Shown here: positions 1 through 64,000 of the stretch, in pieces | How the letters are laid out: each line of letters starts with the position of its first letter | Position numbering within the stretch: position 1 is the first letter of the stretch | Source: Halovivax asiaticus JCM 14624 | GTDB lineage: Archaea; Halobacteriota; Halobacteria; Halobacteriales; Natrialbaceae | Assembly (NCBI RefSeq): GCF_000337515.1 | Contig: NZ_AOIQ01000019.1 | Location: 1-64,000, forward strand | Direction of reading: 5' to 3' | Length of the DNA stretch: 64,000 bases | The notes under the pieces: model-generated | Database searches by the model: none | Seen by the model: only the letters and a program-made list of their open reading frames with translations | What the model was told of the DNA's origin: nothing | Position numbers and translations under genes: made by a program

Positions 1-119
1 CCGCCGGCGTCGATTCGACGCTGGCGCTCGCAGAGAGTGACGCCGAGGAACTGGCCGCGGAGACCGACATCGCCGCCTCGCGCATCGAGGAGTGGATCGA
101 TCGAGCGAACGATCGCTAA
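1..119 (+). CDS. C-terminal end of a helix-hairpin-helix-like protein (partial)
   Basis: An open frame (codons from base 3) enters from the left edge and stops at TAA 117-119, so only the last 38 residues are visible. They read as two short helices with small and acidic residues and end in [10 protein letters not shown]. The pattern [19 protein letters not shown] resembles the helix-hairpin-helix modules that haloarchaeal proteins often carry at the C-terminus for DNA or nucleotide contacts. The rest of the protein lies outside the window, so its function cannot be judged. A T-run at about 175-182 downstream could serve as its terminator. Confidence 0.6.
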
Positions 120-339
120 CCTGTCCGATCGAGACATCCCTGTTCGATCGAGGCCCATTCCCCGCACGCTCTCGCCACTTTTTCTCCGCTCCAACCACTG
201 GAGTCGAATCGTTCACCCAGCTGACCACGTCACCTGCCGATATTGTGGAGGGGGCTGGGGTGATTCGGCGCCACTGTCGTATCCGTCCACGCCAACCGCT
301 ACCGTAAGAGGATTGACCCTCGTCTGTGTCTGTCGGCGT

Positions 340-1923
340 ATGACCGAGCCGCGCGTTGTGACGACCCTCGACGATGTCCGGGCGGCCGCCGAGCGTGCCC
401 CGCCAGGGTCGCGAATTCCCGTCGAGGTGCGGCTCACCGTCGACGATCCGTTCGACGCCTATCGCCGGGCCCGTCGGGGGCCCGGCGGTGCCTTTCTCGA
501 GACGACCGGCGGACAGCCCGGCTGGGGCTACTTCGGCGTCGATCCCGTCGAGCGCCTGACCGTCTCCGAACGGGCCGAGTCGATCGAGTCGGCGGCGCCG
601 TCGCCGACGCTCGCCGCCCTCGAGGGGATGCTCGCGGGCCAGTCGCTCGCACGTCCGCCCTCCGAGACCGACCCGCGCGTTCCGTATCCGTGCGGGGCGA
701 TCGGCTGGCTCTCCTACGACGTCGCTCGCGAACTCGAGACGGTGCCCGAATCGGCGGTCGACGATCGCGGTCTCCCCCGTCTCGAACTCGCCGTCTTCGA
801 CCGCCTCGCCGCGTGGGAGGGCCCCGTCGACGGCCCGACGATGTTGCGGATTTCGGCCTGTCCCCGCCTCGACCGCGAAGGTGGTGACGGCGTCGAAGCG
901 GCCGTTTCCCCGGCGTCGCTCTTCGAACGCGGCCGCGACCGAGCGCTCGAACTCGCGACCGCGATACTCGAGGGTGAGCCGTCGACCGGACCACCACCGG
1001 TGGACGTGACCGACGCGACGTTCGAGAGCGAGTGTGGCCGCGCGTCGTTCGCCGATCGTGTCCGGGGGGTCAAACAGGCCATTCGGGCGGGAGAGACGTT
1101 TCAGACGAACATCTCTCAGCGACTGGCGGCACCCGCCGCCGTTCACCCCGTCGCCGCCTACGATGCGGTTCGCCGGGTGAATCCGGCGCCGTACTCCGGC
1201 TTGCTGGAGTACCGGTCGGCCGACCTCGTCAGTGCGAGTCCGGAACTCCTGCTCGAACGCGACGGCGAGCTCGTCCGGACCGAGCCGATCGCCGGTACGC
1301 GGCCACGCGGCGAAACCGAAGCCGAAGACGAGGCGCTGGCTGCCGAACTCGGCGACGACGAGAAGGAACGCGCCGAGCACGCCATGCTGGTCGATCTCGA
1401 GCGCAACGATCTCGGCGCGGTCTGTGAATACGGCTCGGTCGAGGTCGCCGAGTACCGCCGGATCGACCGCTACGCCGAAGTAATGCACCTCGTCTCCGAC
1501 GTTCGCGGCCGCCTCCGCGAGGACGCGACGCTCGCCGACGCCATCGCCGCGACGTTCCCCGGTGGGACGATCACCGGTGCGCCGAAACCCCGGACGATGG
1601 CACTCATCGACGAGTTCGAGGCCACACGTCGCGGCCCCTACACCGGGAGCATGGGCATCTTCGGTTTCGACGGCCGGGCGACGTGTAACATCGTCATCCG
1701 GACGCTCGTCCGCCAGGCCGAGACCTACCACCTCCGCGTCGGTGCCGGTATCGTTCACGACTCGGTCCCCGAACACGAGTACGACGAGACGCTCGACAAG
1801 GCCCGCGCGCTCGTAACAGCGCTCGACGACGCCCTGGGGGACCGTGCCGCGCTCGCCGTCGAGACGGGTGCGACCTGTGCCGACATCGACGATGCAGCAT
1901 CCGACGGTGGTGATCGGGCGTGA
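340..1923 (+). CDS. pabB: Aminodeoxychorismate synthase component I (chorismate-binding)
   Basis: This is a 527-residue chorismate-utilising enzyme of the PabB/TrpE family. With the PabA glutaminase it should convert chorismate and glutamine to 4-amino-4-deoxychorismate for p-aminobenzoate and folate/pterin synthesis. The chorismate-binding half is recognisable by PIAGTRPRG (about 316-324), the [17 protein letters not shown] stretch and GGTITGAPK (about 408-416). I start at ATG 340 because upstream codons do not look coding and the N-terminus MTEPRVVTT fits the family. It overlaps pabA by 4 bp (GTGA), which implies translational coupling. The Ala in PIAGT is the TrpE-type residue, where E. 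coli PabB has Lys, while TITGAPK is PabB-like. The pabC gene downstream argues for a role in p-aminobenzoate rather than tryptophan synthesis. Confidence 0.9.
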
Positions 1924-2654
1924 CCGACGACGATGGCGGTGGGTCGAGCGAGGGGCCGACCATCCTCTTGATCGACAACTACGACTCGTTCGTCTACAAC
2001 CTGGTTCAGTACGTCGGTCGCGTGGCGGGGTCGGTGCTCGTCCGCCGGAACGACGTACTCGACGTCGACGACGTGCGTCGGCTCGACCCGGACGGGATCG
2101 TGATCTCGCCCGGACCCGGAACGCCCGCCGATGCGGGAATTTCGATCCCGCTGTTCGCGGAGACCGGATACCCGATTCTGGGCGTCTGCCTGGGCCACCA
2201 GGCACTGTGTGCGGCCCACGGGGCCGACGTCGGCCAGGCCCCCGACGTCGTCCACGGCAAACCGTCCGTCGTCACGCACGACGGCGAGGGCATCTTCGCG
2301 GGGCTCCCCGAACGGGTGCAGGTCGGCCGCTACCACTCGCTCGCCGTCCCGCGAACCGAGATTCCGGACTCGCTCGTCGAGACCGCCCAGACTGTCGACG
2401 ACCGCGAGGTCGTGATGGCCGTTCGCCACCGACAGCGTCCGCACGTCGGCGTCCAGTTCCACCCCGAGAGTATCTTGACCCGCACGATCGAGGGATCGTC
2501 TAGCGCCCGCCGCGACGAATCGTCGACGGGCGAACCCGGCGACACCGCCACCGAGCCGGAGCGGACGACCGGGATCTCGCTCGCCATCGGCAGGCGACTC
2601 GTCGAGAACTTCTGTGAGCTGGCCGCACGCGAGCGCCGGAGGGCAGACTCGTGA
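1920..2654 (+). CDS. pabA: Aminodeoxychorismate synthase component II (glutamine amidotransferase)
   Basis: This is a class I glutamine amidotransferase of 244 residues that supplies ammonia to PabB. The catalytic triad is visible: Cys90 in GVCLGHQ, and His181 and Glu183 in FHPES. The [10 protein letters not shown] start and the SPGPGTP oxyanion region are also typical. Translation starts at GTG 1920, overlapping the pabB stop by 4 bp, and the end overlaps the pabC start by another 4 bp, so all three are one operon. A Ser/Thr/Glu-rich insert of about 35 residues ([12 protein letters not shown] onward) sits between the HPES motif and the last helix, a low-complexity acidic loop of a kind common in halophiles. 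TrpG is the alternative name, but the neighbours favour PabA. Confidence 0.92.
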
Positions 2655-3631
2655 CTGATTCCGACGTAGCGAACTCGCTGTTGTACCACGTCGACGGCGA
2701 GCTCGTGCCCGCCGACGAGGCGACGGTCAGCGTCGACGACCGCGGCTTTCGCTACGGCGACGCGGCCTTCGAGACGGTACGGGCCTACGGCGGCTCGATC
2801 TTCGAGTGGGACGCCCACGCCGATCGGTTAGCTCGGACCTGCGAGACGCTCGGGATAGCGCACGGATTCGATCGCGACGGTCTGCGAGCGCGTATCGACG
2901 AGACGCTCGCCGCGAACGAACTAGCCGACGCGTACGTTCGGCTCTCGATCACGCGCGGCGTCCAACCCGGCACGGTGACGCCCCAGCGGCCGGTCGACCC
3001 GACCGTCGTCATCTGGGTGAAACCGCTCCCGCGGGGCGGCGTCGACGGACAGCCGGTCTGGGACGAACCGGCGGCCGTCCGAACCGTCGAGACTCGCCGG
3101 ATTCCCGACGACGCCCTCCCCTCGGCGGCGAAGACCCACAACTACGCGAACGGGATCCTCGCTCGGCTGGAACTGCGCGGCACCGACGCCGACGAGGCGC
3201 TCATGCTCGATGGCCGGGGGCGCGTGACCGAGGGCGCGACGAGCAACGTCTTTCTCGTCGCCGACGGCGAACTCGTGACGCCGTCGACCGACGGTCCCGT
3301 CCTCCCGGGGATCACCCGCCGCGTCGTGCTCGACCTGGCTGCCGAGCTGGAGATCCCGACGGCCACTCGCACGGTCGACCCGCAAGCCGTCGCGACGGCC
3401 GACGAGGTGTTTCTGACGAACTCGACGTGGGAGCTCAGGCCCGTGTGTCGGTTCGACGGGGGAGGGGTCGGTCAGGAGCGAGGGGGCCGTAACGAGCGAT
3501 CGGCGCTCGACGATGCGGCTGGGTCGCCGCCCGCTGGCTGGACCGACGCAGTCGAGGAACCCGGGCGCTGGCCGCTGACCGCGCGACTGCAGCGGGCGTT
3601 CGACGAGCACGTCGACGAGCGTTGTTACTGA
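2651..3631 (+). CDS. pabC: Aminotransferase class IV, probable aminodeoxychorismate lyase
   Basis: This is a fold-type IV PLP enzyme of 326 residues. The PLP-binding lysine is Lys161 in AAKTHNYANG, and the conserved glutamate is Glu194 in EGATSNVFLV. The N-terminal VDDRGFRYGDAAFETVRAYGG is typical of PabC and D-amino-acid/branched-chain aminotransferases. As the third gene of the pabB-pabA-pabC operon, with 4-bp overlaps, it most likely splits pyruvate from aminodeoxychorismate to give p-aminobenzoate. The start is GTG 2651. A polar loop near residues 275-300 (GGGVGQERGGRNERS) is probably a halophilic insertion. Branched-chain aminotransferase activity cannot be excluded from sequence alone. 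Confidence 0.88.
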   Translation: MTDSDVANSLLYHVDGELVPADEATVSVDDRGFRYGDAAFETVRAYGGSIFEWDAHADRLARTCETLGIAHGFDRDGLRARIDETLAANELADAYVRLSITRGVQPGTVTPQRPVDPTVVIWVKPLPRGGVDGQPVWDEPAAVRTVETRRIPDDALPSAAKTHNYANGILARLELRGTDADEALMLDGRGRVTEGATSNVFLVADGELVTPSTDGPVLPGITRRVVLDLAAELEIPTATRTVDPQAVATADEVFLTNSTWELRPVCRFDGGGVGQERGGRNERSALDDAAGSPPAGWTDAVEEPGRWPLTARLQRAFDEHVDERCY

Positions 3632-3674
3632 GTGAGCGACTGCGGTTGGCGTGCGTTCGTTCGGGAGGAGTGCG

Positions 3675-4049
3675 TTAGTTCGTGGAGGATTCGACCGCGT
3701 CGGTAGCGAATCTGGGGTGGACGAGATCGCGTTCCTGATCGTACGCGAGGAGGTTGGCGTCGACGAGTCGCGGGAGGTGGTCGTGGTAGATCGAGATGTA
3801 GGTTTCGGTGACGGTCTCGGGTTGAATCTCGGGGAGTGGGCGGCCACACTCTCGAACGGCGACCTCGTCGGCGACGTCGGGGAGCGTCATCGTCTCGCCC
3901 TGCTCGCCGACGACCCGGAGGACGTGTCGCCGCCGTTCGTTCGTGAGGATGTCGAGCGCGTTCGTCAGCGGGGCTGCCGGCGCGTCCGCTGGGAGAGCGT
4001 CGAGGACGGAGAGCGTCAGGTCGGCCGTGTCGGGTGCAGAGGTCGTCAT
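3675..4049 (-). CDS. DUF7344-type winged-helix protein
   Basis: This is a 124-residue protein with the haloarchaeal DUF7344 signature: a helix containing LTNERRRHVLRVV, an acidic middle, and a second part with YISIYHDHLPRLVDANLLAYD. These proteins are predicted winged-helix DNA-binding regulators, and their targets are generally unknown. I chose the ATG at 4049 (MTTSAPDTADL); in-frame ATGs at about 4094 and 4175 would add a low-complexity extension. The gene converges on pabC and lies next to another small HTH gene. Two more members of the family are in this window (9415 and 43843). Confidence 0.75.
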   Translation of the reverse strand: MTTSAPDTADLTLSVLDALPADAPAAPLTNALDILTNERRRHVLRVVGEQGETMTLPDVADEVAVRECGRPLPEIQPETVTETYISIYHDHLPRLVDANLLAYDQERDLVHPRFATDAVESSTN

Positions 4050-4187
4050 GGATCGTCGGACCCCGACAGCGTCGTCACTCGGCGTCGAATCCATCGAAAG
4101 CCGCCGGTGTCGGGGGTTCGTCAGTGTGGACTCCGCGGACACTGAAAGGCGTATCGGATACGAATCCGTCGTCACCCCGCTGATCGG

Positions 4188-4478
4188 TCACTCGATGGTG
4201 ACAGTCGGCTCCCGGATCCCCTCGTGTTTGCACGAGGGACAGCGAGACGGGCGATTGAGGAGGTCGTCGAAACCGTCGAAGCCGCACTCGCGACACTCGG
4301 GTGGGGCGACGAGCAACGCCTCGTCGTCGTGTTCGAGACTGTGCGCGAGGTGTTCGACGTGTGTGAGAACGGTCGACGGTGAGAGGGAGAACTCGCGACC
4401 GAGTTCCGCGGGCGTGCCGGGTTCGTCGCGCAGTCGATCGGCCAGTCGGCGACGCGTCGTCGCAGTGGTCTCGACCAT
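4188..4478 (-). CDS. HTH/zinc-ribbon transcriptional regulator
   Basis: This 96-residue protein combines an N-terminal helix-turn-helix (RRRLADRLRDEPGTPAELG, then LSPSTVLTHVEHL) with a C-terminal zinc ribbon whose cysteines are in ECRECGFDGF and SRCPSCKHEG. The arrangement matches the archaeal family of small regulators with an HTH fused to a rubredoxin-like knuckle. The start at 4478 is preferred because a GGATAAGC TATA-like box lies about 27 bp upstream on the minus strand, giving a nearly leaderless transcript; an upstream ATG at 4541 would place that box inside the coding region. Target genes are unknown. Confidence 0.75.
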   Translation of the reverse strand: MVETTATTRRRLADRLRDEPGTPAELGREFSLSPSTVLTHVEHLAHSLEHDDEALLVAPPECRECGFDGFDDLLNRPSRCPSCKHEGIREPTVTIE

Positions 4479-4575
4479 ACGAACCCAGTTGACGTGAACG
4501 GGCTTATCCGTTTCTCCGGTAACGGGCACCACTGATTCCATCGCGACCAGGTAGCTGCCGGCGTCGGTCGGCCGA

Positions 4576-5253
4576 TCAACTGTCGCTGGTCTGGATTCTG
4601 GGTGCGAGTATGCCGACGAAACTATCGACGTCTCGGGTCTGGTACCAGACGCTCCCCGGGCCGGTAAAGTCGAAGACGAGCCCTTCCCCGCTCAGCAGCG
4701 TCGATTTCAGCCCGCCGACGCGCCGCGTCTCGAACTCGACGCTGTCGTCCCAGGCGATCAGGTGCTCGTTGTCCAGCGTGTAGGACTCGCCAGGGTCCAG
4801 ATCGAGGCGTTCGAGCCCGCCATAGGCATCGATGTAGGCGGTGCCGGTTCCCTTGAGAGCCAGCGGGGTGAGACTCGCTCCGCCGAGCATCGACTTGAGC
4901 CCGCCGAATTCCGAGTCGATGTCGATATCTGGTGACGACGCCAGAAACGCGCCGTCAGTAGTGTACAGCGTCTCGTCCTGCAATTCGTGTTCCTTGACGT
5001 CGCCCGGTGTTGGCGGTGCTAGACGCACCTCGCCGGGACCACCTTCCGCAGTGAACTCGTTGACGACCAGTGACTCCCCGCCGAGCATCGATTTGGCGGA
5101 GCTGAGCAACCCATCGCGGCTGCTGGTCGTCGAAATCTCGACGTTCGGGGAGTGCCCGACCATCGCGCCGGGTTCAGCGAGGATCGTTTCGCCAGCTGCG
5201 AGTTCGACGACGAGGTGGGTGAACGACGGTTGGTGGGTGAATGTCGTTTCCAT
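4576..5253 (-). CDS. AIM24 / TIGR00266-family protein
   Basis: This 225-residue protein is made of beta-rich repeats of the AIM24/TIGR00266 type. It begins with a VVELAAGETILAEPGAMVGHS-like region and carries two internal copies of a Gly-rich motif (KSMLGGESL near 55 and KSMLGGASL near 120) plus KSTLLSGEGLVFDF near 185. The family occurs in bacteria, archaea and mitochondria, and its biochemical role is unknown. It is encoded alone on the minus strand behind the small HTH/zinc-ribbon gene, with 97 bp between them. No signal peptide or membrane segment is visible, so it should be cytoplasmic. Confidence 0.85.
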   Translation of the reverse strand: METTFTHQPSFTHLVVELAAGETILAEPGAMVGHSPNVEISTTSSRDGLLSSAKSMLGGESLVVNEFTAEGGPGEVRLAPPTPGDVKEHELQDETLYTTDGAFLASSPDIDIDSEFGGLKSMLGGASLTPLALKGTGTAYIDAYGGLERLDLDPGESYTLDNEHLIAWDDSVEFETRRVGGLKSTLLSGEGLVFDFTGPGSVWYQTRDVDSFVGILAPRIQTSDS

Positions 5254-5573
5254 AGAGACGTATTGTTCCTCCAGCAGGTGGATTACGCGTATCGGCCTAT
5301 CAATCTATTCGTTATGTTGACAACCCTCCATTTCGGGCTGTCCCCGTTGCGTCGCTCAATCGGCGCCGTCGCCCGCGACTCTGCGGCGGGTCACCGCGGC
5401 GACCGGGTGTCGTCGGATGACCGACCCACTCGATGGTGTCTCCCGTCGGGTTTTGGAGCCGGTTATTGCCAACTCGCCGAGGGCGGGTGTGCCACCGACG
5501 GCGGCGCCGAAATAGAATCAGTTACTAACACTTTTATGTAGTGGTATTTGGACAAATTGAAACGATACATCGC
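5254..5573. other. Intergenic region between divergent genes
   Basis: About 320 bp separate the AIM24-like gene (minus) from a small membrane protein gene (plus). It must hold both promoters. A plus-strand TATA-like stretch (CTTTTATGTAG, about 5531-5541) lies roughly 35 bp before the ATG at 5574. No RNA gene or convincing coding frame was seen. Confidence 0.5.
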
Positions 5574-5750
5574 ATGTCCACACAAGCGATTCGCCGGACG
5601 ATCCGCCGTTGCACCGCCGTTCTCGCGCTGGTGTACGTTACCGGGCTCGAAACGCCAGAGGAGACGGCAACGGTGACCACTCTGGCCGCGGGCGGATACC
5701 TCCTGCTAAGCCTCGTATACCAACTCGAACCCGACAACCTGTCGGAGTAA
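5574..5750 (+). CDS. Small membrane protein, unknown function
   Basis: This encodes 58 residues: a basic amphipathic N-terminus (STQAIRRTIRRCT) followed by a hydrophobic stretch (AVLALVYVTGL, then TLAAGGYLLLSLVYQLE) that could form one or two membrane helices. I start at ATG 5574; another in-frame start at GTG 5541 would add 11 residues. A TATA-like box at about 5531-5541 fits the shorter form. No homologue is recognised and no partner gene is obvious. Confidence 0.55.
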   Translation: MSTQAIRRTIRRCTAVLALVYVTGLETPEETATVTTLAAGGYLLLSLVYQLEPDNLSE

Positions 5751-5778
5751 GGCGAAAGGCGATGGGTCGCCCGCGACC

Positions 5779-7020
5779 TCAGACTGGCTCCAGCGCGTAC
5801 ACTTGCGGTCCATCCTCGCTGCTCAGCCCGCCAGCACACGCGAAGACGGCCCCGTCGGCGACGGCGATTCCCACCCCGGGAACGCCGTCGACATCGAACC
5901 GCCACCGTTCGTTCCCCGGGCGAAGCGGCCCTCGATTTCCCCCGCCGCGGAGCGGATAGGCCGCGACGAAGCCCGTCCCGTCGTCGCCTGCCGTGGCACC
6001 ACCGACGTAGATCGTGTCGCCGGCGACGGCGGGCGCGGCGGTGAACGACGCCTCTCGATCCCACCCGACGTCGCCGGTGCTGGGATCGAACGTCCGGATG
6101 CTGTTCGTGTCGAATCCGACGACGTCATCGGAGGCGACTGCGAGTCCGCCGACAGCGCTACGGTCGGTCTCCCAGCGGCTCGACCCGGCGCTATTGTCGT
6201 CTGCGAGCCGATAGACACTGCCGCTCCACGTCGACACGTAGATCTCGTTGTCCGCGGCGGTGAGCGCCGTGACCGCCCCGTCGACCCGCCGACGCCAGTT
6301 CCCCGTGATCTCCGCACCGTTGCGGTAGAACGAATACACCTCTCCACCCGACGTCCCGACCAGAACCGTCGTGTCACTGTAGACGATTTCCGTCACGGAG
6401 CCGAACACCTCGGTCCGAGCCGTAATCTCCCCGTTCGCTGGATCGATCTGGTAGATACGTCCGGTGTCGTCGCCCGCATAGAGTCGTTCGTTGGACAGGG
6501 CGAACGTGGGCGCAGCGTCGACGAAGCCAGTGGTCGGGGCGTGCCACTGCCGGTCTCCGGATTCGACGTCCACGGCGATCAGTCCGCGCGGCTCGTTGAA
6601 CCCGAAGTACGCCATTCCGTCGTGGACGACCGGCGCAGTCATCGTCACCGGCCCATCGCCAGTGCGATCGTACCGCCACTGCTCGTCGCCACTTTCGACG
6701 TCGGTCGCCACCAGTCCCGAGGCGGTTGCCACGAGCACCTTCCCCGCCGCCACTACGGGGCGACGAGGCAGGGATGCATCGATTCGGACCGACCAGCGTT
6801 CGGTCACGTCGTCGCGCGGCGCCGCGGCGTCGGGGTTGCACGCTGAGAATCCACGATCGTAGGCGGGCATCGGCCACCCGGTATCGGCGTCGGTGCCGGG
6901 CGAATACACTGATTCGTCGGTCTCGGACGGATGATCAGATTCGGCAGCCTCGTTACAGCCTGCGAGGATGACGGTGCCGGTCGTCCCCAGTGTCGTCAAG
7001 AGCCGTCGACGGGAGGGCAT
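5779..7020 (-). CDS. PQQ-binding-like beta-propeller lipoprotein
   Basis: This 413-residue protein starts with a twin-arginine lipoprotein signal, SRRRLLTTLGTTG followed by ILAGC with the lipidated Cys at 22, so it should be folded in the cytoplasm, exported by Tat and anchored outside. The mature part has repeated blades containing W-x-x-x-D and G-x-x-Y-x-x-x-G patterns (VESGDEQWRYD, VESGDRQWHA, DDTGRIYQIDPANGEI, STGDVGWDRE), as in PQQ-enzyme-like eight-bladed propellers. No catalytic domain is seen, so a binding or scaffold role is more likely than dehydrogenase activity. The ATG at 7020 is chosen because it places the RR motif at the N-terminus; TATA-like sequences lie at about 7030-7050. 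Confidence 0.85.
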   Translation of the reverse strand: MPSRRRLLTTLGTTGTVILAGCNEAAESDHPSETDESVYSPGTDADTGWPMPAYDRGFSACNPDAAAPRDDVTERWSVRIDASLPRRPVVAAGKVLVATASGLVATDVESGDEQWRYDRTGDGPVTMTAPVVHDGMAYFGFNEPRGLIAVDVESGDRQWHAPTTGFVDAAPTFALSNERLYAGDDTGRIYQIDPANGEITARTEVFGSVTEIVYSDTTVLVGTSGGEVYSFYRNGAEITGNWRRRVDGAVTALTAADNEIYVSTWSGSVYRLADDNSAGSSRWETDRSAVGGLAVASDDVVGFDTNSIRTFDPSTGDVGWDREASFTAAPAVAGDTIYVGGATAGDDGTGFVAAYPLRGGGNRGPLRPGNERWRFDVDGVPGVGIAVADGAVFACAGGLSSEDGPQVYALEPV

Positions 7021-7370
7021 CGTCCGAAATTGTAAATAGCGCATAAAATTCCTTTTGTTCGGCTACCTGGCCTGCAGAATCTGCGAGAGACGTGACACCG
7101 TATTTGGTCGCTGTCTGTCCTGCTCGATTCTCCTGTCGCACGCGTGCTCGTCGACACGCCGACACTGTTGGCTCTGAACACGACCAGCGGCCCTGAATTG
7201 GGCTGCACGCCGGCAGGGTGGGCCGTACTCGTGTCCGGTCGGCGGGACGGTCGCCCGAGTGAAGCATCCCTTTCACCACCGGGAGTAACATCGGTATCAC
7301 CTCCCGACATCGGTGTCCGCGAGTACTTTTGGGTGATCTCACACTATCTGTGACCGTCGAACCACGCACC
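7021..7370. other. Intergenic region with divergent promoters
   Basis: About 350 bp lie between the divergent PQQ-propeller and LUD genes. AT-rich TATA-like stretches sit next to the propeller gene (7028-7050) and before the LUD gene (GTACTTTTGGG, about 7322-7332). No convincing coding frame or RNA gene is seen. Confidence 0.5.
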
Positions 7371-8027
7371 ATGTCACAGCAAAAATCCGATTACGTCTCC
7401 CAGACCGATATCGACGAATCGCTCGACGAACTTCCCGCCGCGGACGCCATCGACGAGGCCGTCTCGAATCTCGAGGACCACGGCTTCGAGGTCGTGGTCG
7501 TCGACTCAGCCGACGAGGCGCTCACAGCGGTTCAGTCACAGATTCCCGCCGGGGCGTCCGTGATGAACGGCCACTCGACGACGCTCGAAGAGATCGGGTT
7601 CGTCGAGTATCTGAGTGAGGGTGACCACGAGTGGGAGAGCATCCCGGACCAGGTCTGGAGCATCGACGACGACGAGGAGCGCCAGGCGGCCCGGCGCGAG
7701 TCTCAGACGGCCGACTACTTCCTCGGCAGCGTCAACGCCATCGCCCGGACCGGCGAACTCGTCGCGGCAGATCGATCGGGGAGCCGTATCGGCGCGTACC
7801 CCTTCGCCGCCGGCAGGGTCGTCATCGTCAGCGGCGTGAACAAGATCGTGCCGACGCTCTCTGACGCGCTCGACCGGCTCGAATCCGTCGCCTACCCGCT
7901 GGAGAACGAACGAGCCAACGAAGCCTACGGCGTCGACTCGGCCATCGCCAAGCAGCTCATCTTCCGCCAGGAATTAGAGGAGGGCCGAACCACCGTCGTC
8001 CTCGTCCGCGATCAGTTCGGCTACTGA
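7371..8027 (+). CDS. LUD domain protein (lactate-utilisation LutC-like)
   Basis: This is a 218-residue protein of the LUD (formerly DUF162) family. Typical features are the GASVMNGHSTTLEEIGF segment near 65-80, a central DYFLGSVNAIARTGELVAADRSG, and VVIVSGVNKIVPTLSDAL near 160. LutC-type proteins work with LutA and LutB iron-sulfur proteins in lactate oxidation in bacteria, but here no lutAB genes are adjacent and the exact role is open. The ATG at 7371 is chosen because MSQQKSDYVSQTDIDESL gives a normal soluble N-terminus. It is monocistronic. Confidence 0.85.
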   Translation: MSQQKSDYVSQTDIDESLDELPAADAIDEAVSNLEDHGFEVVVVDSADEALTAVQSQIPAGASVMNGHSTTLEEIGFVEYLSEGDHEWESIPDQVWSIDDDEERQAARRESQTADYFLGSVNAIARTGELVAADRSGSRIGAYPFAAGRVVIVSGVNKIVPTLSDALDRLESVAYPLENERANEAYGVDSAIAKQLIFRQELEEGRTTVVLVRDQFGY

Positions 8028-8207
8028 GAGTCGGTTCCGCTCGCCTGGACGCTATTGGCGAGCCAGTATTCTGTCGGCCGGCCAGTTTTCTCCGTCAGGT
8101 CGTACGCAGTATCAGAGCCGCATTCGTCGTAACGGTGCAGTCACACCGCTCGTGGGCGGATAGATGGTCGCTGTGGACGGGGAGACAGTGCCACGAGCGC
8201 GGGCGAT

Positions 8208-8402
8208 TCACTCGTCGTCGAACTCCTTCGCCAGTTCGACGATCTCGATCTCCCAGTTGTGGGTCGAACCGCAGGTTTCGAACTCCCACGCACCGCGCAC
8301 GTCGACGTTCGCTTCGATCGCCGTTTCGACGGCTGCGGCGAGAACGGTCTCGAACTCTCCGGGGCTCGTAATCGAGACGTCCGTGAGTGGATTTCGTGTC
8401 AT
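8208..8402 (-). CDS. Small conserved-looking acidic protein, unknown function
   Basis: This 64-residue acidic protein (MTRNPLTDVSITSPGEFE...EFDDE) has an alternating alpha/beta pattern and a single cysteine in the middle (FETCGSTHNWEIEIVEL). Codon use matches its neighbours, with C or G at most third positions, which supports it being real. The ATG at 8402 is preferred; an in-frame start at 8498 would add an unlikely basic leader. I do not recognise a family with known function. Confidence 0.6.
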   Translation of the reverse strand: MTRNPLTDVSITSPGEFETVLAAAVETAIEANVDVRGAWEFETCGSTHNWEIEIVELAKEFDDE

Positions 8403-8566
8403 GGATGCGGGCCGTCTGACCACGACTCGAAGAGTGACGCTAGTCACGACCTCGTCGCCTTCGACGAGGCCGATCTCCGCGCAGGGCGTTCGGTCCAATT
8501 TGTTTCAGGTGTGCCGCCCGTAAAGGGCTGGTCCTTCCCATGGCACACCATGCTATTTCTTGGAGG

Positions 8567-8578
8567 TTGGTATACCAA
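8567..8578. promoter_or_regulatory. 12-bp perfect palindrome upstream of bat-type HTH gene
   Basis: TTGGTATACCAA is a perfect palindrome about 45 bp before ATG 8623. It sits just upstream of a TATA-like TTTTTACAC (8588-8596), the usual place for an operator or activator site. A second inverted repeat, CATGG-4-CCATG, lies at 8539-8552. Autoregulation by the HTH protein is an inference. Confidence 0.5.
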
Positions 8579-8622
8579 GCAGGTCATTTTTACACGGATC
8601 GGACCCAGACACAACGAAGGGA

Positions 8623-9303
8623 ATGGCCGTCATCGCTCATCTCCGGATACCTGCCGACGCGTTCGAACTGGGACGTATCCTCACGCTGGATCCCGGGACG
8701 ACTATCGAACTCGAAACCATGGTGCCGCTGGGGGAGAAGGCAGTCCCGTTCTTCTCTGTCAGCGACGAGGCCCGCGAGTCCTTCGAACGGAACGTCAGTG
8801 ACCACCCGTCCGTCGATCGGATCGTCGAGGTGAGCCAGCACCGGAACGAACGGCTGTATTCACTCGACTGGGACGTCACCACGGACGACTTCTTTCTTGG
8901 AATCGCCGAGATCGGTGGCCAGGTTCTCAGTGCGACCGGCACCACGAGCACCTGGGAGTTCGAAATTCGCTTCCAGACTCACGAACGCCTTAGCGACTTC
9001 CAGGAGTACTGTTCGGACGCCAGCATCTCCCTCGAAGTCGGTCGCATCTACAACCCCGTTCGCCCGGGGACCGGCATGTGGTACGGACTGACGACCGCCC
9101 AGCGAGAGACGTTGATTCGGGCGGTCGAAGATGGCTACTACTCGATTCCACGGCAGGTGTCCACACAGGATCTGGGCGACGCGGTGGGCATCTCCGATCA
9201 GGCCGTTACCGAACGACTGCGTCGCGGAATCGAGACCCTCGTGATGAACTCACTCATCGCGATGGAAGCCGACGAGTCCGAAACGTTCCAGCGGGTTAGC
9301 TGA
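8623..9303 (+). CDS. Bat-type helix-turn-helix transcriptional regulator
   Basis: This 226-residue protein has the layout of haloarchaeal bacterio-opsin-activator-like regulators: an N-terminal sensory half of about 150 residues starting with VIAHLRIPADAFELGRIL, then a C-terminal HTH of the bat type (LTTAQRETLIRAVEDGYYSIP, then QVSTQDLGDAVGISDQAVTERLRRGI). The N-terminal half resembles the GAF/BAT-associated module, without recognised ligand residues. The ATG at 8623 gives the conserved start of the family; a TATA-like box at 8588-8596 lies about 30 bp upstream. A perfect palindrome at 8567 may be its operator. A paralogue is encoded at 56761. Confidence 0.85.
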   Translation: MAVIAHLRIPADAFELGRILTLDPGTTIELETMVPLGEKAVPFFSVSDEARESFERNVSDHPSVDRIVEVSQHRNERLYSLDWDVTTDDFFLGIAEIGGQVLSATGTTSTWEFEIRFQTHERLSDFQEYCSDASISLEVGRIYNPVRPGTGMWYGLTTAQRETLIRAVEDGYYSIPRQVSTQDLGDAVGISDQAVTERLRRGIETLVMNSLIAMEADESETFQRVS

Positions 9304-9414
9304 CGGCCGTTCTTCGTGGCTCTCGTGTGAGAAGCCCACCGAGCGGATGGGGATGGGTTAACAGCCTCGTGTGCCATGCACCGTCCGTAATTGTGTGGCT
9401 ATACACTCGACACT

Positions 9415-9753
9415 ATGGGAAACGGGACTTCTGTCGATCAGGTTATGGAGGCACTACAAAACGGCCGCCGGCGGCGGGTGCTGGCCGCGATACAAGAGGA
9501 GGGCCCACTCTCCGTCGCGGACGCAACGCGCAGTGTCGCCGCCGATTCGGACTGTGGCGAGGGCCGGACCGCTTCCGTGCGGGTGATGCTTCACCATGCG
9601 CATCTGCCGAAGCTCGAGGCGATGGACTACATCTGCTGGAACCGGGAGGATGAGACGGTCAGTGAAGGCCCTGCGTGGGACGAGATCGCTCCCTTCGTCC
9701 AACAGGGAGACGGAATCGTGTCCGAACCCCCTGCCGATTTGCTTAGAGAGTAG
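9415..9753 (+). CDS. DUF7344-type winged-helix protein
   Basis: This 112-residue protein carries the DUF7344 pattern: VMEALQNGRRRRVLAAIQEEGPLSV as recognition region, then a helix with SVRVMLHHAHLPKLEAMDYICW, the equivalent of the HDHLPRL segment in the family. It is predicted to be a DNA-binding regulator. The start at 9415 (MGNGTSVDQV) is preferred over 9391. It follows the bat-type HTH gene on the same strand after 111 bp, so the two may be co-regulated, but a separate promoter cannot be excluded. Confidence 0.75.
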   Translation: MGNGTSVDQVMEALQNGRRRRVLAAIQEEGPLSVADATRSVAADSDCGEGRTASVRVMLHHAHLPKLEAMDYICWNREDETVSEGPAWDEIAPFVQQGDGIVSEPPADLLRE

Positions 9754-9952
9754 CGATCCCTCAGATCGAACCGGGCCGATCCCACAGACCAAACCGGAAC
9801 CAGTCGTACTAACTGAGGGGCCCCGTTGCGCCGTCGCAGCCGGTCACGGCGAGCGGACCAAACGCGCACGGACGAGAACGCACGATCGGACTGCGCCTCC
9901 CGCCAATCGCCTCGAGCCCGAAGCTTTTCTCGGTCGCCGTTCAGTTGCCACC

Positions 9953-10822
9953 ATGCAGGGTACTGGCGTTCCTATCGTCACGCCGTTCACCGCCGACGGT
10001 GTCGTCGATCACGACCGGCTCATATCGCTCGTCGCCTGGCTGGAAGCCGACGGCGTCGACTTTCTCGTCCCGTGTGGCTCGACCGGCGAAGCGCCGTTAC
10101 TCACGTCCGACGAGCGCCGGGCGGTCGTCGAGACCGTCGCTGACGCGGCCGAGGGGCCCGTCGTCGCCGGGACGGGTCGCGAGGGGTTCGAACCCACCCT
10201 CGCGACGACGGAGGCGGCGGCCGACGCGGGAGCCGACGCCGCACTGGTCGTCACGCCGTCGTACTACGGCCAGGGCCAGGCGGCACTCGAGACCTACTAT
10301 CGCGACCTCGCCGACGAGAGTCCGATCCCGATCTACCTCTACAGCGTGCCCAAATTCACCGATTGCGTGCTCGCTCCCGAGACGGTCGCCGGACTGGCCA
10401 CTCACGAGACGATCGCTGGGATCAAGGACTCCTCGGGAAACGTCGACCGGCTCCAGCGCACCGTTGGGCTGACCGCCGATGCGGACTTCGCGGTGCTCGT
10501 GGGCAGCGGCGGCGTCTACGCCTCGGCGCTCGACGTGGGCGCCGACGGCGGTATTCTGGGGGTCGCGAATCTCGTTCCCGAACTGGTCGCGGATCTGGCG
10601 GCCGCCCACGCGCGCGGTGACGGCGACACTGCCCGATCGATCCAGGCGACGATCGCCGGACTCAACGAACTCGCCGTGAGTGAGTTCGGCGTGGCGGGCG
10701 TGAAGGCCGCGCTCGAACTCCGCGATCGGCCTGCGGGCGCGCCGCGTCGCCCGCTCCGCCCGCTCGATGCGGACGGCCGAGTGGCCATCGAGACAGAACT
10801 GGAGCGTATCGACGCTCTGTGA
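9953..10822 (+). CDS. DapA / N-acetylneuraminate lyase family aldolase
   Basis: This is a (beta/alpha)8 class I aldolase of 289 residues. The family motifs are GSTGEAPLL near 42-50, the Tyr in YLYSVP near 132-137, and the Schiff-base lysine in GIKDSSGN near 160. Enzymes of this fold condense or cleave pyruvate with an aldehyde: 4-hydroxytetrahydrodipicolinate synthase, 2-keto-3-deoxygluconate aldolase, neuraminate lyase. There are no lysine-pathway neighbours (dapB, dapD), so a sugar-acid or hydroxyproline-related aldolase role is possible. The ATG at 9953 follows a CTTTTC TATA-like box about 28 bp upstream, suggesting a leaderless mRNA. Confidence 0.88.
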   Translation: MQGTGVPIVTPFTADGVVDHDRLISLVAWLEADGVDFLVPCGSTGEAPLLTSDERRAVVETVADAAEGPVVAGTGREGFEPTLATTEAAADAGADAALVVTPSYYGQGQAALETYYRDLADESPIPIYLYSVPKFTDCVLAPETVAGLATHETIAGIKDSSGNVDRLQRTVGLTADADFAVLVGSGGVYASALDVGADGGILGVANLVPELVADLAAAHARGDGDTARSIQATIAGLNELAVSEFGVAGVKAALELRDRPAGAPRRPLRPLDADGRVAIETELERIDAL

Positions 10823-10971
10823 CAGCCCGCGAGATCGTATCGACGACCGATAACAGTCCGCAGAGGTGTGCCGCCCTGTGACTGTCCCGGGGGCGTATCG
10901 ATGCCCTGTGATCATCGTCGAAAGCATTCGGTCATAGACTTACCATTCGTTGTGGTGAACGGAGCTAGTAC

Positions 10972-10978
10972 TTTATTA
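10972..10978 (+). promoter_or_regulatory. TATA-like box for the amidase gene
   Basis: CTTTATTACT in otherwise GC-rich DNA lies 28-34 bp ahead of ATG 11006, the standard spacing for a leaderless haloarchaeal promoter. It supports the chosen start. Confidence 0.6.
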
Positions 10979-11005
10979 CTTCCGTTGGAAATCGCCCTTG
11001 ATGCG

Positions 11006-12121
11006 ATGAATCGACGAACCTTCCTCAAGACGAGCGGGCTCTCGGCGGGCATCGGCGGCGCGTTCGGCGCCGGCTCGATGACCGCGGGCGCGTCGCATCG
11101 ACAGACGAACGCAGCGGATCGGTTTCTCGCTGCGGATTCGAGCAACTACTCGGCGGCGAATCGAGGCACGGCGGAGATCGACTGGATCGTCGTCCACTGC
11201 ACGGTCGGCTCGTACACGAGTGCCATCGACTGGTTTCGCGATCCGAGCGCGAACGTCTCGGCGCACTACGTAATCAGCAACTACGAGCACACCGCCTACG
11301 ATCCGGGGCACGTCACACAGATGGTCCACCACGAGGATATGGCGTGGCACGCGAGCGGGACGAACTCCTCCTCGATCGGAATCGAACACGAGTGGCACTC
11401 GGACTACGGCGGGTACTTTACGGAGGAGTGTTACCAGGCGTCGGCGGCCGTCGTCCGTGAACTGGCGGATCAGTACGACATCCCGCTCGAGTACTACGAG
11501 CACGGCAGCGCCCGCTGTAATCAGGCGGGTGGCATCATCGGTCACCGGCACGCACCGCAGGACGCTTACTGCAACGATCTGCCGTCGAAGTCCTGTCCGG
11601 GCCCCGACTGGGATCCCGACACGTTCATGGACTACGTTCGCAACGGCGACGGCGGTGGCGGCGGAGGCGGGGGCGACGGTCCCTTCGAGATGGAAGACGG
11701 TGCGATGACGACGACGGATCTGAACGGCCGGTCGGGGCCGGGGCTCGACCACGACGTCGTCGAAACCCTTCCAACTGGGTCGGTCGGCCGAATCATGAAC
11801 GGTCCAGAGACGGCCGATGGCATCACCTGGTGGGGCCTGCACTTTTCGAAGCAGGACGCCTGGGTCTGGTGTTCCGAGAACTACCTCGCCGAAGTCGCGT
11901 TCTTCATGGACGAGGCGGTCGTCACCACGGCCTCCTCGCTTAACGCACGCGACGGCCCCGGCCTCGGGTACGACGTCGTCGAGACGCTTCCACAGGGGAC
12001 CACCGCGACGGTCGTCAACGGACCCACCGATGCCGACGGCATCCGTTGGTGGGGGCTACACGTCCCCGACTACGGCATCTGGGCCTGGTGTTCCGGAAAC
12101 TACCTCGCTTCGAACGAGTGA
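11006..12121 (+). CDS. Tat-exported N-acetylmuramoyl-L-alanine amidase with two SH3 domains
   Basis: This 371-residue protein opens with a twin-arginine signal (NRRTFLKTSGLSAG, cleavage probably after about residue 29), so it should be secreted folded. Residues about 55-212 form an Amidase_2/PGRP-type zinc hydrolase: His64 in VVHCT, His180 in IGHRHAP and Cys197 in KSCPGPDWDP are the expected zinc ligands. A Gly-rich linker (about 216-223) leads to two SH3-like repeats (about 228-292 and 296-367), each with a G-PGLxxDVVETLP core and ending in W-WCSxNYLA, the kind of domain that binds cell walls in bacteria. Archaea make no murein, so the likely substrate is bacterial wall material, either as a weapon or for scavenging. 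All zinc ligands are retained, so it looks functional. The origin is probably bacterial transfer, with codon use now ameliorated. Confidence 0.9.
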   Translation: MNRRTFLKTSGLSAGIGGAFGAGSMTAGASHRQTNAADRFLAADSSNYSAANRGTAEIDWIVVHCTVGSYTSAIDWFRDPSANVSAHYVISNYEHTAYDPGHVTQMVHHEDMAWHASGTNSSSIGIEHEWHSDYGGYFTEECYQASAAVVRELADQYDIPLEYYEHGSARCNQAGGIIGHRHAPQDAYCNDLPSKSCPGPDWDPDTFMDYVRNGDGGGGGGGGDGPFEMEDGAMTTTDLNGRSGPGLDHDVVETLPTGSVGRIMNGPETADGITWWGLHFSKQDAWVWCSENYLAEVAFFMDEAVVTTASSLNARDGPGLGYDVVETLPQGTTATVVNGPTDADGIRWWGLHVPDYGIWAWCSGNYLASNE

Positions 12122-12249
12122 GTGACCGGCCACCACAACCCTCGCGGCACGACCACTACCAATCCTGGCGGCGCGACCATCTGGGCCCCGACTGGCACCC
12201 CACAATCCGGACGCACACGCTTTTTTCGTCGCGGACCGAAGTCCGCCCG

Positions 12250-12387
12250 ATGACGACCTGGGCCGACCTGTTCGAACGAGCTGCGGCGGTAGCCGCCGAT
12301 CGCGAGACGATTCGGGAGACGCTCGACCGACAGCGATCCGATGCGTCCGCATCGGCGGTCGACGGCACGGAGGAAACCGATGGCTGA
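12250..12387 (+). CDS. 45-residue helical protein coupled to PIN-like gene
   Basis: This short acidic protein (MTTWADLFERAAAVAADR...) is predicted to be mostly helical. Its last codons overlap the start of the next gene by 8 bp, so the two are translationally coupled. A T-run (12221-12226) lies about 28 bp upstream and can act as the TATA element. I do not recognise a function. A small partner directly before a PIN-like gene recalls an antitoxin-toxin layout, but the pair could equally be a housekeeping module. Confidence 0.65.
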   Translation: MTTWADLFERAAAVAADRETIRETLDRQRSDASASAVDGTEETDG

Positions 12388-12853
12388 TCGACCGAATCCG
12401 GCCCGCGTCGTCGCGGATGCGGACGTCCTCGCGGCCGACCTGCTCGTCGGCGGCGATGCACGCGAGGCGCTCGACTGCGTTCGGCGCCACTCCTGGGTCG
12501 AACTCGTCGCGAGCGACCACCTGCTCGCTGCGACGGAGGCGCTCGTCGCGGCCATTGCCGACGCCGAACTCGCGGCCGATCACCGCGAGCGACTCGCCGC
12601 CGAGCGCGTCAGCGTCGAGCATCCGGCCGATGACCATCCGGCGCTGGCGTCGGCGTACGCCGGCGAGGCCGCTCATCTCCTCTCCGACGACGAGCGGCTC
12701 ACTTCGGCGACCGCCGGACTCACGATCAAGCCCCGCGTCGACGTGAGCATCCGGCCGCCGGACGCCTTCGCGACGCTCTTCGATCCCGAGAGTCTCTACG
12801 AACACGTCGAAGGCGGCACGTATCCCGGACCTGATCGCGACCCGCGAGCGTGA
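12380..12853 (+). CDS. PIN-like domain protein
   Basis: This 157-residue protein has a PIN-nuclease-like pattern. An acidic VADADVLAADLL at 11-22 provides the first Asp, a WVELVASDHLL stretch near 40 resembles the second conserved region, and HLLSDDERLTSA near 107 resembles the C-terminal acidic site. PIN domains cleave RNA using three or four acidic residues and a divalent metal, but the tail after residue 120 (RPPDAFATLFDPESLYEHVEGG) is not typical of VapC. It overlaps a 45-residue gene by 8 bp and converges on the XTP pyrophosphatase gene. Nuclease activity is a prediction. Confidence 0.65.
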   Translation: MADRPNPARVVADADVLAADLLVGGDAREALDCVRRHSWVELVASDHLLAATEALVAAIADAELAADHRERLAAERVSVEHPADDHPALASAYAGEAAHLLSDDERLTSATAGLTIKPRVDVSIRPPDAFATLFDPESLYEHVEGGTYPGPDRDPRA

Positions 12854-12865
12854 ACGGGTATCGAC

Positions 12866-13426
12866 TCAGTCGTCGTCGGCGAGCCACTCGGCAAACGTGG
12901 CAAACGCGCGCCCGCGATGCGAGATGGCGTTTTTCTCCGCCGGCTCCATCTCGGCCATCGTGGTCCCGTTGTACGCGAAGATCGGATCGTACCCGAAGCC
13001 GCCCTCGCCGCGCGGGGCGACGATGGTGCCCGCGACCGTCCCGGTGAACGTCTCGACGTCTGGATCGGCGGGATCGCCGTCGACGTAGGCGATCACGGAT
13101 TCGAACCGGGCACGTCGATTCGCCTCGTCGGCGGCGAGGTTCCAGACCCGTTCGATGCCGAGGGTGTCTTCGACGTACGCCGAATACGGCCCCGGGAACC
13201 CGCCGAGCGCCTCGATCGCGAGGCCGGAATCCTCGACGAAGAGCGGCTCCGTCCCGTCGAGTTCTCGGTAGGCCTCGACGGCACCCCGGCTCGCGATCGT
13301 CTCGAGGTCGCTGGCCTGGATCTCTGCGTAATCGTAGGCGACCTGTTCGACGTCGCCGATCCCGTCGAAGTACGCCCGCGCCTCGCGGACCTTTCCCTCG
13401 TTACCGGTGACGAATCGCAGGCTCAT
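12866..13426 (-). CDS. XTP/dITP diphosphatase (house-cleaning NTPase)
   Basis: This 186-residue protein is of the HAM1/RdgB family, which hydrolyses non-canonical purine nucleoside triphosphates (XTP, ITP, dITP) to keep them out of DNA and RNA. Diagnostic motifs are VTGNEGKVREA at the N-terminus, PLFVEDSGLAIEALGGFPGPYS near 70-90, GTIVAPRGEGGFGYDPIF near 135-150, and AEKNAISHRGRAF near the end. The start at 13426 (MSLRFVTGN) is the canonical one. It belongs to a minus-strand group with a DUF5808 gene, Kae1-Bud32 and two ribosomal protein genes, an arrangement that looks conserved among haloarchaea. Confidence 0.94.
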   Translation of the reverse strand: MSLRFVTGNEGKVREARAYFDGIGDVEQVAYDYAEIQASDLETIASRGAVEAYRELDGTEPLFVEDSGLAIEALGGFPGPYSAYVEDTLGIERVWNLAADEANRRARFESVIAYVDGDPADPDVETFTGTVAGTIVAPRGEGGFGYDPIFAYNGTTMAEMEPAEKNAISHRGRAFATFAEWLADDD

Positions 13427-13470
13427 GGTCGAGTGCCTGCGCCGAACGGAAATAGTCGCGTCGGTATCGA

Positions 13471-13511
13471 TCACTCGCGTTGGGGACCAATCACTCGCGT
13501 CGGGTCACCAT
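13471..13511. repeat. Two-copy 20-bp imperfect tandem repeat
   Basis: TCACTCGCGTTGGGGACCAA is followed directly by TCACTCGCGTCGGGTCACCA in the short gap between the pyrophosphatase and DUF5808 genes. The first ten bases are identical. Its meaning is unknown; it may be a slippage product. Confidence 0.5.
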
Positions 13512-13530
13512 CGGTCGCCCGAGCGGTCGA

Positions 13531-13800
13531 TTACTCGTCGACGAGTACTTCGACCGGTTCGCTCTCTTCGGCCTCGTCGCTGCCTTTGGTACTCTCGTTC
13601 CAGAGCAGGAGGCCGGCGATGCCGACGATAACCCACGAGCGCCAGTTCGCGAGATTGAGCGTGTAGCCGACGCCGAACGGTTTCTCGACCAGCATGCTCT
13701 TGCCGGGTTGCCAGTACGACGAGAGCATTCGGCCGATGCTCGGGCGCTCGAAGTTGTACGGCACTCCCAGGATCTCTCCGGACGTTGGTTTGTCTGCCAT
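13531..13800 (-). CDS. DUF5808 small membrane-associated protein
   Basis: This 89-residue protein carries the DUF5808 pattern: ILGVPYNFERPSIGRMLSSYW, then KPFGVGYTLNLANW, followed by one hydrophobic segment (SWVIVGIAGLLLW) and an acidic tail (EAEESEPVEVLVDE). It probably spans the membrane once. The function of the family is unknown. The ATG at 13800 (MADKPTSGEILG) is chosen over 13827. It lies between the Kae1-Bud32 gene and the XTP pyrophosphatase gene on the same strand. Confidence 0.8.
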   Translation of the reverse strand: MADKPTSGEILGVPYNFERPSIGRMLSSYWQPGKSMLVEKPFGVGYTLNLANWRSWVIVGIAGLLLWNESTKGSDEAEESEPVEVLVDE

Positions 13801-13973
13801 ACCGACGGATACGACGCGAAGGCCCAAGAGTATTGCGTGAGCGTCCGCACGCTGTGAAACCGATGCTGCAGACCCGGCGATTCAACCCGATAGCGCCGTC
13901 GCTTCCCGTCGCTTGCACTGATCCGCCCGTGGAGGCTGACGGCGGCCGATCGGCGGATGCCAGCCTGGCACGC

Positions 13974-15671
13974 TCACTCGCCGACGTACCGACCGCGCCC
14001 TTCCACGTCGGCGAGTCGATCGAGGACCCGCGCGTCGCCGACCTCGCGATAGGCGTCGATCGCCGCCTCCCGGAGCGGCGCGGGGTTCGGCGCGGTCCCG
14101 ACGAGGCTCTGGTCGAAGACGTGCAGATCCATCGCGTAATCCTCGACGTGGTCGGTGTGATAGCCCAGGCCGAAGTCGATGAGGTATGGTCGGTCCGCGG
14201 CCGCCTCCGGTCCGGTCCGGCGTGCGTCCGAACCGGTCGCGACGCGAACGTTCCGGACGGTCGGATCACCGTGGACGAACCCGGCGTCGTGGATGGTCGC
14301 CAGGGATCGTCCGACGGCCCGTACGCGTTCGGTGGTGAGTGCGTCGCGCAAATCCCGGTCGCCGACGTGTGCGAACGTGATCGTCGATTCGTAGGGATCG
14401 ACGTCGTAGATCACCGGCGTCGGCACGCCCACCTGCCGGGCGAGGCTCGTGAGCCGCGCCTCGATCGCCGTCCGCTCGCGCCGGAGTCGCTCGTCCAGTG
14501 TCGGATGCCGGTATGGCTTCGGAACCCGCCGTTTCGTGACCCGGCCCGCCTCGCGATTGACCGTGACGACGGCTTCGGCGCCGTCGACGGTCGTCCGATC
14601 GTCCTCGTCCGCCCCGAGTCGGTTCGCTTCGGCCGTCTCGTCGCCACGCCAGACCACGTCGACCTGGTCCGGACGGAAGTCGGGATCGACCGCCGATTCC
14701 TCGATCGCGACCGTCTCGCCGGCGGCGTACATTTTGGCGCCCAGGACGGCGATCATGCCCGCGTTGTCCCGGAGGAATCGCGGTTCAGGGGCGTGAAACG
14801 TCGCGCCGCGCGCCTCACACATCGTGTCGAGCATTGCTCTGAGGCGGTCGTTCTGTCCGACCCCGCCGCCGAGGACGAGCTCGTCGCGGCCAGTCAGCGA
14901 CAGCGCGCGCTCCGCCACTTCGGTCAACATGGCGAAGATGGTCTCCTGGAGGCCGGCACAGGCGTCTTCGACGGGGGTACCGTCGTCGACGGCGGCCTTC
15001 GCGGCCGACATGATCCCGGAAAAGGAGAAGTCCATGCCCTTCACGACGTAGGGCAGATCGACGTACTCGCCGTCCGCCGCCGCGGCCTCGACCTTCGGCC
15101 CGCCGGGGTGTGACCAGCCCACGTGGCGGGTGAACTTGTCGATCGCGTTGCCGACGCCGGTGTCCATCGTCTCGCCGAGGACGCGGTAGCGCCCGTTCCG
15201 ATAGGCGAGCAGGTGGGCGTTGGCCCCGCTGGCGTTCAGACAGACCGGATCCGCGAAGTCGGCGGTGTGGCGGCCGATCTCCAGGTGGGCGACCATGTGG
15301 TTGACGCCGACGAGGGGCACGTCCAGCGTGCCGGCGAGCGCTCGTGCGGCCGTCGCGACGATGCGCAGACACGGCCCGAGGCCGGGACCCCGGGAGAACG
15401 CGACGGCGTCGATCGGCGGGTCAGCGCCACTTCCGGCCCGATCGTCTACCGCTGACTCGTCGTTTTCGGCCTGTAACTCACGGGCGTGTGAAAGCGCCGC
15501 CTCGACGACCTGCGGGATGGCCGTGTGCATGTGTTCGGCGGCCTCTCTGGGGTGAATCCCGCCGCTCTCGGGTTCGTAGGCGTCACTCTCGATAAAGGTT
15601 GAATCAGTCTCGGCATCGTAGACGGCGGCGCTGGCCGCCCAGGCCGTCCCCTCGATCCCGAGGATCCGCAT
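13974..15671 (-). CDS. kae1-bud32: Bifunctional Kae1/Bud32 (tRNA t6A synthesis, KEOPS)
   Basis: This 565-residue fusion combines the Kae1/TsaD carbamoyltransferase (about 1-330) with the small Bud32 kinase/ATPase (about 355-565). Together with Sua5 and the other KEOPS subunits it makes N6-threonylcarbamoyladenosine at position 37 of ANN-decoding tRNAs. Kae1 metal ligands His125 and His129 lie in NHMVAHLEIG, and the nucleotide-binding loop is VLGGGVGQND. In Bud32, VHGDPTVRNVRV and LIDFGLGY are the catalytic and metal-binding motifs. The fusion is common in euryarchaea. It is downstream of rps24e and rps27ae with only 6 bp between the S27ae stop and this start, so it is probably in one translation-linked operon. 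Confidence 0.96.
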   Translation of the reverse strand: MRILGIEGTAWAASAAVYDAETDSTFIESDAYEPESGGIHPREAAEHMHTAIPQVVEAALSHARELQAENDESAVDDRAGSGADPPIDAVAFSRGPGLGPCLRIVATAARALAGTLDVPLVGVNHMVAHLEIGRHTADFADPVCLNASGANAHLLAYRNGRYRVLGETMDTGVGNAIDKFTRHVGWSHPGGPKVEAAAADGEYVDLPYVVKGMDFSFSGIMSAAKAAVDDGTPVEDACAGLQETIFAMLTEVAERALSLTGRDELVLGGGVGQNDRLRAMLDTMCEARGATFHAPEPRFLRDNAGMIAVLGAKMYAAGETVAIEESAVDPDFRPDQVDVVWRGDETAEANRLGADEDDRTTVDGAEAVVTVNREAGRVTKRRVPKPYRHPTLDERLRRERTAIEARLTSLARQVGVPTPVIYDVDPYESTITFAHVGDRDLRDALTTERVRAVGRSLATIHDAGFVHGDPTVRNVRVATGSDARRTGPEAAADRPYLIDFGLGYHTDHVEDYAMDLHVFDQSLVGTAPNPAPLREAAIDAYREVGDARVLDRLADVEGRGRYVGE

Positions 15672-15677
15672 TCGTAC

Positions 15678-15812
15678 TTACTCCCACTCGGTGTAGCCAC
15701 ACTTGCCGCAGTGCTGGCGGTCACCGTGGTCTGCGAGGAATGAGTCGCCGCAGCGAGGACACTCTTCGCGCTCGACCGTGCCGTCGTCGGCGTAGAGTTT
15801 GTGTCGGCTCAT
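15678..15812 (-). CDS. rps27ae: 30S ribosomal protein S27ae
   Basis: This 44-residue zinc-ribbon protein reads [14 protein letters not shown], then ECPRCG and [11 protein letters not shown]. The four cysteines in two CxxC pairs bind zinc. It matches archaeal S27ae in length and motifs. It starts 1 bp after the S24e stop and ends 6 bp before Kae1-Bud32, so it is cotranscribed with both. It is easy to miss because of its length. Confidence 0.95.
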
Positions 15813-15813
15813 C

Positions 15814-16143
15814 TCAGGCTTCCTCCGCTTCGGCTTCGGTGTCCTCTGCCGCCTCGTCGGCGTCGACGCCGATCTTGTTTCGTTCGAGCATGTGGTCCTG
15901 CTCGACCTCGGTCGCGGCGTCCGCGGTCTCGTAGACCTTCGCGGCGCCGACGGTCTTTCGCATGCCGAACTTGGTATCGAGGGTGCGCACCACGACCTCG
16001 TTCGCGTCCTTGTTCAGCTTGGCGGCGAGACTGTCGCGGACCTGGAGCCGAGACGGCGTGGCGTCGTCGTGGGTCAGTTCGAACGTAACGTCCGTCCGAT
16101 GCAACATGGGGTTCTCGTCTTCTTCGATGATGTCGACGTCCAT
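15814..16143 (-). CDS. rps24e: 30S ribosomal protein S24e
   Basis: This 109-residue ribosomal protein has the archaeal S24e pattern: [16 protein letters not shown], the central [13 protein letters not shown], and [23 protein letters not shown]. An acidic tail ([13 protein letters not shown]) is typical of halophiles. It heads the minus-strand cluster S24e-S27ae-Kae1/Bud32. A TATA-like CCTTTTAGC at about 16180-16188 (read on the minus strand) could be the cluster promoter. Confidence 0.96.
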
Positions 16144-16486
16144 GATATCACTCAGTTACCCTACTATCCCCCGGTCGGCGCTAAAAGGATTTCGAACGGG
16201 GTCTCGTGATCGCCGCGAGGACAGCGTGTACCCGCAGCGGTCGGACGGTTCGCCCGGCCGGTCGCCGGTCGGCGTCACGGGTGGGAACTGACCAGTATGT
16301 GCGGTCACGGACCGTCGACGGGCCCAGTGCGTGGCTTCAGTATCGTCGCTTCGGTGCGCGTGGCCGCGTCGGTCGTCCAATTGGCGCGGATCGAATGCGT
16401 CGATGGCTCGCCGGCGCCCCTCCTCGTCACCGTGGGCTTCTCGGCGACTCGCCGACTTCAGGGCACTAACGCCGTTCGGACTTTCC
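16144..16486. other. Intergenic region, nothing recognised
   Basis: About 340 bp lie between the S24e start and the stop of the next minus-strand gene. Apart from the likely S24e promoter near 16180-16190 I see no RNA gene, clear repeat or convincing coding frame. Confidence 0.45.
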
Positions 16487-17284
16487 TCACAACGTCTCAG
16501 GCGCGAGCGGCGTCGCGGTCGCCTCGACGCGTTCGTACTGGTCACTCGCCCACTCGTAGACCGGTGACGTTGCGCTCGCCCGAAGCACCGAGTGCGTGCG
16601 TACGTGCTCGTCGAACGCGCCCAGGAGGGCCGTCTCGTCACCGAACCCGGTGGCAAACTCGGGCACGTCCTCCGACTCGTAGAGCCGAACGTTCGATGCC
16701 GCAGCGACAACGTCGAACGCGTCGCTGAATCCGTCGGCGAGGGCTTCGTAGGCGGCCGGCGGTGCGATCACGGTCACCGCGGCGTCCCCGCCGGCGAGCG
16801 TCTCCAGTGCGTCCAGATACGTCGGGTTGATCGCTGGCAAGAAGCCGCGAGCGGCGCCTGCGGAGACGATCCGGTCGACGACGACCGAGATCGGATCGAA
16901 CGGTGCGTCCGCGGCCGCCGTCGTCACTTCGCACGGTAGCAGCGCTTCGGTCGGCACCGGAATCTCGACCGGGAACCGCCGGAGGAACGGGGTGACGGTC
17001 TCTGCGGACTCGACTGTCGAGACGACCGACTCGAACGCGTCGCGGACGACTTCCCCGACGGCCGTCAGCCCGTACGCGTTCCGCGTCGGGCGATGGGAGA
17101 CGTACCCTCTGTCGACCAGTTCCGAGAGGTTCCGACGGAGCGTGGAACGAGGGACTTCGAGGCGGTCTTCGAGCTGGCCCGGCTCGGCCGGACCGTCATC
17201 CAGGGCCCGAAGGACCAGCAGCCGGACCGGTGAGGCGGCGAGGAACTCGACGCTCGCGAGCGCTTCCGTCGACGGTTCGTCCAT
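16487..17284 (-). CDS. Winged-helix transcriptional regulator with FilR1-like C-terminal domain
   Basis: This 265-residue protein has an N-terminal winged helix (about 8-80: EFLAASPVRLLVLRAL, then GQLEDRLEVPRSTLRRNLSELVDRGYV). It is followed by a domain of about 180 residues with PFLRRFPVEIPVPTEALLPCEVTTA and a distal FDEHVRTHSVLRASATSPVYEWA, similar to the FilR1/methanogenesis-regulatory type found in many haloarchaeal ArsR-like proteins. It is likely a ligand-responsive repressor; the ligand is unknown. The ATG at 17284 (MDEPSTEALASVEFL) is preferred over 17371. It is divergent from the HAD hydrolase gene, with 132 bp between the starts. Confidence 0.8.
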   Translation of the reverse strand: MDEPSTEALASVEFLAASPVRLLVLRALDDGPAEPGQLEDRLEVPRSTLRRNLSELVDRGYVSHRPTRNAYGLTAVGEVVRDAFESVVSTVESAETVTPFLRRFPVEIPVPTEALLPCEVTTAAADAPFDPISVVVDRIVSAGAARGFLPAINPTYLDALETLAGGDAAVTVIAPPAAYEALADGFSDAFDVVAAASNVRLYESEDVPEFATGFGDETALLGAFDEHVRTHSVLRASATSPVYEWASDQYERVEATATPLAPETL

Positions 17285-17416
17285 AGGGGCCACTGTGGAC
17301 ACCCCCGTCTTTGTGATTGCGGTATTCGACACGGTCACGCCGTGGGAGCGTCTCATCCCGTGGTCGAGCACCGTCAGGTGACGTTACGAGTCGGAGACGA
17401 GTACCACGTCGGTACC

Positions 17417-18061
17417 ATGTCCTACGACGCCGTACTGTTCGACTTCGACGGCGTGATCGTCGAACGACCGACGTCCGAAGCACTGTACGACGCGCTCCGC
17501 CGAACCGTCTCGACGTTCGGCGGCTCCCGACCGCGTCCGGAGACGCTTCGGGCGTTCCTGACGGGGGAATTCGGTGTGATCGCCGGCTGCTGTCGCCGAC
17601 TCGACGTCGACACCGATGCCTTCTGCGCGCAGGTCGCCCGGGAGGTAGTCCGCGCGCAGCGTCGAGAGCTGGAACGGGGCGTTCGTTCGGTGTACGAGGA
17701 CGTTTCGATCCTTCGATCGATCGCCGTTCCGTCCGGCATCGTGAGCGACAACCACCCGGCCGTGATCGCGATGCTTCTCGACCGACTCGGACTGGACTCC
17801 GCCGTCGAGGTCGTCTTCGGGTGTCCCCTTACGCCCGACGGGTTCGAGCGGCGGAAGCCGAACGCGGCGAACATTATCGAAGCGATGGCCGCCCTCGACG
17901 CGGAGACAGCGCTGTACGTCGGCGACCGGTCCGTCGATGTCCGGACGGCCGAGAACGCGGGGATCGACTCGGCAATCGTGGCGCGAGGCGACGATCCGGT
18001 CGATCCGTCCGCTACCTACCACCTCCCGTCGTTGCGCCGGCTCCCGTCCTTGCTCGAGTGA
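17417..18061 (+). CDS. HAD-superfamily hydrolase
   Basis: This 214-residue protein has the four HAD motifs: the nucleophile Asp9 and acid/base Asp11 in LFDFDGVIVE, a Ser in GIVSDNH near 112, the Lys in RRKPNAANI near 153, and the acidic pair in YVGDRSVDVRTAENAG near 172. The alpha-helical cap between motifs 1 and 2 puts it in the phosphoglycolate phosphatase/beta-phosphoglucomutase-like group. The substrate is not predictable from sequence. The start at ATG 17417 fits the family N-terminus (MSYDAVLFDFDG). Confidence 0.85.
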   Translation: MSYDAVLFDFDGVIVERPTSEALYDALRRTVSTFGGSRPRPETLRAFLTGEFGVIAGCCRRLDVDTDAFCAQVAREVVRAQRRELERGVRSVYEDVSILRSIAVPSGIVSDNHPAVIAMLLDRLGLDSAVEVVFGCPLTPDGFERRKPNAANIIEAMAALDAETALYVGDRSVDVRTAENAGIDSAIVARGDDPVDPSATYHLPSLRRLPSLLE

Positions 18062-18119
18062 CGGACCGACGTTCGGGCATCGAAATCGAACGTCGGTCAA
18101 TCGACACTCGACGGGTCGC

Positions 18120-19112
18120 TCAGCGGACGACGATCCCACGGGGCGTCTGCGTCTCGAACGCGTCGTCCCACTCGATCGGGACTGGTCGCCAGCTGTCGCC
18201 GAAGTCGCTCGACCGGTAGAGGCCGGTGTTGTTCGCCCCGTAGACGACGCCCGGGTCGTCCGTCGTCGCGAAGACGGTTCTGACGACGCCGTCGCCCGTC
18301 GGGAGGCCAGTCTCTTCGAGGCGTTCCCAGGCGTCCTCGCTCCGCAGTCGGTACACGTACGATTCGGCCGTTCCCTGGCGGTGAGCCTGCGAGGCACCCG
18401 AGGCGGCCGAGACGAGCACCGACTCGGGGTCGCCGGGATCGGCGACGACCGACCAGCAGTATCGGTGATCGAGCCCGACCTGGGGGTGCTCCCAGGTTTC
18501 ACCGCCGTCCGTCGACCGGGCGAACCCGTCGCCCGCAGCGGCGTAGACGAGTCCCTTTCGGTCCGGGTGCGTCGCCAGACTGTGATTGTCACGTCGCGCG
18601 CCCGGTGGTCGCTCCTGCCAGCCCTCGCCGCCGTCCGTACTCAGGAGGAACGCGCCAGCTTCGATGCCTACGTAGAGTCGATCCGGGTCGAACGGGTCGA
18701 TCTCGATCCAGCGAACGTGATGAGTGTCGGGCCGCGGCGGGAAGAACCACTCCGGTTCCGACGGGACGTCGGCGAGTCCGGCGAGGTGAGTCCACGTCTC
18801 GCCGCCGTCCTGGGAACGATAGAGTCGACTCGGTTCCGTTCCCGCGTACACGACGGCCGGATCGTGCGGCGAGATCGCCAGGGCCATGACTGCATCGCCG
18901 GCTCCGACGTCGAGTGCCTCGATGGTGTCGTCCGTGAGCCGAACTGCACCGTCCTCGAACGTTCCGAGGAACACGGTGGTGGGGTCGGTCGGTGGACTGG
19001 CGACGCACTCCAGTCGTCCGGCGTCCGGGGAACGAGGCCGACGCGACGCATCGGCTCCCGTCCCGGCTACCGTGAGTAGTGTGTCTGGCAGTGCGAGGTG
19101 AACGACGTCCAT
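18120..19112 (-). CDS. BNR/YVTN-type beta-propeller protein
   Basis: This 330-residue protein contains repeated Asp-box/BNR elements, for example LYRSQDGGETWTH, LLSTDGGEGWQE, FARSTDGGETWEH and LYRSSDFGDSWRP, alternating with D-P-x-x-V-Y-A-G strands. This is the WD40/YVTN/sortilin-like propeller seen in photosystem-assembly-like and glycosidase-like proteins. There is no signal peptide, so it is probably cytoplasmic. No catalytic residues are evident. It is transcribed away from the neighbouring histidine kinase. Confidence 0.82.
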   Translation of the reverse strand: MDVVHLALPDTLLTVAGTGADASRRPRSPDAGRLECVASPPTDPTTVFLGTFEDGAVRLTDDTIEALDVGAGDAVMALAISPHDPAVVYAGTEPSRLYRSQDGGETWTHLAGLADVPSEPEWFFPPRPDTHHVRWIEIDPFDPDRLYVGIEAGAFLLSTDGGEGWQERPPGARRDNHSLATHPDRKGLVYAAAGDGFARSTDGGETWEHPQVGLDHRYCWSVVADPGDPESVLVSAASGASQAHRQGTAESYVYRLRSEDAWERLEETGLPTGDGVVRTVFATTDDPGVVYGANNTGLYRSSDFGDSWRPVPIEWDDAFETQTPRGIVVR

Positions 19113-19229
19113 ATCGCCCGTTCGTCGCCGATACAGATGGTTCTTGGGCCGGTATCGATCGGTTGACTCCGTTACTATTTGGCCACATCAATTATACCAT
19201 AGTGGTGATATTCTCGGATAGACCCCTGC

Positions 19230-20681
19230 ATGCTCTCCGCCCTGGAGCCAGTCGTCAGTGCCCTCCGTCACCACCTGGTGACGTTCGTCGGTGGGGGATT
19301 TCTGGCCATCGCCGCCGCGTACGCGGTCTTCCACGAGGGCGCACTGTCGCTCGTACTCCTGGACGTGTTTTTGCTCGTTCTGGTCGGGATCGCGCTGCTG
19401 TGGGACGGCTTCCGGACGTTCGACGAGTCACCGTCACCGCGGCGCACGGAACTCGTCGCTGCCGGGACGCTGCTCTTTGCCGTCTTCGGTGCGCTGTTCG
19501 CCGGCTGGGCGGTCGTCCTGGTCGAGTTGCGCCTCGGTCGGTCTGTCGATTATCTCCAGATCGGACTCCTCGGCTTCACCATCGGTGGCGCCGTCGGTGC
19601 CGTTATCGGACACATCTACGCCTCGCTGTCGGCGAAAAATCGGGAGGCGACACGCCTCTCGCGCGCGATGGACAGCTCGATGGACGGGATCGCGGTCATC
19701 GAAGACGGTGAACACGTCTACGTCAACGACGCCTACGCCGAACTCTACGACTTTCCCAGTCCAGATCTTCTCGAAGGCGAGTCGTGGTTTCGTCTCTACA
19801 CCAGCGAGTCGCTCGCGACGATCGAGCGCGACGTCATTCCGAAACTGACCGAACAGCGCTACTGGCGCGGTCGGTTGACCGGTCGGCGAGCCGACGGCAC
19901 GACGTTTCCCAAAGAGGTCACCTCCTCCGCGGTCGAGAACGGCCACGTCATCGTCGTCCGTGACGTCTCGACGCAACGCCAGCGCGAACAACGCATTCAG
20001 GTCCTGAATCGCGTCCTGCGACACAACCTGCGAAACACGTTCACGGTGATTCAGGGCCACGCCAATCTCCTCGCCGAGAAAGCGCCGGAGCTGGCCCAGG
20101 ACCACGTCGAGCCCATCCGAAACGAGATCACCGATCTGCTCGCGACCGCGGACAAGGCTCGCGGCCTCGAACAGACGCTCGAAGGGCCCACCGAAGTCCA
20201 GCAGATCGATCCGTCCGAGGCCGTCCGAACCGTCGTCGATCGGGCGACGGCGACGTATCCGTCCGCCTCGATTCACTCTCACGTCGAGGAGTCCGGGCTG
20301 CAGGCGGTCGACGCCCGGATCGTCGAGGCGCTGAACGAACTGGTCGACAACGCAGTCGAACACGCACCGTGCCCGGACCCGACCGTCGAGGTGGCAGTCG
20401 AGACCGTCGAGACGGGTGGGACGAGCCGACTCGAGTTTACGGTCGTCGACGACGGGCAAGGCATCCCCGAGGCCGATCGGCGCGCGATCATCGACGGGGA
20501 GGAGACACCGCTCGAACACGGGTCCGGTCTCGGCCTCTGGCTCGTCAACTGGATCGTCTCCAACACCGGTGGCGACATCTCGTTCGCCCAACCCCGATCC
20601 GGTGGGACCGAGGTGACGATCACCTACGGTGACGACGAGTCACAGGCGGCCGACGGACTCGGACAGTTGGCGACGGCGTGA
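19230..20681 (+). CDS. Membrane PAS-domain sensor histidine kinase
   Basis: This 483-residue kinase has about four N-terminal membrane helices (residues 10-125), a PAS domain (about 140-250: RAMDSSMDGIAVIEDGEHV...VVRDVSTQ), a HisKA-like dimerisation helix with the phospho-acceptor His265 in VLRHNLRNTF, and a HATPase domain with ELVDNAVEHA (N box), VDDGQGIP (G1) and GSGLGLWLV (G2). It should sense a membrane or redox signal and phosphorylate a response regulator, but none is encoded nearby, so it is an orphan, as is common in haloarchaea. It begins at ATG 19230, downstream of an AT-rich stretch (19185-19215). Confidence 0.93.
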   Translation: MLSALEPVVSALRHHLVTFVGGGFLAIAAAYAVFHEGALSLVLLDVFLLVLVGIALLWDGFRTFDESPSPRRTELVAAGTLLFAVFGALFAGWAVVLVELRLGRSVDYLQIGLLGFTIGGAVGAVIGHIYASLSAKNREATRLSRAMDSSMDGIAVIEDGEHVYVNDAYAELYDFPSPDLLEGESWFRLYTSESLATIERDVIPKLTEQRYWRGRLTGRRADGTTFPKEVTSSAVENGHVIVVRDVSTQRQREQRIQVLNRVLRHNLRNTFTVIQGHANLLAEKAPELAQDHVEPIRNEITDLLATADKARGLEQTLEGPTEVQQIDPSEAVRTVVDRATATYPSASIHSHVEESGLQAVDARIVEALNELVDNAVEHAPCPDPTVEVAVETVETGGTSRLEFTVVDDGQGIPEADRRAIIDGEETPLEHGSGLGLWLVNWIVSNTGGDISFAQPRSGGTEVTITYGDDESQAADGLGQLATA

Positions 20682-20774
20682 ATTGGTCGGTCAGTCTCAT
20701 CACAACTCGCTCGTGGACGCCGTGGCCTCCAGCTAAACCGAACGATTCACAAACGCAGTTGATCTAAAAAACAC

Positions 20775-20954
20775 ATGGTCGGAACGAGTCGACTCCCCCC
20801 GTTCTGGGTCCCTGTGGTCGGTGGGGCGACGATCATGTTTCTCCTGCAATGGGGTGTCTTCGAGAAGACGCTAGCGGGTGCAGTCCCCGGAACTGTTGGA
20901 ATGGCGATCGCCATGGTCTTCCTGGCGAAGGTGCGGCAAAACGGTATCGAGTGA
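20775..20954 (+). CDS. Small two-helix membrane protein, unknown function
   Basis: This 59-residue protein (MVGTSRLPPFWVPVVGG...) has two hydrophobic segments (about 10-28 and 36-51) separated by FEKTLAGAVPG, and ends in KVRQNGIE. Third codon positions are GC-rich and an A-run (GATCTAAAAAAC, 20761-20772) sits just upstream. It is convergent with uvrA and 93 bp after the histidine kinase. No family is recognised. Confidence 0.6.
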   Translation: MVGTSRLPPFWVPVVGGATIMFLLQWGVFEKTLAGAVPGTVGMAIAMVFLAKVRQNGIE

Positions 20955-20993
20955 CGGGGATGTGTGCGCTGTCGTCTCCTGGACCGGCGCCCG

Positions 20994-23993
20994 TCAGTCG
21001 TCGTCCGTCGCGGGCGCCGTGACCGGTTCGACGCGCTGGCCGCGCGGGCCATCCAGGTCGACGTCGGGGAGGAGGTCGCGCAGGTACTGGCCGGTGTAGG
21101 ATTCCTCCGTACGAGCGACGTCTTCCGGCGTGCCAGTCGCGACGAGTTTCCCGCCGTTCTCGCCGCCCTCGGGGCCGAGGTCGACGATGTGGTCGGCGTT
21201 TTTCACGAGGTCGAGTTCGTGTTCGATGACGACGACGGTGTTGTCGTTGTCGGTCAGGCGGTGCAGCACGTCGATCAGTTTGCGCTCGTCTTCGGAGTGC
21301 AAGCCCGTCGTGGGCTCGTCGAGCAGGTAGAGCGTGTTGCCGCTATCTTTCTTCCCGAGTTCCTCGGCCAGTTTGATGCGCTGGGCTTCGCCGCCCGAGA
21401 GTGTCGTCGAGGGCTGGCCGAGGCGCATGTAGCCGAGGCCGACGTCCTTCAGGAGCTGGAGGCGCCGACGGATCTGACCCGAGGACTCGAAGAAGTCGTA
21501 GGCCTCTTCGACGCTCATGTCGAGGACGTCCGAGATGGTCTTGCCCTTGTAGGTAACGTCGAGCGTCGCGTCGTTGTAGCGCTCGCCGCCGCAGGCCTCG
21601 CAGGGCACGTAGACGTCCGAGAGGAAGTTCATCTCGATCTTGACCGTCCCCTGGCCGCCGCACTCCTCACAGCGCCCGCCTTTGACGTTGAACGAGAAGC
21701 GCCCGACTTCGTAGCCCCGTTGCTTCGAGAGCGAGGTCTGGGCGAACAGCTCGCGGACGTGATCGAAGACGTTCGTGTAGGTCGCCGGGTTGGAACGGGG
21801 CGTGCGGCCGATCGGCGACTGATCAATCAGGCGGACCGTCTCGATCTCGTCGATGCCGTCGATCGCGTCGTGCTCGCCGGGGACGACGCTCAAATTGTTG
21901 TTCATCTCCCGGGCCAGTCCCTTGTAGAGGATGTCGTGCATCAGCGTCGACTTGCCCGAACCGGAGACGCCGGTGATCGCGGTGAAACAGCCGAAGGGTA
22001 GCTCGACGTCCAGGTCGTGCAGGTTGTGCTGGCGGGCGCCTTCGATCGTGAGGTGTCCGTCGGCCTCGCGGCGTTCCTGGGGAACGGGAATCTGTCTGCG
22101 CCCGGAGAGGTAGTCGCCGGTGATCGACTTTTCGCAGGCTTTGACCTCCTCGAGGGGGCCGTTGACGACGACCTCGCCGCCGCGCTTGCCGGGGCCGGGG
22201 CCCATGTCGACGATGGTGTCCGCCCGGCGCATCGTCTCCTCGTCGTGCTCGACGACGATGAGGGTGTTGCCGAGGTCGCGCAGCTCTGCCAGGGTGTTCA
22301 GCAGGCGGTCGTTGTCGCGCTGGTGGAGCCCGATCGACGGCTCGTCGAGGACGTACAGCACGCCGACGAGGCCGGCGCCGATCTGGGTCGCCAGGCGGAT
22401 GCGCTGACTCTCGCCGCCCGAGAGCGTCGACGCCTCGCGGTCGAGCGTGAGGTACTCCAGCCCGACTTCGACCATGAAGCCGAGCCGCGCACGGATCTCC
22501 TTCAGGATCTCCTCGGCGATCGTCCGCTCGCGCTCGGTGAGGTCGGCCTCCATCGACTCGAAGTGGGCGAGCGCGTCGCCGATGCTCATCGCGTTGATCG
22601 CGGTGATCGAGGTGTCGTCGACCAGCACGGCCCGCGAGGCGGGCTTCAGGCGGGTGCCGTCGCAGGCGGGGCAGGCGGTCGCGGACATGAAGTCCTCGAT
22701 GTGCTCGCGGGTCGAGTCCGAGTCCGTCTCGACGTAGCGCCGTTCCAGGTTGGGGATGACGCCCTCGAACCGCTGGCGCTTGCGGCGGCTGCCGCTTCGC
22801 GTCGAGCGCTCGAAGAGCACCTGCTCGCTCGTCCCGTAGAGGAAGGCGTCCTGCACGTCCGAATCCAGGTCCTCGAACGGCGTCGACAGCGAGACGTCGA
22901 AGTGTTCGGCGACGGCGTCGAGTCGCGTCTGGTAGTACGACCGGGAGTAGCTCCAGGGTTCGAAGACGTGTTTCAGTGGTTTCGAGGCGTCCTGGATGAC
23001 GAGGTCCTCGTCGATCTCCTTGGTCTCGCCGAGGCCCTCACACTCCGGGCAGGCGCCGTGGGGCGAGTTGAAGGAGAAGCTTCGCGTCTCGATCTCCGGG
23101 ATGTCGATCCCGCAGTGGGTACAGGCCAGTTCCTGCGAGAACTCGACGACAAGCCGGTCCTGGGCGTCGGTCGCGTCGGCGTCGTCGCCGGCCTCGTCGT
23201 CGGTCACCGCCCCCAGATCGCCGGTCCGTCGAGCTTCCTCGCCGAGATCGTCGGCGGCGGCCTCGGGTGGATCGGGCAGAATCAGTTTCAGGACGCCGTC
23301 GGCCTCGTCTAAGGCCGTCTCGACGCTGTCGACGATCCGCGGCCGGTCTTCGGGACCGACCTTCACCCGATCCACGATCACGTCGATCGTGTGGTCGTAG
23401 TTCTCGTCCAGGTCGGGACGGTCGAGCGTGAGGTCGTGTTCCTCGCCGTCGACCTCGACGCGGGCGTACCCATCCGAGACGAGTTCGTCGAAGAGATCTT
23501 CGAACGCGCCCTTCTGGTCGCGGACGACGGGCGCGGCGAGTTTGAGGCGGGTGCCCTCGGGCAGCTCGAAGATACGCTCGACCATGTTCTGGGCCGACTG
23601 CTCGCCGACTTCGCGGCCGCAGTCGGGACAGTGTGGCGTCCCTACACGGGCGTAGAGGAGGCGAAGGTAGTCGTGCAGTTCCGTGACGGTCCCCACGGTC
23701 GAGCGGGGGTTGTTCGCGGCGTTCTTCTGGTCGATCGAAATCGCGGGCGAGAGGCCCTCGACGGTCTCGACCTGGGGTTTGTCCATCTGGCCCAGGAAGT
23801 TCCGGGCGTACGCGGAGAGACTCTCGATGTAGCGTCGCTGGCCTTCGGCGTAGATCGTCTCGAAGGCGAGCGAGGACTTGCCCGAACCCGAGAGGCCGGT
23901 GACGACGGTCAGCGACTCCCGGGGGATCGAGACGTCGAGGTCTTTCAGGTTGTGCTCTTCGGCACCGCGGACCTCGATGTGCTCGGCGGTCAT
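20994..23993 (-). CDS. uvrA: Excinuclease ABC subunit A
   Basis: This 999-residue UvrA is the damage-recognition ATPase of nucleotide excision repair. The two ABC modules are visible: Walker A GLSGSGKS (33-40) and GVSGSGKST in the second half, and signature motifs LSGGESQRIRLA and LSGGEAQRIKLA. Zinc-finger cysteines occur in CPDCGREVGE, CTHCGI and RCEECGGQG...CEACGG. An acidic insert (about 240-280: EEARRTGDLGAVTDDEAGDDADA) is a halophilic feature. UvrB and UvrC are not in the window. The gene stands alone on the minus strand. Confidence 0.98.
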   Translation of the reverse strand: MTAEHIEVRGAEEHNLKDLDVSIPRESLTVVTGLSGSGKSSLAFETIYAEGQRRYIESLSAYARNFLGQMDKPQVETVEGLSPAISIDQKNAANNPRSTVGTVTELHDYLRLLYARVGTPHCPDCGREVGEQSAQNMVERIFELPEGTRLKLAAPVVRDQKGAFEDLFDELVSDGYARVEVDGEEHDLTLDRPDLDENYDHTIDVIVDRVKVGPEDRPRIVDSVETALDEADGVLKLILPDPPEAAADDLGEEARRTGDLGAVTDDEAGDDADATDAQDRLVVEFSQELACTHCGIDIPEIETRSFSFNSPHGACPECEGLGETKEIDEDLVIQDASKPLKHVFEPWSYSRSYYQTRLDAVAEHFDVSLSTPFEDLDSDVQDAFLYGTSEQVLFERSTRSGSRRKRQRFEGVIPNLERRYVETDSDSTREHIEDFMSATACPACDGTRLKPASRAVLVDDTSITAINAMSIGDALAHFESMEADLTERERTIAEEILKEIRARLGFMVEVGLEYLTLDREASTLSGGESQRIRLATQIGAGLVGVLYVLDEPSIGLHQRDNDRLLNTLAELRDLGNTLIVVEHDEETMRRADTIVDMGPGPGKRGGEVVVNGPLEEVKACEKSITGDYLSGRRQIPVPQERREADGHLTIEGARQHNLHDLDVELPFGCFTAITGVSGSGKSTLMHDILYKGLAREMNNNLSVVPGEHDAIDGIDEIETVRLIDQSPIGRTPRSNPATYTNVFDHVRELFAQTSLSKQRGYEVGRFSFNVKGGRCEECGGQGTVKIEMNFLSDVYVPCEACGGERYNDATLDVTYKGKTISDVLDMSVEEAYDFFESSGQIRRRLQLLKDVGLGYMRLGQPSTTLSGGEAQRIKLAEELGKKDSGNTLYLLDEPTTGLHSEDERKLIDVLHRLTDNDNTVVVIEHELDLVKNADHIVDLGPEGGENGGKLVATGTPEDVARTEESYTGQYLRDLLPDVDLDGPRGQRVEPVTAPATDDD

Positions 23994-24181
23994 CTACCAG
24001 TCGACAGCGCCCCGAGGAGGTAAGGACTGTCGGTTCGGAACGGTACCGGAGTGAAAGTGGATGGGGACCCTCAGCCGACCAATCGGCCGAGAGACGTGGC
24101 CACGATCGAGGGTCGTGTCCGTCGGAGCGGTTGCTGTCATCACCGATCAGTCGGATACTGTCGGGTACCGAAAATGGGCCA

Positions 24182-24616
24182 TCAATCGTCTCGGTCCGTT
24201 TGGTACCATCTGGCCACTTCCTGACTGTATGAAGTGTAAACCTCGAGTCCGGTCTGGAGGGTGTCGAATACCTCGCCGGTGTCTACTCTACCATATTCGT
24301 GGGCCAGGACGTTTCTGAATCCGATTGCCGAAACGAGCGTATCCGCCGTCGCTTCCTCGATAACCGCTTCGTTCGCTAACACGGTGATCGCCTCCTTCGA
24401 AGAACTTCCGTCCCAACCGAAGTCCCGTGTCGCGACGTGCTTGGCCAGATCCGCACACGCCTGAATGGCGTTTTCGAACATTCGTTCGACTGCCCGTCGC
24501 TCGGTCGTACTCTCTACGTACGTCTCACGCGACAACGATCGTTGTTTCTCACGCAACTCTCCGTAGTACTGCTCGATCTGTTCGAGCTTCACCGAGACGA
24601 CGCGTTCGTCAGCCAT
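24182..24616 (-). CDS. hepT: HepT-family RNase toxin (type VII toxin-antitoxin)
   Basis: This 144-residue all-helical protein is of the HepT/DUF86 (HEPN) family. The HEPN catalytic motif RX4HXY is present as RNVLAHEY near residue 106, so it should be an active ribonuclease. In characterised MntA-HepT systems the toxin is silenced by AMPylation of the motif tyrosine by MntA. Its start overlaps the mntA stop by 8 bp (24609-24616), giving translational coupling with the antitoxin first. The ATG at 24616 (MADERVVSVKLEQIEQYYG) is chosen over 24634. The neighbours are unrelated housekeeping genes. Confidence 0.9.
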   Translation of the reverse strand: MADERVVSVKLEQIEQYYGELREKQRSLSRETYVESTTERRAVERMFENAIQACADLAKHVATRDFGWDGSSSKEAITVLANEAVIEEATADTLVSAIGFRNVLAHEYGRVDTGEVFDTLQTGLEVYTSYSQEVARWYQTDRDD

Positions 24617-25040
24617 GAAGCCCACGTTCGGCAATGCGATCGATCACGTCACGCTGGTGCTGACGGCGCTCGTCACGCTGCGCTTCGAAACGGGCTTCGA
24701 CGCGCTCTCGGAACGTATCGAACGTCCGTTCGTCGCCGCAGAGAAACTCTCCGTTGACTGCCTCGTGAGCCACGTCGGGAGGGAGCGACTCGATATCGGA
24801 CACGTCGACGAACGGGGCGTCGTCTCGCTGCAGGTCCCCCGAGAGGAAACATCGCTTGCGAAACTGTTCCGTGGAGGAGAGGTCGTCGGAAAACTTGACG
24901 GCGAGGTCGATATCAGACGACGATCGGGCGGTGCCCGACACGCGAGAGCCGAACACGACAGCGAAATCAATCTCTGGATCGTCGCTGAGAGTGTTCGAGA
25001 GGGCAGATCGAAGCCGTCCCCATTCGTCGTCCGGGTCCAT
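24609..25040 (-). CDS. mntA: MntA-like minimal nucleotidyltransferase antitoxin
   Basis: This 143-residue protein is of the MNT nucleotidyltransferase family. The GSX10DXD signature is intact: VFGSRVSGTARSSSDIDLAV at about 30-49, giving Gly-Ser and the two metal-binding aspartates. It is expected to transfer AMP from ATP to HepT and so neutralise it. It precedes hepT with an 8-bp overlap. A perfect 8+10+8 inverted repeat 13 bp upstream (25053-25078) is the likely autoregulatory operator. A third acidic residue needed for catalysis is probably in the VDVSDIESLP segment. Confidence 0.9.
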   Translation of the reverse strand: MDPDDEWGRLRSALSNTLSDDPEIDFAVVFGSRVSGTARSSSDIDLAVKFSDDLSSTEQFRKRCFLSGDLQRDDAPFVDVSDIESLPPDVAHEAVNGEFLCGDERTFDTFRERVEARFEAQRDERRQHQRDVIDRIAERGLHG

Positions 25041-25052
25041 ACGTCTCTATTA

Positions 25053-25078
25053 GCGGTATTGGCTCAAAAGAATACCGC
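25053..25078 (-). promoter_or_regulatory. Perfect inverted repeat at the mntA-hepT promoter
   Basis: GCGGTATT and AATACCGC are separated by 10 bases (GGCTCAAAAG on the plus strand). The repeat ends 13 bp before the mntA start and covers the likely TATA region (ATTCTTTTGAG on the minus strand). The position suits a repressor site. A GC-rich stem-loop (CCCGCGC-6-GCGCGGG) lies further upstream at 25089-25108. Confidence 0.7.
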
Positions 25079-25211
25079 CAACTGGGTACCCGCGCCAGTA
25101 AGCGCGGGAGTGATCCGCGATGGTCGCCTCTCGAATCGGCTCGGAGCGCTGCTCTCGGTGGGGTGGAACTGGGTGGTTACTCCACGTGGGTGTAATTCAC
25201 GCCAGACTCGC

Positions 25212-25631
25212 TCAGTTTGCCGGCACGATCGTCACGGGAACCGCGGCCGTCCGCGCGAGGCGATCGGCCGTGCTTCCGAGGATCGCCCCCGTGACACCGT
25301 CGGCACCGCGCTGGCCGACGACGAGCAGGTCGGCGTCGGCGTCGGCGGCGTACTCGGTGAGCGCCTCGGCCGGTTTCCCTCTGCGCACGTCGCCGCGAAT
25401 GTCGACGTCCTGGCCGTCGTAGGCGTCGACGACCTCGTCGACGAGCGACTCTGCCGCCTCGTTCAGGTCGTCGACTTCGGCGATGCCAAAGCGCATCGGA
25501 CTGCCGGCCGATTCGACGACCGTGACGACGTGGACCGTCGCGTCCGTCGTTTCGGCCAGCGAGAGGGCGTGTTCGAGCGCCCGCTCGGCCTGCTCGCTGT
25601 CGTCGATGCCGACGAGGATCGCGTCGTACAT
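25212..25631 (-). CDS. Universal stress protein (UspA family)
   Basis: This 139-residue Usp-domain protein has the ATP-binding signature: MYDAILVGIDDSEQAERAL at the start, then LLVVGQRGADGVTGAILGSTADRL and a final VPVTIVPAN. The GX2GX9GS motif suggests ATP binding. Such proteins are numerous in haloarchaea and respond to stress, but the specific role cannot be told. It is 172 bp downstream of the toxin-antitoxin promoter and transcribed separately. The plus strand of the intergenic region 25679-25722 is a long pyrimidine tract. Confidence 0.92.
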   Translation of the reverse strand: MYDAILVGIDDSEQAERALEHALSLAETTDATVHVVTVVESAGSPMRFGIAEVDDLNEAAESLVDEVVDAYDGQDVDIRGDVRRGKPAEALTEYAADADADLLVVGQRGADGVTGAILGSTADRLARTAAVPVTIVPAN

Positions 25632-25678
25632 GGGCCGCGGTACGTCCCCGTCCGGGAAATCGATGTCGCTCGGTTCCG

Positions 25679-25722
25679 TGGATTTTTCCTCTCACCCTTT
25701 TCCCCTCTCCTTTTTCTCTCCG
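25679..25722. other. Pyrimidine-rich tract between divergent genes
   Basis: A 44-bp stretch is almost purely C and T on the plus strand, containing TTTTTCC, CCCTTTTCCCC and CTTTTTCTCTCC. It lies between the divergent Usp and SPFH genes. It may be a promoter-region feature or help unwinding; no clear function. Confidence 0.5.
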
Positions 25723-25816
25723 GCCGGCTGGCGACTCCGCGACCGTGTTCCGAATCGACGTGTCGTTCCACCAAACTCTCGACAACACTTTCCCTGTCGA
25801 CCGCCTACAGTGACAG

Positions 25817-26950
25817 ATGATCGCACTCGTTCCGCTCACGACTGGCTCGTCGGTGCTGCTCGGTATCGGCGGACTCGCGCTCCTCGTAGTCGTCGTCACG
25901 CTCTGGCAGTCCGTCCGATTCGTCGACGCCTACGACCGGGAGGCGCTGACCGTCTTCGGCGAGTACCGCGGGTTGCTCGAACCGGGGCTCAACATCATCC
26001 CGCCGTTCGTCTCGCGGACCTACCGCTTCGACATGCGGACCCAGACCATCGACGTCCCCCATCAGGAGGCGATCACCCGGGACAACTCGCCGGTCACCGC
26101 CGACGCAGTCGTCTACATCCGGGTTATGGACGCCAAGCGGGCGTTCCTCGAGGTCGACGACTACATGCCGGCAGTGTCGAACCTCGCCCAGACGACGCTC
26201 CGAGCGGTGCTCGGCGATATGGAACTCGACGACACGCTCTCTCGCCGAGAGATGATCAACAATCGCATTCGTGAGGAACTCGACGAGCCCACCGACGAGT
26301 GGGGAATTCGCGTCGAGAGCGTCGAGGTCCGCGAGGTCACACCCTCGAAGGACGTCAAGGGCGCGATGGAGAAACAGACCTCCGCGGAGCGCACTCGCCG
26401 GGCCATGATCCTCGAGGCCCAGGGTGAACGCCGGAGCGCGGTCGAGCGAGCGGAGGGTGACAAGCAGAGCGACATCATCCGCGCGCAGGGTGAAAAACAG
26501 AGCCAGATCCTGGAAGCACAGGGTGACGCCATTTCGACCGTCCTTCGCGCCAAATCCGCCGAGTCCATGGGCGAGCGGGCGGTCATCGACAAGGGGATGG
26601 AAACGCTCTCGGAGATCGGCCAGGGCGACTCCACGACGTTCGTCCTCCCGCAGGAACTGTCCTCGCTCGTCGGCCGCTACGGCAAGCACCTGACCGGCAG
26701 CGACGTCGCCACGGACGACGGCACGCTAGACAGTCTCGAGTTCGACGAGGAGACCCGCGAACTGATCGGCCTCGACGACATCGCCGAAATGATCGGCGAG
26801 ATCGACGCGGAGGCCGAAATGGACGTCGAAGCGATGGAGGAGCAGGCCAAGGCGATCAAGGAGGGCCAGGACATCGGGATGGACGACGCAGCCGGAGTGG
26901 ACGAATCGGCCGGAACGGACGTGTCACCCGACCCGTCGGATTCGGAGTGA
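25817..26950 (+). CDS. SPFH/band-7 (stomatin-like) membrane protein
   Basis: This 377-residue protein has one N-terminal membrane helix (about 12-32), an SPFH domain (about 33-200: VDAYDREALTVFGEYRGLLEPG...TIDVPHQEAITRDNSPVTADAVVYIRV), and a heptad/hendecad-like region at about 198-241 made of four 11-residue repeats of the form (I/V)xxAxGxxxSx. The acidic C-terminus (from about 300) is halophile-like. Stomatin-type proteins oligomerise into rings on the membrane and often work with NfeD and membrane proteases; no nfeD gene is adjacent. A TATA-like ACTTTCC lies about 28 bp ahead of the ATG. Confidence 0.9.
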   Translation: MIALVPLTTGSSVLLGIGGLALLVVVVTLWQSVRFVDAYDREALTVFGEYRGLLEPGLNIIPPFVSRTYRFDMRTQTIDVPHQEAITRDNSPVTADAVVYIRVMDAKRAFLEVDDYMPAVSNLAQTTLRAVLGDMELDDTLSRREMINNRIREELDEPTDEWGIRVESVEVREVTPSKDVKGAMEKQTSAERTRRAMILEAQGERRSAVERAEGDKQSDIIRAQGEKQSQILEAQGDAISTVLRAKSAESMGERAVIDKGMETLSEIGQGDSTTFVLPQELSSLVGRYGKHLTGSDVATDDGTLDSLEFDEETRELIGLDDIAEMIGEIDAEAEMDVEAMEEQAKAIKEGQDIGMDDAAGVDESAGTDVSPDPSDSE

Positions 26951-27064
26951 GGGCGGGCAGGATTCTGACTGCTGCTCGCGGCGGTACCGGACGTACCGTG
27001 GCGGTGTAGCGGTCGGCGTCCACGTGACTGGTACGAGTCGAAACGTTACTGAGACGCGTCGACG

Positions 27065-27838
27065 TTACTGATACATTCCCGACCCCTTCGACCGGAAGCT
27101 ACTCTCTTCACCGCCCTCGCCGGCGGCCTGTTGTGCTTGCTGGAACTGGCTGGCGACCTGTTGCATCCGCTGTTGGATCTCTTCGGCCTGCTCGTCGAGC
27201 GGGCTGGTGTCAACCTCGAAGTCGACGAGGGGCTGCAGTGCGTTCTCCACGACGGATTTGGCGGCGCGGGGATCCGGCAGTTGCGGATGCGCGCGGACCA
27301 CGAGCAGGGCTGCGGGGACGTCCGCCTGGTAGCACTGTCTGACCAGCGAACCCGTGACGCCGCCGACGACGCCCCGTTCGTCGGCGATCGGGATGTCCGC
27401 CGCCTCCAGGTCGTCGCGGACGCCCTCCGACGTGGCGATGGCGGTTACCGTGCCGAGTTCCTCCTCGGAACTCGCCGGCGCCGCCGCGATGAAGATCGCG
27501 CGGCCGATATTTTCGGCGATGTCCCCGATCACACACCGACTGAGCGGTTCGTAGGCTTTCTCGGGGATCGTCAGGTCGCTCTGCAGTGTCATCACGGCCG
27601 GGTTTCCACAGCCGTAGACGCGGACGAGATCCTGGACGAGGCCCTCGTCGAACGTCGTAACCGGCGGGAACGTGTCGGACGTAACGTTCCCGCAGTGGGT
27701 GAGATCGAGTTGGTCGTTGAGCAGGTCGACCGCGATCGAGGCGACGAGTCCGTGGCCGGGGAGCCCCTCGATGAGCGTCGGCTCGTCGCCACTCAACTCG
27801 GCGAGTTGCTCGTACGTCGTGGAAGAGTCTGCGGGCAT
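27065..27838 (-). CDS. PAC2-family proteasome-assembly-chaperone-like protein
   Basis: This 257-residue protein is of the archaeal PAC2 family. It has the LIEGLPGHGLVASIAVDLL motif (about 22-41) and the alternating GGVTGSLVRQCYQADVPAALLVVRAHPQLPDPRAA region. Family members resemble eukaryotic 20S proteasome assembly chaperones, but archaeal roles are unproven. The C-terminal 40 residues are Gln-rich and helical (EIQQRMQQVASQFQQAQQAA), probably a coiled-coil. The start at 27838 (MPADSSTTYEQL) is chosen over 27880. It is divergent from the livJ gene. Confidence 0.88.
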   Translation of the reverse strand: MPADSSTTYEQLAELSGDEPTLIEGLPGHGLVASIAVDLLNDQLDLTHCGNVTSDTFPPVTTFDEGLVQDLVRVYGCGNPAVMTLQSDLTIPEKAYEPLSRCVIGDIAENIGRAIFIAAAPASSEEELGTVTAIATSEGVRDDLEAADIPIADERGVVGGVTGSLVRQCYQADVPAALLVVRAHPQLPDPRAAKSVVENALQPLVDFEVDTSPLDEQAEEIQQRMQQVASQFQQAQQAAGEGGEESSFRSKGSGMYQ

Positions 27839-27970
27839 CTCACCGGGTAGTTCGACGGGGACTGTCAAGGATCTTTGCAATAGCCAGATTCGCCGTCAGA
27901 AACCGACGGAAACCTTTCCATTCGCCGTGTCGGATAGCGATTACCTTTTGGAACGGCATTTCCACCTCGA

Positions 27971-27978
27971 TATATAAA
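27971..27978 (+). promoter_or_regulatory. TATA box of the liv operon
   Basis: TATATAAA is one of the strongest archaeal TATA matches in the window and stands out from the surrounding GC-rich DNA. It predicts a transcription start near 28003 and a leader of about 35 bases before livJ (ATG 28039). Confidence 0.7.
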
Positions 27979-28038
27979 GCCCCTGTATATGGTGGTGATA
28001 GACTATTGTGGTCCATATGCTCCTTCCTCTCATATCTC

Positions 28039-29298
28039 ATGGTGCGTGATATCACAAACCGTCGGCGGCGGACCGTGCTGAAAGCAGCTGGTGTCGCCGG
28101 CGTTTCGGCACTGGCGGGGTGCGTGGGCGATCCAAGCGAGGTCGACGACGGAAACGACGAGGACTTTGACACGGTTCAGTTCGGCGTTCTCGAACCGTTC
28201 ACCGGCGACTTCGCCGACCTGGCCGAGGAGCGAAACCAGGGCGAGCGCCTGGCGATCGAACAGATCAACGCGAGCGACGAGTTCGACTTCGAGATCGAGT
28301 ACGAGGAGTACGACACCCAGTTAAACGCCGAGGACGGCATCCAGGCCGCGAACCAGGCGGTCGAGCGTGACGGGGCGCAGTTCCTGACGGGCGCCATCTC
28401 GAGTTCGGTCGCGCTCGCGATCAGCAACAACATCGCGCAGGAAAACGAAGTCATATACACGCCAGGTGCGGCGGACACGTCGATCACTGGCTCGAACTGC
28501 AACGAGTACGTGTTCCGCTTCGAGACGTCCACCGCACAGATCGCGGAAGTTCTCTCGCAGTGGACCGCCGAGAACCTGGGCGGTCGACTCATGTACTCGA
28601 TCGCCGATTACGCTTACGGGCAATCGGTGAAAGAGGAGGTCGAAGGTCGGATGCAGAACCTGACCGACGACTACGAGGACGTCTTGACCGTGTCGCCGGA
28701 GGAGGGGGCGGAAGACTTCGAGGCGTACATCTCACAGCTGTCGAACAACGCCCCCGACGCGGACGCGCTCGTGGTCGGCGCGACCGGCGGGCACCTCATC
28801 CGGTTCCTGATTCAGGCGCACGGGAGCGGCCTCCACGAGGAGATTCCGATCGTGACCACGACCGGCTCGTTCGCCGTCGTCCGGGGTGGCGCCGGCGAGG
28901 CCTCCCAGGGGATCTACAGTGGCACCCGATACGTGCCTGGCATCGAAACCGAGGCGAACCAGCAGTTCGTCTCCGACTACGAAGCCGAGTACGACGCCTC
29001 ACCGGACAACTTCTCGAGAGTCGGGTACGGTTCGATCATGATGGTCGCCCAGGGGATCCGGGAGGCCGGCTCTCGCGACCCGGACGCGGTCAGGGAAGCC
29101 ATGTCGGGGATGACCTACGAGTCGATCTACGGGGACGTGACGCTCCGCGAGTGCGATCAGCAGGCTACGAACCCGGTTTGGATGGCCGAAAACGTCGCCC
29201 CGGCGGGCGGCGGGGAGGCCGCCGACGTGGACCTGCTCACGGAACTCGATGGGGAGGAGGCCGCACCAGCCTGTGAGGACACCGGGTGTGAACTGTAA
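28039..29298 (+). CDS. livJ: Branched-chain-type ABC transporter substrate-binding lipoprotein
   Basis: This 419-residue protein has a Tat lipoprotein signal (NRRRRTVLKAAGVAGVSALAGC, lipidated Cys28) and a periplasmic-binding-protein type 1 fold (LivJ/Peripla_BP_6): FGVLEPFTGDFADLAEERNQGERLAIEQIN near 50-80 and TGAISSSVALAISNNIAQENEVIYTPGAADT near 115-145. It captures the substrate outside the cell for the LivHM-LivGF permease encoded directly downstream. Substrates of this family include branched-chain amino acids, amides, urea and aromatic acids. The phenylacetate-CoA-ligase gene at the end of the cluster suggests an aromatic or aryl acid. A strong TATA box lies at 27971. Confidence 0.9.
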   Translation: MVRDITNRRRRTVLKAAGVAGVSALAGCVGDPSEVDDGNDEDFDTVQFGVLEPFTGDFADLAEERNQGERLAIEQINASDEFDFEIEYEEYDTQLNAEDGIQAANQAVERDGAQFLTGAISSSVALAISNNIAQENEVIYTPGAADTSITGSNCNEYVFRFETSTAQIAEVLSQWTAENLGGRLMYSIADYAYGQSVKEEVEGRMQNLTDDYEDVLTVSPEEGAEDFEAYISQLSNNAPDADALVVGATGGHLIRFLIQAHGSGLHEEIPIVTTTGSFAVVRGGAGEASQGIYSGTRYVPGIETEANQQFVSDYEAEYDASPDNFSRVGYGSIMMVAQGIREAGSRDPDAVREAMSGMTYESIYGDVTLRECDQQATNPVWMAENVAPAGGGEAADVDLLTELDGEEAAPACEDTGCEL

Positions 29299-29310
29299 CG
29301 CCTATCCACG

Positions 29311-31374
29311 ATGGTAGCTGGAACATCTCACTTGCTGGTCGAGGGCCTCGGGCCCGCCTTTCTCGATGGCGCGCTCGCCATATGGATCGAACGCCTCCTC
29401 AATGGATTGACGGTCGGTGTGGGGTACGTCCTGGTCGCCGCCGGGCTGTCGGTCATCTTCGGGGTGATGCACGTCATCAACTTCGCGCACGGGGAGCTGT
29501 ACGCACTCGGTGCGTTCTTCGCACTCGCCGTGGTCGGGACCCTGACGCCCATCTTCGGGGGTGGCATCGCGTTCGTCGCAGCGCTGCTGATCGCGCCGCT
29601 ACTCGTCGGCCTCGTCGGGATGGCGATGGAGCGGTTCACGATACAACCCCTCTACGGGCGAAATCCGCTGTATCACATCCTGCTCACGTTCGGCTTCGTG
29701 ATCGTCATCACCGACCTGATCAAGATAATCTGGGGGACCGCCAATCGGCCGCCGATCCCGAGGCCGGACGTGATCACCGGACCGATATCGATCCTCGGCA
29801 CCACCGTCAACACGTACAGCCTCTTCACCCTCGCGTTCGGCGGGGTGCTTACCGTCTGTGTCTGGGCCTTGCTCGAGCACACCCGATTCGGCCTGATCGT
29901 CAGGGCGGGTTCGCAGGATCGGCAAATGATCAAGAACCTGGGTATCGACATCGACCACTACTACTCGCTGGTCTTCGGACTGGGGGCGGCGCTCGCCGCG
30001 ATCGCCGGTATCATCCTCGCGGGAGAACGGGGCGTCAGTCCCGGGATGGGCGGGAACATCATCATCCCGGCGTTCGTGATCGTCGTCCTCGGCGGCCTCG
30101 GCAGCTTCAAGGGAGCCGCCATCGGCGGCCTCTTCGTCGGCGTGCTGGAGGAGTCGATTCTCAAGGTGTTCTTCTCCGAGATCGCAGGAATGGTGATCTT
30201 TTTCCTGATGATCGGCGTTCTCATGGTCCGTCCACAGGGACTGTTCGGCACCGAACTGGAGGAGGGCGGCGGCGAGCTACTGACCGGACGCGGCGGCGGG
30301 TTCCTCGCCGATGGGACCCGGTTCAAACTCGGACTCGCCATGGTCGCGTTGCTGGCCGTCCTGCCGCTCCTTGCCGGTTCGGTCTTCTCTACGTACTACG
30401 TCACGCTGCTCGTCCGAATCCTGCTCTGGGCCCTGTTCGCCCTCTCGCTCGACTTCGTGATGGGCTACACCGGACTCGTGTCGCTGGGGCACGTCCTGTT
30501 CTGGGGGCTCGGTGCGTACGTCACGTCGGTCGTGCTCGTTCACGCCACGGCGTCCGCCTTCGTCGCTCTCGCTATTGCCCTCGCCCTCGGGGCACTCGTC
30601 GCCTGGGTCGTGGGTTACTTCTCGATCCGGGTCCACGGCGTCTACTTCGCGATGATCACGCTGGCGTTCGCCGAACTGTTCTACAGGCTGGTACAGGACG
30701 TCGACGCGGCACTCGGCTGGGAACTCACCGGCGGGTCCGACGGCCTGTTCGGCATCTCGTCGTACTACGGGATCGGCGGCGTCGGCATCGAACTCGACGA
30801 GATCGCACTCTTCGTCGGTCCGTTCTCGCTGACGGGGACGGAACTGTTCTTCTACATCGCCCTCGGGGCGCTCGTCGCGGCGTTCCTGATCACGAGGCGG
30901 ATGCTCCAGTCCCCGTTCGGAAGCGTCCTCGTGGCGATCAGGGAGAACGAAGAGCGCGCTCGCTTCCTCGGGTACGACCCGACGGTGTACAAGCGCCGGG
31001 CGTTCGTCGTCAGCGGCGTCTTCGCGACGCTGGCCGGGTCGCTGTTCGTGTTCGAACAGGGTTTCGTCACCCCAGGTTCGGTCCACTGGCTGAAGTCGGG
31101 CGAACTGATCGTGATGGTGCTACTCGGCGGGATGGGGACGCTCTTCGGGCCGATCCTGGGTGCCTTCGCGTTCTTCGGTCTCGAGGAGGCGCTCATCGAG
31201 TACACGGACCGCTGGCAACTCGTCCTCGGAACGATCTTCATCCTGTTCGTGATCTTCCTCCCGCGAGGACTCGTCTCCCTCCCGGAGAAACTCGCCTCGC
31301 TCGTTTCCGAACGTGGGAGCAACGAGCCGGAGCCCGAACCGACTGCCGATATCCGACCGGGGGAGGATGACTGA
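29311..31374 (+). CDS. livHM: Fused LivH-LivM permease of a branched-chain-type ABC transporter
   Basis: This 687-residue membrane protein joins both permease subunits that are normally separate. Residues about 25-312 match LivH (GLSVIFGVMHVINFAHGELYALGAFFAL; loop GLIVRAGSQDRQMIKNLGID; GLGSFKGAAIGGLFVGVLEE). After a Gly-rich linker (about 313-335), residues about 340-665 match LivM (FVMGYTGLVSLGHVLFWGLGAY; loop VLVAIRENEERARFLGYDP; GLGGMGTL-like region MVLLGGMGTLFGPILGAF). Around 16 membrane helices are expected. It begins 12 bp after livJ and overlaps the livG start by 1 bp. The fusion would force a 1:1 stoichiometry. I see no frameshift at the junction. Confidence 0.92.
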   Translation: MVAGTSHLLVEGLGPAFLDGALAIWIERLLNGLTVGVGYVLVAAGLSVIFGVMHVINFAHGELYALGAFFALAVVGTLTPIFGGGIAFVAALLIAPLLVGLVGMAMERFTIQPLYGRNPLYHILLTFGFVIVITDLIKIIWGTANRPPIPRPDVITGPISILGTTVNTYSLFTLAFGGVLTVCVWALLEHTRFGLIVRAGSQDRQMIKNLGIDIDHYYSLVFGLGAALAAIAGIILAGERGVSPGMGGNIIIPAFVIVVLGGLGSFKGAAIGGLFVGVLEESILKVFFSEIAGMVIFFLMIGVLMVRPQGLFGTELEEGGGELLTGRGGGFLADGTRFKLGLAMVALLAVLPLLAGSVFSTYYVTLLVRILLWALFALSLDFVMGYTGLVSLGHVLFWGLGAYVTSVVLVHATASAFVALAIALALGALVAWVVGYFSIRVHGVYFAMITLAFAELFYRLVQDVDAALGWELTGGSDGLFGISSYYGIGGVGIELDEIALFVGPFSLTGTELFFYIALGALVAAFLITRRMLQSPFGSVLVAIRENEERARFLGYDPTVYKRRAFVVSGVFATLAGSLFVFEQGFVTPGSVHWLKSGELIVMVLLGGMGTLFGPILGAFAFFGLEEALIEYTDRWQLVLGTIFILFVIFLPRGLVSLPEKLASLVSERGSNEPEPEPTADIRPGEDD

Positions 31375-32198
31375 TGGCGGGTACTGAGTCATCCACCGAG
31401 CCCGAATCCGGGGCCGCTACCGAATCCGAGTCTCGCGCCGAACGGATCCTGCAGACAGACGGTCTGACGAAACGCTTCGGCGCGTTCACCGCCGTCGACG
31501 ACGTCGACCTCTCGATCGAGCGCGGCGAGTTCCGGAGCATCATCGGGCCGAACGGGGCGGGCAAGACCACCCTGTTCAACCTGCTCTCGGGCGCGCTCCC
31601 GGTCAGCGAGGGGTCGATCCGCTTCGACGGGACGGACATCACCGATCTCTCGCCCCAGAAACGGGTCCACCAGGGGCTCGGCCGGTCGTTCCAGATCCTG
31701 AACATCTTCGAGGAACTCACCGTCCGCGAGAACGTTCGACTGGCGGCCCAGTCGGTCCATCGCGACGACTACGGCTTCTTCGAGTCGCTGTTCAAACCGA
31801 CCGACCGTCACGAGCCGATCAACGCCCGAACCGACGACGTGCTCGAACGTATCGATCTCGCGTCCGTGGATGAGGAAGAAGCGGCCGCACTCGACTACGG
31901 CGGCAAACGCCGCCTCGAGATCGGGATGGTGCTCGCGACGGACCCGAAGGTCGTGCTGTTCGACGAACCGACCGCGGGGATGAGCATCGAGGAGACCGAG
32001 GCGACGATCGACCTGATCGAGGACGTCCTCGCGGACCAGACGCTGTTGCTCATCGAACACGACATCGAACTCGTCATGGACCTCTCCGATCGCATCACCG
32101 TGTTGAATCAGGGCGAAGTCATCGCGTCGGGCCCGCCGGACGCCATCGCGGCGGACCAGGCTGTTCAGGACGCCTACCTCGGGGGGATGGTCGAATGA
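31374..32198 (+). CDS. livG: Branched-chain-type ABC transporter ATP-binding protein LivG
   Basis: This 274-residue ATPase has Walker A GPNGAGKTT (about 60-68), the Q-loop region GLGRSFQILNIFEELTVRENV, Walker B KVVLFDEPTAGM and H-loop IEHDIELVM. The signature motif is unusual: ALDYGGKRRLEIG, where most LivG proteins have L-S/P-Y-G. The first 25 residues are acidic and low complexity (ESSTEPESGAATESES). It is translationally coupled to livHM (TGATG) and overlaps livF by 4 bp (ATGA). With LivF it should form the heterodimeric motor. Confidence 0.93.
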   Translation: MAGTESSTEPESGAATESESRAERILQTDGLTKRFGAFTAVDDVDLSIERGEFRSIIGPNGAGKTTLFNLLSGALPVSEGSIRFDGTDITDLSPQKRVHQGLGRSFQILNIFEELTVRENVRLAAQSVHRDDYGFFESLFKPTDRHEPINARTDDVLERIDLASVDEEEAAALDYGGKRRLEIGMVLATDPKVVLFDEPTAGMSIEETEATIDLIEDVLADQTLLLIEHDIELVMDLSDRITVLNQGEVIASGPPDAIAADQAVQDAYLGGMVE

Positions 32199-32917
32199 GC
32201 GCCGATCCGATGCTCTCGCTTTCCCACGTCGACGCCGGCTACGGCGAGACGGGGATCCTCACGGATGTCTCGCTCGACGTCGGCGAGGGAGAGGTCGTCT
32301 CGCTGGTCGGCCGTAACGGCGCCGGGAAGACGACGACACTCCGATCGATCGTGGGCATCGTCGAACCGACCGCCGGGTCGATCGAGTATCGCGGCGACGC
32401 GATCACGGGGCTCGACGCGGTCGACACGGCGAAACGCGGCATCGCGCTCGTCCCCGAGGAACGGCGGATCTTCCCGGAACTCACAGTCCGCGAGAACCTC
32501 GAACTCGCCGCTTACGGCGGTGCGACCGACGCCGACGGCCTCTCGATCGACGCGGTGCTCGACACGTTCGAGAATCTCGCCGACCGGACCGACAACGACG
32601 GGGCCTCTCTCTCGGGCGGCGAACAGCAGATGCTGACGATCGGGCGTGCGCTGGTCAGCGGGGCCGACTGCATCCTGCTCGACGAGCCGACGGAGGGACT
32701 CGCCCCCTACATCGTCCAGGACGTGATGAACGCCGTGCGCGACCTGAACGAGCGCGGAATCACCGTCCTGCTCGTCGAGCAAAACGTCCACGTCGCCCTC
32801 GAACTGGCCGACCGTAACTACGTGCTCGATCGGGGTGAGATCGTCTGGGAGGGCGGCTCCAGCGAACTCGAGGCCGACGAGGACGTTCTCGACCGGTATC
32901 TGGGGGTGTCGCTGTGA
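32195..32917 (+). CDS. livF: Branched-chain-type ABC transporter ATP-binding protein LivF
   Basis: This 240-residue ATPase has Walker A GRNGAGKTTTL (about 40-50), a canonical signature SLSGGEQQMLTIGRAL, Walker B CILLDEPTEGL, and LLVEQNVHVAL as H-loop region, where the usual His is replaced by Gln-Asn as in other LivF proteins. The start overlaps the livG stop by 4 bp. It completes the import cluster. The 215 bp between livF and the CoA-ligase gene contain an AT-rich stretch near 33030-33060, so the ligase may also have its own promoter. Confidence 0.94.
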   Translation: MSADPMLSLSHVDAGYGETGILTDVSLDVGEGEVVSLVGRNGAGKTTTLRSIVGIVEPTAGSIEYRGDAITGLDAVDTAKRGIALVPEERRIFPELTVRENLELAAYGGATDADGLSIDAVLDTFENLADRTDNDGASLSGGEQQMLTIGRALVSGADCILLDEPTEGLAPYIVQDVMNAVRDLNERGITVLLVEQNVHVALELADRNYVLDRGEIVWEGGSSELEADEDVLDRYLGVSL

Positions 32918-33132
32918 CCGTTTGCATCCAGCTATCGACCCGGGGAGCGTGTCACCAATCCGGTCGGCGATGGCAGTCTCCCAGGGATCGTCCGTCGTCG
33001 CCCGGTGGCGGCAGCCCCTTCGCGTATCGGTACCAATATACAGAATCGACGAGCAACTATTCGACCGACGCTCGACGCCGATTCCGGGCCCGGCCGGCGA
33101 GCGAACGAGACAGACTGCGTAACTGAGGACCA

Positions 33133-34416
33133 ATGTATCAGGATATCGAAGCCACGCCACGAGACGAACTGACCGACGTACAGAGCGAGCGACTGCGAGA
33201 GACGGTACGACACGCCTACGAGCACGTCGATTTCTATCGCGAACGACTCGACGACGCCGGTATCTCGCCCGACGACATCGAGTCGATCGAGGACATCACG
33301 GCGCTGCCGTTCACGCGGAAAGAACACTTCAGAGAGCAGTATCCGGACGGGCTCTTCGCCGTGGATCGCGCGGACGTGCAGCGCATCCACGCCTCGTCGG
33401 GGACGACCGGAAAGCGTAAGATCGTCGCCTACACCGAGGACGACCTCCAGGTCTGGCGCGACGTGATGGCCCGCTCGCTGACCGCCGCAGGCGTCGAACC
33501 TGACCAGACGTTCCAGAACGCCTACGGATACGGCCTGTTCACCGGCGGACTGGGCTTTCACGACGGCATCGAGGAACTCGGTGCGTCGGTCGTTCCGACC
33601 GGCGGCGGTGACACCGCCGGCCAACTGGATATGCTCCGGGACCTCGAGGTCGACGCGTTCGGGAGCACGCCGTCGTACTGTCTCTACCTCGCGGAGGCGG
33701 CCGAGGAGCGCGGGATCGACCCCCGCGATCTGGCGCTCTCGACCGTCGTCATCGGCGCCGAGCCGTTCACCGACCCGATGCGCGAAGAGATCGAGGCCGC
33801 CCTGGACGTCACCGCCATCGACATCTACGGCCTCTCGGAACTCATCGGCCCCGGCGTCTCCGTCGAGTGCGCCGAAGCCCAGGACGGCATGCACATTCAG
33901 GAAGACCACTTCTACCCCGAAATCGTCGATCCGGACACGGGTGAACCGCTTCCCGAAGGAGAACGCGGCGAACTCGTGCTCACCTCGCTAACCAAGGAAG
34001 CCCTGCCCGTCATCCGCTACCGAACCGGCGACGTGACCAGCCTCAGCTACGACGAGTGTGCGTGCGGCCGAACCACGGTCCGGATGGACAACGTCAGCGG
34101 CCGCGTCGACGACTTGCTCATCGTCCGCGGTGTCAACGTCTACGCCAGCAGTATCGAGGAGCTCATGATCGAGATCGACGACGTGGCTCCCTACTACCGT
34201 ATCGACCTCTACCGGGAGGGGACGCTCGATACGATGGAGATCACCGTCGAGCGCCACGTCGACTCGACGAAGAGCGCCGACGAGATCCACGACCTGATCG
34301 ACCGTCGGCTGCACGAGGTACTCGACGTCACGGTCGACGACCTCTCGGTCGTCCCCTACGGCGAAATCGAGCGCCAGGAGACCGGCAAGGTCCAGCGCGT
34401 CTTCGACCACCGGTAG
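33133..34416 (+). CDS. paaK: Phenylacetate--CoA ligase family enzyme
   Basis: This 427-residue adenylate-forming enzyme is of the PaaK type. The AMP-binding P-loop is SSGTTGKRK (88-96), the central motif is DIYGLSELIGPGVSVEC, and the C-terminal region contains RTGDVTSL, VDDLLIVRGVNVYASSIEE and KVQRVFDHR with the catalytic Lys. It activates an aryl or aryl-acetic acid with ATP and CoA. Its position behind a branched-chain-type importer and ahead of a PaaI-like thioesterase gene suggests uptake followed by CoA trapping of an aromatic acid. No paaABCDE ring-oxidising genes are in the window, so phenylacetate itself is not certain. Confidence 0.9.
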   Translation: MYQDIEATPRDELTDVQSERLRETVRHAYEHVDFYRERLDDAGISPDDIESIEDITALPFTRKEHFREQYPDGLFAVDRADVQRIHASSGTTGKRKIVAYTEDDLQVWRDVMARSLTAAGVEPDQTFQNAYGYGLFTGGLGFHDGIEELGASVVPTGGGDTAGQLDMLRDLEVDAFGSTPSYCLYLAEAAEERGIDPRDLALSTVVIGAEPFTDPMREEIEAALDVTAIDIYGLSELIGPGVSVECAEAQDGMHIQEDHFYPEIVDPDTGEPLPEGERGELVLTSLTKEALPVIRYRTGDVTSLSYDECACGRTTVRMDNVSGRVDDLLIVRGVNVYASSIEELMIEIDDVAPYYRIDLYREGTLDTMEITVERHVDSTKSADEIHDLIDRRLHEVLDVTVDDLSVVPYGEIERQETGKVQRVFDHR

Positions 34417-34496
34417 TCGCAGTCGGCGCGCTCACCGTTTCGAATCGATTTGTTCGAATCCGTCCAGTACTCGCCATAGCCGTCGCCGCGAGGCTG

Positions 34497-34952
34497 TCAG
34501 GGTCGGTACACCCGTCCACGGAACGTCGCGATCCGGTCGTCGGTGGCGGGGTCGCCAGCGGTCTCCTGTTCGTCGGCTGCTCCGCCGTCATCGGTGTCGG
34601 CCGTCACGACCACCTCGTACTCGCCAGTCTGTCGGGTCTCGTGGGTTCGCCGGGCGGTCGCGGTCAGCGTCGTCCCCACCTCGACGGCTTCGAGGAAGGA
34701 GACGTTCGTCTCCAGGGCGAACGCGTCGTCACCGTCGGCGTTCGAGGCGGCGGCGAAGGCCGCATCGGCGAGCGAGTTGATGGCGCCGCCGTGGGGCACG
34801 CCGTGGAAGTTCAGGTGGTCCTCGGTGATCGACAGTCGAGTGGCCGCCGAGCCGGAGCCGATCGACACCAGTTCGATGCCCAGAAACGCACAGTAGGGAT
34901 CGTTGCGGATCAGCGCCTCGCGGTCGGGAGCGACCTCCTCGTCCATGACCAT
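34497..34952 (-). CDS. paaI: PaaI-type hotdog thioesterase
   Basis: This protein of about 151 residues has the single hotdog fold of PaaI/COG2050 thioesterases: DPYCAFLGIELVSIGSG near 20, the core helix HGGAINSLADAAFAAASN with the catalytic Asp, and ALETNVSFLEAVEVGTTLTATA. It should hydrolyse aryl- or hydroxyaryl-CoA esters, possibly rescuing CoA from dead-end products. Two ATGs are possible, at 34952 and 34946, giving 151 or 149 residues. A Gly/Asp-rich insert (DTDDGGAADEQETAGDPATDD) precedes the last strand. It is convergent with paaK and divergent from the VOC gene. Confidence 0.88.
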   Translation of the reverse strand: MVMDEEVAPDREALIRNDPYCAFLGIELVSIGSGSAATRLSITEDHLNFHGVPHGGAINSLADAAFAAASNADGDDAFALETNVSFLEAVEVGTTLTATARRTHETRQTGEYEVVVTADTDDGGAADEQETAGDPATDDRIATFRGRVYRP

Positions 34953-35024
34953 GACTGGGTCCGAACCACCTTGAATGTCCGCCTCGGGGGTATCTTCTTG
35001 TCGATGCCGTCCGTTGCAGCGGCC

Positions 35025-35567
35025 ATGACAGACCCGTCGTCGGATGGCGAGGTTGGCAGCCCCGCTAGCACGGCCGAAGACCCCGATCGCGATCTTCGCA
35101 TTCGCGTCGATCACGTCGGCATCGCCGTCGCGGATCGCGACACGCTGGCGCCCGTGCTCGAACTCCTCGGCGGGGAGCTGATCGCCGACGAACCCGCGGA
35201 CGGCTTCCGCTGGATCCAGTACGAACTGGGCGACCTGAGTCGGATCGAACTGATCGAGCCGACCGCCCCGGACACGTTCCTCACCGACTTCCTCGATCGG
35301 AACGGAACCGGCTTCCACCACGTCACATTCGAGGTCGCGGCCATCGACGACGTCGTCGCACACCTTCGCGACCACGACCTGCGCGTCGTCGACCGGGCCG
35401 ACCACGAGAAGTACCGCGAGGCGTTCGTCTCCCCGCGCTCGACGGGCGGCGTCCTCTTCCAGTTGATGGAGTACGAACCCGGCTACTGCGAGGCCTACGG
35501 CGAACCCGGCGTCGGGCACGATCTTCTCACCGATCACAGCTACCTCGACCCGGCCGAGTCGCATTGA
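35025..35567 (+). CDS. VOC-superfamily protein (methylmalonyl-CoA epimerase-like)
   Basis: This 180-residue glyoxalase/VOC-fold protein consists of two beta-alpha-beta-beta-beta units. Candidate metal ligands are His30 in VDHVGIAVAD and His98/99 in GFHHVTFEV. The position that is normally Glu in the epimerase motif (GVLxELxE) reads GVLFQLMEYE, so a Gln replaces it. Methylmalonyl-CoA epimerase is the closest familiar match, but the Gln makes this uncertain; another CoA-ester isomerase or dioxygenase-like activity is possible. ATG 35025 is used; an in-frame ATG at 35004 would add seven residues. It is divergent from the PaaI-like gene. Confidence 0.7.
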   Translation: MTDPSSDGEVGSPASTAEDPDRDLRIRVDHVGIAVADRDTLAPVLELLGGELIADEPADGFRWIQYELGDLSRIELIEPTAPDTFLTDFLDRNGTGFHHVTFEVAAIDDVVAHLRDHDLRVVDRADHEKYREAFVSPRSTGGVLFQLMEYEPGYCEAYGEPGVGHDLLTDHSYLDPAESH

Positions 35568-35709
35568 ACCAGACGGCCAGTCCTGAACACCCTTGGGCCC
35601 GTGGGCCTGTCGGAACGACCGGGCCCGCCGGAACGGCTCTGGGGCCAACCTGCACACCGGTGCCGTCGGCTTCAGAACCGTTATCGGAATCGACACCGGA
35701 CATTGACGT

Positions 35710-36753
35710 ATGTCTCGCGTCGACGGCTACGCCCACGGCACCGGCGACCACTGCGGGTCGACCTCCCTCCGCAATCTCGCGACCCACTACGGATTGAACA
35801 GCGACGAACCGACCTGCTTCGGCCTCGCGTCGGGTCTCGGCTTCACGTTCTTCGAACTGTCGGAGAGTCCTCACCGCGGCTTCTTCGGCCGGCCACTCTG
35901 GATCGAGGACGCCTTCTTCTCCCACCTCGGGATCGGCTTCGAACTCTTCGAACCCGGCGTCGCCACGGATTCCACAGTGGACGACAACCGCTGGAACGCG
36001 ATCGTCGACCGACTCCGCACGCAGACGGTCGCGGGCGACCCGGTGCTGGTCTACACCGACATCTACCACCTTCCGTACTTCGACACGGACACACACTTCG
36101 CCCCGCACACGCTGCTCGTCGTCGCGGTCGAGGGCGACGAGGTCGTCCTCTCGGACAGCGAGTTCGACGACCTCCAGCGGATCCCGCTCGAGCAGTTGCG
36201 CGCGGCGATGGCGTCCGAGGCCGTCTTCGAACTGGGCTACCGCCATCTCGTCGTCACCGACCCGGAGCCAACGGTCGACTTATCGACTGCCGCGCGAGCG
36301 GCGATCGCGCAGACGGCCACCTACGCCCTCGAACCGGAGGCGGTCGATCGGCCGCTCGGTCCGGCGACCCACGGCATCGCGGGGATTCGTGCACTGGCCG
36401 ACGACGTCCAGACGTGGTCGTCCCTCCCGGATCCCCAGTGGACGGCCCGCTTTGCCTACCAGAACGTCGAACGCCGCGGCACGGGCGGCGGCACCTTCCG
36501 CTGCCTCTACGCCCGGTTCCTCGATCGGATGGTCCCCGAACTCGACGAACTCGACCCAGCCCTGTCCGAGCGGACGACGGCCGTCGCCGACGACTGGACC
36601 GACATCGGCGCCACACTGAAGGCCGCGAGCGAACTCGACAGCGCCGGCGAGCCCGAATTCGAGGCGCTGCTGGCCGAGGCGAGCGAGGCGATCCATGCCG
36701 TGGCCGACCGCGAAGAACGGCTGTTTCGGGACCTTCGCGAAACGCTTCCCTGA
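35710..36753 (+). CDS. BtrH-like protein (BtrH N-terminal domain plus DUF4872)
   Basis: This 347-residue protein begins with the BtrH_N pattern: GDHCGSTSLRNLATHYGLN with His14 and Cys15, then EPTCFGLASGLGFTFFEL, and GFFGRPLWIEDAFFSHLGIGFELF. The second half (from about 190) matches the helical DUF4872 region. In butirosin biosynthesis BtrH transfers an acyl group from a carrier protein to an aminoglycoside, using the N-terminal Cys/His region. No aminoglycoside or carrier-protein genes are nearby, so the substrate here is unknown; an acyl- or aminoacyl-transfer or thioesterase-like role is an inference. A TATA-like GTTATCGG lies about 30 bp before the start. Confidence 0.78.
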   Translation: MSRVDGYAHGTGDHCGSTSLRNLATHYGLNSDEPTCFGLASGLGFTFFELSESPHRGFFGRPLWIEDAFFSHLGIGFELFEPGVATDSTVDDNRWNAIVDRLRTQTVAGDPVLVYTDIYHLPYFDTDTHFAPHTLLVVAVEGDEVVLSDSEFDDLQRIPLEQLRAAMASEAVFELGYRHLVVTDPEPTVDLSTAARAAIAQTATYALEPEAVDRPLGPATHGIAGIRALADDVQTWSSLPDPQWTARFAYQNVERRGTGGGTFRCLYARFLDRMVPELDELDPALSERTTAVADDWTDIGATLKAASELDSAGEPEFEALLAEASEAIHAVADREERLFRDLRETLP

Positions 36754-36822
36754 GCGCGTTACTAACTCGATCGGGCAACAATCTGGACCAAAAAGCCGCT
36801 CGTTCACTTCGTTCACTCGCGG

Positions 36823-37563
36823 TCAGACGTTCTCGGGAAGCCAGCCGCCGTCGACTTCCAGATTTTCCCCACTGACGTACTCGTTTGCGGGGTCGAGGAA
36901 GAACAGGATCGGGCGGGTGACGTCGTCGAAACTGGCGGGCCGGCCGCGGGGCAGTTCGTCGGGGAACTCCGCGGAGTTCTCGACGACGTAGGGTGAGACG
37001 GCGTTGACCGTGATGCCGTCGTCCTGGGTGTCGGCGGCGAGCATTCGGGTGAACATGAGGACGCCCGCTTTCGCTGCAAAGTACGGGAAGTTCTTCGGGT
37101 TGACGAGCCCCTTCGCCGCGGAGGCGTAACCGACGTTGACGATTCTACCGAACGACCGATCGTGCATTGTGGGGAGTGCACGTTTCGAACACAGCCATGT
37201 CGCGGTGAGGTTCGTATCGAAGACGCGTTGCCAGGTGTCGATGTCGATGTCGGCCCAGTGGTTCGGGGCGAAGTCACCGACGTTGTTGACCAGACACTCG
37301 ACCGGTCCCAGTTCGGTCTCGATCGTCGCGAAGAGGCCGTCGACGCTGTCGGGATCGGTGACGTCCGCCTGGACGGCTGTCGTCGCCGGTGCACCTCGCT
37401 CTTCGGCCGTTTCGGCGACGGCCGCCGCGGCGTCGGCGCTCGTGTGGTAGTGGACGGCAACGCGAGCGCCGCGTTCGGCCGCGGCGAGGGCGATCGCTCG
37501 CCCCAGCCCTCGCCCGCTCCCGGTCACCAGCACCGTCCGTCCGTCGAGTTTGGGTCCGTCCAT
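36823..37563 (-). CDS. Short-chain dehydrogenase/reductase
   Basis: This 246-residue classical SDR has the cofactor loop TGSGRGLG (14-21), the NNVG motif (93-96), a serine in the VGYAS segment (145-149) and the catalytic Tyr161 and Lys165 in YFAAK. The C-terminal EVDGGWLPENV is typical. The His-Tyr-His after the second strand (RVAVHYHTS) suggests NADP preference, as in FabG-like enzymes. The substrate is not predictable; 3-oxoacyl reductase-like or sugar/alcohol dehydrogenase are options. It is convergent with the BtrH-like gene. Confidence 0.88.
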   Translation of the reverse strand: MDGPKLDGRTVLVTGSGRGLGRAIALAAAERGARVAVHYHTSADAAAAVAETAEERGAPATTAVQADVTDPDSVDGLFATIETELGPVECLVNNVGDFAPNHWADIDIDTWQRVFDTNLTATWLCSKRALPTMHDRSFGRIVNVGYASAAKGLVNPKNFPYFAAKAGVLMFTRMLAADTQDDGITVNAVSPYVVENSAEFPDELPRGRPASFDDVTRPILFFLDPANEYVSGENLEVDGGWLPENV

Positions 37564-37711
37564 ACGCTCGCTTCGCCGTCGGGTCGGTTAGGTGTAGTGG
37601 ACAGCGAAACGGCCGAGCGACTCGTCTCGAAACGCACTGCCGGTGAACTGGCGCGATCCCTGCTGTCCGGGTCTGTGCCGTTAAGTGCATCGCCGGCGTT
37701 CGAGTCACTGG

Positions 37712-38692
37712 ATGACCTACTTCGCGGGCGTCGATCTCGGCGCAACCAACGTCCGTGCGATCGTGGGCGACCACGCCGGCGAGCCGATCGCGACCAGCCG
37801 TCGGCGGACGCCGCAGGGACCAACCGGAATCGACGTCACGGAAGCCGTGCTGGCCACCCTCCGGGACGCGTGCGCCGATGCCGGGATCGAGCCGACCGCC
37901 ATCGAGGACGCCGCGATCGGCTCGATCGGGCCGTTCGACCTCGCCGAGGGCGCCGTGGTCGACCCGGCGAACCTGTCCGACTCGATCGATCGCATCCCGC
38001 TTACGGGCCCGGTCGAACGGCTCGTAGCCGTCGACGGCGTCGCCCTGCACAACGACGCGACGGCGGGTGTCATCGGCGAACGCTTCTACGCCGCGCGAAA
38101 CCCCGACGATATGTGCTACGTGACGATCTCGTCGGGGATCGGGGCCGGCATCTGCTGTGACGGCTCGGTCCTCGCTGGGTGGGACGGAAACGCCGGCGAA
38201 ATCGGCCACATCGTCGTCGATCCCGACGGGGCGCTCACCTGCGGGTGCGGCCGGGCGGGCCACTGGGAAGCCTACTGTTCCGGACGCGGAATCCCAACGT
38301 ACGCGCGAGAACTCGCACGTCGGTCCGACCTCGAGACCGCCCTTCCCCTCGAAGCGGACGATTTCGATGCGGCGACCGTGTTCGCGGCCGCCGATTCCGA
38401 CCCGCTCGCAGGGAGGGTGATCGATCGGGTCGCCGACTGGAACACGATCGGCATCGCGACGCTGGTCCACGCGGTCGCTCCGATGGTCGTCTCCATCGGC
38501 GGGGCCGTCGCGACGAACAATCCGGAGCGCGTGATCGACCCGGTTCGGGAGCGCCTTCAGACGGCGGTCATCTCGAACGTCCCCGACGTTCGCCCGTCCT
38601 CGCTGGGGGACTCGGTCGTGCTCCGCGGGGCACTCGCCAGCGCGATTACCGGCGGATCGGGTGACGCGTCGGCGATTGCTGTCCGGGAATAG
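37712..38692 (+). CDS. ROK-family sugar kinase (probable glucokinase)
   Basis: This 326-residue ROK protein has the phosphate-binding GVDLGATNVRAIVG at the N-terminus, HNDATAGVIGE (about 119-129) with the catalytic Asp, the GNAGEIGHIVVDPDG region, and the ROK zinc motif CGCGRAGHWEAYCSG (about 179-193). Archaeal ROK proteins without a DNA-binding domain, like this one, are ATP-dependent glucokinases or related sugar kinases. It starts at ATG 37712, about 30 bp after a TATA-like GTTAAGTG. It stands alone between the SDR and NifU-like genes. Confidence 0.88.
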   Translation: MTYFAGVDLGATNVRAIVGDHAGEPIATSRRRTPQGPTGIDVTEAVLATLRDACADAGIEPTAIEDAAIGSIGPFDLAEGAVVDPANLSDSIDRIPLTGPVERLVAVDGVALHNDATAGVIGERFYAARNPDDMCYVTISSGIGAGICCDGSVLAGWDGNAGEIGHIVVDPDGALTCGCGRAGHWEAYCSGRGIPTYARELARRSDLETALPLEADDFDAATVFAAADSDPLAGRVIDRVADWNTIGIATLVHAVAPMVVSIGGAVATNNPERVIDPVRERLQTAVISNVPDVRPSSLGDSVVLRGALASAITGGSGDASAIAVRE

Positions 38693-38777
38693 CTCCACTG
38701 CCCAGTTTCTCGATGGCGTCCGACCGGCTCCCACGGAAACCCCAACGTATTCCCTTTCGGATCGCCTACGGTCGAGT

Positions 38778-39149
38778 ATGACAGCGTCCGAGTCGGAGAC
38801 GTCGGACACGCTTCGCGATCGCGTCGAGCGCTGGCTCGCGACGCAGATGCCGATCATCCAGATGCACGGCGGGACGAGTGCCGTCAGGACGGCCGACGCC
38901 GAGACCGGCGAGGTCGTGATCGAGCTCGGTGGCGGCTGTCGCGGCTGCTCGGTCAGCGACGTGACGACGGGGAACATCCAGGCCGAACTCCTCACGTGGG
39001 ACGAGATCGAGGACGTCACTATCAGGGTCCCCGACGCGCGCGAACAACTCGGCGGTCCGGAGCAAGCCGAGTCGATCATGGGCATCGATCGAACCGAAGG
39101 TGGCCGCGGCGACTGGGGATCGTCGAACCCCGGGAAAGACCACCTGTAA
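38778..39149 (+). CDS. NifU C-terminal-like iron-sulfur scaffold protein
   Basis: This 123-residue protein has the Nfu/NifU C-terminal pattern: RVERWLATQMPIIQMHGG near 12-30 and GGGCRGCSVSDVTTGNI with the CxxC cluster-binding pair near 54-57. It should carry or transfer Fe-S clusters. Its Gly-rich tail (TEGGRGDWGSSNPGKDHL) is unusual for Nfu. The ATG at 38778 is about 85 bp after the ROK kinase stop. Confidence 0.88.
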   Translation: MTASESETSDTLRDRVERWLATQMPIIQMHGGTSAVRTADAETGEVVIELGGGCRGCSVSDVTTGNIQAELLTWDEIEDVTIRVPDAREQLGGPEQAESIMGIDRTEGGRGDWGSSNPGKDHL

Positions 39150-39295
39150 ACTGTCCGCTGGGCTGCGATACCGTGCGCACCCGGCCCGTCGGCTATCGCC
39201 GGCCAATTTTGAGTCGGACTACACGCTTTTAGGACCGACTCCCGTCCGGGAACGTATGCAGCCCTGTGGCGGTGCTCGAAACCGTGGTGACGTCG

Positions 39296-39862
39296 ATGAG
39301 TGAGGACAACGACGGGAGCGCGACGACAGCACGGTCGACAACCGACGACGAGCACGCCGCGTACACGATTCGTCTCGAACTCGAGGACGAGCCGGGGCGA
39401 TTGCAACGCGCGCTCGGGCCGATCACCGAACACGGCGCGAATCTGCGATCGATCCACCACGAACGGGACAAACGAACGCCGCGCGGGACGATTCCGGTCG
39501 AGATCGACCTGTCGTGTCCGCCCGCGCAGTTCGACGGACTGGTCGAGCGGCTCGAGGCGACGGGCGTCCCGATCATCCAGGCGGGGGAGCGACGCTACGA
39601 CCGAACGGTCAACGTGGTTCTGATCGGGCACCTGGTCGATTCCGACCTCTCTGAGACGCTCGCCCGCATCGAGGCATTCGGCCGAGCCTCGGTCGTCGAC
39701 GTCTCGCTTGCCGCGCCGGAGGGGACCGAGGGCGCCTCATGCGCCCGACTGCAACTGGCCGTCGAGGATGAATCGGTCGCCGACGCGCTCGCCGCGATCG
39801 GCGAGGTCGCCGCCGAGAAGGACCTCACCGTCGTCGAGCCGCTCATCGGGGGTCGGTCGTAA
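39296..39862 (+). CDS. ACT-domain regulatory protein linked to homoserine dehydrogenase
   Basis: This 188-residue protein has two ACT-like halves. The first (YTIRLELEDEPGRLQRALGPI...LRSIHHER) carries the typical glycine after the first strand. The second (VNVVLIGHLVDSDLSETLARI) is followed by a beta strand pair near the end. ACT domains bind amino acids to control an enzyme. Its stop overlaps the hom start by 1 bp, so it is coupled to homoserine dehydrogenase and likely acts as a separate threonine-sensing regulatory subunit, which is an inference. ATG 39296 is used. Confidence 0.88.
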   Translation: MSEDNDGSATTARSTTDDEHAAYTIRLELEDEPGRLQRALGPITEHGANLRSIHHERDKRTPRGTIPVEIDLSCPPAQFDGLVERLEATGVPIIQAGERRYDRTVNVVLIGHLVDSDLSETLARIEAFGRASVVDVSLAAPEGTEGASCARLQLAVEDESVADALAAIGEVAAEKDLTVVEPLIGGRS

Positions 39863-40890
39863 TGGCCGGCCACCGTCTCGCGATCGCCGGTGCGGGTTCC
39901 GTCGGCCGTTCGGTTGCCGAACTGGCAGGCGAGTACGGCCACGAGGTCGTGGGGATCGCCGATTCGACCGGTGCGATGGTCGCCGACTCGACCGGTGGAG
40001 CGTCTGCCGCCTCGTCCGGTGAGGCGGCTGCCGATTCGTCCGGCACGACGACCGGCGATATCAGTATCGACGTCGCGTCGGCTCTGGCGCGCAAGGACCG
40101 CGGCGAACCGGTCGGCGACACCGCGCCCGAGACCATTTTCGAGGTCGACTACGACGTCCTGGTCGAGGCGACGCCGACGACCCTCGGTGACGCCGAGCCC
40201 GGATTCGGCCACGCCAGCCGAGCGCTCGCCGCCGATCGTCACGTCGTTCTGGCGAACAAAGGCCCCGTCGCCGAGCGCTACGACGAGTTACAACGACTCG
40301 CCGGGGCGAGTGCCGGTTGCGTTCGATTCGAGGCGACCGTCGGCGGGGCGATCCCGGTCCTCTCGACGATTGAGGACCTGACACCGGACGCCGTGACCGC
40401 CGTTCGCGGCGTACTCAACGGGACGGCCAACTTCGTCCTCAGTCGGATGGCGACCGAGGGACTCGACTACGAGCACGTCCTGGCCGAGGCCCAGGATATG
40501 GGCGTCGCCGAGGCGGACCCGTCGTTCGACGTCGACGGCACCGACGCTGCCCTGAAGTTCGTCATTCTGGCGAACGTCCTCGCAGACGGCGGCTTCTCGC
40601 TCGAAGATGCCGACGTGACCGGTATCGAGGGAGTGCCACGGAGCGCGCTCGAGCTGGCCGCCGAAGACGGGCAGACGATCCGTCTCGTCGGCGAAGCTAC
40701 TCGGGAGGGCGTCAGCGTCGGTCCCCGGCTGGTCCCCGAACACGGCCCGCTGGCCGTCAGTGGGACGCGAAACATCGTCCAGTTCGAGACCGAACACGCG
40801 GGCACGTTACACAACAGCGGCGCCGGCGCTGGTGGCCCCGAGACGGCGACTGCGGTGCTCGCGGACGTCGGCCGGTTGCCATCGCGGTGA
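39862..40890 (+). CDS. hom: Homoserine dehydrogenase
   Basis: This 342-residue enzyme reduces aspartate semialdehyde to homoserine, leading to threonine and methionine. It has an N-terminal Rossmann motif (RLAIAGAGSVGRSVAELAG), VVLANKGPVAERYDEL near 130, and the catalytic-domain region GGAIPVLSTIEDLTPDAVTAVRGVLNGTANFVLSRM with the conserved GTxNF. Residues 33-64 are an insertion of four 8-residue repeats (see 39958). It lacks a C-terminal ACT domain; the separate ACT protein encoded just upstream may supply that function. Confidence 0.94.
   Translation: MAGHRLAIAGAGSVGRSVAELAGEYGHEVVGIADSTGAMVADSTGGASAASSGEAAADSSGTTTGDISIDVASALARKDRGEPVGDTAPETIFEVDYDVLVEATPTTLGDAEPGFGHASRALAADRHVVLANKGPVAERYDELQRLAGASAGCVRFEATVGGAIPVLSTIEDLTPDAVTAVRGVLNGTANFVLSRMATEGLDYEHVLAEAQDMGVAEADPSFDVDGTDAALKFVILANVLADGGFSLEDADVTGIEGVPRSALELAAEDGQTIRLVGEATREGVSVGPRLVPEHGPLAVSGTRNIVQFETEHAGTLHNSGAGAGGPETATAVLADVGRLPSR
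39958..40053 (+). repeat. 4 x 24-bp in-frame tandem repeat inside hom
   Basis: Four consecutive 24-bp units encode ADSTGAMV, ADSTGGAS, AASSGEAA and ADSSGTTT. The DNA units share a GCCGAxTCGxCCGGT core. They sit after the second strand of the Rossmann fold, a surface loop, so they expand the NAD-binding domain without breaking the frame. Confidence 0.85.
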
Positions 40891-41100
40891 GTTCGAATCG
40901 GCTGGTGACGCTGAACCGGCAGGTGCCGACGGGGCCACTGGTGGTGCCGACAGGATTACTGGCCAATGCGACGGCGACGTGGCCGATCGGCGGTGCGATC
41001 GGGCTCCCCTCGTGTGAACACCTCGCAAACCGCACGACGGCGTCGGGGTCCGCTCATACGGGTTTCGAAATGGTTTTAACCACATCCGGACAACATCCCC

Positions 41101-41109
41101 GGTATAAGC
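41101..41109 (+). promoter_or_regulatory. TATA-like box of the EF-1 alpha/S10 operon
   Basis: GGTATAAGC lies 24-32 bp ahead of ATG 41133 and predicts a leaderless or near-leaderless mRNA. A second AT-rich stretch (TGGTTTTAACC) is at 41071-41081. Confidence 0.55.
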
Positions 41110-41132
41110 GCCTTTGCGCGTGAGCTACAACA

Positions 41133-42398
41133 ATGAGCGACAAACCACACCAGAACCTGGCCATCATCGGCCACGTTGACCACGGGAAGAGTACGCTCGT
41201 GGGTCGACTCCTGTACGAGACAGGGAGCGTCCCAGAGCACGTCATCGAACAGCACCGCGAAGAAGCAGAAGAGAAGGGCAAGGGTGGCTTCGAGTTCGCC
41301 TACGTCATGGACAACCTCGCCGAAGAGCGAGAGCGTGGTGTCACCATCGACATCGCCCACCAGGAGTTCGACACGGACAAGTACTACTTCACCATCGTCG
41401 ACACCCCTGGCCACCGCGACTTCGTGAAGAACATGATCACGGGTGCGTCCCAGGCGGACCACGCCGTCCTCGTCGTCGCCGCAGACGACGGTGTCGCGCC
41501 CCAGACCCAGGAGCACGTCTTCCTGTCGCGCACCCTCGGCATCGAGAAGCTGATCATCGGCATCAACAAGATGGACGTCGTCGACTACTCCGAGGACGAC
41601 TACAACTCCGTCGTCGACGAGGTCAACCAGCTCCTCGATCAGGTCAACTTCGAGGTCGCCGACGACTCGTTCATCCCGATCTCGGCCTTCGAGGGCGACA
41701 ACATCGCCGAAACCTCCGACAACACGCCGTGGTACGACGGTCGTACCCTGCTCGAGACGCTCAACGACCTGCCGGAGTCCGAGCCGCCGACGGACGCGCC
41801 GCTCCGACTTCCGATTCAGGACGTCTACACGATCTCCGGCATCGGGACCGTCCCGGTCGGACGTATCGAGACCGGTGTCATGAACATCGGCGACAACGTC
41901 TCCTTCCAGCCCAGCGACGTTGGCGGCGAGGTCAAGACGATCGAGATGCACCACGAGGAGGTCCCGAAGGCCGAACCCGGTGACAACGTCGGATTCAACG
42001 TCCGCGGCATCGGCAAGGACGACATCCGCCGCGGCGACATCTGTGGCCCGGCCGACGATCCGCCGACGGTCGCCGAGACCTTCCAGGCCCAGATCGTCGT
42101 CATGCAGCACCCCTCGGTCATCACGGCCGGTTACACCCCGGTCTTCCACGCCCACACCGCGCAGGTCGCGTGTACGATCGAGTCGATCGACAAGAAGATG
42201 GACAGTTCCAGCGGCGAGGTCGCCGAGGAGAACCCCGACTTCATCCAGTCCGGCGACTCCGCGGTCGTCACCATCCGTCCGCAGAAACCGCTCAGCATCG
42301 AGCCGGCCAGCGAGATCCCGGAACTCGGTTCCTTCGCCATCCGTGACATGGGTCAGACCATCGCGGCTGGCAAGGTCATGAGCGTCGACGAGAAATAA
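41133..42398 (+). CDS. tef1a: Translation elongation factor EF-1 alpha
   Basis: This 421-residue GTPase delivers aminoacyl-tRNA to the ribosome. The G motifs are GHVDHGKST (13-21), DTPGH (about 90-94), NKMD (about 146-149) and a SAFEG element. The domain II and III segments ([36 protein letters not shown]) are canonical. Length and motifs fit archaeal aEF1A. It is immediately followed by rps10, a conserved archaeal pair. Codon use is highly biased, as expected for a very abundant protein. Confidence 0.98.
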
Positions 42399-42707
42399 AT
42401 GCAGCAAGCACGTGTCCGTCTCGCCGGGACGAGCCCGCAGGATCTGGACAACATCTGCGATGACGTCCGCGAAATCGCAAGCAACACGGGCGTCAACCTG
42501 AGCGGACCGATCCCGCTTCCGACGAAGACGCTCGAAATTCCCACCCGCAAGTCGCCGGACGGTGAAGGGACGGCGACGTGGGAGCACTGGGAGATGCGCG
42601 TCCACAAGCGCCTGATCGACCTCGATGCGGACGAGCGTGCGCTCCGACAGCTCATGCGCATCCAGGTGCCGAACGACGTCTCGATCGAGATCGTCCTCGA
42701 GGACTGA
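42399..42707 (+). CDS. rps10: 30S ribosomal protein S10
   Basis: This 102-residue S10 protein reads [27 protein letters not shown], then [41 protein letters not shown]. It begins directly after the EF-1 alpha stop with no gap (TAA then ATG), so the two are cotranscribed and coupled. It is a component of the small subunit head. Confidence 0.98.
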
Positions 42708-42831
42708 TCGGCACCCGCTGTTCGGATCGATTCGCGCACGTTGTACTCGCAGCACGTTCGACTCGCTTTCTCGACCGTCGAGTGACGACACTGTCCGACC
42801 GATTAAGGGAGTGTCCGTCGAATCCTGACGT

Positions 42832-43437
42832 ATGGCACGCTCCGGGAGTCCGCTCGTCGAGACGCTGGTGATATTCGCCGTGGTCTTCGTCCTGCAGTGG
42901 ATCGCGGGGCTGTTCAGCGTCGGGTTGATGGCTGGACTGTTCGTCCTGGCGCCGCCGCTCGAGGCCAACCCGTGGACGATCGTGACGAGCGTCTACGCTC
43001 ACGAGAACCTGGGTCATCTGCTATCGAACAGCGCCGCACTCGTCCTCTTTGGCTGGCCGATCGCCCGGGCCACGACGCACCTGCGCTTTCACGCGTTCTT
43101 CCTGGCGACGGGTGCTATCGCGGGGATCACACAGGTCGTGGGCACCGGATTCGTCGGCGTGGCGACGCCGGTGCTCGGGGCGAGCGGCGCCGTCTTCGCG
43201 CTGATGGGGTATCTACTGGCGGGCAACCGACTCTCCGACGGGCTGGCCTCGCGCGTGCAGGTCTCGCCGTGGATCGCGCTGGGCGTGTTCGTCGCCCTCG
43301 CCGCGCTCATCACGTTCGCGACGGCCGCCCCACGGGTCGCTCTGCTCGCTCACTTCACGGGCTTCCTGCTCGGATTGGTCGCCGGACGCGCCGGCGTCCT
43401 CGATGTCCCTTCGCACGTCCGTCGCCGCTCCGCCTGA
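42832..43437 (+). CDS. Rhomboid-family intramembrane serine protease
   Basis: This 201-residue protein has about six membrane helices. The rhomboid signature is present: HENLGHLLSN (57-66) with the conserved His-His-Asn, the catalytic Ser118 in GASGAVFALMGY, and His174 in AHFTGFLLGL. It should cleave membrane proteins within or near the bilayer. A TATA-like GATTAAGG is about 30 bp upstream of ATG 42832. Substrates are unknown. Confidence 0.92.
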   Translation: MARSGSPLVETLVIFAVVFVLQWIAGLFSVGLMAGLFVLAPPLEANPWTIVTSVYAHENLGHLLSNSAALVLFGWPIARATTHLRFHAFFLATGAIAGITQVVGTGFVGVATPVLGASGAVFALMGYLLAGNRLSDGLASRVQVSPWIALGVFVALAALITFATAAPRVALLAHFTGFLLGLVAGRAGVLDVPSHVRRRSA

Positions 43438-43503
43438 GCTGGTGGCACCTCGTCGCCACCGAAACACAAGCTACTAATAGCTCTCCCGGCTACCAAATTC
43501 CGC

Positions 43504-43575
43504 GGGCTCGTAGATCAGTGGTAGATCGCTTCCTTCGCAAGGAAGAGGCCCTGGGTTCAAATCCCAGCGAGTCCA
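43504..43575 (+). tRNA. tRNA-Ala (anticodon CGC)
   Basis: The 72-nt cloverleaf has acceptor GGGCTCG/CGAGTCC (one G-U pair), D-arm GATC-loop-GATC, anticodon stem CTTCC/GGAAG with loop TTCGCAA (anticodon CGC at 43536-43538), T-arm CTGGG-TTCAAAT-CCCAG and discriminator A. CCA is not encoded. It reads GCG. A promoter-like CTACTAATAG lies about 30 bp upstream. The last 23 nt plus two more bases are duplicated 130 bp downstream. Confidence 0.97.
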
Positions 43576-43577
43576 CT
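43553..43577 (+). repeat. tRNA-Ala 3' end, first copy of a 25-bp direct repeat
   Basis: The repeat begins GGGTTCAAATCCCAG and ends in CGAGTCCACT, covering the T-loop, the 3' T-stem and acceptor strands and two bases beyond. The second, identical copy is at 43683-43707. Confidence 0.95.
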
Positions 43578-43682
43578 ATTCTACGCCGCGAGCACGTCCG
43601 CGAGCGGCGTGAATCGTCGTCGACGCTGAATTTGAAGCCTTGGAAGTCGCAGCGCGAACGAAGTGAGCGACCGTCTTCCTTC
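43578..43682. repeat. Hairpin module between the two tRNA-Ala 3'-end copies
   Basis: These 105 bp hold a stem-loop (ACGCCGC-14-GCGGCGT, about 43586-43613) and then an imperfect long inverted repeat: TTTGAA, GGAAG and GTCGC on the left pair with GCGAC, CTTCC and TTCAAA on the right, the last lying in the second tRNA-tail copy. A CTTCCTTCG identical to part of the tRNA anticodon arm lies at 43675-43683, directly before the second copy. Confidence 0.8.
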
Positions 43683-43707
43683 GGGTTCAAATCCCAGCGA
43701 GTCCACT
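43683..43707 (+). repeat. Second copy of the tRNA-Ala 3' end (att-like)
   Basis: This is a perfect 25-bp copy of the tRNA-Ala 3' end, as left by tRNA-targeting integrases, but only 130 bp away, so no integrase gene fits between the copies. It lacks the rest of the cloverleaf and is not a tRNA gene. Confidence 0.9.
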
Positions 43708-43842
43708 CCGTTCTCGCGAGTGAAACGAGGGTATCGGACCACCCCGCTGCAGTCGGGCGATTAGTGCGAATGAACCGACATCAGAGAACTTTCGACAGAA
43801 GTGACAATTCAAAATCACTCCAATTCAGTTCCTTGTCGAAAC

Positions 43843-44199
43843 TCACCAGTCGTCTTCCATCCGGTCGATATGCTCCAGGGCGGTTTCGATCTGTTCGTTG
43901 GGGAAATACTCGATGTACTGCTCACCGATGTCGTATTCCACCAGCCCAACCGTATCCAATTTCGGGCCGTGAACGTGCATCAGGACGGATTGTAAGTGAT
44001 CGGTTCCCGGCTCTTCGTCGTTCAGCTCGGCCTCGATGTCTCGAAGGTGGGTGATGACCTGGTGCATTGGGAACGTATTCGTCGGTGCATCTCGGCAGAA
44101 CCGGAGAATCTCTCGTCGTTGATACTGACTCAGGATTTCGAGAACCAAATCGACTGAGAGTTGGTGCTTGTTGGGCGCATCCTCATTTCCCCGAGACAT
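43843..44199 (-). CDS. DUF7344-type winged-helix protein
   Basis: This 118-residue protein has the family core VDLVLEILSQYQRREILRFC (about 15-34), then QSVLMHVHGPKLDTVGLVEYD and a C-terminal helix ALEHIDRMEDDW. It is a predicted regulator. The base composition is less GC-rich than the neighbours, and the gene lies just beyond the tRNA-Ala repeat, which suggests accessory DNA. The ATG at 44199 (MSRGNEDAPNKHQ) is preferred over the longer frame from 44328. Confidence 0.75.
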   Translation of the reverse strand: MSRGNEDAPNKHQLSVDLVLEILSQYQRREILRFCRDAPTNTFPMHQVITHLRDIEAELNDEEPGTDHLQSVLMHVHGPKLDTVGLVEYDIGEQYIEYFPNEQIETALEHIDRMEDDW

Positions 44200-44359
44200 G
44201 TACGCTGTAACCACGCATCGCGTAATAAAGGCCAATTGCTGTGTCGAGGCGGTGGGTGAGTATAGCGGAACGTCCCGTCCTGCGTAGTCTATTTGCGCGT
44301 GTGGAGTGCTCCGCGGAATATTCGCCAATCGTTATCGCAGTCGAGGGCCAACTACGAGC

Positions 44360-44650
44360 ATGGCCGACTCCGTTGGTGTCAGAATTGTCAGTAAAATCGC
44401 TGCGCGTGAGGGTATCGACCCCTCGATGCTCGATCCACCGCTCTACGACGTAATCGATCCGGAGGCGCTCGACGCCGTGTTCGAACCGGTTGCTGGGACG
44501 AACCGTCCGAACGGGAAGATTCAATTCGAGTACGCGGGATACACAGTCACTGTCTCGGCAGATTACTCTGTCACAGTCGACTCGAACGAGGCACGGATGG
44601 GTGCTCGCCCACCCACAGAACGGAGTCACGACCCCGAGCCAGTCGATTAA
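44360..44650 (+). CDS. Stand-alone HalOD1 output-domain protein
   Basis: This 96-residue protein has the HalOD1 pattern VRIVSKIAAREGIDPSMLDPPLYDVIDPEALDAVFEP, followed by a beta hairpin (IQFEYAGYTVTVSADYSVTV). The HalOD1 domain is a haloarchaeal output module usually found at the C-terminus of response regulators; here it is a whole protein. Its binding target is not known. The ATG at 44360 is used. It is divergent from the DUF7344 gene. Two more stand-alone copies are in the window (51212 and 56208). Confidence 0.82.
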   Translation: MADSVGVRIVSKIAAREGIDPSMLDPPLYDVIDPEALDAVFEPVAGTNRPNGKIQFEYAGYTVTVSADYSVTVDSNEARMGARPPTERSHDPEPVD

Positions 44651-45025
44651 CCGTCGCTGCTTCCGTATGCGGACCGCATTCGAGAATCCTATCCGACTCA
44701 CGGCCCAGCCAACTACTCCGCGCGCACCCGTTCACGAACGCTGCCGCTGCTGGGCGGCCCCATGCCAGCAGCCGGTGCATTCAACTACCCACGTTCTGCG
44801 GATTCGACGCCCAGTACCGACGGGTTCCATCCATCGAATGCCCGATATCGAATCGTCTGGGAAGGTATTCGTCCGTGATTCCTATGGTTTCTATATTTCA
44901 TCGCCGGCGGTTCCGAGCGGGCAGCAAACCGCCGTCGACGAAGCCTGTCAGCGTCGGTGTCGCCCGACCTGCTGGGCAGAACGAGGGCATTCAGCACAGG
45001 CTTGCAGCGGTACGTCCCCTGTCAC
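44651..45025. other. Intergenic region, no gene recognised
   Basis: These 375 bp lie between the HalOD1 gene and the stop of the flavoprotein gene (convergent). A short hairpin, ATGCGG-A-CCGCAT at 44667-44679, follows the HalOD1 stop and may aid termination. No coding or RNA gene is convincing. Confidence 0.45.
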
Positions 45026-46057
45026 TCACTCCCGGCCGTACGTGTGAAAGTCGACAGCCTGTTCGAGGAGTTCGTCGGGAATCCCCGGGACTTCGGCCGA
45101 TCGAACCGGCCCCAGCTCGTCGATCGTTTCGAGGTCGCGCGGGAAGTCGCGTAACTGGAAGTGGATGTCGATCCCGGCCTTTGCACCCTGTCCGAGTGCA
45201 ACGGGGACCTGATTGTGCCCGGGTGTACAGTCGCCGACGGCGTAGACGCCATCGACCGAGGTTCGACCGTGGTCGTCGACCGTAATCGTCCCATCCGCAT
45301 CGAGCTCGCAGCCGAGTTCTCGGGCCAGCCCGTTGTTGTACTCGGCGCCGTACATCGCGAAGCCACCCCTGTATTCTCGAACGGCGCCATCCTCGAACTC
45401 GAGGGCTTCCAGCCAGCCATCGTCGCCGTTTTGCACTCCGGTGATATCCGACTCGATCACGTCGATCGGGTGGGCCTCGAGAACCGCGGCCGTCTCGTCG
45501 CTCCACTCGGGTTCTGCACCCCGGGTCAGTAGATCGACCTCGTCCGTGAAGTTCAGCATGATCCCGGCGACGTGAGCTGCGCTTTCGGCGTGGCCCATCA
45601 CGTAGACCGACTCGCCGACGAACATGTACGCGTCACAGTGCAGGCAGTAGTGGAGTCCGCGCCCCGTTCGCGGCAGTGGGGGCTCCGGCCGCACGTCGGT
45701 GAATCCAGTCGCGAGGACGATGGCCTCGCCCACGTAGTCGGCTGCATCGCCGGACAGCCGAACCGATCTGTTATCGGCGTCATCGCGCGTACACGACGTG
45801 ATCAGATCGCGGTGGATCTCGCAGCCGTAGTCCGCGAGCTGGTCGCGACCAACATCGAGGTAGTCGCCGCCACTGGTCTCTTCGCGAACGCCGAGCACGT
45901 TGTGCACGTCCTGCATCATCGCTGCCCGGCCGCCACCGCGATCGACGAGCGCCGTTCGATGGCCGAGTCGCGTGGTGTAAAGCGCCGCGGTCATCCCTGC
46001 CGGCCCGCCGCCGACCACGACCACGTCGTACTCGTGCCGATCTGTCGATCCACTCAT
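45026..46057 (-). CDS. Thioredoxin-reductase-like NAD(P)/FAD oxidoreductase
   Basis: This 343-residue flavoprotein has the FAD-binding GGGPAGMTAAL (16-26), the redox-active pair Cys138-x-x-Cys141 in HYCLHCDAY, the ATG motif in VLATGFTDVRP (about 115-125), and the C-terminal VYAVGDCTPGHNQVPVALGQG. The Cys-Leu-His-Cys disulfide in the NAD domain is the thioredoxin-reductase type. The partner thioredoxin is not adjacent. The second half is slightly atypical (VMGHAESAAHVAGIM replaces the usual GGGDSA motif), so the electron donor or substrate could differ from TrxR. Confidence 0.85.
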   Translation of the reverse strand: MSGSTDRHEYDVVVVGGGPAGMTAALYTTRLGHRTALVDRGGGRAAMMQDVHNVLGVREETSGGDYLDVGRDQLADYGCEIHRDLITSCTRDDADNRSVRLSGDAADYVGEAIVLATGFTDVRPEPPLPRTGRGLHYCLHCDAYMFVGESVYVMGHAESAAHVAGIMLNFTDEVDLLTRGAEPEWSDETAAVLEAHPIDVIESDITGVQNGDDGWLEALEFEDGAVREYRGGFAMYGAEYNNGLARELGCELDADGTITVDDHGRTSVDGVYAVGDCTPGHNQVPVALGQGAKAGIDIHFQLRDFPRDLETIDELGPVRSAEVPGIPDELLEQAVDFHTYGRE

Positions 46058-46743
46058 ACCTGTATGGGAACGGCTCGCACGGTAAATAGCTACGCGGGTG
46101 CAGTGATCGAGAGCCTTCTGCGGACGGTGGTGGATTGGACGCGTTCACTGATCCTAACACAGGCCTGCCGTCGATGCTGACCGCTAGGCTGCGGATTCGG
46201 ACCGTCCGTGTCGTGATGCCACCTGTCTTCGAAGCCGTCTATCGAATGAGCATCGGCGCCACGCAAATTACGGCGCCTCGGTCGGACACCACGAACTCTT
46301 GATCGTCCGTCCTCGTTCGGCCAGTACGCCTATGTGCGACACATGTCGATACCCATCCGGCGGGATGCGAGCCGCGTAATTCCGACGTCACCGGCCGACT
46401 GGTGCCCGCCACGACGGACATGGGTAGGGGAGCTCCGGCTGCACTCGCCGGTGTTCTCAGGGTTTTCGATGGTCCTGCTAGCTCTTGGTTGAATCGGTAC
46501 TCTTGACTCGAGTCGCTGTATCACGCATTCGACTGGGAGAGCGGATCGAGATCCCCCTATGATCGTGTGGACGAGTAGTCGTTCGATCTCTCGTCGTAGG
46601 ATCTGTCTCTCTCACGGGTTTCACTACCGGTGAAACCGGGACAGCACTTCCGGCGATACCCCGTCGCTCACGACCAGGTTCAGTTATCGGAAAATCGGAA
46701 GCGGGAGCCCGACGCCTATTGTGTCCGCGTTCGACCTCTTCCT
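46058..46743. other. Long intergenic region with inverted repeats
   Basis: Nearly 690 bp lie here without a supported gene. It contains GGCGCC-11-GGCGCC (46255-46277) and a perfect hairpin GGTTTCAC-5-GTGAAACC (46617-46637). A few short open frames exist, but their codon use is poor. The hairpin lies about 107 bp before the next gene and could be a regulatory site or a terminator. Confidence 0.5.
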
Positions 46744-47205
46744 ATGGACCGGACACGACGACACGGGGGCGTGGATGTGACGAGTGGTGGTGAGCTCGGC
46801 GACCAAACCGTGGGGGACTCGCCCAATCGGCGAACTGGCAGCGCCGAGCCGACCGGCGGAGCGAACGCCGGTCGGTCGATTGGCGGGCACACTGCCGCTC
46901 TCTCGCGAGACGACGCCGCTACGTCCGAGGCCTCTGGCGAGGGCACGCTCCCACCAGTCGATCCCGGCGACGCGATTCGTATTCACGACCCTGCCGCCTC
47001 GATCGCCGTACTGTGGCCGACGGAATCGTCCGTCGACCGACCGTTCGTGAGCGTGCTCGCCGGCCGAGACGGCACCCGCTACCCGCTGTACGTCGACGCC
47101 GAATCGGCGGCGGGTCACTGTCGTCGGTCGTACTCGATCGTTTCGGCCGATTCGGTTCCGATCGACCCGCCACCGCACGCCGCGACGTCGGACGACGCAC
47201 GGTGA
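46744..47205 (+). CDS. Hypothetical protein, unknown function
   Basis: This open frame of 153 residues begins at ATG 46744. The first 75 residues are low complexity (Gly, Ser, Thr rich). The C-terminal half (PGDAIRIHDPAASIAVLWPTESS, then VSVLAGRDGTRYPLYVDAESAAGHCRRSYSIV) looks like a compact beta domain. I recognise no family. It converges on the CBS gene. It may be real because GC at third codon positions is high, but confidence is modest. Confidence 0.5.
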   Translation: MDRTRRHGGVDVTSGGELGDQTVGDSPNRRTGSAEPTGGANAGRSIGGHTAALSRDDAATSEASGEGTLPPVDPGDAIRIHDPAASIAVLWPTESSVDRPFVSVLAGRDGTRYPLYVDAESAAGHCRRSYSIVSADSVPIDPPPHAATSDDAR

Positions 47206-47256
47206 CGAGTCGCCGAGTACTCTGGCGAACGGAGGCGGGCTGGTGGACCGTCTCGC

Positions 47257-47679
47257 CTACTCCTCGCCACCAGCGGCGAGCCCGGCGGGTTGGTCCTGCC
47301 GGGAGAGATACGCCGTCAGGTCGGTCGTCGAGAGCATGCCGATGACGCCCTCGGTCTCGTCGACGATGGGGACGTGCTGGAAGCCGTGGTCGGTCATCAG
47401 TTCGGCCATCTCGTGGACGGTGTCCTGAGCGCTGCCGGTGACGACGTCCTCGGTCATGTACCGCGAGACCGGCGTCTGATCCTTCGGCTTCCGTTCGGAG
47501 ACGATCTTGACGAAGTCAGTCCCGGTGAGGATGCCGCAGATCCGGTTCGACTCGTTTACCACGACGACGGAGCCGATGTCGCGTTCGAGCATCGCCGTCG
47601 CCGCATCTTCGACCAGCGTGTCCGGTCCGACCGTGTACACGTCGCTCGACATCAATCGCGCGACGAAAATATCCTCCAT
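47257..47679 (-). CDS. CBS-domain protein
   Basis: This 140-residue protein consists of two CBS motifs: MSSDVYTVGPDTLVEDAATAMLERDIGSVVVVN (10-42) and MTEDVVTGSAQDTVHEMAELMTDHGFQHVPIVDE (about 75-108), each followed by a GILT or GMLS strand with TGTDF or STTDL. Paired CBS motifs bind adenine nucleotides and act as energy sensors. The partner is unknown. The start at 47679 gives MEDIFVARLMSSDV, a standard beginning for this family. Confidence 0.9.
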   Translation of the reverse strand: MEDIFVARLMSSDVYTVGPDTLVEDAATAMLERDIGSVVVVNESNRICGILTGTDFVKIVSERKPKDQTPVSRYMTEDVVTGSAQDTVHEMAELMTDHGFQHVPIVDETEGVIGMLSTTDLTAYLSRQDQPAGLAAGGEE

Positions 47680-47845
47680 GCCAGCACGTCGCAGTCCTGC
47701 CGTAAAAACGTTTACTCGACGGCTGGTTTCGCGACGCCCTCCGGTGGTTGGCGAACTGGCCGAGAGCGGCGCCCTCACACCGACCACGCCGCGTTCCCAC
47801 GTCCTTCCACGAGGGCTTATGGGGTGGCCGTCCCAACGTCCGTCG

Positions 47846-48328
47846 ATGATCGAGGGGACGCTGTGCTTCGTCGTCAGCGACGACCAGGTGTTGCTCATCG
47901 AGAAACGTCGCGGGCTCGGCGAGGGGTGGTACAACGGACCGGGCGGCAAGCGCGAAGACGGCGAGACGCTCCGCGAGTGTGCGATCCGTGAGGTGCGCGA
48001 AGAGGTCGGTATCGACGTCGACACGCCGGCCCTCTCGAAGGCGGGCGAACTCACCTTTCGGCTCGACGGCGACCCGCAGATCCACTGCCACGTCTTCCGG
48101 ACGGATCGCTTCGACGGCGAGCCACGACCCTCCGAGGAAGCTCGTCCCGAGTGGTTCCCCCTCGACGAGGTCCCCTACGACCAGATGTGGGACGACGACT
48201 CCCTCTGGTTGCCGGGCGTCCTCCAGGGGCGGACAGTCGAGGGCCGTTTCGACTTCGAGGGCGGCGAACCGCTCGACGATGCAGACTTCGTCGACCACGA
48301 CCTCGCGTGGGGAATCGAATTCGAGTGA
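47846..48328 (+). CDS. Nudix hydrolase (8-oxo-dGTP diphosphatase-like)
   Basis: This 160-residue Nudix protein has a complete Nudix box GX5EX7REUXEEXGU, from Gly34 (GKREDGE) through RECAIREVREEVGID near 43-57. The sequence around it (KRRGLGEGWYNGPGGK, then HVFRTDRFDGEPRPSEEARPEWFPLDEVPYDQMWDDD) resembles the MutT/MTH1 group that cleans 8-oxo-dGTP from the nucleotide pool. A TATA-like GCTTATGG sits about 30 bp before ATG 47846. It is divergent from the CBS gene. Confidence 0.9.
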   Translation: MIEGTLCFVVSDDQVLLIEKRRGLGEGWYNGPGGKREDGETLRECAIREVREEVGIDVDTPALSKAGELTFRLDGDPQIHCHVFRTDRFDGEPRPSEEARPEWFPLDEVPYDQMWDDDSLWLPGVLQGRTVEGRFDFEGGEPLDDADFVDHDLAWGIEFE

Positions 48329-48359
48329 ATTGGGGTCGGTCTCGAACGCCGTTTCGACG

Positions 48360-49334
48360 TTATTCGGGAACGAGGACGACTTTCCCGGTACTCTTGCGAT
48401 CCTCGATGAACTGGTGAGCGTCTGCGGCCTCCGTGAGCGGGAACGTCTCACCGACGATCACTTCTAATTCGCCGGATTCGAAGCCACTCGTGAGGTCGGG
48501 GACGGCGGCCATGACCCGGCTGGGGTCGTGACTGGACGCCTGACCGAGGTGGAAGCCGTGGACGCTCTTGTTCTCGAAGAGGAGGCGGCGATTCTCGGCG
48601 CTGGCGGGGACGCCGCTGGCGACGCCGTAGGTGACCAGCCGGCCGAAGTGTGCGAGTGCGTCGAGACTCCGGTCGAAGACGTCGTCGCCGACGCTTTCCA
48701 AGACGAGGTCCACGCCCTCGCCGTCGGTCTCCTTGTCGACCACGTCGCGGAAGTCGACATCGGTGTACTGGATGGGGTGGTCACAGCCGAGGTCTGCGGC
48801 GAGGTCGAGCTTCTTCTGGGTGCTCGCCGTGCCGAAGACCTCCGCGCCCGCGTTCGAGGCGAGCTGGACGGCGGCAGTGCCGACGCCGCCCGCCGCCGCC
48901 TGAATGAGGACTTGCTCCCCTTCCTCGAGTCCGCCCCAGCCGAAGAGACAGCAGTGTGCGGTGAGGAACTGGACGGGGAAGCCGGCGGCCTCCTCGAAGC
49001 TCATCCCCTCCGGAATCGGGAATAGCATCTGGGCGTTCGCGGTAACGTATTCGGCGTAGCCGCCACCGCCGAGCATCGCGACGACGCGGTCGCCTTCGTC
49101 CAGTCCGACGCCCTCACCAGCGGCGTCGACGGTACCCGCTGCCTCCATCCCCGGGACGTACGGGGCGTCGGGTCCACCTGGATAGACGCCGCGTCGTTGC
49201 ATCACGTCGGCGAAGTTGATCCCCGCCGCCTCGACGGCGATGCGGACCTCGCCCGGGCCCGGCTCCGGTTTCTCGCGCTCTGTGACTTCGAGTGCGTCAC
49301 TGTCGCCGTACGCCGCAACCTCGATGGCGTGCAT
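48360..49334 (-). CDS. Quinone oxidoreductase-like zinc-free alcohol dehydrogenase family protein
   Basis: This 324-residue MDR-superfamily protein starts with MHAIEVAAYGDSDALEV and has the GroES-like domain (GVYPGGPDAPYVPGMEAAGTVDAAGEGV) and the cofactor loop AAAGGVGTAAVQLASNAGAEVFGTAST (about 145-171). The cysteine ligands of zinc alcohol dehydrogenases are absent, placing it with NADPH:quinone reductases (QOR/zeta-crystallin type). The C-terminal GETFPLTEAADAHQFIEDRKSTGKVVLVPE is typical. The ATG at 49334 is chosen because upstream codons are not typical. Confidence 0.9.
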   Translation of the reverse strand: MHAIEVAAYGDSDALEVTEREKPEPGPGEVRIAVEAAGINFADVMQRRGVYPGGPDAPYVPGMEAAGTVDAAGEGVGLDEGDRVVAMLGGGGYAEYVTANAQMLFPIPEGMSFEEAAGFPVQFLTAHCCLFGWGGLEEGEQVLIQAAAGGVGTAAVQLASNAGAEVFGTASTQKKLDLAADLGCDHPIQYTDVDFRDVVDKETDGEGVDLVLESVGDDVFDRSLDALAHFGRLVTYGVASGVPASAENRRLLFENKSVHGFHLGQASSHDPSRVMAAVPDLTSGFESGELEVIVGETFPLTEAADAHQFIEDRKSTGKVVLVPE

Positions 49335-49480
49335 GGCCGGTCGTTCGAGGGCTGGATGCATAAACGGCCGTCAACCGACGAAAACCGACGCCGCGTTCAG
49401 CCGGCGATGCATCGATGTTGTCTCGGCCCACCCGCTCGGCCTTCGCATCGTTTAAGACCGCGCTACCTGACGTTGCGTGT

Positions 49481-50965
49481 ATGAGCGAGGACGCGCAGGA
49501 TCTCGGGATCACCGAGTCCAAGTCACACAAGCCCGGCGAGTGGTACGCGGAGGTCGTCCAGAAGGCGGATCTGGCCGACTACGCGCCGATGGGTGGATTT
49601 ATCGTCACCAAGCCCCGGGGGTACGCCCTCTGGGAGGGAATTCAGGACGCGCTCGACGGCTGGTTCAAAGAGACCGGCGTCGACAACGCCTACTTCCCGA
49701 TGTTCATCCCGGAGAGTTTCCTCGAACGCGAGAAGGACATCGTCGAGGGGTTCGACCCCGAGGTCGCCTGGGTCACTCAGGGCGGCCACGACGAACTCGA
49801 AGAGCGCCTCGCGGTGCGTCCGACCAGCGAGTCGATCATCGCGCCGTTCATGGCCGACTGGATCCGCAGCCACCGCGACCTGCCGATGCGGCTCAACCAG
49901 TGGTGCTCGGTCGTCCGCTGGGAAGCCACGGAGACCAAGCCCTTCTTCCGCACCAAGGAGTTCCTCTGGCAGGAGGGTCACACCGCCCACGCGACCGACG
50001 GTGAGGCCTGGGAGGAAGTCTGGACCCGACTCGACCAGTACGCACGTGTGCTGGAGGAGGTCCTCGCGGTCCCCGTCCTCAGGGGGAAGAAACCGGACCA
50101 CGACAAGTTCCCCGGCGCGGAGACGACGACCTGTGTCGAGGCGCTGATGCCCGACGGCAAGTCCGTCCAGAGCGCGACCAGTCACCACCTCGGCCAGAGT
50201 TTCGCCGAGGCGTTCGACATCACCTTCGCCGACGAAGACGAGGACGAACAGACCGCGTTCACCACCTCGTGGGGGTTGTCCTGGCGTGCATTGGGCGCGA
50301 TGATCATGACCCACTCAGACGATCAGGGGCTGGTTCTCCCGCCCACGATCGCCCCCACGCAGGTCGTCATCGTCCCCATCTGGCAGGCCGACACGAAAGA
50401 CGACGTCCTCGACTATTCCGAGGGCATCGCCGCGGACCTCGAGACGGCCGGCTTCAGCGTCGAACTCGACGACCGCGACGAGCGCAATCCCGGCTTCAAG
50501 TTCAACGAACACGAACTCAACGGCGTCCCGCTCCGCCTCGAGATCGGCCCGAACGAGGTCGACGACGAGGAAGTCACGCTCGTCCACCGCCCCGACAGCG
50601 AACAGACCGTCGCCGACCGCGACGGCATCGTCGATGCGGTCGACGCCCACCTCGACGGGATCTTCGAGAAGCTCTACGACGCGGCCGCAACGAATCTCGC
50701 CGAGAACGTCCGGGAGGCCCACTCCCCCGAGGAGATCCTCGGCACGATCGGCCGACACGGTGGCTACGTGAAGACGCCGTGGTGCGGCGACGAAGCCTGC
50801 GAGACGGTTATCAAAGACGAAATCGCTGCGGAGATCGTCATGCAACCCGTCGACGAGCAAGGCGGCGACTCCGCGGGCGAACCCGTCCGCCCCGACGCGG
50901 ATGCGACGTGCGGCGTCTGTGACGAGCCGGCCGACGAAATCGCGTACTTCGCGAAGTCGTACTGA
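49481..50965 (+). CDS. proS: Prolyl-tRNA synthetase
   Basis: This 494-residue class II synthetase is of the archaeal/eukaryal ProS type without the bacterial editing insert. Motif 1 region VTKPRGYALWEGIQD, motif 2 VVRWEATETKPFFRTKEFLWQEGH, and motif 3 TSWGLSWRALGAMIM are visible. The C-terminus has the zinc-binding-like cysteines in KTPWCGDEACETVIKD and TCGVCDEPADEIAYFAKSY; the tyrosine end is family-typical. ATG 49481 is preceded by a TATA-like GTTTAAGAC at 49450-49458 (leaderless mRNA). Confidence 0.97.
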   Translation: MSEDAQDLGITESKSHKPGEWYAEVVQKADLADYAPMGGFIVTKPRGYALWEGIQDALDGWFKETGVDNAYFPMFIPESFLEREKDIVEGFDPEVAWVTQGGHDELEERLAVRPTSESIIAPFMADWIRSHRDLPMRLNQWCSVVRWEATETKPFFRTKEFLWQEGHTAHATDGEAWEEVWTRLDQYARVLEEVLAVPVLRGKKPDHDKFPGAETTTCVEALMPDGKSVQSATSHHLGQSFAEAFDITFADEDEDEQTAFTTSWGLSWRALGAMIMTHSDDQGLVLPPTIAPTQVVIVPIWQADTKDDVLDYSEGIAADLETAGFSVELDDRDERNPGFKFNEHELNGVPLRLEIGPNEVDDEEVTLVHRPDSEQTVADRDGIVDAVDAHLDGIFEKLYDAAATNLAENVREAHSPEEILGTIGRHGGYVKTPWCGDEACETVIKDEIAAEIVMQPVDEQGGDSAGEPVRPDADATCGVCDEPADEIAYFAKSY

Positions 50966-51211
50966 CGGACGGAGCTGTTCTCCAGCGGGGGTTTCTGTCG
51001 TGCACCTCCCGGTGTCGTGTACTCGGAACCCGGCAACTGGATCGAATGTCTATCAGCCGAGCCCAGTCAACATATTTCGAAACAAAAGTCCACTTTCCGA
51101 CACGGTCGACGGAGTTCTGTCCGCACTTGAAAGCACTGGCGGCGCGCTCGCGTCGAATAATGGTCGTATTTCCCCGGTATTCTTTTTACGCTATAGTAGC
51201 TTCGACGGGAT

Positions 51212-51463
51212 ATGGACAGTTCCCACCAGGCTGACGCGGCCCAATCGATGGATGGGCTCAGCCATCGCGTCGTATACGCCGTCGCCGAGCGTGAGGGCGT
51301 CGAACCCGAAGCGCTCGACCCGCCACTGTACTCGGCACTCGATCCGGAGGCGCTCGATCGTCTCTGGGAGTCCGATCACGACTCGTCGCTCTCGCTCTCG
51401 TTTCGCTACCTCGGTTATCGGATCGACGTCGACGCCGACGGGTCCATCGCCGTCGAGGAGTAA
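51212..51463 (+). CDS. Stand-alone HalOD1 output-domain protein
   Basis: This 83-residue protein has the HalOD1 core: SHRVVYAVAEREGVEPEALDPPLYSALDPEALDRLWES, then SLSLSFRYLGYRIDVDADGSIAVEE. It shares LDPPLY-x3-DPEALD with the copy at 44360. A TATA-like TCTTTTTACGC (51181-51191) lies about 25 bp upstream. The mode of action is unknown; possibly a partner of DNA- or protein-binding regulators. Confidence 0.82.
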   Translation: MDSSHQADAAQSMDGLSHRVVYAVAEREGVEPEALDPPLYSALDPEALDRLWESDHDSSLSLSFRYLGYRIDVDADGSIAVEE

Positions 51464-51599
51464 CGCACAGAGCCTCTCCGAGCGTTGTCCTCGCTGGACC
51501 GTGGCTCCGGACGCCAGATTTGATCCGCCAGTGCAGTCGCTCCGCTGACCAGTTCCGTTCGCCGGTCGACTCCGCCTGTCGCTGAATGCCGTGTGCTAC

Positions 51600-52325
51600 C
51601 TACGACTCGTGGAGTTCGAATTCGATCCGTTCGACGTCGGCTCCCTTCGAGGTACGATCCGTGAGTTCGATACGCCCGATCTCACCGAGTCGGTCGACGT
51701 GGGTGCCGCCGCAGGGGCACATGTCCCAGTCCTCGATGGCGACGACGCGAAGCGGATCGACGTGATCGGGGATCAGCTCCAGTAGCGACCGGCCCTCGTC
51801 GACCTCGCGCTCGACGTCCGCTCGCGCTCGGTTTTCCTTGGTGACCGAGAGATCTCGTTCGATCGCCGCGTTCGAGCGGTCTTGAATCGCTTTCACGTCG
51901 TCCTCGTCGAAGTCGGCCGGTTCGAAGTCGATGCGTGACCGATCGGGATGAATCTGGTTGCCGGCCGTCGATGCGCCATACTCGTCGAGGACGACGCGAG
52001 AGACGACGTGCTGGGCGGTGTGCATCCGACGTAATCGGTCCCGGCGTTCTGCGTCGATCTCACCGGTGACGTCGATTCCCGACTCGGGGACGGCGCCGTC
52101 GATCGCCTCGACTTCGTGTCTGACGTCGCCGTGGTCCTTCCGGACGTTCGTCACGGTCGCTGCACCTCCATCCCACTCGAGGCGGCCGTGATCGGCCGGC
52201 TGACCGCCGCCCTCGGGATAGAAGTACGTGCCGTCGAGGACGAGGGAGTCGTCGGTCGCGTCGGTGACGGTCGCGGTGAACTCGGTGACGTCGTCCGCCG
52301 CCGGCAGGTATCGGAGTTCGGTCAT
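51600..52325 (-). CDS. alaX: Alanyl-tRNA editing protein (AlaX type)
   Basis: This 241-residue protein matches the free-standing editing domain that deacylates Ser-tRNA-Ala and Gly-tRNA-Ala. The zinc ligands are in MHTAQHVVSR (His102, His106) and in DMCPCGGTHVDRLGEIG near 195-211. Medium length and the N-terminal TYFYPEGGGQPADHG point to AlaX-M. The ATG at 52325 (MTELRYLPAADD) is chosen over 52382. It is transcribed towards the HalOD1 gene. Confidence 0.92.
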   Translation of the reverse strand: MTELRYLPAADDVTEFTATVTDATDDSLVLDGTYFYPEGGGQPADHGRLEWDGGAATVTNVRKDHGDVRHEVEAIDGAVPESGIDVTGEIDAERRDRLRRMHTAQHVVSRVVLDEYGASTAGNQIHPDRSRIDFEPADFDEDDVKAIQDRSNAAIERDLSVTKENRARADVEREVDEGRSLLELIPDHVDPLRVVAIEDWDMCPCGGTHVDRLGEIGRIELTDRTSKGADVERIEFELHES

Positions 52326-52405
52326 ACTGGGCCGATAGCCGCGCCAGGAGTAAATACCGGACGGTCGGGGTGATCGCGTCACGGGCTGCCCGCGTCCGCC
52401 AGTCG

Positions 52406-53623
52406 CTACGCGTAGCCGTCTAGCTGTTCGACGGTCGCGTAGCGACTGGCCGACCAGCCGCCGACGAAGGCCGCGACGGCGCCGATCGTCACGGCGACGA
52501 CCGCGCCAAGGCCGTAAACGGCGGGCGTGGTCTGCAGGAGCGACTCGAATCCGACGACCTGTGCAACCAACTCGTTCAACCGGCCGGCGATCGGCCCGGT
52601 GAGGACCAGTGCGAGCCCGCCCCCTGCGGCGCCGATGACGAGCCCCTGCATGCCGACGAGGCCGGACAGCACCGTTCGTGACAGCCCGATCGCCCGGAGC
52701 GCGGCGAGTTCCCGGCGCTGCTGGTAGGCGACGAGGACGAAGAGGTTCGCCGTGAGGACGATTCCACCGACGACCGCCAGGCCGACCAGGGCGACGCCGC
52801 TCGTGACGACGAGCGCGCGATCCTTGACCATCGCCACGAACTGGTCGTCACTCGTTCGCACGTCGTACTGGGGATACGTCGCGGCGAGTTCGTCCCTGAG
52901 TGCCGCCCGGTCTGCCCCGTCCGTGACGTCGACGGTCACGAACGTCGCCCGGTCGGAACCTCGACTTCCTGCGAGTGCCTGCAACTCTGCCAGGCGCATC
53001 GTGACGGTCGGCGAACCTAGATACTGCGAGTACAGGTCGGCGGTGCCGACGACGGTGAACGCCCTCGCCGACTCTCCGTTCGCGTCGACGCTCACGTAGA
53101 TCGTGTCGCCAACCGAGACGCCGATGTCGTCCGCGACAGCCGGGTCGAGGACGATGTCGGTCGCTCCCGGGTCGGCGGACGGGGAGGCGATTTCGTCGCT
53201 GCCCTCGAAGCCGGAACCTGACTCGAAGTCGAAGCCGCCGTGCGTTTCGTAGACGCCGACGGCCGTGATCGGCTCCAGGGCGTCTCGATCGCTCCCGACG
53301 TACGTCGTGTGCAAGCCGATGGGTGCCGCTCTCGTGACGTCCTCGCGCTCGCTCACATCCGCACTGATGGCGTGTGCGCCGACGATACCGTTTTCGACGC
53401 CTGCCTCCGCCCCGTCGCTCGTAATCCAGACGTCGCGCTCGGCGTCCTCGACGCGATCCTGGCCGACGGAGACCACGCCGACGCCGAGACTCGCGAACAG
53501 GGTCACCGAGAGCACGGCCAGCGTAACGGCACCGACTGCGAGCGCGGTTCGCCCCGGCGAACGCCGCAGCTGTGCCTTCGCCAGTCCCACGGTCGCACTC
53601 GCCCGGACGAGCCACCTGATCAT
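52406..53623 (-). CDS. FtsX-like ABC transporter permease
   Basis: This 405-residue protein has one N-terminal membrane helix (LAVGAVTLAVLSVTLFASL near 27-46), a large extracellular MacB_PCD-like domain (about 50-275), then three membrane helices (VTSGVALVGLAVVGGIVLTANLFVLV, LVIGAAGGGLALVLTGPIAG and a final AVVAVTIGAVAAFVGGW). This is the MacB/LolCE architecture. It is the last of three overlapping genes (4-bp overlap with the upstream permease gene). The complex probably exports or extracts lipids, peptides or other substrates. Confidence 0.88.
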   Translation of the reverse strand: MIRWLVRASATVGLAKAQLRRSPGRTALAVGAVTLAVLSVTLFASLGVGVVSVGQDRVEDAERDVWITSDGAEAGVENGIVGAHAISADVSEREDVTRAAPIGLHTTYVGSDRDALEPITAVGVYETHGGFDFESGSGFEGSDEIASPSADPGATDIVLDPAVADDIGVSVGDTIYVSVDANGESARAFTVVGTADLYSQYLGSPTVTMRLAELQALAGSRGSDRATFVTVDVTDGADRAALRDELAATYPQYDVRTSDDQFVAMVKDRALVVTSGVALVGLAVVGGIVLTANLFVLVAYQQRRELAALRAIGLSRTVLSGLVGMQGLVIGAAGGGLALVLTGPIAGRLNELVAQVVGFESLLQTTPAVYGLGAVVAVTIGAVAAFVGGWSASRYATVEQLDGYA

Positions 53624-54957
53624 CCATCCACCGCCGCGAGAACGTCGGTTCTGGCCGCGATACTGAGCGGGTACGGCAGTGCGAGCAGGCCGGCGACGAC
53701 CGCGACGAACACGGTGTAGGGAACGATCAGGGGGTGAAAGACCACCACCGACCCAGTGGCGAACAGCACGCCAGCCAGGGCATTCACGCCGTAACCGACA
53801 CCGACCCCGAGGATCACTCCGAGCACCGAGCCGCCGATGACCGTGGTGAGAATCGCCGTCGTCACGATGGCGAGCCGGCTCGCTCCCGAGAAGCCGATCG
53901 CCGAGAGGATCGCGAGCTGCGGGCGGTCTTCGGCGACGGCCATCCCGGCCGTCGTCGCGATGAACAGCGCACAGACGACCAGGGCGACGATCGTCGCGAC
54001 GAGGCTCGTCGCGAGCGCGAGGTCGTTCTCGAACAGCGCGGCGGGATGGATCGAGTCGGTCGACTCCACTGACGCTGTCGGGTACGCCTCAGCCGCTGCG
54101 CGTTCGGCGGCGGCCTCGTCGCCCCAGAGGAGGATCCGGTCGGCTAACGAGGCATCGGCGCCGCCAGCGAACGTCAGGAGCGCGTCCCGATCGACCAGCG
54201 CGACGGGCGCTTCGTCGTCGCCAGTCGTCGGCTCGACTGCGGTCACCGGGAGCTGGTACGCCTCGGTTCCGCTGGTGACGACCACCGCCTCACCGACGGT
54301 CACGCCGAGCCGATCCGCGGCCGTCTCGGAGAGGACGAGCCCGGCCGATCGCGCGCCGAGGGCTCCAGCCGCCGATTCGTTCTCCGCCCCGGATTCGCTT
54401 CCCCGATCGTCTTCGTCACCGCCGTCGCCGAGCGCGTCGAGTGGGAGTCCAGCCACGGTTCCAGCGTCGACCGCCGGATCGACACCGACGGCCAGAAGCC
54501 GTGTGTACGTGGATGGATCGGCCGTCGACGCCGATTCCGATCGAACGGCCACCGGTTCGACGAGGACCGGTGTCGCCCGATCCACGCCGTCTGCGGCCCG
54601 GAGTTCCGCCGTGTGTGCAGTCGCGTTCGCGAGCCGAGGGGCTTCGATGCCGTTTACGGACGAGAGCGACCCCCCGTCCGCCGGTTCGATACTGACGTCG
54701 GCGTCGGTCTGTGACGCGACGCCGCCGTCGACGAGCGCCAGGGCCAGTCCGGTGACGACGACTAGCAGCGCGAGCGTGAGTGCGACGGCGACGACGATCG
54801 CCGTCGATTTGCCGGATTGGACGCCGGTGAACTGTCCGCGGAGGCGAGCGAGGGCGATTCGGACGAGCCCGCTCGTTCGGCTCCGTCGGCGACCGTCCGG
54901 GTCGCCGTGAATTGCCGGTCGCGTCCCGTCGTCGCGGCCGGGTCCGTCGTCGGTCAC
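53620..54957 (-). CDS. FtsX-like ABC transporter permease
   Basis: This 445-residue protein has the same topology as its downstream partner: one helix after a basic Arg-rich cytoplasmic segment (AIVVAVALTLALLVVVTGLALALV), an extracellular domain with a long acidic/Gly insert (DGGDEDDRGSESGAENES), then three C-terminal helices. It should pair with the other permease to form a heterodimer driven by the ATPase encoded upstream. Start and stop overlap the neighbours by 4 bp each. Confidence 0.86.
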   Translation of the reverse strand: MTDDGPGRDDGTRPAIHGDPDGRRRSRTSGLVRIALARLRGQFTGVQSGKSTAIVVAVALTLALLVVVTGLALALVDGGVASQTDADVSIEPADGGSLSSVNGIEAPRLANATAHTAELRAADGVDRATPVLVEPVAVRSESASTADPSTYTRLLAVGVDPAVDAGTVAGLPLDALGDGGDEDDRGSESGAENESAAGALGARSAGLVLSETAADRLGVTVGEAVVVTSGTEAYQLPVTAVEPTTGDDEAPVALVDRDALLTFAGGADASLADRILLWGDEAAAERAAAEAYPTASVESTDSIHPAALFENDLALATSLVATIVALVVCALFIATTAGMAVAEDRPQLAILSAIGFSGASRLAIVTTAILTTVIGGSVLGVILGVGVGYGVNALAGVLFATGSVVVFHPLIVPYTVFVAVVAGLLALPYPLSIAARTDVLAAVDG

Positions 54958-55820
54958 AGATCCTCTCCACCGGCTCCGCCGACCGCCGGTCGCGCCCGAC
55001 GTGGCTCGTCCTGGTCCGTCTCTTTGACGATCGACCCATCACAGAGGGTGATCGTTCGATCCGTCCGGGTGAGCGTCGTCGGATCGTGTGACGCCAGCAC
55101 GACGGCGCGCTCGTCGGCGACGCTCGTCAGGACGTCGAGGACGGATTCGCTGGTCGCCGTATCGAGTTCACCCGTCGGTTCGTCGGCGACGATCACGTCG
55201 GGATCGGTCGAAAGCGACCTGGCGATCGCGACGCGCTGGCGTTCGCCGCCGCTCAACTCCCCCGGCCGGTGCGTGAGTCGGTCTCCCAGGCCGACGCGCT
55301 CTAGCAACGCAGTCGCCCGTTCCCGGCGCGTCGCTTTCGACTGGCCGAGTTGCACGAGCGGCAGGGCGACGTTCGCGCGAGCGCTGAGCGACGGCAGGAG
55401 GTGGAAGTGCTGGAAGACGATTCCGACGTGCTGTCGGCGGAGCCGCAGCCGTTTTCGACCGGCACAGTCGGTGAGGTCGGCCCCGAAGAGTTCGACGGAC
55501 CCGTCGGTCGGGACGAGCAGCCCCGCGATCGCGTGGAGGACGGTCGACTTCCCGCTCCCGCTCGGCCCCCGAATACCGACGACTTCTCCGGACGAGATCG
55601 ACAGCGAGACATCGGCGAGCGCACGAACCGGTTCGCGTCCGGTCGATCGCAACCGGCCGCCAGCCGTGTACTCGTGTGTCACCCCGTCAAGCTGTACGGC
55701 CGGTGGATCGCCCGACTCGTGCGGCTCTGCCGTCGTCGACTGTGTAGGTGTACGGTTGATCGAACTCACCTCCGAAGCTAGCTTCGACCGAGCACGGACC
55801 GGCCCATTGTTTCCCCACAC
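54954..55820 (-). CDS. ABC transporter ATPase (MacB/LolD-like)
   Basis: This 288-residue ATPase has Walker A GPSGSGKST (85-93), the Q-loop LGRRQ-equivalent HVGIVFQHFHLLPSL, the signature LSGGERQRVAIARSL and Walker B DVIVADEPTGELD. The FQHFHLLP segment is typical of the LolD/MacB class. The longest frame starts at GTG 55820, but an in-frame GTG at 55769 (VSSINRTPTQ) would leave a 14-bp palindrome (55773-55786) outside the gene; no ATG is available near either. It heads the three-gene operon. An acidic stretch precedes the ABC core. Confidence 0.9.
   Translation of the reverse strand: MWGNNGPVRARSKLASEVSSINRTPTQSTTAEPHESGDPPAVQLDGVTHEYTAGGRLRSTGREPVRALADVSLSISSGEVVGIRGPSGSGKSTVLHAIAGLLVPTDGSVELFGADLTDCAGRKRLRLRRQHVGIVFQHFHLLPSLSARANVALPLVQLGQSKATRRERATALLERVGLGDRLTHRPGELSGGERQRVAIARSLSTDPDVIVADEPTGELDTATSESVLDVLTSVADERAVVLASHDPTTLTRTDRTITLCDGSIVKETDQDEPRRARPAVGGAGGEDL
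55773..55786. promoter_or_regulatory. 14-bp perfect palindrome near the ABC operon start
   Basis: CGAAGCTAGCTTCG is a perfect palindrome. If translation starts at GTG 55769 it sits in the promoter/leader as an operator; if at GTG 55820 it is inside the coding region. The choice of start is unresolved. Confidence 0.5.
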
Positions 55821-56207
55821 CTACCTTGCTCTAGCTGGCGACACAGCTCCCAACCTCCCTCCACAGTACGTCTCTCTGCCGAATACGTCCCTTCTGGATG
55901 ACAGACTGCCGAATGTGGCGATCACGTCCGTCGAGCGACAACGATCAGTGCCAGTACGTCACCCGTAATCGCTCGAACACACGCGATTCGGGGCCATCGT
56001 GTTCTCGTACGGACAGTGCACCGTCCCCTCTCACGTCGCCGGGTAGTGCTGTGTTCCGGTCGCCGGAATCAGCCCCCTTTGCGAGAAACGGCGTCGTACG
56101 ACCTGTATCGGGGGCGTAACGTGGTCACGAAATCCTTCCGTGCACTATTCTGTCGACCGTTCCACGGGCCCATCCGTCCCGCTTCCAGGCACTACGCTCA
56201 ATTGCGA
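55821..56207. other. Intergenic region, nothing recognised
   Basis: About 390 bp between the ABC operon start and the HalOD1 stop, both on the minus strand, contain the ABC promoter region but no clear gene, RNA or repeat. Confidence 0.4.
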
Positions 56208-56582
56208 TCAGTCGGTCGGGTCGGTCGTCTCGTCGACGCTATCAGTGTCCGGGTCAGGAACCCGCTCTCGGTCGTCGAGCTCCGTCACGTCGATCCTACC
56301 GGTTCCCTCGATGGTAACCTGATAGCCGGCGAAGGTGAACGTGATGGAGCGACTGGTCCCTTCCGATCGCTGGGGCACTGGCGGGAACAGCGCATCGAGG
56401 CTGTCCGGATCGACCGCCTCGTAGAGCGGATCGAGGGCCGTCGGCTCGACCTCTCGCTCGTCGGCGACAGCGTCGACGACGCGCAGACTCGTCGGCCGGG
56501 TTGCACTCTCCAGTGTCGCTCCCGTCGTGGCGGTCGTCACACTTCGTTCTGGAGTCGGCGGATCGGACCGCTCACCACTCAC
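56208..56582 (-). CDS. HalOD1 output-domain protein
   Basis: This 124-residue protein has a Thr/Ser-rich N-terminus (about 1-30), then the HalOD1 core LRVVDAVADEREVEPTALDPLYEAVDPDSLDALFPP and the hairpin SITFTFAGYQVTIEGTGRIDV, ending in an acidic tail. The longest frame starts at GTG 56582. It lies 178 bp downstream of the bat-type HTH gene on the same strand, so co-regulation is possible. It is the longest of three stand-alone HalOD1 proteins in the window. Confidence 0.8.
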   Translation of the reverse strand: MSGERSDPPTPERSVTTATTGATLESATRPTSLRVVDAVADEREVEPTALDPLYEAVDPDSLDALFPPVPQRSEGTSRSITFTFAGYQVTIEGTGRIDVTELDDRERVPDPDTDSVDETTDPTD

Positions 56583-56760
56583 AGAGACCCCTCCGGTGTC
56601 GGTTCGGGGCGGATACTGTGCTCGATCGCCGTCCTTCGACTCTGTGCAGTCGCTCGCGAATAGCTGTGGGCCGTGTTTCGTTTAACATACTACCACCGAG
56701 CTGCTATCTTCCGGTTATCGCCCTGTCCGGACAAACGTGGTGTGGTCGTACGAACACGCT

Positions 56761-57453
56761 TTATGACCCCCCAGATTCCTCGTGGATGATCGTTTGTTCG
56801 AGGAGGTTCCGGTGGCCCCGACGGAGCCGCGCCGAGAGTGCGTTCCGAGAGATATCGAGCGTGTCCGCCAGCTCCGTCAGCGTCTGGTCGCGCGGAATAG
56901 CGAAGTACCCGCCGTGATAGGCAGCCTCCAGCGCTTCCTGCTGTGCATCGGTCACGCCGTACTCGGCCGTATCGGCCGGCTTTTCCGGTCGGTAGAGCCG
57001 CCGCGCCTCGTACGTGAGGTCGTGTTCGAGACTGTACTCGTTGAACGTCGAGAGCGCCGACTCGTCGGGAAACAGCACCTTCACCTCCCACTCGTGACCG
57101 GTTTCACTCGTCACGGCGTCTAGCACCGTCGCTTTGACGGCTGCGACACCCTGAATGAGGTTCGGCACGTCGGCCTCCCAGACGACGCGGTAAAAGCGCT
57201 CTTCGACGTCCTGGGCCAGCTGGCCCGTGTCGTCGTGTTCTTCGAGCGTCAACACTTCGAGCACCATCTCGTCGTCGCGGAGCGCGTCGTCGAACACGCG
57301 AAAGTTGCCGCCAGTGGCCCAGAAGTACGGCGTTACGTGCGTCTTTCCGGCCGCGACTCGTTTGATCTCGATGGTCATCTTCGGCGCCGCTGCCAGCGTC
57401 TCGGCCAGGACGAAGTCGTCCGCTGGCACCGTAAACTCGGCGAGGACACTCAT
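56761..57453 (-). CDS. Bat-type helix-turn-helix transcriptional regulator
   Basis: This 230-residue protein resembles the regulator at 8623. The N-terminal sensory half (MSVLAEFTVPADDFVLAETLA...WATGGNFRVFDDALRDDEMV) is followed by a bat-type HTH: VTDAQQEALEAAYHGGYFAIP, then TLTELADTLDISRNALSARLRRGHRNLLEQTI. No ligand site is recognised. The ATG at 57453 is chosen; longer frames upstream have poor codon use. It precedes a HalOD1 gene. Confidence 0.87.
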   Translation of the reverse strand: MSVLAEFTVPADDFVLAETLAAAPKMTIEIKRVAAGKTHVTPYFWATGGNFRVFDDALRDDEMVLEVLTLEEHDDTGQLAQDVEERFYRVVWEADVPNLIQGVAAVKATVLDAVTSETGHEWEVKVLFPDESALSTFNEYSLEHDLTYEARRLYRPEKPADTAEYGVTDAQQEALEAAYHGGYFAIPRDQTLTELADTLDISRNALSARLRRGHRNLLEQTIIHEESGGS

Positions 57454-57650
57454 CCCCTCGGTCGTCGCGCTCACCCACTGTAAGTATCGACTGCGAGAGT
57501 GCCGGTTGGACCCTCGGTACCACGCTCGTCGTCTCCGATGTAAACGCGTTGGCCACAGCTCACTCTCCAAGCTTATCGGAGGCTTTGCAGGGTGTTTGCG
57601 AGGGTCTGGTCCGGACGCTGTCGGTTTCGGACCCTGGCCGGGTCGCCAAC

Positions 57651-59243
57651 TCACTGGATAAACTCGCCACCGCAGTCGTACTCGATGAGCGTGATGTCAC
57701 CGGACGCCTCCGGGCCGGTAAACGGGTTCGTCCGTTCGTATAGCCGCTCGATCTCGATGGTCTCGACATCCGTCTCGTGTGAACGGTTCCACGACTCGCA
57801 CAGGTAATTCGCCAGGTACGACCGGTGGTTCTCGTTGTCCGCCCCGTAGACGTTCCCGAGGTACTTTCGCCAGCGTGCGCTCGGATACGTCTCGTCGACG
57901 TTCGGCGGCCGGTCGAGCGAGACTGCCCTGTCGTACAGCACGTCGACGGTCGTTCCGTCTTCGAGTTCGCCCGGAACCGCGTACCAGCTGGTCGTGTACA
58001 GCGGGTCCGGGGCAAACATCTGCCAGGATTGGTCGAGTTCCGCCGTGTCGAGAACCTCTTCGGCCGGATCAGGAACCTCCGTGTAGTCGACAGCCTGGGC
58101 GTTCGAGAGGACGACGAGGACGAGGAAGAACCACGGCAGGACCGTCGAAAACAGCGTCCGTCCGTGGGAAATTCCTGCCTGCAGGTCGGCGCTGTCCGGG
58201 AGTCGGGTGTCGGCCGACGACGCGCGGAGGTGGGAATAGGCGGGGAGGGAGGGCAGTGTCGGCGTCGTCCGGTGGAAACGGTCGCCCCAGCGTTCGAGGG
58301 TCGGACCAATGCCTGTCCATGTGGTGACAGCGCTCACCCGGTTCCAGACGCCCGACTGGTAGAACGGGAGCAACCCCGTGACCACCACGACGGGGAAGAT
58401 ACCCAGTTGCATGGACGCGGCCATCCCGAGGTGCATCCCGACGAACAGCGTCGCGAGCAGTGCCCTCGGCCATCCGGTGAGGACGATCAGCAACGGGGCC
58501 GCAAGCAGGAGTCCAACCCAGACGACGCTCATTGCCTGCAGGAGTCCCGTGAAGTCCGCGAGGTGGTTTCCCAAAAACGCGCTGAACTGGTCGGCTTGCA
58601 TGATGTACGCGACCGCCTCACCGTCCATCCACAGTTCGCTTCGCGTCTTGTGGATCGCGTTCGTCACGTACATCAACACGACCTGCAACAGCAGCGCCAT
58701 CGTGGCGATCGACGAAATCGACGTGTCTCCGTCGGCGCTTGCCGACCCTTTTCTGATCGCGTCGACCGACCACCGGGCACCCAGCGGCAGGAAGATCGAC
58801 CAGAAGAGCAACAGCGCGAAGAGGCTGTCCCCGCCGTTCAGGACCATCGGGTTGCGGGCCTGCAACGAGAGCAACAGCAGCCACGAGGCGACCGTCGCCA
58901 GCCGCGTCCGGTAGCCGACGAGCAGTGCGAGGGCGAACGCGCCGGCGATCAGGAACAGCAGTGCGATCGCCCACGGCTCGCCCGAGAGGGCGTGTACGGA
59001 GTACGCGTCGGTGTAATCCGAAAAGAGCGCCCGGCGTGGAAGCACGCCGTCGTCGGTGTAGAACGCGCGGAGGTGTCGTGATCGCAGCGCCAGATCGAGG
59101 AGGAGCAGTGCGCCGAGACCCATTCGGAAGGCGGCGAGCCCGCGGCGATCGATCGCGAATCGGGTCGCGATTGCCCCGCCAAAGGCGTCGAGGGCGCTGG
59201 AAAGCCGGCGACGAAACGGTTTGGAGGTGGTCGCTCGATTCAT
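57651..59243 (-). CDS. HTTM-domain (gamma-carboxylase-like) membrane protein
   Basis: This 530-residue protein has the HTTM (horizontally transferred transmembrane) layout: about six membrane helices in residues 30-340, including RRGLAAFRMGLGALLLLDLALR, LLLLSLQARNPMVLNGGDSLFALLLFWSIFLPLG and YVTNAIHKTRSELW. A C-terminal region of about 180 residues is extracellular or soluble (DQSWQMFAPDPLYTTSWYAVPGELEDG). The family is related to vitamin-K-dependent gamma-carboxylase membrane domains, but the catalytic role in microbes is unproven. ATG 59243 fits a TATA-like CTTTTAATA (minus strand, about 59287). Confidence 0.85.
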   Translation of the reverse strand: MNRATTSKPFRRRLSSALDAFGGAIATRFAIDRRGLAAFRMGLGALLLLDLALRSRHLRAFYTDDGVLPRRALFSDYTDAYSVHALSGEPWAIALLFLIAGAFALALLVGYRTRLATVASWLLLLSLQARNPMVLNGGDSLFALLLFWSIFLPLGARWSVDAIRKGSASADGDTSISSIATMALLLQVVLMYVTNAIHKTRSELWMDGEAVAYIMQADQFSAFLGNHLADFTGLLQAMSVVWVGLLLAAPLLIVLTGWPRALLATLFVGMHLGMAASMQLGIFPVVVVTGLLPFYQSGVWNRVSAVTTWTGIGPTLERWGDRFHRTTPTLPSLPAYSHLRASSADTRLPDSADLQAGISHGRTLFSTVLPWFFLVLVVLSNAQAVDYTEVPDPAEEVLDTAELDQSWQMFAPDPLYTTSWYAVPGELEDGTTVDVLYDRAVSLDRPPNVDETYPSARWRKYLGNVYGADNENHRSYLANYLCESWNRSHETDVETIEIERLYERTNPFTGPEASGDITLIEYDCGGEFIQ

Positions 59244-59717
59244 TGGTTCGAAGACACGTCGTTCTGTCTGCCTTCCAATCAGACTATTAAAAGCTTTCTG
59301 CACGCTAAAGTCTGTATTTTACCTTGGGAATTGTGGTCACGCCTCTGGATAGGTGCGCGCTGTCGGTCGAATCGAAGGCATCGGCCAACGACCGGTCGCC
59401 ACGCCGCATGCTGCCGTGTCGAGCCGTTGATTCCACGGTCTGACCAGTAACTATATTATCCCACACGTCAATCATCCGCACGGAAGCTGCGTCCGCACGG
59501 GCACGAAATGCCCCGGGTGCGCCAACACCCGAGACGTGGCTTCCAAACCGCCTCGCGATTTGGTTGCCATGTTCCGAAAGCCACCATCGAGACAAAAAGG
59601 TCTCGCACGCCCGTTGCCTAGAGAGTCGTATCGCTACCCGTCGCAAGTCTTCGACTTCGAGGATTGGGGGCCAAGTACCTTCAGTCGGTTCGAACGCTCG
59701 AATCGCGAGGTGCTCGG
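59244..59717. other. Intergenic region with AT-rich stretches
   Basis: These 474 bp lie between divergent genes. The HTTM promoter is near 59285-59295, and a TATA-like AACTATATTATCC occurs at 59449-59461. A 61-codon open frame (59536-59721) overlaps the next gene by ATGA but has poor third-position bias, so I did not call it. Confidence 0.45.
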
Positions 59718-59960
59718 ATGAAATCCGTCGAGCGAACGCGCGACGAGACCGGCGATGCATCTCACGACCGGGAGTGCTACCGGTGTGATCGGGACGTGGC
59801 ACCGCCGCGGCTCTTTCGGCTCGTCGCCGAGCCGCCGGACACGCTGTCGCACGACTACCAGACCGCAGAGCGTTTTTGCTGTCCAGATTGTGCGGCTGCC
59901 ATGAACCTCTCGGAGTTCTCTGAGCGGTTGAAAGCGCGGGCTCGACGGGGCGGCGAGTAA
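59718..59960 (+). CDS. Small zinc-ribbon-like protein
   Basis: This 80-residue protein has a CxxC pair in DRECYRCDRDVAPPRLFRLV and a second pair in RFCCPDCAAAMNLSEF, spaced like a treble-clef or zinc ribbon. A basic C-terminus (ERLKARARRGGE) follows. Such small zinc proteins are common in haloarchaea with unknown roles. The start is ATG 59718. Confidence 0.7.
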   Translation: MKSVERTRDETGDASHDRECYRCDRDVAPPRLFRLVAEPPDTLSHDYQTAERFCCPDCAAAMNLSEFSERLKARARRGGE

Positions 59961-60089
59961 GAAGTCGGCAAACTCCTGTATTACTTGGATAATTCAATAG
60001 ACACCTTTTCCTTTCTAGCTAGAACCTGTGCCCTCCGCGATTCAGTTTCCGAAGGGTACAAGTCAAATCAGTTTCTCATCTGAAATATC

Positions 60090-60746
60090 ATGCAAATTGA
60101 ACGTCGACGGGTAATAGTCGGTACTGGAACTCTAGCAATGACATCCTTAGCAGGTTGTTTGGCAGATGATGAAGAACCTAGTGCAGACGGTTCCGATTCG
60201 GATGGGGGTGGTGAAGAGGGGGAGCCCGCTAATCAAGAAAATCAAGCACCAAGCCCGGAAACTGCTGGTATTTCTTTCCCTGAGCCCAAGGCGGTCTCTC
60301 TCGATAATGAAGCCCAACCTGATGGCACGCACGATTTCTCTATTGAGATTGAAAACACCGGAATTGAGGGAGATATCGGCATAATGCTGGTCTGGTTAGA
60401 GAATCCGAACGACGACATTTACGGGCCAAATAGCGCCCCTGTGCCAGAGACAAAACGAGAGCGGTTCTTTAGCTCCGGTGAGCGTCGGGAACTTTCGGTT
60501 ACTTCGGGAACCCGCGACGGATACGACGGGTATGGCTTCCGAATGTGGGCCACCGAGATACATGTTGAAATCGAAAACGAAGGCGGAGCCGGTCGCGTTG
60601 AGGCTCGACTGATGGAAGGTAACGAGATCATCGACGATGCAGAATTGATGATGGATGCCGGAGTGACAATATCTCACGCATTCGAAAGTGACTTTGCTGA
60701 TGTTGATCTCGAAAAGATTGATATCGAAGTAGTGTCTGCTGAGTGA
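60090..60746 (+). CDS. Tat lipoprotein of unknown function, AT-rich
   Basis: This 218-residue exported lipoprotein has the signal MQIERRRVIVGTGTLAMTSLAGC (lipobox Cys23), a low-complexity acidic linker (about 28-55), and a beta-sandwich-like domain with HDFSIEIENTGIEGDIGIMLVWLE near 80-103, suggesting an Ig-like or CARDB-like fold. No known family is recognised. The DNA is clearly AT-richer than its neighbours (A and T at many third positions), so it was probably acquired recently. It lies beside the tRNA-Tyr repeat array, a usual place for imported DNA. Confidence 0.7.
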   Translation: MQIERRRVIVGTGTLAMTSLAGCLADDEEPSADGSDSDGGGEEGEPANQENQAPSPETAGISFPEPKAVSLDNEAQPDGTHDFSIEIENTGIEGDIGIMLVWLENPNDDIYGPNSAPVPETKRERFFSSGERRELSVTSGTRDGYDGYGFRMWATEIHVEIENEGGAGRVEARLMEGNEIIDDAELMMDAGVTISHAFESDFADVDLEKIDIEVVSAE

Positions 60747-61208
60747 CCGCTACAACCAGCCGGCTTTTCCATGTTCCCGGTTCTGTACTTCTGGGCTGTA
60801 ACTCTCTGTAGTGCTTCAGGAACGTTTTAAGACTGTTCCATCCGCCTAGTCGCGTACGAGCAGCGGGTTGGACTGGACGTGCTTTTCCGCGAACCAACCG
60901 GTGAGCGGAAAAGCAATCCGTCCCCGATTTGAACAGCTGGAAGGCGTTCCTCCTCGCCTCGTTTCACTCGGCTGCGTGGGCTGCGGCTTCCATGCTCAAA
61001 TCGGGTCCGGTTGGCTTTTCAGGAAGTGACGTGCTCGCTCCGCTCGCCGTGTAACTTCCTGAAAAGTCCGCCCTCCCCGATTTGAACAGGTGCCAGACGG
61101 TCGCGCTCACGCTGTTCGCGCGCTGCGACTCGCGTGTTCAAATGGGTCAGGATGGACGTCTCGAAACTCGCCGGGTTCGCTCCGCTCACCGGTCGAGTTC
61201 ACGGGAAG
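60747..61208. repeat. tRNA-Tyr 3'-end tandem repeat array with hairpins
   Basis: This 460-bp stretch has no supported gene. It contains one full 24-bp copy of the tRNA-Tyr tail (61064-61087, identical to 61206-61229), a third partial copy (60921-60934, 14 bp) and hairpins between them: GCTTTTCCGC-14-GCGGAAAAGC (60881-60914), CTTTTCAGGAAGT-26-ACTTCCTGAAAAG (61015-61066), ATTTGAACA-46-TGTTCAAAT (61080-61143) and a similar diverged arm at 60926-61001. Successive copies are about 142-145 bp apart. Confidence 0.85.
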
Positions 61209-61282
61209 TCCGCCCTCCCCGATTTGAACGGGGGACAAGTCGATCTACAGTCGACTGCTCTACCAGTCTGAGCTAAGGGCGG
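61209..61282 (-). tRNA. tRNA-Tyr (anticodon GTA)
   Basis: The 74-nt cloverleaf on the minus strand has acceptor CCGCCCT/AGGGCGG with the C1-G72 pair typical of archaeal tRNA-Tyr, D-arm GCTC...GAGC, anticodon stem GTCGA/TCGAC with loop CTGTAGA (anticodon GTA), T-arm CCCCC-GTTCAAATC-GGGG and discriminator A. CCA is not encoded. It decodes both Tyr codons. Its 3' end is the first unit of a repeat array. Confidence 0.97.
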
Positions 61283-61295
61283 GCAGGTGAAGATA

Positions 61296-61332
61296 GCAGA
61301 CGAGCCCCAAATAAGGGTTATTATTCGTCTGC
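61296..61332. promoter_or_regulatory. Inverted repeat upstream of cdrL
   Basis: GCAGACGA and TCGTCTGC are separated by 21 bases and end about 22 bp before the cdrL TATA box. The AGACG/CGTCT core is shared with the repeats in front of cdrS, so the same regulator may bind here. Confidence 0.55.
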
Positions 61333-61353
61333 GTGCGTCGGAGGTGGGGAATG

Positions 61354-61362
61354 TTATATATA
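61354..61362 (+). promoter_or_regulatory. TATA box of cdrL
   Basis: TTATATATA stands out in GC-rich DNA. It is centred about 31 bp before ATG 61389, so the mRNA is leaderless or nearly so. Confidence 0.7.
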
Positions 61363-61388
61363 CGAGAATGTGGATGGCTGTCATAGCG

Positions 61389-61973
61389 ATGGGGAAAATA
61401 ACGTTTCGCGCGGACGACGACCTCGTCGACGAGCTCGAGTCGTTCGACACCTCGAAGAGCGAGGTCATGCGCGAGGCGTTGCGGTCCTACCTGGGTCGGT
61501 CTCCATCACCGGGTCCGCGGTCGGGGTCGTCCCCGAACGCGGATGTCGCCGAGGCCGGTGGCGCCGACCCGTCGTCACTCGATGCGATGCTCGAATCGCG
61601 TATCGACGACGCCGTCGCCGACCGCCTCGGCCGATCCGATTCGACCGACGTCACGCTTCGGATTCTGGTCGATTCCGAGCGCGAGGCGGGTTCGACTGTA
61701 GCCGCGACCGAGCAGCTGTATGCCGAGACGGAGTCGGCGTCGGACACCATCGGGGGTTTCGACGATCCCGACGACGCCGGGACGCACCAGGAGCGAGACT
61801 GTTCGCAGTGTGGAATGGCAGTCGAAGCAGCTCACGTGTACTGTCCCAACTGCGGCGAGCAACTGACGGGCCGGGTGTTCTGTGAGTGTGGCTCGGAGGT
61901 CCGGTCCGACTGGGCGTTCTGCCCCTCGTGCGGTCGCCGAACGCCGGCCGCGGACGTTCTCGACTCGGTCTGA
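61389..61973 (+). CDS. cdrL: CdrL-like ribbon-helix-helix / zinc-ribbon regulator
   Basis: This 194-residue protein has an N-terminal ribbon-helix-helix (MGKITFRADDDLVDELESF, then SKSEVMREALRSYLG, about 1-40), an acidic low-complexity middle, and a C-terminal double zinc ribbon with four CxxC pairs (CSQCGM, CPNCGE, CECGSE, CPSCGR). A long RHH protein encoded upstream of cdrS-ftsZ2 is the known CdrL arrangement in haloarchaea, where it controls the cdrS-ftsZ2 operon. The ATG at 61389 is favoured by the TATA spacing. The inverted repeat at 61296-61332 may be its own operator. Confidence 0.85.
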   Translation: MGKITFRADDDLVDELESFDTSKSEVMREALRSYLGRSPSPGPRSGSSPNADVAEAGGADPSSLDAMLESRIDDAVADRLGRSDSTDVTLRILVDSEREAGSTVAATEQLYAETESASDTIGGFDDPDDAGTHQERDCSQCGMAVEAAHVYCPNCGEQLTGRVFCECGSEVRSDWAFCPSCGRRTPAADVLDSV

Positions 61974-62121
61974 CCCCCCGTTTCTTCTCCGTCGAACTGT
62001 CGATCGTGTCGCGTAGCGGTGGCCGACGAGCTCGTCATCATCCGTCTATTCGATCGTGGCTGTACCCGTGCCTGTCAGCTCTCCGCGCATCGCTCGACGC
62101 GGTTGTCACACTCGAATGACT

Positions 62122-62134
62122 GTCGTAAGACGAC
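62122..62134. promoter_or_regulatory. Operator-like site 1 upstream of cdrS
   Basis: GTCGT-AAG-ACGAC is a perfect inverted repeat containing the half-site GTAAGACG (62125-62132), about 22 bp upstream of the cdrS TATA box. Confidence 0.6.
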
Positions 62135-62155
62135 GAAATACACAGCGCCAGTACA

Positions 62156-62164
62156 TTTATATAC
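62156..62164 (+). promoter_or_regulatory. TATA box of the cdrS-ftsZ2 operon
   Basis: TTTATATAC is followed about 28 bp later by the 18-bp palindrome at 62189. The predicted transcription start is therefore at the operator, giving a leader of roughly 130 nt. Confidence 0.65.
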
Positions 62165-62188
62165 TGGGGGACTGTTTGTAGCAGCTAC

Positions 62189-62206
62189 GTAAGACGGTCG
62201 TCTTAC
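62189..62206. promoter_or_regulatory. 18-bp perfect palindrome (operator-like site 2)
   Basis: GTAAGACG-GT-CGTCTTAC is the best palindrome in the region and falls on the predicted transcription start. It should block initiation if bound. It is the most likely binding site for the RHH regulator. Confidence 0.75.
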
Positions 62207-62219
62207 ACGGCGCCGGGAC

Positions 62220-62293
62220 GGGCGAAATCGCCCGACTGAAACCGCGCGCGGTGTAAGACGAAGCGCGTCTGACAGGGGCGTGCCTCGTCTTAC
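62220..62293. promoter_or_regulatory. Leader hairpin and further half-sites before cdrS
   Basis: Within the leader are a hairpin GGGCG-AAAT-CGCCC (62220-62233), a third half-site GTAAGACG at 62253-62260 with a partial partner CGTCT at 62266, and a reverse half-site CGTCTTAC at 62286-62293, 26 bp before the cdrS start. Confidence 0.6.
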
Positions 62294-62318
62294 TCGACAT
62301 CAAACGGGGAATACAACA

Positions 62319-62498
62319 ATGGAGCGTGTGACACTGCGAATTCCGAAGCAGCAAATCGACGAGGTCGAACAGCTGGTCGAAACGGGCGAGTTTCCGAATC
62401 GGAGCGAGGCGATCCGGTCGGCCGTCCGCGAAATGATCAACGAACAGGGTGACGGCCGCCCCGAGCGCGCCGGAAAACGAACCTGGGCGAAGGTGTAA
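62319..62498 (+). CDS. cdrS: CdrS ribbon-helix-helix cell-division regulator
   Basis: This 59-residue RHH protein reads [21 protein letters not shown], then [19 protein letters not shown], with a short basic tail. It is the short partner in the CdrS/CdrL pair; in other haloarchaea it is cotranscribed with ftsZ2 and controls division genes. Here ftsZ2 follows after 2 bp, confirming the operon. It has only the RHH, so it must act as a dimer on inverted repeats such as those upstream. The ATG at 62319 is chosen because the longer frame starts within the operator region. Confidence 0.9.
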
Positions 62499-62500
62499 CG

Positions 62501-63691
62501 ATGCAGGATATCGTTCAGGACGCCCTCGAAAACGCCGAAGCTGAAGCCCGGGACATGGACGTCTCGATGGACGACGACGAGTTCGGTGATCCACGGATCG
62601 TCATCATCGGGGCCGGCGGTGCCGGTAACAACACCATCAACCGGCTGTACAACATTGGCGTCGAAGGGGCCGACACGATCGCGATCAACACGGACAAACA
62701 GCACCTGAAGATGATCGAGGCCGACACGAAGATCCTCGTCGGCAAGTCGCTGACGAACGGCCTCGGTGCCGGTGGCGACCCCTCGATGGGTGAACGAGCG
62801 ACCGAGATGGCCCAGAGCACCATCAAGGACGTCCTCGGGGACGCCGACCTCGTCTTCGTCACCGCGGGCATGGGCGGTGGGACGGGCACCGGCGCGGCGC
62901 CCGTCGCCGCGAAGATCGCGAAAGAGCAGGGCGCCATCGTCGTCGGGATGGTCTCGACGCCGTTCAACGTCGAGCGTGCCCGCACGGTCAAGGCCGAGGA
63001 GGGCCTGGAGAAACTGCGCGAACAGGCCGACTCGATCATCGTCCTCGACAACAACCGACTGCTCGACTACGTCCCGAACCTGCCGATCGGCAAGGCGTTC
63101 TCGGTGATGGACCAGATCATCGCCGAGACGGTCAAGGGGATCTCCGAGACGATCACCCAGCCGTCCCTGATTAACCTGGACTACGCGGACATGTCCACGA
63201 TAATGAACCAGGGCGGCGTCGCGGTGATGCTCGTCGGCGAGACACAGGACAAGAACAAGACCGAAGAGGTGGTCAAGGACGCGATGAACCACCCGCTGTT
63301 AGACGTCGACTACCGCGGCGCCTCCGGCGGACTCGTCCACATCACCGGCGGTCCCGACCTCACACTCAAAGAGGCCGAGGGAATCGCGGACAACATTACA
63401 GAGCGCCTCGAAGCCTCGGCGAACGTCATCTGGGGGGCCCGGATTCAGGAGAACTACAAGGGCAAGGTCCGCGTCATGGCGATCATGACCGGCGTCCAGT
63501 CCGCACAGGTCCTCGGTCCGACGACCCAGAAGCAGGCCGACAAGTCCCGTCGGAGCATCGAAGGCGTCAACGACGCAGACTTCGACGCGAGCAACAACGT
63601 CGAAGCCGGAAGCGAGGCCAACTACGGCGCCCACAGCGACGGTGGCCGCGAACAGGTCGAACGGAACAACGGCGTCGACGTCATCCGGTAA
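62501..63691 (+). CDS. ftsZ2: Cell division protein FtsZ2
   Basis: This 396-residue tubulin-family GTPase has [15 protein letters not shown] (35-49), the tubulin signature GGGTGTG (125-131), and the T7/NLDYADM loop (about 225). The N-terminal 30 residues are acidic and the C-terminal tail (from about 345) is a flexible linker ending in NGVDVIR, a possible anchoring peptide. Linkage to cdrS identifies it as FtsZ2, which acts in constriction of the haloarchaeal division ring. It starts 2 bp after the cdrS stop. A TTTTT run at 63733-63737 is a likely terminator. Confidence 0.97.
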
Positions 63692-63834
63692 CGCCGTCTG
63701 ATCGAATCCGGCTGTGGGTGTGGCGCCTCCAGTTTTTGTGACCCGCTGACGAAAACAACAGTGACGGCGTCACCGAACCAGTTCTTTTAGTATCTGGCTT
63801 GGTCACCGTTGGGCAGACGACGGTCGATACTCAC

Positions 63835-64000
63835 ATGGATCCACTGCTCTCCGTGCTGATCGCGCTCGGGTTCTGCCTGTTCTTCGTCGCCGAGGGATTG
63901 GTTCTGGGCAAACTACTCCAGCCCGCCGTGTTCTACGTCGCGTACGTCACGCTCGTGGAGCCGTCGACCGTCGTCCTGGCGGTCGTGACGTGTGCAGCCG
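63835..64000 (+). CDS. Membrane protein, N-terminal part (cut by window edge)
   Basis: An ATG at 63835 begins an open frame that runs to the window end (55 codons). The visible sequence is hydrophobic (MDPLLSVLIALGFCLFFVAEG, then LQPAVFYVAYVTLVEPSTVVLAVVTCAA) and suggests two or more membrane helices. A TATA-like TCTTTTAGTATC (63783-63794) lies about 45 bp upstream. No family can be assigned from this fragment. Confidence 0.6.
   Translation, partial: MDPLLSVLIALGFCLFFVAEGLVLGKLLQPAVFYVAYVTLVEPSTVVLAVVTCAA

Follow-up and report, generated by a model that had tools for sequence, protein, structure and literature searches.

Short gene-free units behind the tRNA genes of Halovivax asiaticus: a probable family of mobile, tail-addressed haloarchaeal cassettes

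Described systems closest to the units

The attC site of integrons folds into an imperfect hairpin in which little of the sequence is fixed, and GTT stands at the inner end of its repeated block. The units reported here resemble integron cassettes with a folded attC: they form arrays behind a fixed site, and each ends in an imperfect hairpin with little fixed sequence and GTT at the inner end of the repeat. Unlike integron cassettes, they contain no ORF and have no neighbouring integrase; the part of the fixed site is played by a tRNA gene, and each tRNA has a repeat of its own.

The second close system is that of archaeal tyrosine-integrase elements of the pleolipovirus SNJ2 type, whose insertion at the 3′ end restores the tRNA gene and leaves a direct repeat of its tail (PMC8371274), which is also seen here. 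As with such elements, a clean empty site exists in a relative (for Ala, Leu(CAA) and Tyr). The SNJ2-family integrases are restricted to Halobacteria (PMC8371274), and so are the units. Unlike the SNJ2-type elements, the units are gene-free, without an integrase of their own, and are arrayed behind most tRNA genes of a genome. They also share a 21-nt block (against 11–15 nt in the viral attP examined), an inverted arm matched to the tail, and a hairpin core. Since they have no integrase gene, they could be non-autonomous at most if they are tyrosine-integrase elements.

Small transposase-free elements (SMRs, PATEs and MITEs) of about 110 bp with inverted ends and a strong target preference were described in Haloquadratum walsbyi; the SMRs target IS605-type elements and PATEs and make no target duplication, and no link to tRNA was reported (PMC3119063). 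Our units are likewise transposase-free, haloarchaeal, of similar size, with inverted ends and strong in target preference. Unlike SMRs, judged by the published description of these, their location is linked to tRNA genes, where they leave a copy of the 21-nt tail. REP/BIME palindromes share with them the short, imperfect, non-coding DNA hairpin and the high copy number; unlike REPs, the units are tied to tRNA genes and match their target, and Y1 (RAYT-type) transposase genes do not co-occur with them here.

No previous description of such units was found in the open-access papers searched, subscription literature lying outside the search, and we provisionally regard the family as previously unnoticed. 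The ends of tRNA genes are classic landing sites for mobile DNA, normally for large elements with their own integrase; here they hold arrays of tiny gene-free inserts, and in many haloarchaea most tRNA genes bear inserts with both ends matching the target. If confirmed, the units would document integration at tRNA genes as it happens in nature, would allow one to test directly whether integrases specific for a tRNA can move DNA in trans, and would lend themselves to the question of how a mobile element comes by a new address. They would, moreover, mislead the annotation of partial tRNAs and provirus ends.

Units of the window and of the host genome

The window, i.e., the whole stretch of 64,000 nucleotides analysed, belongs to contig 19 of the 3.24-Mb haloarchaeal genome. 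It contains the tRNA-Ala(CGC) gene on the plus strand (43504..43575, end at 43575/6), whose tail at 43555-43575 (GTTCAAATCCCAGCGAGTCCA) represents the host attachment block, and the tRNA-Tyr(GTA) gene on the minus strand (61209..61282, end at 61208/9) with its tail at 61209-61229. In the tRNA direction, a unit opens with hairpin 1, directly from the tRNA's last base; next come the arm (a partial, inverted copy of the tail, for example GGATTTGAA), an imperfect core hairpin and a direct tail copy. The core is of the form AGTCG...CGTCT with a conserved T.T mismatch. The tail copy reproduces almost exactly the last 21 nt of the host tRNA, from the first G before the T-loop to the discriminator base.

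The Ala unit (plus strand) includes hairpin 1 (TTC..ACGCCGC / GCGGCGT..GAA; 43579..43613), comparable to a hairpin in most units; the arm ATTTGAA (43630..43636), which pairs with the tail copy; the core hairpin (GGAAGTCGCAG...GACCGTCTTCC, with the T.T mismatch; 43637..43684); and a direct copy of the tRNA-Ala tail (43685..43705, 21/21 identical). Tyr unit 1 (minus strand) is built in the same way: hairpin 1 (approximately 61157..61205), homologous to a hairpin in a congener, the arm ATTTGAAC (61136..61143), the core hairpin (61088..61135) and a direct copy of the tRNA-Tyr tail (61067..61087, 21/21 identical). The sequence-only reading had reported a core shared by the two modules (43646-43676 and 61095-61129), and the strings quoted for it are present at those positions on both strands. 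GTGAGC abuts GACCGTCT in the Ala unit, and two bases (GC) lie between the two in the Tyr unit.

That reading had missed a second, decayed Tyr unit (60918-61065, minus strand), which comprises hairpin 1 (TTTTCAGGAAGT...ACTTCCTGAAAAG; 61015..61065; hairpins 1 are assigned from the sequence), the arm GATTTGAGC (60994..61002), a core hairpin (60935..60993) with a homologue behind a Tyr tail in a congener, and a decayed copy of the tRNA-Tyr tail (60918..60934), in which a match of 14 nt is followed by divergence. It had also overlooked the inverted partial tail present in every unit (ATTTGAA) and the units behind most tRNA genes of the genome.

The survey of the host genome covered 43 tRNA genes and the DNA downstream of each, gathered piecewise. 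Units were found 3′ of 26 of these genes, each with one to three tandem copies. Across three congeneric genomes (118 units), the length ranges from 97 to 246 bp with a median of 124, and at this length the units contain no genes. The similarity of the Ala and Tyr modules is far above chance: GTTCAAATC has 70 sites in the genome against one for the reversed control, and for the core pattern AGTCGCR..CGTCT the corresponding figures are 79 and 24. Most of the GTTCAAATC sites are tRNA T-loops and copies some 90–230 bases behind them; the orphan sites were considered as tail copies, and sequence comparison ruled this out. A covariance model built from 20 units matched 34 units in the genome, down to E = 1e-17. 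It should be noted that part of the reported core (GAACGAAGTGAGC) is a dyad type frequent between genes in haloarchaea; the family-specific part is AGTCG...CGTCT together with the arm and the tail.

In four places (Lys(TTT) unit 2, Thr(CGT) units 1 and 2, and Phe unit 3; L010, L011, L015), the tail copy starts with GTTCAC-AATC and not with GTTCA-AATC. This variant of the core/tail junction, common to three different tRNAs, may mark the point where element and target meet.

Distribution and covarying fold

Among 41 genomes sampled from relatives, the host genome itself included, 36 were matched by the covariance model of the unit, with up to 40 matches per genome. In a phylum-wide sample, 41 of the 43 members of the order were matched and none of the 204 other genomes. 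An independent pattern scan of named genomes gave matches in Haloarcula, Haloferax, Halorubrum, Natrinema, Halobacterium and many other haloarchaea. Of the 79 haloarchaeal matches inspected, 73 lie directly 3′ of a tRNA gene on the same strand. The tail copy equals the 21-nt tail of that tRNA in 53 and differs from it by at most three bases in 70, the scan pattern itself fixing only 9 of the 21 tail bases. Three of the six remaining matches (L205 and two of L211) are at the edge of the available stretch. The profile scan proposed in the sequence-only reading has accordingly been run, and its matches are tied to tRNA genes, not to a general genome-wide repeat. The idea of a single element family linked to tRNA genes, with tails matched to the target, is borne out both genome-wide and across species.

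Viral pattern matches (L191, L192) and four in non-haloarchaeal records were dismissed as chance, there being no tRNA gene at these sites. Larger elements inside arrays (L197, L200, L230, L232, L249, L298) were considered as autonomous versions and turned out to be second tRNA genes, an unrelated insertion or a weak match. Units also occur on haloarchaeal megaplasmids, one behind a plasmid tRNA-Gly and one, perfect in form, behind a tRNA-Glu-like gene of the Natrinema thermotolerans megaplasmid (L313:2848-2958), which ARAGORN did not detect and which seems to be interrupted by an intron of about 40 nt. On a plasmid of Halomicrobium urmianum (L314:1990-2058), a unit core stands by itself, with neither arm nor tail and at a distance from tRNA genes; other targets may be open to the core as well.

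The inverted arm and the tail of the tRNA to which it belongs covary. When a neutral anchor is used, tail base 5 is matched by arm C in 15 of 15 cases where it is G (GTTCG tails) and by arm T in 60 of 62 cases where it is A (GTTCA tails). The arm also matches tail positions 9–12, beyond the T-loop, with z = 10.5 against permuted tails. Where the T-loop is unusual, as in tRNA-Gly(CCC) (GTTCAATTCC), the arm reads GGAATTGAA. In the 20-unit alignment, 95.6% of the helix cells are paired, with 34 double changes against 9.8 in shuffles, and the covariation score is 0.368, compared to 0.158 for shuffles and at most 0.118 for slid controls. The stem thus covaries, as the earlier reading had asked to be checked, and its similarity is not at chance level; the repeat site is an imperfect hairpin with a covarying stem, as in an integron attC.

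The folded strand is the tRNA-sense strand, and together with the covarying helices and the position directly behind tRNA genes this would suit a functional trailer RNA, co-transcribed with the tRNA, whose hairpins act in 3′ processing, in termination or as decoys of the tail and T-arm. Arm changes that give G.T pairs with the tail (62/365) also exceed those that give C.A pairs (17/321); since this wobble excess fits both RNA and single-stranded DNA and is weakened by shared ancestry, it does not decide between the two. We consider the trailer RNA unlikely, as orthologous tRNAs are polymorphic both in having units and in how many they have, and no unit is found at about 40% of tRNA genes. In addition, the existence of clean empty sites and the decay of distal copies suggest that a given locus is under no constraint, and a search of the units with the Rfam 15 covariance models gave no match.

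Hairpins with a GNA triloop and flanking GA pairs are very stable in DNA. An apical GNA triloop with flanking GA pairs is found on the sense strand in 59 of the 118 units and on the reverse complement in none. As a sign of a stable DNA hairpin this apex is only suggestive, the dyad also being frequent between haloarchaeal genes. Imperfect hairpins with such an apex on one strand only, and an arm complementary to the target, are what one might expect of single-strand transposition by an IS200/IS605- or REP-type (Y1) transposase, the arm serving as a guide that pairs with the target tail. However, no Y1 transposase match was found in three genomes with 19–34 units each (G000, G004, G232), a genome with ten Y1 matches has no units, and transposition of the Y1 type makes no 21-nt target duplication. 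Y1 transposases are disfavoured as movers, and we hold this explanation to be improbable.

Gain and loss, the tail as an address, and candidate recombinases

The three congeneric genomes carry units on 26 of 43, 24 of 41 and 22 of 42 tRNA genes. Orthologous tRNA genes vary both in the presence and in the number of units (0–5), for example, 2/0/0 for Tyr, 1/5/1 for Gly(TCC) and 0/2/2 for Arg(CCT). Both tRNAs of the window have clean empty sites in relatives. For Ala(CGC), GTCCA|TCAGAATTCTTA stands directly behind the tRNA in G003, and the same flank follows the tail copy of a unit in G001 (146/179 identical). For Tyr, G001 holds one flank twice, directly behind the tRNA and behind the tail copy of a unit (136/210 identical), and the core of that unit is homologous to that of the second Tyr unit of the window. 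Leu(CAA) provides a third clean pair of empty and filled sites. Where the tail of a tRNA differs between species (Gly-TCC, Gly-CCC and Leu-TAA in G001), the unit tails match the local tRNA. That units come and go between species points to a mobile family using tRNA ends as its address, and we think it very probable that the units are mobile, tail-addressed cassettes.

Unit bodies were compared in all pairs with the tail removed. Identity of at least 80% between different tRNA genes was found in 5 of 32 pairs with identical tails, in 2 of 30 at a tail distance of 1–2, and in 3 of 6630 at a distance of 3 or more. Since body sharing is almost confined to identical tails (Lys/Lys, Glu/Glu), the tail acts as a carried address. 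Similar units at different tRNA genes indicate that the address can change; a switch to a new tRNA would be rare and would explain the common core. The proposal that the element adopts the tail of its target therefore stands as regards target-matched tails; free copying at each hop is probably not the case, as bodies are common mainly to tRNA genes with identical or near-identical tails.

Tail decay is polar: the distal copies are the more decayed in 22 arrays, against 3 with the opposite order (p = 1.6e-4), a pattern to be expected from the arrival of fresh tails beside the tRNA. Unit gain and loss are not polar: extra units lie proximal and distal to shared ones in equal numbers (19 vs 19), so that strict entry beside the tRNA gene is not supported. 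The good preservation of proximal tails, as well as the near identity of some neighbouring units (Met 1/2, Arg(CCT) 1/2, Gly(TCC) 1/3), would also follow from tandem duplication and gene conversion only, with tails copied locally, kept alike and never moved between loci. Such a purely local origin is improbable given the homologous cores at unrelated tRNA genes, the bodies common to the Lys(TTT)/Lys(CTT) and Glu(TTC)/Glu(CTC) loci and the first units found where the site of a congener is empty.

Taking the mobile, tail-addressed cassettes as a starting point, we suggest the following course of events. Insertion would leave the tRNA gene intact and end in a second copy of its tail, and arrays would be built by repeated insertion and local duplication. 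The inverted arm would pair with the tail copy, so that the cassette end folds on the tRNA-sense strand as a long imperfect hairpin, which is probably the recognised form. Recombination could be performed in trans by tyrosine integrases of viruses or plasmids using the same tRNA ends or by a host Xer-type enzyme, with rare target switches via the universal T-loop sequence. We rate as rather probable the joint reading of short, gene-free, site-specific cassettes with the last 21 nt of the tRNA gene as their attachment block; it can be graded so because the recombinase acting in trans enters it as something we infer only. Movement by a tyrosine recombinase, taken by itself, has in our opinion an even chance of being correct. 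Tyrosine integrases suggest themselves, since tRNA ends are their sites and the footprint is just the one that they leave (PMC8371274).

Integrase-bearing DNA adjoins tail copies in G001 (of Phe and Tyr) and in G024 (of Arg(TCT)), the tRNAs being the same as those used by units, and units follow beyond; the integrases of G024 and of virus SNJ2 share 41.6% identity. The G024 integrase, beside the Arg(TCT) array, was rejected as the autonomous version, the expected attP side being without a tail. A probable provirus with a 15-nt tail repeat is found in tRNA-Phe of G001 (L315, ~8000-9316; G001:C1, 51 kb from tRNA-Phe); a 419-aa integrase starts beside the tail repeat, and a unit lies just beyond it. 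Both ends of this element carry inverted GTTCAAATGCC motifs, which hints that T-loop-like motifs can be integrase sites.

Use of the same tRNA ends by integrase-bearing elements, and units beyond apparent integrated elements at Phe and Arg(TCT), would also be expected if each unit were the scar of a provirus, i.e., what is left of one end after an integrated virus or plasmid was deleted. We regard this as very unlikely, since a conserved covarying fold and a narrow length range are seen at more than 20 different tRNA genes, and since 50,697 phage records contain no sequence related to the units. The SNJ2-type viral attP examined include 11–15 nt of the tRNA end and have neither the arm hairpin nor the core, so they were also rejected as parents of the units.

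No recombinase gene linked to the units was found. The host genome has four PF00589 matches, none of them in the contig of the window, where no IntI-type integrase gene stands beside an array. Nor do PF00589 counts rise and fall with the number of units: two genomes of more than 30 units have 4 and 3, and one with 2 units has 14; integrase number was dropped as a predictor of unit number. These points tell against the joint reading, as do the short viral attP without an arm hairpin, the core copy distant from tRNA genes and the strain that a gene-free circle of 125 bp would be under as double-stranded DNA. Tentatively, and with more doubt than for the cassettes as such, the units may form an order-wide, self-addressing haloarchaeal cassette system. 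In it, folded single-strand hairpins, in which the target-matched arm and tail together make up the recombination site, would be put in at most tRNA genes by a resident recombinase. Such a system would be like an integron with a tRNA gene as its fixed site and an address that is rewritable on the move to a new tRNA.

Two other repeats were noticed beside tRNA genes of the host genome. Behind tRNA-Leu(GAG), a 47-bp stretch (GTCGATGCAGGTGGAGTCCCTTGGGACTGCACCCACGCACAATTCCT), outside the unit family, occurs twice (L041) and is nearly unchanged in two congeners (L190, L166). Beyond the last tail copy, Gly(TCC) and Leu(TAG) (L004 and L026) share another dyad family (CAACCTTTTGC...GGCAAAA.GTTGATCAAAAGCACTCCTCCTTCC), which is perhaps a second tRNA-linked repeat.
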